From IMG/VR virus record IMGVR_UViG_3300020436_000075, positions 1 to 26,515 of that record: a stretch of 26,515 bases of DNA; one strand, written 5' to 3'. The notes beneath the pieces are model-generated. The model was not told where the DNA came from and did not search any database. It saw only the letters and a list, made by a program, of their open reading frames with translations. This DNA is from a virus. How positions within the stretch are numbered: the first letter of the stretch is position 1; the number at the start of each line of letters is the position of its first letter. The position numbers were made by a program, and so were the translations under genes. Positions 1 through 26,515 of this stretch are shown piece by piece.

Positions 1-1
1 T

Positions 2-256
2 ATCAAACAACTCAATAATCAAGTAATACAAGCAGAAGAAGATAAACAAAGAGCCTTTGAAAAAATCAACACGCTCCAAGAACAAAACAATCAAGCCCGT
101 GAAGAAGTTAGTAAACTTAAAAGTAAATTTGATAAGCACGATATAAATATGTTGAGCTTACGCAAACCTAAATTAATCGAGAATATAATTAACAAAGGAA
201 CAAAGGAGGTGTTAGGTGAATTTGAAAGTATTACTTCTCCTGCTGCTAACTTGTAG
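2..256 (+). CDS. i-spanin (Rz-like), 5' end outside window
   Basis: An open frame from the left edge encodes 84 residues, ending at TAG 254-256. The visible part is a charged helical coiled coil rich in Gln, Glu and Lys, followed by the segment KHDINMLSLRKPKLIENIIN, which resembles the C-terminal half of phage inner-membrane spanins. In that family an N-terminal membrane anchor precedes a periplasmic coiled coil that joins an outer-membrane lipoprotein and fuses the two membranes in the last step of Gram-negative lysis. The anchor would lie off the window. The strongest support is that a lipoprotein gene starts inside its 3' end in another frame, the classic Rz/Rz1 arrangement. Identification is by pattern. 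Confidence 0.75.
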   Translation: MKQLNNQVIQAEEDKQRAFEKINTLQEQNNQAREEVSKLKSKFDKHDINMLSLRKPKLIENIINKGTKEVLGEFESITSPAANL

Positions 257-596
257 TGGCTGCAGTTTAATAGGAAACGGACAGTACACACCAGAAACTA
301 AAGCGGTAGAAGTAGTAACTATCACAAAACCTGCTGCGGTATATCACCCACCTCTCCCTAATAAAATCAACACAAAACCTGTTGAATGGAAAGTTTTAAC
401 ACCAGAAATTATGGATGAATACCTCACAGATTTAAAAGAAGGCAACGCACCTACCAATGTTTACTATGGCGTTAGCCCTGTTGGATATGAAAACTTATCT
501 GTTAACATGGCAGAAATAAAAAGATATATTCGTCAGATTTTATCTATAGTAACCTATTACAAAGAGCTAGATGAACCAGAGAATAAAGATGAATAA
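216..596 (+). CDS. o-spanin-like outer-membrane lipoprotein (Rz1-like)
   Basis: This 126-aa protein begins at GTG 216, five bases after a strong ribosome site (AAGGAGGT, 203-210), so translation starts 41 bases before the i-spanin gene ends. The N-terminus is MNLK, a run of leucines, then TCSGC, read as a lipoprotein signal with C16 the likely lipidated Cys; C13 is an alternative. The mature part has a short Pro-containing stretch (VYHPPLP) and a structured region of about 70 residues with YYGVSPVGYENL and a helix near RYIRQILSIVTYYKEL. It is longer than lambda Rz1. I recall this C-terminal domain in other marine phage lysis regions but know no tested function. Its role as partner of the upstream i-spanin is inferred from nesting and the signal peptide. 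Confidence 0.7.
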   Translation: MNLKVLLLLLLTCSGCSLIGNGQYTPETKAVEVVTITKPAAVYHPPLPNKINTKPVEWKVLTPEIMDEYLTDLKEGNAPTNVYYGVSPVGYENLSVNMAEIKRYIRQILSIVTYYKELDEPENKDE

Positions 597-915
597 AGAA
601 CTTGAACCAGGAAGTGAGTATGAAAAGTACGATGCTGACGGTGATGGTGTGGTAACAGATGCGGAACTTGCTACTACAGAAAGATTACAAGCTCTTGAAA
701 TAGCTAATGAAAAAGCCGAGGCGCAAAAGAACATGTGCTGGTTCGCCCTATTCGGTATGCTCCTCTACCCAAGTGGCATTGTTATCACATCTTTTTTAAA
801 ATTGGACCAAGCTGCGTCTATACTCGGAGACATTGCGTCCGTATATTTTATCAGTGTGTCGGGGCTAATCGCAGCCTTTTTCGGCTTCCAAAGCTGGAAC
901 AACGGCAAAAAATGA
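589..915 (+). CDS. EF-hand holin (two membrane helices)
   Basis: From ATG 589 this is 108 aa. An in-frame ATG at 571 would add six residues; 589 is preferred because MNKELEPGSEYEKYD looks like a natural start and AGAGA lies six bases upstream, but 571 also has AAAGAG. The N-terminal part holds a complete 12-residue EF-hand loop, D15-A-D17-G-D19-G-V-V-T-D-A-E26, with acids at positions 1, 3, 5 and 12. A short helix follows, then two hydrophobic segments (about residues 51-70 and 76-100) with a tight turn. Position between spanins and lysozyme plus the topology give the holin call: it should form the inner-membrane lesion that lets the signal-less lysozyme out. Calcium binding is inferred from the loop. 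It overlaps the o-spanin stop by 8 bases. Confidence 0.75.
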   Translation: MNKELEPGSEYEKYDADGDGVVTDAELATTERLQALEIANEKAEAQKNMCWFALFGMLLYPSGIVITSFLKLDQAASILGDIASVYFISVSGLIAAFFGFQSWNNGKK

Positions 916-974
916 TTGAGTTAGCAATAGGAATTACCATAGGTTATATACTAGGAAAATACGTATGGCGGTAG
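912..974 (+). CDS. 20-residue single-helix membrane peptide
   Basis: The gene encodes MIELAIGITIGYILGKYVWR. Its ATG overlaps the holin stop (ATGA, 912-915), and its last 10 bases overlap the start of the lysozyme gene at 965, so it is locked between two lysis genes. Almost the whole peptide is one hydrophobic helix with Gly every few residues (GxxxG-like spacing G7, G11, G15) and a positive C-terminus (K16, R20). No separate ribosome site is needed with ATGA coupling. Possible roles are a holin modulator, an antiholin-like partner or a pinholin-type peptide; nothing in the sequence decides. A longer frame beginning at 735 shares its end but is antisense-like junk upstream. Confidence 0.5.
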   Translation: MIELAIGITIGYILGKYVWR

Positions 975-1453
975 ATATAAAGGTTCTCTATGATGAAATA
1001 GCAAGTGATGAGGGCAAGGTGCTTCATGCATATCTCTGCACAGAAGGTCACGCTACCATTGGTATAGGACATAAAATTCTTAACACAGATCCAGAAGTTA
1101 GTCTGCCTATTAGAGATGCTTACGATAGTGCGCCAGCAGAAGACAGTATTACAGAACATAGATGCTACGAGTTATTTCAAGAAGATGTGCAGCTTGCTAT
1201 AAATGGTTGCCGTAGAATATATAATAGCTGGGAGGAACTACCTCAAGAAGCCCAGCACATTCTTGTTAATATGTGTTTCCAAATGGGGCCAACTGGTCTT
1301 GGTAAATTTAAACACATGAACCAAGCGGTAGAAGATCAAGCTTGGGGGCAGGTCGCACTTGAAATGGACGACAGTAGGTGGAGTAGACAAACTCCAGAAA
1401 GAAGCAAACGTTTACGATTACGAATGCTTAAACTAGCAGACAGAGACGATTAG
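965..1453 (+). CDS. T4-type lysozyme endolysin (GH24)
   Basis: The 162-aa protein is close in length to T4 lysozyme (164). The hallmark block is SDEG followed by TEGHATIGIGH. Aligned to T4 E11-D20-T26, the residues here are E16, C25 and T31 with identical spacing (9 and 6). Thus the catalytic Glu and Thr are kept and Asp is replaced by Cys; P1 Lyz is a known natural case with Cys at this place. The C-terminal half keeps VNMCFQMG and the WSRQTPERSKRLR stretch typical of the fold. No signal peptide or anchor is visible, so export should depend on the holin. It should cleave the MurNAc-GlcNAc bond of peptidoglycan. The start overlaps the 20-residue peptide gene by 10 bases. Confidence 0.92.
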   Translation: MAVDIKVLYDEIASDEGKVLHAYLCTEGHATIGIGHKILNTDPEVSLPIRDAYDSAPAEDSITEHRCYELFQEDVQLAINGCRRIYNSWEELPQEAQHILVNMCFQMGPTGLGKFKHMNQAVEDQAWGQVALEMDDSRWSRQTPERSKRLRLRMLKLADRDD

Positions 1454-1461
1454 GAGCTATC

Positions 1462-1572
1462 ATGCATAAAGGTAAAAAATGTTTTATTAATGCACCACCA
1501 GGAAAACCTATCCGAATGGAAAACAAAAAGCCCAACAAAGGTTACTCAAAGAAAAAGAAAACTAACGCTTAG
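1462..1572 (+). CDS. small basic peptide, 36 aa, unknown
   Basis: ATG 1462 is preceded by TAGGAG (1451-1456) with five bases spacing, and lies 8 bases after the lysozyme stop. The peptide begins MHKGKKCFINAPPGKPIR and ends in a lysine-rich tail. It has no membrane segment; its composition would suit nucleic-acid or membrane-surface binding, but no family is recognised. Its last 11 bases overlap, on the opposite strand, the end of the tail-tip gene. The Lys-rich tail is encoded by A-rich DNA that reads as a T-tract on the other strand, so part of the composition may reflect a terminator rather than protein selection. The coding call rests on the ribosome site and operon position. Confidence 0.45.
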   Translation: MHKGKKCFINAPPGKPIRMENKKPNKGYSKKKKTNA

Positions 1573-1587
1573 AGGCTAAGATAGTTA
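1547..1587 (-). terminator. possible Rho-independent terminator of the structural operon
   Basis: Bases 1563-1566 (TAAC) pair with 1584-1587 (GTTA), and 1568-1572 (CTTAG) pair with 1576-1580 (CTAAG) around a 3-base loop, with a small internal loop between the two stems. Read on the minus strand the hairpin is followed at once by a T-rich tract (complement of 1547-1561). It sits over the stop codon of the last structural gene. The stem is AT-rich and interrupted, so this is a weak candidate. No T-tract follows on the plus side, so no terminator is seen for the lysis operon. Confidence 0.35.
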
Positions 1588-3874
1588 ATCCACCTGCTCC
1601 TCTACGCCAACGGGACGTACCAGAAATAGACGCTGCTCTCCACACTAAATAGTATTTATCGTTGGCTGTTGGTGTGCCAAATTGAAATTGCACCGCACCA
1701 TTTGTACTGGTGTTATTGTCACCATCTATTATAACCTGTGTGCCATTTGGGTTTCCCCCAATGCTATCTCCTTCTGACAAAGTAGATGTTGATTTATGAA
1801 TTGCTAAAAATAAATCAGTATCACTTCCATTGTTTATAACAAGAAAACCTAATGTACCTATACAAGTTACTGCTGTAGGAAAAGGAGAAGAAAAAGCAGG
1901 TTGATTACCATAAACACCTGCTACTCTCCATGTAGTATTAACCAAAGCAGTAGAAGCATAACTCGCTGGGTCGGTGTCAATAAAAGAAATTCCTGCCCAT
2001 TGATTAGTTACAGGTACAGTAATTGCATTGCCTTTAACCTGTAACGTATTAACAGTAGCATCCCGTATAAATGTGCTAACTGTTCCTTCACCAATTCGTC
2101 TAGGTGCTTTACCTATATAAACGTTTGTATAAACAGTAGTACCACTATTAGATAATACTCTTAACTTTGCATACCTAACATTACTAGGTACAGCTTGTAC
2201 TGCTATTGCTATATTTGATACAACTTGCCAATCACTGCCTGTAGCAAAATTAGAAGCTACAAAAGTAGACCGATTAGACTGATAACCAATAATACCCACT
2301 TGGCAGTTAGCTGTTGAAAGACTTGTACCTTCTAATTCAATGTATAAATTTTCTCCTTCTGTAACAGGAAAAAATTCTGATTGAATATATGACCCATTAG
2401 GTATAGTAACTTGCCCATCAGCAAAAGTTACTGTGCCACCACTTTCATTTTTTGTCCAACCTGCACCTAAAACTGTGGTTAACGTATTGTTGGTAATTTG
2501 AGTTTCATTTGGGTTATCAGGATTTGTTTGTTCTGCACTAAAATCACCATTGTTAATTAAAGAACCACCCGTACCATATGAAGCACTACCTGCTCTAAAA
2601 AGCTCTGTTGCCCCATCAGCTGCAACAATTTTCATGCCACGCAACTCACCGTACTTAGCGTGCATTAAACCATTACCGTCTACAGAAAAAGCTTTTACTC
2701 TATTAGTACCACTATGCGTCCACGTTCTAGGATTATTAGCATCAGTTTTATTTATGCTACCAATATTAATTGTCCCAGCATGAATATTTGGTGCATCCAT
2801 TACAACTGAAGCTTTTATAAAATCACCTACTATGCTGCCAGCAAGTAAAATTGATATAGTCGCTTTATTAATAAAAGCGGTATTCATGTAAACACCAGCA
2901 GGAATTACCAAACCTGTAGTAGAATCAGTATATGCAGACGTTACTGCAAAAGGGACAAAACTAGCAGCAGGATTACCATTAGCTAAACTACCATCTCCAA
3001 CACCTTCATAAGTATCTGGGTCTATTATTGCAAAACGATTTGCTGCAACAATAAAAGCAGATGTTGTTGTCCCACTATTAGTTACATTTGATAAACCAAA
3101 TCCTGAAACATATTGCCCGTCTTGCGCACCTGTTGCTATTTTTACAGTGTACTGATTACTTAACGTGCCAATTGAAACAGTGCTTTGCCCGTTAGCCAAT
3201 GTTTGACCTGGAATTTCTGCTAATAAAGTTTGTGTTAATTGACTGCTAGTAATTTGTGAAGTTAATGACGTAAGTAAAACATTTACATCTGTTGCCGTTG
3301 ATCCTGTTGTTCCTGAACTAGCGTTAAATGGCCCTATTTCCCCACCTGCATTAACATGCCTAATCCAATAATAAAACGTTGTACCTGCTACACTGCCTAC
3401 AGGATCAACAAAAGTGCTACCAGAAGACGTACCAATAAAAGAAGCAGCCGTTAAATCATTTGATGTATGTCTCCATATTTCTGTAAATGAATGGCCTTGG
3501 TACGTAAAAGGAAACGCCCAACTTAAAGATATATTTGCATAACCAGAAGTAACAACAAAGCTAGTAGGTGCAGTTGGTGTATTTAAATTAGGTATTACAG
3601 TAGGGTTAGTAAATCCAATGTTATCAACCGTTGGGTTGTTAGGATCAAAAGGTGTGCTTTCTAATTCTTTAGCTAAACCACTATCAATTAACTCTCGTAG
3701 CGTAACTGCACGATCTCTGGGATCACCTCGTTGTCCATTACGTACTTCAATTGTTTCTTGTAGTGCTTCAAGATAACGTCTTAACTCTGGACTGGCATCT
3801 CGTGGAACCCTACCCACTCCAGGCAATATAGTTGCTCCAACAAGAACAGGGTTACGTGTGCCATAAGTAGTCAT
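1562..3874 (-). CDS. gpJ-like tail tip / central fibre protein (FN3 and DUF1983-like)
   Basis: This 770-aa protein is the last gene of the structural operon. After a short helical N-terminus (about 20-75), residues about 98-190 look like a fibronectin type III domain of the kind found in lambda gpJ-type proteins (ISLSWAF, then FYYWIRHVNAGGEIGPFN). Residues about 225-300 (GQTLANGQSTVSIGTL, QYTVKI, FGLSNV, AFIVAANRFAIIDP) resemble the gpJ central straight-fibre region, DUF1983. The remainder is beta-rich with a carbohydrate-binding-like jelly roll near 440-590 and a C-terminal sandwich. The upstream gpJ hub domains are absent, so this is a fibre piece rather than a full hub. Likely role: tail tip or receptor-contacting fibre. 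Its ATG overlaps the previous stop (ATGA). Confidence 0.7.
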   Translation of the reverse strand: MTTYGTRNPVLVGATILPGVGRVPRDASPELRRYLEALQETIEVRNGQRGDPRDRAVTLRELIDSGLAKELESTPFDPNNPTVDNIGFTNPTVIPNLNTPTAPTSFVVTSGYANISLSWAFPFTYQGHSFTEIWRHTSNDLTAASFIGTSSGSTFVDPVGSVAGTTFYYWIRHVNAGGEIGPFNASSGTTGSTATDVNVLLTSLTSQITSSQLTQTLLAEIPGQTLANGQSTVSIGTLSNQYTVKIATGAQDGQYVSGFGLSNVTNSGTTTSAFIVAANRFAIIDPDTYEGVGDGSLANGNPAASFVPFAVTSAYTDSTTGLVIPAGVYMNTAFINKATISILLAGSIVGDFIKASVVMDAPNIHAGTINIGSINKTDANNPRTWTHSGTNRVKAFSVDGNGLMHAKYGELRGMKIVAADGATELFRAGSASYGTGGSLINNGDFSAEQTNPDNPNETQITNNTLTTVLGAGWTKNESGGTVTFADGQVTIPNGSYIQSEFFPVTEGENLYIELEGTSLSTANCQVGIIGYQSNRSTFVASNFATGSDWQVVSNIAIAVQAVPSNVRYAKLRVLSNSGTTVYTNVYIGKAPRRIGEGTVSTFIRDATVNTLQVKGNAITVPVTNQWAGISFIDTDPASYASTALVNTTWRVAGVYGNQPAFSSPFPTAVTCIGTLGFLVINNGSDTDLFLAIHKSTSTLSEGDSIGGNPNGTQVIIDGDNNTSTNGAVQFQFGTPTANDKYYLVWRAASISGTSRWRRGAGGLTILASKR

Positions 3875-5622
3875 GTTGCATTAATCTCCGCAATACTTTG
3901 AGACAAACAAACCTCGTTAATGTTTACTGCACCTGACACTTCTACCTCCCATTCTGTGCCTATTGCACTAGGCAACCGCATCGTAGGAGCTTGTAATGTC
4001 ACATTACTAATACCATTAGGTGTAGATGTTTCCTGAGTAAACACGTTACCCGTTTTAGTTATGTTGTAATCAGCAATAACAGTGCCGTCCACCCAGACTC
4101 GTATTCGATTCTTTGTGCCTGACGCTGGGTAACTGTCTGCATGTATATGCACCCATGACATAGACACAGGGTTAGGTGCTACAAACTTCTTACTTTTCCA
4201 TGTAGCTGTTTGATTCGTTGTGCTGCCCCGATACCTTCGCACGTTGCTTGCAATAATAAGGTCTAACTCCCCATCTTTAGGATTATAGAAACCTCCACGC
4301 ACCGCTGCCGAACTGGTTGTAGTAGATATAGCTGCTTCTTGCGCTCGTGGATCATATACCCAACCACTTGTTGTACTATGAAATGCTACATAAGTACCTT
4401 CATGTTTAAACGCTTTGTAGGTTGTAGGAGCAAAATCAGCATTCCACTGTGCAGGGCTAATTAATCCTTTAGTCACTACACTACCATCTGTACCTGCAAT
4501 AGCGCACAAACCATCTGGTCCTGCATACAATACATAATCACCCATATCTACAACACTAAATTTATTTACACATGCTTGAGCCAAATCAATTTCTACCGCT
4601 ACCATTGCTGACGGATCAGTACCCGTTACAAAGTAAGGTTTACCATCTGTCAAACAAACTATGCCATTACCCGTTGTAGCTATAGCAATAATCTCTTTTT
4701 CTAGTGTAATTCGATAAGAAATAGGCCATGCGTGCGGTAAAAATGGCTCTGATAAACAAAGCCGTCTGCCTGTAAACCCAGCAAACACACCGTTTGCTAC
4801 AGGTATAAGCCCTTGCATAGGGCCATCTGGATACAAAGAAGTGTCATCGTCGGGTGGACCTATCCATGTTGTAGAAGGAATAACTTCTGCTAACGTAGCT
4901 GGTTGAGCATTATCAGTATGAGAGCTTGCACTTATTGCTAATTCTGTTACTAATTGAAATGCTGCTTGTGTTGAACCTACTGCACTACGATATAATCTAA
5001 TTTTAGCTGCTTGGGGAAATGTACCTGCACTAGCAGCTAATGCATAAGCTCCACTAGGCACTGACGGAAAAGTGATCGTTATAGTTTGTGTACTAGGCGT
5101 AAATGTTTTTGTTGCTGTAACAGGAGAAGGCGGTCCTTCTTCACCAAAGTTCGACACATAAGTTGCAACATACGCTACATCAATAGGTGTTGTAGTAGTA
5201 TCTTGAGCATTTGCTGGATCACCAATTGTTAAAGCAGCAGGAGCAGGTATACCTAGTCGATAATCAGTAGTTGGAAAAGGTGCGCTACCAGAAACAATAG
5301 CTGTATTATATGACATACGTGGGTATGTATGCCCAGACCAATATAACCTGTTTTTAGTATCTCCAGGAATAGGCCCTTCAATTACCTTTATGTAATCTTG
5401 ATCCCACTGTAACCACTGATTACCAACACTATTTTCATAGTAATAAATAGAACCTCTTGTACTAGCCGTTAATGTAGTTGTTGTTGTTTCTTCTGTTATC
5501 GGAGTAATGCGCCCTGCTTCAAAGTCTATATTCTGTGATGTTTGAGCAAACTGTTCCCCCAACAATCGAGAAGAAACAGCAGGAGCTATACCAGAAAAAC
5601 GTGTTAGTTTGTAATAAGTCAT
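3871..5622 (-). CDS. tail nozzle/tubular-like structural protein
   Basis: The 583-aa protein opens with YYKLTRFSGIAPAVSSRLL followed by an NIDFEAGRI segment. This 'gene product samples, then default value per contig' N-terminus is shared in outline with podovirus tail nozzle and hub proteins (T7 gp12 and P22 gp10 types), where a beta-propeller carries the end of the tail tube. Beta-strand repeats run through the whole length; residues about 145-240 look like an Ig/FN3 insertion (DVAYVATYVSNFGEEGPPSP), and 340-480 contain propeller-like blades (TGNGIVCLTDGKPYFVTG, DYVLYAGPDGLCAIAG). ATGA overlap joins it to the small gene upstream. The fold family is inferred; assignment to nozzle rather than another propeller-type tail protein is uncertain. 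Confidence 0.55.
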   Translation of the reverse strand: MTYYKLTRFSGIAPAVSSRLLGEQFAQTSQNIDFEAGRITPITEETTTTTLTASTRGSIYYYENSVGNQWLQWDQDYIKVIEGPIPGDTKNRLYWSGHTYPRMSYNTAIVSGSAPFPTTDYRLGIPAPAALTIGDPANAQDTTTTPIDVAYVATYVSNFGEEGPPSPVTATKTFTPSTQTITITFPSVPSGAYALAASAGTFPQAAKIRLYRSAVGSTQAAFQLVTELAISASSHTDNAQPATLAEVIPSTTWIGPPDDDTSLYPDGPMQGLIPVANGVFAGFTGRRLCLSEPFLPHAWPISYRITLEKEIIAIATTGNGIVCLTDGKPYFVTGTDPSAMVAVEIDLAQACVNKFSVVDMGDYVLYAGPDGLCAIAGTDGSVVTKGLISPAQWNADFAPTTYKAFKHEGTYVAFHSTTSGWVYDPRAQEAAISTTTSSAAVRGGFYNPKDGELDLIIASNVRRYRGSTTNQTATWKSKKFVAPNPVSMSWVHIHADSYPASGTKNRIRVWVDGTVIADYNITKTGNVFTQETSTPNGISNVTLQAPTMRLPSAIGTEWEVEVSGAVNINEVCLSQSIAEINAT

Positions 5623-5828
5623 TGCTTTTCTATCTTCCCTGTATCAATCAGTATACGTTCTTTAAGTGTATGACTAAGATTTAAGGAGCCTACTTCTAAT
5701 AAAAACAATTCATCTCGTTTTAATTGTATCAAGTTTAACCCAGAAAAATACTGACGCACTAGCTCTTTTGTTTCATCAGTTACTGAATCTAAACTAAAGT
5801 CCTCTCCATTTATCTCAATATTATCCAT
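5619..5828 (-). CDS. small acidic helical protein, 69 aa (DUF6447-like)
   Basis: The protein starts MDNIEINGEDFSLDSVTDET and continues as a long helix with LKRDELFLLEVGSLNL. This layout (a short beta hairpin naming a field, then a helix with Q-L-x-R-D spacing) resembles small DUF6447-type proteins found beside tail genes in aquatic phages; the match is from memory and weak. AGGAGG lies four bases before ATG 5828. The stop overlaps the start of the nozzle-like gene by ATGA, so the two are likely translated together. A role as an assembly helper for the neighbouring tail protein is only a guess from position. Confidence 0.6.
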   Translation of the reverse strand: MDNIEINGEDFSLDSVTDETKELVRQYFSGLNLIQLKRDELFLLEVGSLNLSHTLKERILIDTGKIEKQ

Positions 5829-5840
5829 GCATCCTCCTGA

Positions 5841-6392
5841 TTAGCATTTAATTCTACCGCATTTTCGTATATTCCTTTGACGCTCTTTTGCTTTTTTAAG
5901 CCGTTCTTTAGCATCTTCTAACTGTACTTTCTCATATGCTTTGTTTAAAACAAATCCTGTTCCTGTAATTACAATTAAAGAAACCCCTATAAACAAAGCT
6001 ATAGCCCAGTTTTTTATCTTTTCTTTGCGCTGCTTGCGTCTTATATGTGCTGTTTTTAAAAACTCTTTGTGGTCTCTTTCTGACTGCGCTCTCAACCTCT
6101 GAGCCTCATGGTAAACATCGGCACAGCCCGACATAAGGCATATATCTTTTATCTGCTGCTCTTGCATTTTAATTTTGCGTCTATGAATACTAAGATCCAT
6201 TGCCTCTTTTGGCGTGAGAGGCCGCTTTGATTTAGTCTTTTGCTCCCATTTATCCAGCTTACTTGACGCTGCCCCAAACTTAGACAACAAAGACACCGCA
6301 TCAGAAGCATTAGCTTTGCTTTCTTTTAATGTAGAAATGGTTGAGTTTATTGCGCTGAGTGCGCTACCGATTGCCGCTAATTCAGCGAACAT
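5841..6392 (-). CDS. membrane protein with basic coiled coil, 183 aa
   Basis: No family is firmly recognised. Residues 1-45 form an amphipathic Ala/Ser-rich helix (ELAAIGSALSAINSTIS). Residues 50-125 are charged and helical, with a Cys pair at C85 and C90. Residues about 128-149 form one clear transmembrane helix (NWAIALFIGVSLIVITGTGF). The C-terminus is again charged coiled coil, with two more Cys (C178, C183). I recall similar proteins in marine phage tail regions without known function. The start lacks a good ribosome site, and begins 6 bases after the stop of another small membrane gene, so coupling is likely. It could be a tail-associated membrane factor or a second lysis-type protein. 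Confidence 0.7.
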   Translation of the reverse strand: MFAELAAIGSALSAINSTISTLKESKANASDAVSLLSKFGAASSKLDKWEQKTKSKRPLTPKEAMDLSIHRRKIKMQEQQIKDICLMSGCADVYHEAQRLRAQSERDHKEFLKTAHIRRKQRKEKIKNWAIALFIGVSLIVITGTGFVLNKAYEKVQLEDAKERLKKAKERQRNIRKCGRIKC

Positions 6393-6398
6393 GAGGAA

Positions 6399-6563
6399 TT
6401 AACCTACGAATTTACTAGCTATCAGAAGTCCTACCAGAAACGGGTATAATGCATAGATACTCATTTCTATGCGATTCATGCGCTCTGTCCCACGATCAAG
6501 GCGTTCTTCGATATTCTTATACCGTACCGCACACTCTCTTTCATGGGCTTCTAGTTTATCCAT
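6399..6563 (-). CDS. XhlA-like small membrane protein, 54 aa
   Basis: Reading the minus strand from ATG 6563 to TAA 6399 gives MDKLEAHERECAVRYKNIEE, then a continued charged helix and a C-terminal hydrophobic helix (IYALYPFLVGLLIASKFV, about residues 36-53). A charged amphipathic helix followed by one short C-terminal membrane span is the layout of haemolysin XhlA-type phage proteins (PF10779), cell-surface proteins often found beside holins. Its start overlaps the stop of the gene upstream by 8 bases. A longer plus-strand frame covers the same DNA, but this frame fits the tightly overlapping minus operon and explains the otherwise empty 6399-6723 gap. Confidence 0.65.
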   Translation of the reverse strand: MDKLEAHERECAVRYKNIEERLDRGTERMNRIEMSIYALYPFLVGLLIASKFVG

Positions 6564-6723
6564 GTAAAACTTGCCACCAAGCCTTTTTAGGCTCTACCCA
6601 GGGTTTACTTAACCAAAGGTTATTTTCTAGTAGGGCAAGTTTTGCCTTTAAACGACCTCGTTTATCACCTGACGAACGTTTTATACGTTCTTTTAAATTA
6701 ATAATTTCTTGCTCAGTATTCAT
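6556..6723 (-). CDS. small basic Trp-rich protein, 55 aa
   Basis: ATG 6723 overlaps the stop of the upstream gene as ATGA. The product starts MNTEQEIINLKERIKRSSGD, continues as a Lys/Arg/Leu-rich helix, then ends in a Trp-rich segment (W37, W42, W49, W50; LWLSKPWVEPKKAWWQVLHG). No family is recognised. The aromatic basic tail could sit at a membrane face or contact another virion protein. The gene overlaps the next start by 8 bases, so it fills the operon without a gap on either side; this tight packing is the main coding evidence. Confidence 0.6.
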   Translation of the reverse strand: MNTEQEIINLKERIKRSSGDKRGRLKAKLALLENNLWLSKPWVEPKKAWWQVLHG

Positions 6724-7031
6724 GCAGGTACATCTTCTGGTTTGTCATAAAAAGTCAAGGTTGGCTCATACTTCTCCCGTTCTTCGGTAACAGTTAACTT
6801 TCCTTCTTCGTCATACACTACACCTGTTATAGTGCTGCCATGATCCACAATGCAAATTTTTCCGAAATATTTATTAACATCATACTCGTCAACAAGATAC
6901 GTATTAGCTTCGCTGCTCATGTCTCGCGCAACAGTTTTTAACTGAACAACAGTCGGATAGGTTTTTTCAACGTCATCTTCTCCAACTTTATAGGTATGTG
7001 TCACATCTTCAAGAACAATCACGTTAAACAT
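6720..7031 (-). CDS. hypothetical small protein, 103 aa
   Basis: The protein opens MFNVIVLEDVTHTYKVGEDD and looks like a beta-hairpin domain followed by a less ordered acidic tail. It has no membrane segment and no motif I can name. GGAGGT precedes ATG 7031 by about eight bases; the start overlaps the end of the large fibre gene by 8 bases. Small genes placed just after a fibre gene often encode fibre chaperones, but nothing here resembles a known chaperone sequence, so that is only a positional possibility. Confidence 0.6.
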   Translation of the reverse strand: MFNVIVLEDVTHTYKVGEDDVEKTYPTVVQLKTVARDMSSEANTYLVDEYDVNKYFGKICIVDHGSTITGVVYDEEGKLTVTEEREKYEPTLTFYDKPEDVPA

Positions 7032-8943
7032 ATTCGATTACCTCCCAATCAACTTGATACGGCACAGTTGAATTTGCCCTATAAAACGTAAGCGTTGTTC
7101 TGTCTGTAATCGTTCCTCTAGGCGGCATAATGTCGTTATTTGCACCTACACTAAAATTAATAAATGATTTATCAGGATCAATTGAAGAAATTGTTACAGT
7201 TTGCGCTCCATTTACACTAGAACTAAAATATCCTCTTTGTATGCTTTTAATATTACTAGCTGGCTGCAAGTTAGTACCTGGAGTTAATTTTTTACCAACA
7301 AGTATTTTAGTTGGACTTACCGCTGTTCCAATTGGAAGGGTCCCTGACCCTTCTGTAACAGTTCCGTCTGCATTTAAATAATATTCTCTGCCAGCTACTT
7401 TGCTCGACTGAGCTTCATTCACCCCACCTAATAATGTAATGTCTCCACTAGCATCAGCACTAATAGCTGCTTCAGCTAAACCTAAATATTCAAAAAAATC
7501 TAAGTTAGTGATAAACACTTTATTATAGTTTACATATTCAAAATACGAGCCACCGTCTGAACTTAATGTAGTATGCTGCGTACCCCCAACATCATGGTTA
7601 TTATTGGCTTCAAGTATATTGTACCCACGGAGAGTAGCGTAGCTTCCAGCAACAACGTAAGAATGACCCGTAGTAGGTATTGAGTTAACTGTTTTTGAGA
7701 TAGTTCCGTCAGCGTTTACCTTAAAAAAATAATATCTCATGGTTTGTGTGCCACTGGTGGCAGGGAGGTATGGCACACAAAACGTATCTACTGCTCCTTC
7801 TAAAACATTAATGCCTTGCACTCGCATACCATTTGCATAAGCGACTGCTATACCACCTTTATCTCCTGTATCGGCTTGTCTAATTAAAGTGCCAGTTGTA
7901 AAAGCAGAACCAGTGTTCTTAAAAGAAACAATGGCTCCTTGATGACTAACTGCTGCCAAACAACCTTTTGAATCACACTTTATTGATTTCCAGCTATTCT
8001 CACCGCTATTCATACCTTCGCCCCAAGCACTGCCATCTACTCCTGCGCTTGCGCTTAGTCTTACAGTATGAGACTGTGAAATATCTCCATTTGCTGCTAC
8101 ATCAATAGCCCAAGCTATTGTTTCATTACTTGAAGCTGCAATAACTACAATCTGATCATTTAATGAATCAAAAGTGGCACAAAGATCAGCAGGATGATAA
8201 TTACCTGCTGAATTAGTTGAATTTAGTGCAGTGCCAAACGTGCAACTATTTTGAGCATCAGCAGAATAATCAATTCTCCTACAATGCCAACCATAATAAT
8301 TATCCCCAGCACCTCCAGTTCCAACTGCATATATTTTCCCAGTATCATCTTTTACTAAAGAAGCTTTCCTAGAATAAATTTTATTATTATTACTATTAGT
8401 AATAGTAGGGTCCATATACGCTGAAGAACTTAAACCATTTGCTGCAACTTTCCATTTTGTAATTACCATCAAATTTGCAGTAGATGAATCTTTATACCCT
8501 AACTCAATCCAACCACCGTTTATTGGGTCATAAATTACATCAATTGATCTTCCGTTTACTCCATAAGTTTGCCCATAAGCAAAACTAATATTTGTATTAA
8601 ATGAAACAACATTTGCAGAGGTTTGAGTACAAGTTCCAGCAGCTAAGACTGTTCTACGGGTATTACTATTAATGGACTTATTTCGTATATATGCTACTCT
8701 GCCGCTTGCTGCATCAATGCGTGACCAATGATAACCAAACGCATTACCTGTATTGTTGTAGTGTAAAAAACGTGCGCCTGTTCCTACACCAGACCAAGCA
8801 GTAGGACCAGCAGCAGTTTGCTTTAAAACTTTGCCTGACCCGTCTATTAATACTGGATCTCCAGCGGAAATTGCATTTGCAGCGGTGAAGCTCGACTTTG
8901 TTAAAGTGCCAGAACTGTCACCACCACCTAATTTAACTGGCAT
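7024..8943 (-). CDS. tail fibre / receptor-binding protein with propeller-like body
   Basis: The 639-aa protein has three parts. The N-terminus (1-45, GDSSGTLTKSSFTAANAISA, DPVLIDGSGKV) is a short beta motif seen in phage fibre proteins. The middle (about 60-480) repeats beta-strand blades of the type 'VIYDPINGGWIELGY', 'LCATFDSLNDQIVVIAA', 'ISQSHTVRL', consistent with a beta-propeller. The C-terminus (about 560-639), beginning SIQRGYFSSSVNGAQTVTIS and ending in a W-E-V-I-E-Y-V strand, matches a beta-sandwich I recall at the end of many marine phage fibre proteins. Likely a host-contacting fibre. AGGAG lies 7 bases before ATG; the start overlaps the oxygenase gene by 11 bases. Confidence 0.7.
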   Translation of the reverse strand: MPVKLGGGDSSGTLTKSSFTAANAISAGDPVLIDGSGKVLKQTAAGPTAWSGVGTGARFLHYNNTGNAFGYHWSRIDAASGRVAYIRNKSINSNTRRTVLAAGTCTQTSANVVSFNTNISFAYGQTYGVNGRSIDVIYDPINGGWIELGYKDSSTANLMVITKWKVAANGLSSSAYMDPTITNSNNNKIYSRKASLVKDDTGKIYAVGTGGAGDNYYGWHCRRIDYSADAQNSCTFGTALNSTNSAGNYHPADLCATFDSLNDQIVVIAASSNETIAWAIDVAANGDISQSHTVRLSASAGVDGSAWGEGMNSGENSWKSIKCDSKGCLAAVSHQGAIVSFKNTGSAFTTGTLIRQADTGDKGGIAVAYANGMRVQGINVLEGAVDTFCVPYLPATSGTQTMRYYFFKVNADGTISKTVNSIPTTGHSYVVAGSYATLRGYNILEANNNHDVGGTQHTTLSSDGGSYFEYVNYNKVFITNLDFFEYLGLAEAAISADASGDITLLGGVNEAQSSKVAGREYYLNADGTVTEGSGTLPIGTAVSPTKILVGKKLTPGTNLQPASNIKSIQRGYFSSSVNGAQTVTISSIDPDKSFINFSVGANNDIMPPRGTITDRTTLTFYRANSTVPYQVDWEVIEYV

Positions 8944-9673
8944 TAATATTCTCCTGTTGATGAATTAGCTCTAACATACCTTGCTCTGGCATCCATTCTA
9001 ACCATGTCGTAATAATATATTTGTCTTGGGTTTTAGAAGGAAGCCCCCTGTGATACCAAGGCGGCTGGCTTGGAATAACCATCGCGTTTCCAGCAACAGG
9101 AGGTATAATCGCATTTGCTAAAGTAACTTCTGTGCAGCCACCGTCTGTTACATCATTTAAGTACAAGATAGGAGCAAGTATTCTTTTAATCATTAAATGA
9201 TTATCAGCTTCACAGTGAATAGCTGGATAACCTTTTGAACCTTTTGGGTATTTCTGTATTTGCAATGAAGAAAGATATACTGGTCCTTCTGCCATATTGT
9301 AAGGAGCATTGTCAGGATTGACTGAGGCAACAGCATCTATCCAACCTTGCAAGTAATCAGCACAAATGTTTTTAAATTGTTTCTTCAATAAATTTGTAAT
9401 TTTTTTATGTTTCTCTGGCTGACAAGCCCATTGATAGCCTAAAGGAAGATTTAATCCTTCATTCATCAATTGCAAATCAATACTATCTTTTACTATCGAC
9501 GTATTTTGACCACTTATTGTAGAACCAACATGAGTTAGTCCTGCTGCATGGCAGTCCTCAAAAAACTGAATAATTTCTTCGCATTCTTTTTTTGTTAATA
9601 CAGCTTTATATAAACCAATAAAATCAGAAAGTAATGGTTGTTGTTGTGCAATGGCTGTATTACTTTGGGCCAC
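8933..9673 (-). CDS. 2-oxoglutarate/Fe(II) dioxygenase, prolyl-4-hydroxylase-like
   Basis: From GTG 9673 this is 246 aa; an upstream ATG at 9709 would add 12 residues but ignores a perfect ribosome site (AAGGAGG, 9680-9686) six bases before the GTG, which falls two bases after the previous stop. The metal site reads H153-C-E155 and H208 (context AIHCEAD and WYHRGLP), with K217 nine residues after the distal His where P4H-type enzymes have the Lys that binds 2-oxoglutarate. The usual Asp is Glu here, which other family branches (for example clavaminate synthase) also use. GGCTEV fits the GGxTxF strand. It should hydroxylate a substrate with Fe(II), O2 and 2-oxoglutarate. The substrate is unknown; the gene sits between fibre genes. 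Confidence 0.85.
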   Translation of the reverse strand: MAQSNTAIAQQQPLLSDFIGLYKAVLTKKECEEIIQFFEDCHAAGLTHVGSTISGQNTSIVKDSIDLQLMNEGLNLPLGYQWACQPEKHKKITNLLKKQFKNICADYLQGWIDAVASVNPDNAPYNMAEGPVYLSSLQIQKYPKGSKGYPAIHCEADNHLMIKRILAPILYLNDVTDGGCTEVTLANAIIPPVAGNAMVIPSQPPWYHRGLPSKTQDKYIITTWLEWMPEQGMLELIHQQENINAS

Positions 9674-9674
9674 C

Positions 9675-10118
9675 TTAAACCTCCTTCCAGCCAATAGTCC
9701 CGTCAACATAAACTAACTGAGCAGATTTATCTGTTAACAGTTCTCCGTCATCAGCAGTAGAATTAATATTTGAACCATTCCTACCAACAGTTACTGTTCC
9801 TGCTCCTGCATTATGAATAGAAACAGAATTTCCTGCTGACGGGCTAGATGGTAATGTAATCGTAACAGCTGACCCTGAGTTTACGATTAATTGGTCTCTA
9901 GCTACAGCTGTATAAGCTCCTGTTTTTACTGACCAATTGTTATATGCGCCACCAGCCCCTGCTGCTAACTTTTCAGATGTTACGCTTCCGTCTGCAATTT
10001 TTGCTGTTGTAATATTAGAATCAGCAATCTTTGCAGTTATAACTTCACCGTCAACAATAGAAGCTCGTCCTACCGAGTTTGCTCCCATTACTCCTGCTTT
10101 TACTTTAGTTAGAGCCAT
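9675..10118 (-). CDS. short tail fibre protein with decapeptide repeats
   Basis: The 147-aa protein has a helical stalk of about 10-residue repeats between residues 16 and 52 (VITAKIADSN, ITTAKIADGS, VTSEKLAAGA), then a beta-structured head from about 60 (TAVARDQLIVNSGSAVTITL, SIHNAGAGTVTVGRNG). The repeat pattern is a trimeric fibre stalk seen in marine phage fibres, and the head resembles a small fibre knob. It overlaps the upstream gene's end by 14 bases, and its last codons contain the ribosome site of the oxygenase. The same repeat type occurs in the 364-aa fibre gene at 11703-12797. Confidence 0.7.
   Translation of the reverse strand: MALTKVKAGVMGANSVGRASIVDGEVITAKIADSNITTAKIADGSVTSEKLAAGAGGAYNNWSVKTGAYTAVARDQLIVNSGSAVTITLPSSPSAGNSVSIHNAGAGTVTVGRNGSNINSTADDGELLTDKSAQLVYVDGTIGWKEV
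9680..9686 (-). promoter_or_regulatory. ribosome binding site fixing the GTG start of the oxygenase
   Basis: The minus strand reads AAGGAGG here, six bases before GTG 9673. The site lies inside the last codons of the upstream fibre gene. The alternative ATG at 9709 has no comparable site. Confidence 0.75.
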
Positions 10119-10410
10119 ACCGATACTCCATTTCGCTTATTTCCACAACACCACGTTTAAACTCTGCTACTCTGTCGTTTGTAAAAATATTTTCTGCAAC
10201 ACAAGCCGCCATTACTTCATCAAACCTTGAGCTTTCTACATTTACTACCCAATTTCTGTTACTCATAAGTAAAGCAGTATCTGCAATAATTTGTGTAGAG
10301 CTACGAAAAAATGCACACATTTCTGTTTCTGTTAAAAGATTTAACCAAACAGATGCAGGAAATGATAAGTTTCCTCCGCTGTCTACCCCTACATATCTAT
10401 AGTATTCCAT
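10105..10410 (-). CDS. hypothetical protein, 101 aa
   Basis: The start chosen is ATG 10410 (MEYYRYVGVDSGGNLSFPAS), overlapping the end of the upstream gene by 14 bases with a GGCGGTG ribosome-like stretch just before. A start at 10491 would add 27 residues entirely inside the upstream gene. The product is mixed alpha/beta with a helical middle (LLTETEMCAFFRSSTQIIAD) and no membrane segment. It is not recognised. Position between fibre genes suggests a fibre-associated or chaperone role, unproven. Confidence 0.55.
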   Translation of the reverse strand: MEYYRYVGVDSGGNLSFPASVWLNLLTETEMCAFFRSSTQIIADTALLMSNRNWVVNVESSRFDEVMAACVAENIFTNDRVAEFKRGVVEISEMEYRYGSN

Positions 10411-11395
10411 AATACACCGCCAAATTATCCAACCATGCGTGAACTTCTGCTTCATCATATACAGCGGGAGCGCCATTGAACGCATTACCATAAACTGAAA
10501 ATATATACTTCCTTCTACTTCTATAAATTATGAAAGAGCTATTACCTGTTGGAAAACCATTCGTTGCTGGTGAGCCAAAATAAATATTAGTTGCAAATCT
10601 TCCAGTCGTTGTATTTCCTAAAGAGCCGTAAGGTCCAGTCACAAGAGGGGGACCTTGAGTATAAGAAATATTGGAAATAGCGCCACCAATTATTCCGTTT
10701 CCTGTCGGCCCAAATATGGGAGACCGCAAATAAGTTAAAGACCCATAAGCACTAGGCATCAAACCTGAAGAATAACTCAACGAAGCGTCAGATGCGCTAA
10801 TGGTAACCGTGGTTCCCCGATAAGGCACACCTGCGGCAGAGTTACCTCCCGCTGGCCCTGCGGCAGAAATCGCAAAATTCCCAGAGCCGTCTCCTCCTAC
10901 CCTATACAGCGGGCCAGTGGAGTCAGACCCATACCAAAGACCATTTATGCCAGCAATCCCTTGAGCCGCCCCTATGCGATTAACTGTTCCAGCTTCATTA
11001 ACTGTTGAAAGGATATAAGTATCGGGATCAGTACCCCAATCCAAAAACCACATATAAAAAAGGTTGTCCGTTTCATCCATGTAGCAACCAACGAGTCTGT
11101 CGGCATCTCCTGATCCTCCACCCGCTTCTGCTTGTGTCATATCGCCATTCCAAACGCCAGACGTTAACTGTCCACCATCTTTATCGTATAGCCTAGCGCT
11201 AAAAGAATTGGTTGAGTTTTGTAAAATTCTTATAGACCCTCCCGCTGATGTGCCGCCTGTAAATGCTGGAAGGTGTACGTAAGCCGATTCATTATTGTCA
11301 TAATTGTAGTAAGGAGTAACTGAGCTTTTATCCCCGCTTGGGAACGTAGGTAAGCTACCTCGCCCACTTCCTGATAGTCTAGTTAGGCCAGCCAT
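10397..11395 (-). CDS. putative tail fibre / receptor-binding protein, 332 aa
   Basis: The protein is Gly/Ser-rich and beta-structured throughout, beginning MAGLTRLSGSGRGSLPTF. Segments such as YVHLPAFTGGTSAGGSIRI, YMWFLDWGTDPDTYIL and GSLTYLRSPIFGPTGNGIIG look like the strands of a fibre head. Its C-terminus, AEVHAWLDNLAVYYGIL, resembles the end of concanavalin/LamG-type modules often seen in phage fibres. No enzyme motif is seen. It starts by TAATG coupling from the small gene upstream. Likely part of the adhesion device; which host molecule it binds is unknown. Confidence 0.55.
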   Translation of the reverse strand: MAGLTRLSGSGRGSLPTFPSGDKSSVTPYYNYDNNESAYVHLPAFTGGTSAGGSIRILQNSTNSFSARLYDKDGGQLTSGVWNGDMTQAEAGGGSGDADRLVGCYMDETDNLFYMWFLDWGTDPDTYILSTVNEAGTVNRIGAAQGIAGINGLWYGSDSTGPLYRVGGDGSGNFAISAAGPAGGNSAAGVPYRGTTVTISASDASLSYSSGLMPSAYGSLTYLRSPIFGPTGNGIIGGAISNISYTQGPPLVTGPYGSLGNTTTGRFATNIYFGSPATNGFPTGNSSFIIYRSRRKYIFSVYGNAFNGAPAVYDEAEVHAWLDNLAVYYGIL

Positions 11396-11703
11396 TATTC
11401 ATCATGCCCCATCATTACCATATTGACGCTTGCGACTGTACTTCTTCCGATAATATAGTCACTCGCTCCCGCTACCACTGGTGAAAAACTTAAACTTTCA
11501 TCTGGTGCTATTTGCGTATTTTCTAATAACTTTTGAGCGTTCACAAATGTAGCCGAACTATCTCCTACCCCTAACTGCACAAACGCTGTTGATGAACTCC
11601 GATTAAGTATATGGACAGTATAAGTACCTCCAGAGGAGCCAGCTTGTCCTATATTCGCTGTTGTGTTTGCGCTAAGATCCACGCCTGATATTTTAACTGT
11701 CAT
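11395..11703 (-). CDS. small beta-sandwich fibre accessory protein, 102 aa
   Basis: Residues 1-102 (opening MTVKISGVDLSANTTANIGQ) look like one beta sandwich: strands YTVHILNRSSSTAFVQLGVG, LSFSPVVAGASDYIIG, and a terminal STVASVNMVMMGH. It has no signal or membrane segment. The size, composition and position (TAATG coupled on both sides, between two fibre genes) suggest a fibre tip or decoration piece. The family is not recognised. Confidence 0.6.
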   Translation of the reverse strand: MTVKISGVDLSANTTANIGQAGSSGGTYTVHILNRSSSTAFVQLGVGDSSATFVNAQKLLENTQIAPDESLSFSPVVAGASDYIIGRSTVASVNMVMMGHDE

Positions 11704-12797
11704 TACAATTGCCCCATAAAAAAGACTTTACTGGTTGATATTGATGAAGCAGTTTGGAAAGAAGGTGGGCTACCTGCTCCAGCAGAAGTTAAAACCTGAC
11801 CTGCATTACCTGTTGCCACCGCTACAGGATTACCTGACGCATCATAGCTAATTATGTTTCCATCTGTCCCAGATGCCATCTTAGCAAGAGTTACAGCATC
11901 GTCTACAATAGAAGCAGTTACCACTGCATTTGATGCCAACTGATCGGCTCCCACCGCATCGTCTGCTATTTTATCTTGAGTCACCGCATCGTTAACAATT
12001 TTAACAGTAGACACTGTATTGTCATCTGGTGTGCCAACACTTACAGTAGCAGCTGAAATCCGTACCACTTCTACACTAGAAGTATTAGGAGGAGCTTCAC
12101 TAAAAGTTAAAGTAGTACCAGAAATACTGTAAGTATTTTTTTGCTGATACACTCCGTCTATATAAACCTGCGTATTATTTTCTTCGAGAGGATTGGCCCC
12201 CATTGTAAACGTAGTATCTGAGCCATCACCTGTAAAATTGTCTACAGCCAACGTTGCCCCACCGCCACCAATCTCGCCCCAATCAGACCCGTCATAGCCT
12301 TCAAACTGTGTTTCAGTAGAGTTAAATCGGAAATACCCAGCAGCAGGAGATCCAGGTCTTTGTGCTGTTGTCCCTACAGGAATGTGCATTGAGTCAGTAG
12401 CAGACCCCACATCCAAAGAAACATCAGGGGATGTATTAAGAATACCTACGCGATTATTACCTTGGTCTACTTTTAGTACGGTGTCATCTGGACCTTCATC
12501 TTTTACATCCTGTAAAAGCGCAGAAGTCATCCGTATTTCTACTTTAGCCCCTGCACTAAAAGCTGCTGCACTCGTACTATCTTGAGCGCGAGTAACTGTT
12601 AACGTGGTCCCAGATATATTAGTTACTTTAACAACTTCTACCGTAGTGCCATCACCGTTGTCTAAAGTAACGTAGGCATGATGCCCACCACTAATCGTAG
12701 GAAAACCTGTAGCACTAGCAATCGACAATGACGTAACAGAGTTATTTATCCCTGCAGATAGCGTAGTGCTAAATTTATTTGCAAACTTTACGCCCAT
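11703..12797 (-). CDS. tail fibre protein with decapeptide stalk, 364 aa
   Basis: Domains in order: an N-terminal beta domain of the phage tail-attachment type (about 5-95, with TTLSAGINNSVTSLSIASAT and YVTLDNGD); a linker with GILNTSPDVSLDVGS; an RPGSPAAGYFRFNSTETQFE motif typical of marine phage fibres (about 147-180); a second beta domain (about 186-250, TFTMGANPLEENNTQVYIDG); five exact-length 10-residue stalk repeats (261-310); and a C-terminal tail containing GQVLTSAGAGSPPSF. The order is that of a trimeric fibre. Its stop couples by TAATG to the next gene. Confidence 0.8.
   Translation of the reverse strand: MGVKFANKFSTTLSAGINNSVTSLSIASATGFPTISGGHHAYVTLDNGDGTTVEVVKVTNISGTTLTVTRAQDSTSAAAFSAGAKVEIRMTSALLQDVKDEGPDDTVLKVDQGNNRVGILNTSPDVSLDVGSATDSMHIPVGTTAQRPGSPAAGYFRFNSTETQFEGYDGSDWGEIGGGGATLAVDNFTGDGSDTTFTMGANPLEENNTQVYIDGVYQQKNTYSISGTTLTFSEAPPNTSSVEVVRISAATVSVGTPDDNTVSTVKIVNDAVTQDKIADDAVGADQLASNAVVTASIVDDAVTLAKMASGTDGNIISYDASGNPVAVATGNAGQVLTSAGAGSPPSFQTASSISTSKVFFMGQL
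11868..12017 (-). repeat. five 10-residue fibre-stalk repeats (coding)
   Basis: Inside the 364-aa fibre gene, residues 261-310 form five consecutive units, e.g. AVTQDKIADD, AVGADQLASN, AVVTASIVDD, AVTLAKMASG, all 10 residues long. The period suits a trimeric coiled or helical stalk. A shorter run of the same repeat type is in the 147-aa fibre gene (9675-10118). Confidence 0.8.
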
Positions 12798-12809
12798 GCT
12801 CTCACGCCT

Positions 12810-13241
12810 TTACGAGACAGTAATTACCCAAGTAATTGTCATCGAGTCGTTACTAGATTTATTAATAGTTGTATACACAGTTCTACATAGCATTGTACCG
12901 CCAGAAGAGGCATTTAATATACCTGCTTCTACCAAAGCACCTGTGCCTGTACCAGCACCAAAGGTAGCTACGTAAGTTACTGTGCCAGCCCCTGTATTAA
13001 CAGTAGTGCTAGTCAAAGCAACTCTAGCTGCTTCTGCACTTAACGCAGTTTGACCTGCCGCAGCTGCTGTGTTGTTTGTGCCTACAGCCATATGGCTCAT
13101 AGCAGATGCAGTCGTATCTTTCATACGAGAAGCAACGTAGCCTTTGCCAGCTGTAACCACTAGGTTATCAACCTCTTGGACGATTTCATCATTCAAACGA
13201 ATAATTAATCGGCCTTTCATGTTTAGATCATCTGAAATCAT
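12810..13241 (-). CDS. conserved phage tail protein, 143 aa
   Basis: After MKGRLIIRLNDEIVQEVDNL the protein has a core that I recognise in many phage tail or baseplate proteins: VVTAGKGYVASRM, then MSHMAVGTNNTAAAAGQTAL, EAARVAL, YVATFGAGTGTGALVEAGI, and a final strand NDSMTITWVITVS. The core is a beta sandwich with an Ala-rich helix. Its molecular role is not established. The gap to the next gene is 12 bases. It probably belongs to the baseplate or fibre-attachment complex with the adjoining BppU-like gene. Confidence 0.7.
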   Translation of the reverse strand: MISDDLNMKGRLIIRLNDEIVQEVDNLVVTAGKGYVASRMKDTTASAMSHMAVGTNNTAAAAGQTALSAEAARVALTSTTVNTGAGTVTYVATFGAGTGTGALVEAGILNASSGGTMLCRTVYTTINKSSNDSMTITWVITVS

Positions 13242-13250
13242 TGTTTGCTC

Positions 13251-13892
13251 CTAGCCATTAAACGTTGCCGTGTTCATGGTTGAGTTATTTAAAAGAGAAA
13301 GAGTACCACTTACATAATTAATTGACAGCACTTCTGCTACAGAAGCACTATCAGCTAATGAATTTAAAGCAAAATTAACCGTTAACTGATCCGATATACT
13401 AGCTGAATCAGCCAGTGCTTTGCCAACAGAAGCTGTAAAAACATCACTCATTCCCACAACATTCTGTTTAAGGATCGACTGAATTGTTTGACTATCAAAC
13501 ACTTCATCTACTGTAAACGCATCAGAAAGCGGTAAACCTATAGTTAATAACGGGGAAATACTGTCACTCATGCTGACAGAATCACTAAATGTTCTAAGGA
13601 TATTCAGTAATGGACTAAAGGAGTCACTCATACTGACTGAATCAGCTAATGCTTTACCCACATTAATAGCAGGAACATCAGCCATACCTATGCTATCGGC
13701 TACCGCTTTACTGTACGCAAATACAGGTGCATCACTAAAACCAAAAGAGTCACCAAAAAATTGATTTAAAGAATCTGGATCAAGCCGAATATCGACCATC
13801 TGTATGTTTTGATAGGCCAATAAAGCTTCTGGCTGAGTATGAGTAATCTCTGCCTTAATGTTTTGGAAGGTAATTGTTACCTTGCTGCTCAA
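13251..13892 (-). CDS. tandem-repeat structural protein, TTG start, 213 aa
   Basis: Translation starts at TTG 13892, overlapping the previous stop as TTGA; AGGAG lies about 9 bases upstream, and the next in-frame Met (residue 32) is far inside the protein. Residues 1-45 form a beta segment. From about 46 to 195 the chain is built of about eight units of 18-20 residues with a [AS]-D-S-[VIA]-x-[MIV]-[SA]-D core (ADSVSMSDSFSPLL, SDSVSMSDSISPLL, ADSASISDQLTVN and others). The tail (YVSGTLSLLNNSTMNTATF) looks like a closing strand. Acidic Ser/Asp-rich units could bind metal ions. Function is not known beyond its place among tail genes; similar repeats occur in phage structural proteins. Confidence 0.7.
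   Translation of the reverse strand: MSSKVTITFQNIKAEITHTQPEALLAYQNIQMVDIRLDPDSLNQFFGDSFGFSDAPVFAYSKAVADSIGMADVPAINVGKALADSVSMSDSFSPLLNILRTFSDSVSMSDSISPLLTIGLPLSDAFTVDEVFDSQTIQSILKQNVVGMSDVFTASVGKALADSASISDQLTVNFALNSLADSASVAEVLSINYVSGTLSLLNNSTMNTATFNG
13308..13757 (-). repeat. ~19-residue tandem repeats (coding, about 8 units)
   Basis: The repeat core is a D-S-x-x-M-S-D motif, with two central units nearly identical (ADSVSMSDSFSPLLNI and SDSVSMSDSISPLLTI). Units vary between 15 and 23 residues. At DNA level the copies are similar but not identical, which fits protein-level selection. Confidence 0.75.
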
Positions 13893-14263
13893 TCGAAATC
13901 GCTCCTAACCTTTAGTTTAACAAGGTCATATACCGTGTGAATACCACCATTTGAAAAAGTAATCTCTATTTCCCCTTCAAATGTACCTTCTTTTGTCAGT
14001 GTGCCAGCAGGAAAGTTAGTAGTTACTTGCCCTCCAGACGCATTGGTTACTGTACATGTTAGAGTAGATAGCACTGTAGTCGTACCTACTTCTCTGATCC
14101 GTAGCCTAACTGTTGCTCCAGTTAAACCAATTGCTGCCCAAGTGTCGCTGTCACTTGAATCTAATGTTTGCCCTGTTGCTGCTGTGGAAGAGTCTTTCAG
14201 GGTAAACGTCAACTCAGGTAACGTATCACCCGTGACTAAATTTAATGTGCTTGAATATGCCAT
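13889..14263 (-). CDS. BppU-like Ig-fold baseplate/fibre anchor, 124 aa
   Basis: The protein is a single beta sandwich beginning MAYSSTLNLVTGDTLPELTF, with strands TVRLRIREVGTTTVLSTLTC, TKEGTFEGEIEITF and a terminal HTVYDLVKLKVRSDF. The layout is that of the N-terminal domain of baseplate upper proteins (BppU_N, PF10651), which anchor receptor-binding fibres. Such domains are common in marine phages. It follows the giant ejection-type gene and opens the fibre module. The stop overlaps the TTG start of the repeat gene (TTGA). Confidence is moderate: BppU-like is from fold pattern only. Confidence 0.65.
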   Translation of the reverse strand: MAYSSTLNLVTGDTLPELTFTLKDSSTAATGQTLDSSDSDTWAAIGLTGATVRLRIREVGTTTVLSTLTCTVTNASGGQVTTNFPAGTLTKEGTFEGEIEITFSNGGIHTVYDLVKLKVRSDFD

Positions 14264-14281
14264 GTTCTGTTCCTGTATACC

Positions 14282-17200
14282 CTAAATTACATTATAAAAA
14301 GGGAGTAACCTGTCACCAAAAGTTTTCCCCACATTAAAACCGTTTGTTAAAGCAGTATCAATTGTTTCTGCTGTAGGTCCTAACAACGGAATAATAGGAC
14401 TTTTACCCCATTCTGCTTGTTGATGCATCATATTTAATAAAGTAAAAGGCCCTAATACTCCAGAACGATCAATAATTTCACCAGAATATTCTGACCAACT
14501 CATCCTATCTGATCTAAAGTATTTATCACCAGATTCTACTCCTGGTAATATCCATGCTAATCCATTCTTAGCATACTCACGTAGCTCAAGACCAAACATA
14601 GCTAATGGAAAAACAGCTAACCCAGCAAGTAAAACTAAAGCTCCTGCTTCTGTCATACGCTGGTAAGGCATTTTATCTGCATTAGCCAAACGAGCTTTAA
14701 ATTCTCTTTTGCCACCACCAAGAATTACTTTACCGTATGCATAGAAAAATGACTTCAACTGCCAAATTAAAGCCCAACGTGGGTCAGATGCCCACACTGG
14801 ACGTTCTGCTGCATTAGGTCTAAGTATTGCGCTTTCTACAAACCGTTGTAATCCAGCCCTTACTTTCTTGCCTACAGGGCTAGTAAACTCACGGCCTCCT
14901 TTTACCCATGCTTTTATTTCATCTGGAGTTAAACCTAACTCGTTTAAATAACGCAAAGAGTTTTCGTTTTGAGTAGCAGGGTCAGAATGTCGAATAATAA
15001 AGTTAACTCCCATGTTACTTGCAAAAATCCTAGTAAAACGGGTAAAAAAGTTTAACCCTGTTATTTTAAAGAAAACATCTGTCCATTCACGTACCTTTGG
15101 GTCCATGTAATCTAACTCAGCTTGAGTCATCCAAGCTGTCGCCACAGTTTCATTAGTAATTACAGCAAGGTCCCGTGCTAATGTTTCAGCTTCTTTGTAA
15201 TTAAAGGTTGAGTTAAACAGTTCAACAAACCCTGCTTTAAACGCTGCAAAGTCTTTTGAAACAATTAAAGGTCCTGCTAACTCTGGGATACTGGCAATAG
15301 CAGCAAAAGGTAGAATAGTTATTATTTGTAAAAACTGACCGTATGAATTGACTTTTCTCCATAACGGACTAAGTGGTTCATTCTGATAACCTAAATAGGT
15401 ATGAATAACATCAAAAGCTTTTGCTCTCATTTCTGGTGGTAGCTTATCAAGTTCAGGACCTAATAAATCATTTCCTGCTGCGTCTTTAGTATAAGCATTC
15501 CACTCAACCCGTTTAATCGTACTGTGCAAATATTCAAGCAATGAGTCTGTGGGATCTTTTATGTAGGGCGTACCTTGTAACTCACTAAGCCCTACATTCT
15601 TTGTAAACTTCAACTCTCGTTCAGTATATTGAAGTGGATCTACTTTCTTTTCTTCAGCAGTTTTATCAGGCATAGGCGTACCTTCTACATCATCTTGTAG
15701 CATGTCATGCCTACGCAAAAGACTAAGAACTACTTTTTTAATTCTTACCCTTTCTCTATTGATTTCCATTTCATCAGTGAGTTTTTTAGCCTCGATATTT
15801 TTTCGCAATACAATTTCTACAAACCCATCAGGTTCAACTGCAATGCCTTCTAAATCAAGAACGGTAGGGAAATAGTTCTTTAACATCTCAATGGATGCAT
15901 TCTCTTTATTATTAGGTCCAATGTATTCTTCGTAAAACTTCTCAAGAAACTTACGAACCTTATATTCAACAGATTTTTTATCCATAGACTCAGTAGGAAT
16001 GCTTGACTGCGCTCTTTCTATTCCTGCTTTGATCTCAGGATCACGTAAATCTGTTATAGGTTTACCTTCAGTACCTAGAGCTTTTTTAAGTTCTTCTTGC
16101 CAATAGTCTCTTGCTCTACCCACATCTCCGACAAAACCTAAAGATCGCCCCTCTGGCGTGTAATCTTTTCGGCCTTGCTGCGCTCTTATGTAGAAAAAAT
16201 CAGCAATACGGTTCAATGTTGCTCCGTATTTTGCACCGCCTAAAGTTCTTAAATAGCTATCAGCCGTTTGAAGCATTGACCCAAGAGCTTTAACGCCCCT
16301 GCTTTCAACAATTTTATTACGTAATCCAGCCGCTTCCCGTACCGCTTGCTTTAATTTATTTGGTTCAGTTGAAGGCTCTGAAGGTTGTGAAGGTTTATTT
16401 TTTAACGCATCTAGCTCTGCTTGTTTCTTAGCTTCTCTTTCTGCAATTTGTTTCTTAGAAGGATTCCTAAAACCAGTTTGTTGCCGACTAAACTCAAGCT
16501 GACCTTTGCGAGTTGCTTTATTTGGTTTCTTGCCTAATACCTTTTCTGCTATGTTAACTACTTTTTCAACGTTAGCTTGTGACCTACCCGACTTTTTACT
16601 TCTTTCAACAATAGCGTTAATAACAGTATCACGAACAAAGTTATTAGTTCCTCCAGATGCTTTTCTAGTTTCCATTACATTAGTAATAAAAATTTCAAAA
16701 TCAGCATCAATACGAGTATCGCCTATTCGTCTTAACTTTCTTGATCCTGCTTTTCTTAAAGCACGATAATAACGCTCCATCCTTGCAACGATGTTTTTAT
16801 AGGTTTTTTCAACAATATTTTTTGGTTTTTTGTTTTTAAATTGTTTACTGGCCCATTTAGAAACTTGGTCAGCAAAGTATTCTTCAAATTGAAGGTCAGG
16901 ATTATTTGGGTATAAATCTTTTAAAATAGTATAAGGTTGTCCTGACTTTTTAAAATTTTCAAATAACCTGTTGTATATCTCTTTATTAGAATCTTTTTTA
17001 AGATCATCTATAATGTTTTTAAATAAAGCATGACCTATTTCATGTGACGCAGTTAACATGTGTTCTAGGTTTTTAGCGTTTGCTTCTGTAGTAGGAGTGC
17101 CTTTAGTATCATCAATAATAACAATAGAATTAACATTGCCATCTTTAATATTATTATCTTTTATAAGCCTACCACGCAACGTAGGTTTACTTTCAAAATC

Positions 17201-20200
17201 AACTAACGTTCTGTTTACATCTTGCACCATTTGTTGAGAAAAATTTTGTTCTAAATCTAATCCCTCTGCCAACATTGCTTTTAATTCAGTTAACGAGAAA
17301 ATAATTGGTGCATTTTTTAACCCTGCTGCATCTAAAGCAAAGTTTATAAACTTAGCTACTTCTTGTGTGGCCCTAGATTTAAACCCATATACTTTAGTGT
17401 TATCTAACTTGGTATTAGCAAATTTACCTTGGTTTTGTTTTTTCTTATTACGTATTTGCTCTTCTGCATTATTAACGATGGCCTCGGCCCTTGCCGTATT
17501 TTTTTCTGCATTCTCTTTGCGTAGATTATCTAAGATTTTATTTTCTTCGCTATTAAGTTTTGCTTTCCTTTCGTCTACTGCTTTAGCTGCTTGTGCAGCC
17601 TCTCTTCTTCCTTGAGGAGTGCTTTTAACAGGGTCTTCAGGTCTATTAACTGCGGTATCTTGTGCCATGCCAATTTTGGCTTGACGTAACTCTTCTTGAG
17701 TCTTTATTTCTTGTATTGCAGTTTCACTTTCTACAACGTCAGGGTCCTCAACTACTCCTGATACAGTAACAGTGTTACCTTCTTCGTCTACAGTTTGCTC
17801 TAAAGCAACCCGTGATGCAGCTTGTTCATACTCCCCAAAAAAGTATTCGTTTTCTATCTCAGCTTCAGCAGCATCAATAGCTTCTTCACCAAAATCTTCT
17901 GCAATCTTTTCACCATCAAGAATAAGATTGCCTCGATAATCTGTATTATTTGTGCCATCAGTGTAATCGGTTCTTCCTGTGCCTAATGAACCATCAGGGT
18001 TACGTTCATTCTGTAAAACTCTCATTAAAACAGCGTTAGTATAGGCTATTTCATTCCGTGCATCTTGTTCAGCTTGATTTTGTGTCGTTGTTTCAGGACT
18101 AAGAATATATTTAATAGAATAACTTTTGCCTTTTGAAGTCCAAACAAGAGGGCTATCAGAAATTTGCTCTCCAGTTCTATTATTAATAACTGGTTTTACT
18201 TTGTTTATATTGGGAGTAGAAGCACTTCTAAACATTTTAAAAACAAGTGAGCCACTTATAGCGTCTGGGTTATCAGGAGAATAAGTTCCATCTGACATAC
18301 CAAATATATCTGGTATATCTTTATGTCGTATTTCATACCCATTAGATAAAAACTCAGCAAGCCCCTGTGTAAAAGAAGCCCTTACAGAAAAACGATTTGA
18401 AAGATTCCCTCTAACTCCTGATTTAAAAGCAGCATCTGATAAAAGCCTAGCCCCTAACGCAGTTATTGCTATAAGGTTAATAGGCTTGAAGTCGCCTACG
18501 TTACCATTTTCATCAACGGCAGCCATTTCAAAACCAGACTCTTCTGCAAATCTTCCTTCTTGAGCCGACTCAAACACATCTGCTAAAGCGTTATCTATTG
18601 TTCCTCTTCTTGTTTCTTTCTTATATACAACCTTTCCCTTGTTATCTCGCAAAAAATTTCCTTTTTTATCACGTAAAGGAAAACTCACTTGGTACTCAAT
18701 AATGTTGTCAGCATATTCAACAACTTGTATTAAATCTGTACCGTCTTCGTCTTTTAAACGAGAAACAGCCCCGTCTATATTAGGGGCAGACGTAGCAGGA
18801 ATTATAGCGATGTTAGCAGCAGGATTTTGTTTTTTTGCAGCTATGGCTGCTTTTAAGGCAGCTGTTGGGATTGATTGAGCAAAATCATTAACTTCAAAGT
18901 AATTGTCAGGTAAGTCAAAAAGTTCAAGGTATTCTTTTTGAGCTTTTTTAAGGTCATCAAACATTTTATTTGTTTTTCTAGCCTTAAACTTCTTATCTTT
19001 TCTACGAGATGCTATTTCTCTAAGAAACGCTTTTCCTTCTGACGGGTCTGTATTAAGTAACGACTGTTCAGAAACATCACCTATATTTTCTCGTTGATCT
19101 AAACTACCATCAATTTCAGCAATAACCGCCCCACCTTCTGCGGTTTCGTTTACATTAGGAGTAGAGGAACGCCCTGTCATCTGCTCCAATTGAGTATCAA
19201 TTTGCTTAATAAAAAAAGAACCTACAAGTTCTTCCTCAACTAATACATTTCTTATTGCACGTAAATTTTCACTTGCTGTTGTCTCACCATTTACTACAGA
19301 CTCAGGGTTCTCTCTTCTAATCTTTTGGTCTTCAGCCCTAAGTTTTGTTATTTCATCTTGTAGTAGGGTTAAAGTACCTTGGTCTAAATCGTCCCGTGTT
19401 TCAGTCTCACCAAAGTCAAGTTGTCCTTGTTCTGGCTCTACCTCAAAATTAAACTCGCCTTGAGTGGGTTTGTTTTCTTCGGTTACTAATTCTTGCCTTG
19501 CTTCAAGTGCTTTTTCATAAGTCGTTTCAGCAACTCGCCCACCTTTGGGCATTAAATTTCTTGCTGCTTCTACTGCGTTATCTTTATTTTCTTCAGACGT
19601 TACTTCTTCAGAAACAACGTTACCTTCTTCGTCTAATGCCTGAATAACAATGCTTTGAGGGTCTAATGTCTCAGGAACTGCACTGTAACCAAGGGCTTCT
19701 TTAAGAGCCGTATCACTTGCTCCTGCTTTAACAACTTCTTCTGCAAGTTGTTTGCTAGTGGTAACAATAGTCCCTTTGCCTTTTATAAAAGCAGTGTAAG
19801 CTTCGTTGCCGTCAATAACAGCAGCTTCTACGTCCCCATTTTTATTTGCGTTTTGTGCTGGAGTAGCACCAGGAATAAAGACTGCTTGCTTAGAGCTTGT
19901 TCTATCAAACATAGCTTTTAGCTGAGCTTTTATGCTTCGATCAGATTCAACAGTAGGTATGGCAGTACCCATAGGGCCATACTGTTGTTCTGTAATTTGG
20001 TCACTTACAATTTGGTCTTGGCCCTGCCTTAAAAAGCTACTTGCTTTACTCATAACATCGTTAGAGTTAACAGCAGAAATAGCGCCTCCTACTGTACCTC
20101 CAGCACCACCAATACCAGCACCGCCAAAGAACCCAGCAAACGCTGCTTCAGCTAAACGTAACTGCCCTTCTTGTGTAGTAAACTCATCATCCATTGCTCT

Positions 20201-21118
20201 ACGGTTTGCTATAGCAATAGATTCTTGAACTGTTTCGGTAGCTGCTTCTACTGCACCACCACCAAGAATACCTTTGTTAATATCTTTCGCTAGTTTGCCG
20301 TACCACGAGCCGCCTTTAGTTGCTCGTGATTTAGCTACCTTGCCAAACAGTTTAACGAGCGCAACTTCTCCACCTACGCCCACGGCAGCTTGTGGAGCAG
20401 CTACACCTAAAGCACGAAACGCTTGGCTTCTATCGGGGTCTCTACCAGAGTCAAGTGCTTCAGAAAAAGCACTACCAGCTAAAGGTGGGTACTCTGCTGC
20501 AAACGCACCCGTTATGGCCCCCCTACCTACGTCCCTTCTTAAAAGACCTGCACCTGCATCTTTTTTAAGCTTGGCAAATGCTTGTTCTAACAAGGCTTTC
20601 TCATCAGCAGTTGCAATGCCTTTTATATTGCGCTGAACGGTATCACGTAATAAACGATTGGCTGCAGCCCTGTTACCAGCAGTTATAAGTCCTCTACCTA
20701 ACCCTGCTACTAACGCACCAGTACCTGCTCCTGCAATAGAAGTAATAGCAGAAGGAAGCACTTGACCACCTGCTTTAAATGCTTGGGTGACAAAACCGTC
20801 AAAAGTAGGGTTATCTAGGAACTCACCAAAAGATTCAATGCCTGAAAGATAATCAGGAATAAAAGACTCACGAACTCTTGCTTTACGTATATTAGCAGCA
20901 GCGGCTTCTTCATCACCTGTTAAGGTATTAAAAATACCTTTGAAATACTCAACATCTGTTTTGAGGCCCTCTATCCCTACAGTAACGCCTCTACCAAAAG
21001 TTTCTCCTAAAGAGGCAGGTCCGATTTTATCAGTATCTACTATCTCATCGGGGCGTGGGGCTGGCCTACGAGGGGCATTAAAACTTTCATCAAGTAAACG
21101 ATTAAATAGCTCAGACAC
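14282..21118 (-). CDS. giant internal virion / ejection-type protein with HExxH site (polyvalent-like), 2278 aa
   Basis: Starts at GTG 21118 through a TAGTG overlap. Residues 116-150 and 327-349 are Ala/Gly-rich hydrophobic stretches of the kind that insert into membranes; between them is GGAVEAATETVQES. Residues about 380-1350 are mixed charged and helical, with a low-complexity Glu-rich part. H1359-E-I-G-H1363 with E1413 in a EEYFAD context is a gluzincin-type zinc metallopeptidase site. About 1600-2278 includes RPNAAERPVWASDPRW near 2100 and a hydrophobic helix at 2159-2179, similar to the C-terminal region of large phage 'polyvalent' proteins (LPD38-like; recalled, unverified). By size and place, it corresponds to T7 gp16, but no lytic transglycosylase motif is visible. 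Likely packaged and ejected with DNA. Confidence 0.75.
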   Translation of the reverse strand: MSELFNRLLDESFNAPRRPAPRPDEIVDTDKIGPASLGETFGRGVTVGIEGLKTDVEYFKGIFNTLTGDEEAAAANIRKARVRESFIPDYLSGIESFGEFLDNPTFDGFVTQAFKAGGQVLPSAITSIAGAGTGALVAGLGRGLITAGNRAAANRLLRDTVQRNIKGIATADEKALLEQAFAKLKKDAGAGLLRRDVGRGAITGAFAAEYPPLAGSAFSEALDSGRDPDRSQAFRALGVAAPQAAVGVGGEVALVKLFGKVAKSRATKGGSWYGKLAKDINKGILGGGAVEAATETVQESIAIANRRAMDDEFTTQEGQLRLAEAAFAGFFGGAGIGGAGGTVGGAISAVNSNDVMSKASSFLRQGQDQIVSDQITEQQYGPMGTAIPTVESDRSIKAQLKAMFDRTSSKQAVFIPGATPAQNANKNGDVEAAVIDGNEAYTAFIKGKGTIVTTSKQLAEEVVKAGASDTALKEALGYSAVPETLDPQSIVIQALDEEGNVVSEEVTSEENKDNAVEAARNLMPKGGRVAETTYEKALEARQELVTEENKPTQGEFNFEVEPEQGQLDFGETETRDDLDQGTLTLLQDEITKLRAEDQKIRRENPESVVNGETTASENLRAIRNVLVEEELVGSFFIKQIDTQLEQMTGRSSTPNVNETAEGGAVIAEIDGSLDQRENIGDVSEQSLLNTDPSEGKAFLREIASRRKDKKFKARKTNKMFDDLKKAQKEYLELFDLPDNYFEVNDFAQSIPTAALKAAIAAKKQNPAANIAIIPATSAPNIDGAVSRLKDEDGTDLIQVVEYADNIIEYQVSFPLRDKKGNFLRDNKGKVVYKKETRRGTIDNALADVFESAQEGRFAEESGFEMAAVDENGNVGDFKPINLIAITALGARLLSDAAFKSGVRGNLSNRFSVRASFTQGLAEFLSNGYEIRHKDIPDIFGMSDGTYSPDNPDAISGSLVFKMFRSASTPNINKVKPVINNRTGEQISDSPLVWTSKGKSYSIKYILSPETTTQNQAEQDARNEIAYTNAVLMRVLQNERNPDGSLGTGRTDYTDGTNNTDYRGNLILDGEKIAEDFGEEAIDAAEAEIENEYFFGEYEQAASRVALEQTVDEEGNTVTVSGVVEDPDVVESETAIQEIKTQEELRQAKIGMAQDTAVNRPEDPVKSTPQGRREAAQAAKAVDERKAKLNSEENKILDNLRKENAEKNTARAEAIVNNAEEQIRNKKKQNQGKFANTKLDNTKVYGFKSRATQEVAKFINFALDAAGLKNAPIIFSLTELKAMLAEGLDLEQNFSQQMVQDVNRTLVDFESKPTLRGRLIKDNNIKDGNVNSIVIIDDTKGTPTTEANAKNLEHMLTASHEIGHALFKNIIDDLKKDSNKEIYNRLFENFKKSGQPYTILKDLYPNNPDLQFEEYFADQVSKWASKQFKNKKPKNIVEKTYKNIVARMERYYRALRKAGSRKLRRIGDTRIDADFEIFITNVMETRKASGGTNNFVRDTVINAIVERSKKSGRSQANVEKVVNIAEKVLGKKPNKATRKGQLEFSRQQTGFRNPSKKQIAEREAKKQAELDALKNKPSQPSEPSTEPNKLKQAVREAAGLRNKIVESRGVKALGSMLQTADSYLRTLGGAKYGATLNRIADFFYIRAQQGRKDYTPEGRSLGFVGDVGRARDYWQEELKKALGTEGKPITDLRDPEIKAGIERAQSSIPTESMDKKSVEYKVRKFLEKFYEEYIGPNNKENASIEMLKNYFPTVLDLEGIAVEPDGFVEIVLRKNIEAKKLTDEMEINRERVRIKKVVLSLLRRHDMLQDDVEGTPMPDKTAEEKKVDPLQYTERELKFTKNVGLSELQGTPYIKDPTDSLLEYLHSTIKRVEWNAYTKDAAGNDLLGPELDKLPPEMRAKAFDVIHTYLGYQNEPLSPLWRKVNSYGQFLQIITILPFAAIASIPELAGPLIVSKDFAAFKAGFVELFNSTFNYKEAETLARDLAVITNETVATAWMTQAELDYMDPKVREWTDVFFKITGLNFFTRFTRIFASNMGVNFIIRHSDPATQNENSLRYLNELGLTPDEIKAWVKGGREFTSPVGKKVRAGLQRFVESAILRPNAAERPVWASDPRWALIWQLKSFFYAYGKVILGGGKREFKARLANADKMPYQRMTEAGALVLLAGLAVFPLAMFGLELREYAKNGLAWILPGVESGDKYFRSDRMSWSEYSGEIIDRSGVLGPFTLLNMMHQQAEWGKSPIIPLLGPTAETIDTALTNGFNVGKTFGDRLLPFYNVI

Positions 21119-23469
21119 TATTCTTCCTGATTCGCTCTAGCTCTAGTATTATCTCTAGCAATTGTCACCGCTAAGTCTTGAATCTCTTTTAGTTTAATTT
21201 TATTTTTAAATGCACCAATAGACATTGATTTCCCTGCTTGGCTACCAGATTGGTAAGATATTTTTGTAGGATTATCATAATCATCAACGTACAAATTGCT
21301 CATATTGACATCATCTACGTTGACTGACGGAGAACCACCAAAGAAACTAGGCTCAATAAGATTACCTATAGCAGCAGAAACAAGTGCTGCTCCTGCGTCA
21401 CCTAATAATGTAGCTGTTTGTTGTGGATTGTTTTTATCAATAAATCTAGGATCTTGCCTATTTCGTCTAAGCTGCAACAATAAAAAATTAACTTCTTGTA
21501 ATGGAGTCCGACCTTGTTCGTTTTTCTCTGTGCTTTTTAAGTATTCAGGAGTTAACTTAGATGAAAGATCATAAACAGTGTTTGTGTAGTCAGCTACTTC
21601 GTCATAAGCCCCTTGATTTTCCTGTGTAGCAGATTCCCTAGACTTAGTTATTGCGTTCATCAAAGCTGCTCGTGAAGTCTGCCTATCGCTAGTAGCTTTA
21701 AATTTGTCTAAAGAAGAACCTGCTGCATCACCACCAATAGCAGTTATATCTAGCAACTCCCTAACAGCGGATCTTTGTTCTGCATCTGGAGCCATTACAG
21801 TAAGCATTGAGTAAGCAATAAGCTGCCTGTCAGGAGGCAATTTGTTTTTAAAGTCTTCTATTTTTTCAATACCTGCTTCTTCAAACGCTTTTGCAGCTAT
21901 CTGGGTTTGTTTTTCAGTAAAGGTTAATTGACCGTTATCAACAGCAGCGTCTATGGTACTTACTATGTCTGCCCTAAACTCTGGAGAAACATCCTTAAAT
22001 TGATTAATGTTATCGTTAGGATCAATAACCTTTCTTAATTTTTCTTCAATCCCTTTAAACTCAGGTGCTGCCATACTTTTAGTAGTAGCACCTGATTTAA
22101 TTAACCGTTCTTTCTCTGCTTTTAAGCTATTTAGCTCGTCTAAACGTGGGCCTGTTATAGTGTTGTTTTCAACATCTTTTTCAAGCAACGCTATACGTGT
22201 ATCCAAAGAGTCTTGAATTAATAGATCGTATTTATCTGCTTCTGCTTCTACTTTAGAAAGGACATTGTTTCTTTGTTTAAGGGCACGATCATACTTTTCA
22301 CGATTTTGTGTAGAATCGTCAGCATCTAAAGCTTTTTTAGCTTCATCAAGTGTTTTGTTTCTAGCTTCTAAGCGGCCTTCAAAAACGCCTTTATCACGTA
22401 AATGAGCTTTAAGTTTTGCTGCATTAGAGGTACTAAATAGTTTAAATTCATCATCTCCTACCAAATTATCATAGGCAAGTCCTGAGTATCTATCAGATGT
22501 AGCGGTAACAGTCATTTCTCCGCTGCCTTCTTCAAAAGACACCTCGCCTTCTACCCCTTCCATTTCCTTATTCTCGTCAAGAGACTGTTCTAAGAGGTTT
22601 AAACGTTCCACTGTTTCTGGGTCATCAGGGTTTAAAAACTCTCGCCCTAGCTTTAACATGTACGCTCTTTTTGCATTTCCTTTAAGCTCACCCAAAGTAC
22701 CAAGAACTTCTCTTTCAAGTAACGCATCTTGAGCTAAAGAAACTTTAGATTGAATAGCTGCAGATATTTTGCTGTTATTTTCTAACATCTCTGCTTGAGT
22801 ATTTCTAGCATCTACCGCCCCAATCAAAGTATTTTGAATGTTAGAATAAGCTACTGGATCTAACTCATTAAGACTTAGCTGGATGCGCTCATTTAAAAGA
22901 TCCACAGCTTCATCAAGGGACAATCGGATTACTGTTTCATCTGCCCCACTACCAGCTTCTCTAGTTGCAACTCCAGGTTCCCCTGACGCATATCTGCCTG
23001 TAGCTGTAAGGAAAGTTTCCCCGTTTACAGTCTCTACTCGCACGTTGTCATAGGTAAAACCGTCTGGGCTTTTCAGCGTATTTAGTTGTTGTAAAAGACC
23101 GCCTTTAAACTTACCTGCTTTTAAAGCACCATAAGTATTTTTATCTTTTTTAAGTTCGATAAGATTACCGCCCTCTTCAAGATTGCCAACTCCAACATAA
23201 GGTTGAAACTCGTTTAAACCAGCTAAAGCTTGACGGGTTTGATTATCTCTTATTGATTGTTCTTCCTGTATTCTAACGGTACGTTCGTCTAAAGCTAAAG
23301 CTCTGTCTTGCTGAGCAGCAGCCCGATCATACTGCCCTAACCGTTGCCTCTCTAATTCAAGTTGTTGATCTCGATACTCTTGATTTTGACGCATCCGTTC
23401 TTCTTCAAGATCAAGACCACGCTGCCGTGAACGATAATTTAATACTTGTCCTAGTACACCATCTACCAT
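21118..23469 (-). CDS. internal virion protein (gp15-like position), 783 aa
   Basis: The protein starts with MVDGVLGQVLNYRSRQRGL and then a long Arg/Glu/Gln coiled coil (about 15-80, with AAQQDRALALDERTVRIQ). The remainder is charged and mainly helical with a few ordered patches (GVGNLEEGGNLIELKKDKNT; RPPDRQLIAYSMLTVMAPDA-like helix near 545). There is no membrane helix and no known motif. Length and place between a ~215-aa helical protein and the giant gene match T7 gp15, the tube-forming ejection protein. ATG 23469 is 6 bases after AGGAG. The call rests on order and composition; sequence similarity to gp15 is not visible by eye. Confidence 0.6.
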   Translation of the reverse strand: MVDGVLGQVLNYRSRQRGLDLEEERMRQNQEYRDQQLELERQRLGQYDRAAAQQDRALALDERTVRIQEEQSIRDNQTRQALAGLNEFQPYVGVGNLEEGGNLIELKKDKNTYGALKAGKFKGGLLQQLNTLKSPDGFTYDNVRVETVNGETFLTATGRYASGEPGVATREAGSGADETVIRLSLDEAVDLLNERIQLSLNELDPVAYSNIQNTLIGAVDARNTQAEMLENNSKISAAIQSKVSLAQDALLEREVLGTLGELKGNAKRAYMLKLGREFLNPDDPETVERLNLLEQSLDENKEMEGVEGEVSFEEGSGEMTVTATSDRYSGLAYDNLVGDDEFKLFSTSNAAKLKAHLRDKGVFEGRLEARNKTLDEAKKALDADDSTQNREKYDRALKQRNNVLSKVEAEADKYDLLIQDSLDTRIALLEKDVENNTITGPRLDELNSLKAEKERLIKSGATTKSMAAPEFKGIEEKLRKVIDPNDNINQFKDVSPEFRADIVSTIDAAVDNGQLTFTEKQTQIAAKAFEEAGIEKIEDFKNKLPPDRQLIAYSMLTVMAPDAEQRSAVRELLDITAIGGDAAGSSLDKFKATSDRQTSRAALMNAITKSRESATQENQGAYDEVADYTNTVYDLSSKLTPEYLKSTEKNEQGRTPLQEVNFLLLQLRRNRQDPRFIDKNNPQQTATLLGDAGAALVSAAIGNLIEPSFFGGSPSVNVDDVNMSNLYVDDYDNPTKISYQSGSQAGKSMSIGAFKNKIKLKEIQDLAVTIARDNTRARANQEE

Positions 23470-23478
23470 TTATAGCTC

Positions 23479-24126
23479 CTATAAGAACGGCAACGCCATA
23501 ATAGCCATCGCACCTAACCCACCAATCGTAGAGTATTTATTGGCTTTATACTGCGCTCTAGCTTGTGTGTAAGCGTTCTTTCTTTGTGTTGCATCAGCAG
23601 CTGCACTACCTAATTGCTGTAAGCTAGTACGATTTACGCCCTGCCCTATGTTAATAAGATCAGCTAAAAGCTTTTGATTTGCATCACGTTGAGCAATACG
23701 AGCATCTGCAATAGATTGAATGCCACCTAATGTAGTGCCACGATTAATATTTCGCTGCATTTCACGTTGTTGAGCAGGAGTTAAAGCCGTGCCATAACGA
23801 GATAAATTACGTTGAGCAATACCAGCTGTTCTTTCTCTTGCCATCGCTGCATCTTCTCTAGCTGAATCAATTAAGCTAGTATCTGTGCTGGCTTTCTCAA
23901 GTAGTTCTTTCTCAAAGTCTCTGTAATCTCTAATGTAATCAAGATAATCCTGTCGGGTCATGTCAGCGAAAACTTTGTCAGGATCGTTAACAGGATCTAA
24001 CGTAACCTCCGTAGCACTATCAGCAGTTTCTGTTGGCTCATCCCCTGTATTCGGTATGCCGTCAGGACCGTTTTCTTGATACTTTCTTGCAGCTTCAGAC
24101 GCTTGTTGGTACATGTCTTGTGCCAT
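23479..24126 (-). CDS. internal virion protein (gp14-like position), 215 aa
   Basis: The protein is helical and Ala/Gln/Arg-rich, with NLSRYGTALTPAQQREMQRN and ADARIAQRDANQKLLADL, and ends in a short hydrophobic segment (IGGLGAMAIMALPFL). An acidic, Pro-containing N-terminus (about 15-50) precedes. The Arg-Gln-Ala helical body with a hydrophobic end and its place before the 783- and 2278-aa genes suggest the smallest ejection protein, which in T7 (gp14) inserts into the outer membrane. It is TAATG-coupled to the upstream gene. Functional assignment is by position and composition. Confidence 0.6.
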   Translation of the reverse strand: MAQDMYQQASEAARKYQENGPDGIPNTGDEPTETADSATEVTLDPVNDPDKVFADMTRQDYLDYIRDYRDFEKELLEKASTDTSLIDSAREDAAMARERTAGIAQRNLSRYGTALTPAQQREMQRNINRGTTLGGIQSIADARIAQRDANQKLLADLINIGQGVNRTSLQQLGSAAADATQRKNAYTQARAQYKANKYSTIGGLGAMAIMALPFL

Positions 24127-24785
24127 TATGAAACCCTTGTTGTCCCTGAATTAAAAGTATAATACATTGGATCAGTGATAGGGTTTGATTGCGGAGAAGT
24201 TAAAGGATCAGCTAAAAATCTTTCCCCTCGCCTTTGTTGCCTTCTATCTTTCATACCAGCAAACCCACCGCCTTCTTTAAATGCATCATAGCCCCTCATC
24301 CCTGCAGCTAAAGCCATACCTGCACCTGCATCAAATTTAGCCATTGCAGTTTGTTGATTAGCTCTTGCTCTAGTTAGAGCATCAGAAGTTGCTAACCTAG
24401 ACGCTTGTGCCATACCAGTTTGTGCTTCAGCAGCTTGTCCTCTAGCAGTACCAAGTACGCCTGTAGACATGGTATTTCTTACATCAGTAGCAGCTTCATC
24501 GGCCTTTTGTAACTGACCACTAATCGCTTGAGAAGTATCACCCATACGTGAGACATCAGAAGCCCCACGAAAACTAGCTTGACCAGTTAAAGCTTGCATT
24601 ACATCTGCGTTTGCACGGCCTCTAACTGAGTCTCTAAAATTAAAATTACGAGCAGTATCACGCATCTCACGTAATTTAGGCGCATAGTTTTCATTAAAAA
24701 ATAACTTCTCTGCCCTAGCTACAGCTGCACTGGCCTTCTCTGCTTCAGAAGGCTCATAATCTTGTTTTTTAGGTCTACCACCCAT
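24126..24785 (-). CDS. internal virion-type helical protein, 219 aa
   Basis: ATG 24785 is chosen over an ATG at 24824: it couples by TAATG to the stop upstream, and AAGGAG lies exactly 6 bases before it. The product begins MGGRPKKQDYEPSEAEKASA and is Ala/Gln/Arg-rich with long helices (RARANQQTAMAKFDAGAGMA) and a Gly-containing segment near the middle. The C-terminus is polar and ends near YTFNSGTTRVS. No membrane helix is seen. Composition is like the next gene, so the two may be a related pair of ejection or core proteins. No specific family is recognised. Confidence 0.6.
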   Translation of the reverse strand: MGGRPKKQDYEPSEAEKASAAVARAEKLFFNENYAPKLREMRDTARNFNFRDSVRGRANADVMQALTGQASFRGASDVSRMGDTSQAISGQLQKADEAATDVRNTMSTGVLGTARGQAAEAQTGMAQASRLATSDALTRARANQQTAMAKFDAGAGMALAAGMRGYDAFKEGGGFAGMKDRRQQRRGERFLADPLTSPQSNPITDPMYYTFNSGTTRVS

Positions 24786-25198
24786 TAAACGCTCCTTGTA
24801 TAAACAGAGTGGTTTAGCTCCCACCCTTTATCTAACCAACGCTGTGCAAACGGTTTTGGTGTTCGCACTTCTAATTCTGTATACCCTGCCTTACTCGCTT
24901 GTTCAGAAAAGAAAGTCATGTACTTTAATACACAATCCTTCCCTTTTTCTTCTGCCCATGCTATCCAAATTAGCAAAGTTGACGTTCCTGCATACTCATC
25001 TTTTAGACCAGTAGTTATAACAAACCCTTCTGGAGCTACCCACAGGTGTGCTTGTCCATTAACACAAGCTGCATATACATCTTCTGGTATAAAAGTTAAT
25101 TGTTTCTGGTCTGTTAATATCTCCTGTATTCCATCTTTAACCCAAGGCCAGTAATCCCGAATATCAGATAACTGCGGCTCATCGGATCTCTCTTCCAT
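24785..25198 (-). CDS. GNAT-like acyltransferase-type phage protein, 137 aa
   Basis: The protein has the pattern of small phage proteins annotated as acetyltransferase-like: a leading DYWPWVKDGIQEILTD helix, EDVYAACVNGQAHLWVAPEG strands, a central LLIWIAWAEEKGKDCVLKYM segment, and GYTELEVRTPKPFAQRWLDKGW near the end. The GNAT acetyl-CoA loop (R/Q-x-x-G-x-G/A) is not obvious; the nearest candidate position in the middle reads AEEKGKD. It is thus a degenerate or structural relative, and I do not claim catalysis. Such genes occur between head-tail connector and ejection genes in some podoviruses. It overlaps the connector gene by 20 bases. Confidence 0.6.
   Translation of the reverse strand: MEERSDEPQLSDIRDYWPWVKDGIQEILTDQKQLTFIPEDVYAACVNGQAHLWVAPEGFVITTGLKDEYAGTSTLLIWIAWAEEKGKDCVLKYMTFFSEQASKAGYTELEVRTPKPFAQRWLDKGWELNHSVYTRSV
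24792..24797 (-). promoter_or_regulatory. ribosome binding site fixing start at 24785
   Basis: The minus strand reads AAGGAG here, six bases before ATG 24785. The site lies inside the 3' end of the acetyltransferase-like gene and decides against the upstream ATG at 24824. Confidence 0.7.
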
Positions 25199-25865
25199 AC
25201 CTGTTTCTCCTCCTGTTCAACGGTAGGAATGGTCCACCGTATCTCACTTTCCTAGCTACGCCAGTGTCAGACTGCTTCGCTCTACGCTCTGCTTCTACCA
25301 ACCCAACGTTATATAACTGCCTATAAACATCTGCACCCTGTAAATCCGTCCAATCTCTACTAGGCATACGTAGTAATCGAAACAAAGTGCCATTTACAAT
25401 CGCTTCTCTATAGTCATCCATGATGTCATCGTTACAACTGGTTGACGTATGTAACGGTTTTAACTGTACTCGTAACCTTGTACTACTTGCCGTTGTTTCA
25501 TTAGGTACAGGTACAAGATAAAACAGTGAACGAGACTGTTTAACAAAGTATTCAGGCGTGCCATAGTAAGAAGGCTCACGCCATTTAGGCTTGCGCTCTT
25601 CTAGCAATGAAGTTGAAATAGGCTCTAAAGCATCTCCATTAAACAATACCCACATAATTTTATGGACTGCGGTATCAGTAGGTGGCTCAAGATCATATTC
25701 ATAAATACCAGACACCGTTGTAATTGGGTCTAGTTCAACTTGATATACTCCAGCTTTCTCGCACAACTCAATAACTGCAGAACGAATATTAGACTCTATT
25801 AAAGAATCAGGACAGTTTTGAACCATTGGTATAATATCAGGCAGTAAAGATTCATATGTAGCCAT
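25179..25865 (-). CDS. head-tail connector/adaptor-like protein, 228 aa
   Basis: The protein begins MATYESLLPDIIPMVQNCPD with helices around IRSAVIELCEKAGVY, followed by a beta-rich middle (GIYEYDLEPPTD, LFYLVPVPNET, LRVQLKPLHTS) and a helical end (AIVNGTLFRLLRMPSRDW, GLVEAERRAKQ) with a basic tail (NRRRNRYGREI). Two helices, a sandwich, then a long helix is the layout of head-to-tail adaptor proteins, and it follows the DUF6682-like adaptor in a TAATG arrangement. I recall similar proteins next to DUF6682 genes. It could be the tubular A or gatekeeper equivalent. Family assignment is by layout, not a firm match. Confidence 0.65.
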   Translation of the reverse strand: MATYESLLPDIIPMVQNCPDSLIESNIRSAVIELCEKAGVYQVELDPITTVSGIYEYDLEPPTDTAVHKIMWVLFNGDALEPISTSLLEERKPKWREPSYYGTPEYFVKQSRSLFYLVPVPNETTASSTRLRVQLKPLHTSTSCNDDIMDDYREAIVNGTLFRLLRMPSRDWTDLQGADVYRQLYNVGLVEAERRAKQSDTGVARKVRYGGPFLPLNRRRNRYGREIR

Positions 25866-26515
25866 TAGTTAACCCCCATCCCACGCATAGTTGTAGCTTG
25901 TGCCTGATTACCTACGTCTAAATTAGGAGTCGTAGTCAAATCGATTTGAGATTTACCAGTAACAGAAGTAATAAACAGATTATAATGTGCGCTGGCTCGT
26001 TGTTGATTACCTACAAACTCGCTGTCTTTCATGTACGCCATGTATAAAACGTAGTTCATTACAGCATTTGCAAAGACATCTGGTACGTCCAGATTGCCGT
26101 TTGCAGCTACTGTTGTTGGGTTAGCCGAATAAATAATTTCTAAAAAAGAAGAGGCCCCACTAGCAACCCCAGGATAAACATAATAATTACGAGGGTTTTG
26201 ATCTTCATACATATAATGTTTAATTAAGGAGCCGTGTTTAGCGTCACCTTTTACAGTAGGATCATGCCAAGACGGTTGTATTGAGTCTAATGAATCTCTT
26301 GAAACTAATCGAGTAGCTCGTTTCCCTGTGCCTACTCTTGTACCTGTATTAACCTGAAAGCCCATACCAGAATGCGCTGTACAGTAGGTATATAGCGTAG
26401 GTGCGCCAACTGCGACAGTAATTTTTGTAAAAGCCGTACCAGATCCAGGTGTGCCTGACGTTGTTACGCCTGTTGTATACTCAGAACCACCGCCATGTGA
26501 GCCATTAGCCGTTGT
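25865..26515 (-). CDS. DUF6682-like head-tail adaptor fused to a cupredoxin-like segment; 5' end outside window
   Basis: The frame is open to the window edge, so an apparent ATG at 26365 is not a safe start; 216 residues are visible. The last ~165 residues match the phage adaptor family DUF6682: RATRLVSRDSLDSIQPSWH, YEDQNPRNYYVYPG, LEIIYSANP and MKDSEFVGNQQRASAHYNLF. The first ~50 residues, ending APTLYTYCTAHSGM, look like the C-terminal half of the cupredoxin-like domain of marine phage structural proteins; C-x2-H-x2-M (26363-26383) has the same spacing as the copper-ligand loop of amicyanin. The Met of this loop is the Met-Gly at which adaptor similarity begins. Fusion is seen directly; copper binding is inference. 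Confidence 0.75.
   Translation of the reverse strand, partial: TTANGSHGGGSEYTTGVTTSGTPGSGTAFTKITVAVGAPTLYTYCTAHSGMGFQVNTGTRVGTGKRATRLVSRDSLDSIQPSWHDPTVKGDAKHGSLIKHYMYEDQNPRNYYVYPGVASGASSFLEIIYSANPTTVAANGNLDVPDVFANAVMNYVLYMAYMKDSEFVGNQQRASAHYNLFITSVTGKSQIDLTTTPNLDVGNQAQATTMRGMGVN

Follow-up and report, generated by a model that had tools for sequence, protein, structure and literature searches.

A two-helix membrane protein with a conserved EF-type loop, a probable holin, in the lysis cassette of a marine phage

It is a long-standing open question what keeps holins silent until they trigger all at once. The viral DNA analysed here (the window, which is an entire IMG/VR virus record of 26,515 bases) encodes near its start a small membrane protein with a loop of EF type at its N-terminus, and this locus raises the question whether calcium contributes to the timing or the manner of host lysis. 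The features on which the analysis is based are the following.

2-256, plus strand: C-terminal part of an i-spanin (Rz-like), the gene being cut off where the record begins (phrog_739, Rz-like spanin, E=2.9e-6).
216-596, plus strand: o-spanin (Rz1-like lipoprotein), overlapping the end of the i-spanin (phrog_812, Rz-like spanin, E=1.7e-12).
589-915, plus strand: protein with two transmembrane (TM) segments and an N-terminal calcium loop, holin candidate (ORF, family conservation, model).
631-666, plus strand: 12-residue loop of EF type, DADGDGVVTDAE, residues 15-26 (pattern, conservation, profile match).
742-798, plus strand: membrane helix 1, residues 52-70 (hydropathy in same-numbered relatives; inside model helix 24-69).
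832-888, plus strand: membrane helix 2, residues 82-100 (hydropathy in same-numbered relatives; inside model helix 73-107).
912-974, plus strand: hydrophobic micro-ORF of 20 aa, the start of which overlaps the stop of the holin candidate (ATGA; read from the sequence).
965-1453, plus strand: GH24 endolysin of the T4-lysozyme type (PF00959, E=7.7e-10; phrog_7 endolysin, E=2.9e-14).

The setting in a lysis cassette, which had been claimed in an earlier sequence-only reading, was borne out, with i-spanin and o-spanin on one side of the gene and the GH24 endolysin on the other. The o-spanin translation contains the lipobox-like stretch LTCSGC, and the N-terminus of the endolysin is without a hydrophobic stretch. 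Positions 589-915 of the plus strand form an exact ORF of 108 aa. An in-frame ATG at 571, upstream of the start at 589, would add six residues; most relatives lack a start of the 571 type, and a dual start at 571 and 589 was rejected on this ground.

In close relatives that share the residue numbering, a hydropathy scan revealed two hydrophobic segments at residues 52-70 and 82-100. The AlphaFold2 model, built with 48 sequences (mean pLDDT 76.4), consists of one helix from the loop through TM1 (24-69), a short turn and a helix at 73-107, with low confidence at residues 1-30 (pLDDT 47-65). Small size combined with membrane helices is a feature of holins and was found here (108 aa, two segments, two long helices). 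The loop had been described as lying directly before two membrane helices; two such helices do follow, but a spacer helix of about 25 residues intervenes between loop and TM1, so that 'directly before' was loose wording. Among 57 representatives of the family (clustered at 85% identity), lysine and arginine are more numerous in the N-terminal flank than in the inter-helix loop in all 57, and more numerous in the C-terminal tail than in that loop in 55, with equal numbers in the other two. Since the positive charges thus cluster outside the helix pair rather than between the helices, an N-in/C-in topology is predicted, with a cytoplasmic calcium loop, and a loop placed in this way could read the calcium difference between inside and outside. 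A fold search of the PDB with the model gave no match at E below 0.001, while in a viral structure library one match below this threshold was obtained, an unnamed 84-aa protein with 44% identity.

Homologues were detected by tblastn in 13 phage records. The matches were to the roseophages CRP-207, CRP-345, CRP-1, CRP-9 and CRP-810, Limnohabitans phage DC31, four Melnitz records and two HTVC008M records, and there was a weak match to Stenotrophomonas phage DLP_6 (E=0.4); in the nine records examined the homologue is annotated as 'hypothetical protein'. A first scan of IMG/VR, the patterns of which included the loop, confirmed 308 relatives, and 80 of the 308 were used. A profile scan with its sole DNA pattern in the linker before TM1 confirmed 592 relatives, of which the best 80 were used, and a similar scan of genome contigs with a loop-free pattern yielded six loci. 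The two IMG/VR scans have contigs in common, so that locus counts, including the 83 GH24 loci considered below, contain duplicates. As the best 80 of 592 were confirmed with a loop-bearing query, loop-less relatives are under-counted among them and were sought separately. Among Pfam and PHROG holin families no match above cut-off was obtained, the best being Phage_holin_3_6 with 13.5 bits (cut-off 28.4), and phrog_27150, of unknown function, was matched by 8 of 12 family members.

The loop had been read as a full 12-residue EF-hand loop with acids at positions 1, 3, 5 and 12, and this description held for DADGDGVVTDAE at residues 15-26, which additionally carries Gly at position 6 and Val at position 8. 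The strict loop pattern arose in 0.0165% of 200,000 shuffles of the window protein, and it has a single occurrence among the six-frame ORFs of the window (at least 30 aa), as it has in each of the three long relatives tested. In the representatives, position 1 is D in 55 of 56, position 3 is D or N, used freely, in 57 of 57, position 5 is D, N or S in 57 of 57, Gly6 is present in 56 of 57, position 8 is V, I or L in 57 of 57 and position 12 is E in 56 of 57; a single exceptional sequence was found for each of positions 1, 6 and 12, and the variable positions are 2, 7, 10 and 11. The sequence-only reading had left it to a survey of homologues whether the loop acids are conserved in comparison with the helices. 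In the 57 representatives the ligand positions proved almost invariant, and the ligands, Gly6 and the hydrophobic position 8 are as conserved as the key helix-region residues Q, M, W, P and Y. A lack of conservation of the loop acids, named in that reading as a refuting outcome, is therefore contradicted. A strict loop was present in 81 and a relaxed loop in 85 of 86 loci (the best 80 of 592 plus the six genome-contig loci), the 86th having an unread base at loop position 1. Moreover, synonymous codons alternate among relatives at the conserved positions. A chance motif is ruled out by the shuffles and the conservation. The first scan, with the loop among its patterns, could have favoured loop-bearing sequences, a bias that is answered by the scans patterned only outside the loop. 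Conserved ligands amid drifting neighbour positions argue that the loop is kept by selection, in a pattern as expected if metal binding is maintained. On this sequence evidence calcium binding by the loop is likely, and we consider binding in vivo to be quite probable. Calcium binding by a lone EF-type loop is usually weak.

In the comparison with solved EF-hand proteins the family profile reached E=3.2e-9 for its best match, a calcium-binding protein, and values from about 1e-8 for calmodulins, whereas the single window protein gave E=0.031 and 14.3 bits against Pfam EF-hand_1, under the cut-off of 25.4. With EF-hands and Dx[DN]xDG loops (calmodulin type, EF-hand_1) the holin candidate shares the 12-residue loop with ligands at positions 1, 3, 5 and 12, Gly6 and a hydrophobic residue at position 8, and the exiting helix, which is predicted at residues 24-69. 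It differs from calmodulin-type EF-hands in having a single loop, with no second EF-hand in the same chain of the window protein, in the fusion of this loop to a phage two-TM core, and in the entering helix, which some family members have only in short form or not at all. In the window protein the entering helix is modelled at residues 10-14 only, with low confidence there; only four to five residues stand ahead of the loop in 3 of 54 representatives, and HPA is found there in 18 of the 54. A strict helix-loop-helix 'EF-hand' is therefore doubtful for part of the family, and it is safer to describe the element as a Dx[DN]xDG loop that caps a long exit helix. The Dx[DN]xDG motif recurs in diverse settings and can be structural or regulatory (PMC3123361, available part).

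Such a loop need not sense anything. The metal site of the lysis protein may be structural only, Ca2+ or Mg2+ being held near-permanently and, by capping the long stalk helix or pairing two protomers, stabilising the protein. This reading is somewhat unlikely but, with the non-pore partner role considered below, one of the two main rivals: loops of this motif are often structural (PMC3123361, available part), the loop stands at the start of a 46-residue model helix and its position 3 is freely D or N. A structural site gives, on the other hand, no reason for the canonical Glu at position 12 (56 of 57), although this point is not exclusive, and there are related cores that manage without the loop.

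In DLP_6 the helices are kept and the loop is absent. Limnohabitans phage DC33 and Myoviridae sp. cta1H496 encode unannotated two-TM proteins without the loop, in the order two-TM gene, i-spanin with the o-spanin nested inside, then endolysin; in cta1H496 an extra small two-helix ORF precedes the endolysin. The helix pair of the DC33, cta1H496 and DLP_6 proteins (phrog_22774 / phrog_14936, unknown function) is homologous to that of the holin candidate, and the first two share its placement in a lysis cassette. The two groups differ ahead of TM1, where the loop-less proteins carry RWKNRRRMAW and the calcium-loop family a D/E-A-Q-R/K-x-M-x-W linker. The loop-less two-helix loci found in IMG/VR numbered 29, many of them near-identical, and 25 of the 29 have a spanin or endolysin match in the flank. 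The two-helix core has no need of the loop, as the homologues without it in lysis cassettes show; a core that resides in such cassettes without calcium makes the loop a module gained or lost, and DLP_6 together with the loop-less cassette cores indicates that calcium is inessential to the core.

In the GenBank records PQ492659 (L182:2989-3306) and MW202520 (L181:2998-3210) the two-TM ORFs directly before the spanins are left unannotated. The former is a 39-kb phage record with endolysin and spanins that is filed as Inoviridae, which looks like a taxonomy error.

Gene neighbourhoods were labelled against a reference set of our own, which comprised GH24, M15 and GH108 endolysins, spanins, lipase and GTA-type holin among others, and unusual endolysins would score as absent in the following counts. 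Lysis genes were found in the window and near 27 of the 57 representatives (endolysin in 17, spanins without a recognised endolysin in 8, GTA-type holin only in 2). Another 15 of the 57, including Melnitz and HTVC008M, are located in a T4-like gp26-gp51 baseplate-hub cluster, and 15 lie outside this cluster and without a recognised lysis gene (TerL/hp71 only in 5, no reference gene in 10). DLP_6 is one of the 15 hub-cluster representatives, and its next gene has a lysozyme domain.

The slot before the calcium-loop gene is occupied by GTA_holin_3TM, a spanin pair or a class-3 lipase (PF01764, E=2e-16), as located at 2-596 in the window, L187:419-823 and L112:1808-2389; the slot of the window is of the spanin kind. 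Of the 83 GH24 loci (duplicates included), 57 have a GTA-type holin in the neighbourhood, 13 have spanins, 11 a lipase and 2 none of these, and two of the three were found together in none of the 83. It may be that GTA-type holin, spanins and lipase serve at a comparable late stage, or that the GTA 'holin' is more than, or other than, the pore. In most sister phages the GTA-type holin gene is directly upstream of the calcium-loop gene. A GTA-type holin was not found in the spanin-type relative G001 (a fragment of 56.8 kb), nor a spanin or lipase in the fragments of the GTA-type relatives G002 and G003. In the G001 fragment the calcium-loop protein is thus the sole multi-helix protein of the cassette, and its gene, as the constant membrane protein of these cassettes, favours a holin identity. 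GTA_holin_3TM (PF11351) belongs to the same lysis region and is a gene neighbour in many relatives; unlike it, the window protein is without a PF11351 match at E up to 1.

The name holin given to the protein by the sequence-only reading is supported by the spanin and endolysin neighbours, while the lack of a holin-family match above cut-off, the GTA-type holin upstream in most sister phages and the hub-cluster homologues speak against it. Because 15 of 57 representatives stand beside baseplate-hub genes, the protein is called a probable holin only; that it acts in lysis at all appears rather probable from its gene context. A comparable case is mycobacteriophage LysF1a (PMC13056207, available part), which is alike in size class, two helices, predicted N-in/C-in topology, lysis-cassette location and a possible partner membrane protein. 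It differs in that a calcium loop is not mentioned in that part of the source, and in that the lysis role was shown there and is predicted for the holin candidate.

The second holin-like protein in most sister phages makes a partner role possible: another protein, either the GTA-type holin of the sister phages or the downstream 20-aa membrane peptide, would make the pore, and the calcium-loop protein would regulate it as holin partner or antiholin, with calcium as a possible release signal. We regard this as unlikely. GTA_holin_3TM adjoins the calcium-loop gene in 57 of 83 GH24 loci (duplicates included), so that the calcium-loop protein may not be the pore-former, the micro-peptide lies alongside in 72 of 80 GH24 loci, and there is precedent for holin systems of two proteins, one of them with two TM segments and N-in/C-in topology (PMC13056207, available part); but the spanin and lipase versions (24 of the 83 loci) are without a GTA-type holin nearby, as is G001 over its 56.8 kb.

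That the protein instead belongs to the tail or entry apparatus is improbable. In this reading it would act with hub and tape measure in T4-like phages, perhaps at the inner membrane of the host while virions assemble or DNA enters, and the lysis-cassette placement would be secondary. In its favour are the 15 of 57 representatives in the gp26-gp51 cluster, usually directly before the tape measure. Against it are the lysis genes close to 27 of the 57 representatives and to 25 of the 29 loop-less loci, and the gp26 region of cyanophage S-SM2 (gp26, small gene, long gene), which is without a gene of the calcium-loop type in between. Caulobacter phage Cr30 gp206, of 82 aa and without the loop, occupies the same T4-like slot; with a profile E=0.013, short of the inclusion threshold, it is no more than a possible distant relative. 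The homologues of Melnitz (L083:2501-2830) and HTVC008M (L085:2459-2791) are unannotated and lie between gp51 and the tape-measure gene.

The preferred reading is that of a holin or holin-pair member with a cytoplasmic EF-type loop, the sudden opening of which is triggered by calcium influx; as a whole it is put forward tentatively, with slightly less than even expectation. The two-TM N-in/C-in protein would carry the loop at the cytoplasmic end of the stalk entering TM1. As long as the membrane is intact, cytoplasmic free calcium would be low and the loop empty or Mg2+-bound. Seawater outside the cell contains about 10 mM calcium, which would enter through the first leaks and fill the loops. 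Filled loops would pair or straighten the stalk helices of neighbouring protomers, and this change would drive or lock the oligomer, so that opening becomes sudden. Calcium-influx gating is plausible, and the feedback by influx is speculative and rather unlikely. Still more doubtful is the wider proposal of a marine-phage family of calcium-gated holins, in which the loop senses seawater calcium at the first leak for all-or-none lysis and the homologues of Melnitz and HTVC008M are their unrecognised holins. A link of the loop to marine versus freshwater origin is confounded by kinship and is not claimed: in eleven hand-sorted isolates (the four Melnitz records taken as one and the two HTVC008M records as one), seven marine isolates have the loop and none lacks it, and of the non-marine isolates one has it (DC31) and three do not (Fisher p=0.024, kinship-confounded).

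The sequence-only reading had pointed to related marine phage proteins without an experimental study, which agrees with the relatives found and with the open-access literature, in which no paper on an EF-hand holin or on the calcium-loop protein family was found. The sole match there to 'EF-hand' with 'lysis cassette' (PMC5795418) concerns, in its available part, an unrelated orphan protein, and PMC11288001 and PMC6918029 contain no word starting with 'holin' or 'EF-hand'. For Melnitz, the curli CsgG pore was proposed by the authors as a pinholin analogue (PMC9004378, available part); a term search of this paper gave no word beginning with 'holin', and the calcium-loop gene is not mentioned as a holin in that part. 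The calcium-loop homologue provides a holin candidate for this phage. The novelty lies in the joining of a holin-like two-TM core to a calcium loop, and a selected ion-binding loop with natural loop-less relatives offers a direct handle on holin triggering.

Additional observations were made in the vicinity of the gene. Of 80 GH24 loci (duplicates included), 72 have by reading a peptide of 17-23 aa at this position that resembles the micro-ORF and carries a GYxxGK-type motif; the strict motif was found in 41 of the 80, seven have no such peptide and one has an unlike one. The peptide occurs in all three cassette versions and is without annotation. The endolysin at 965-1453 (plus strand) reads E-G-K-V-L-H-A-Y-L-C-T-E-G, the Cys of which we take to be at the position of the catalytic Asp20 of T4 lysozyme. 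Finally, a 183-aa protein encoded at 5841-6392 on the minus strand of the window is related (E=3e-6) to a coiled-coil/TM protein that adjoins the calcium-loop gene in other phages; in the window it is located several kb off.
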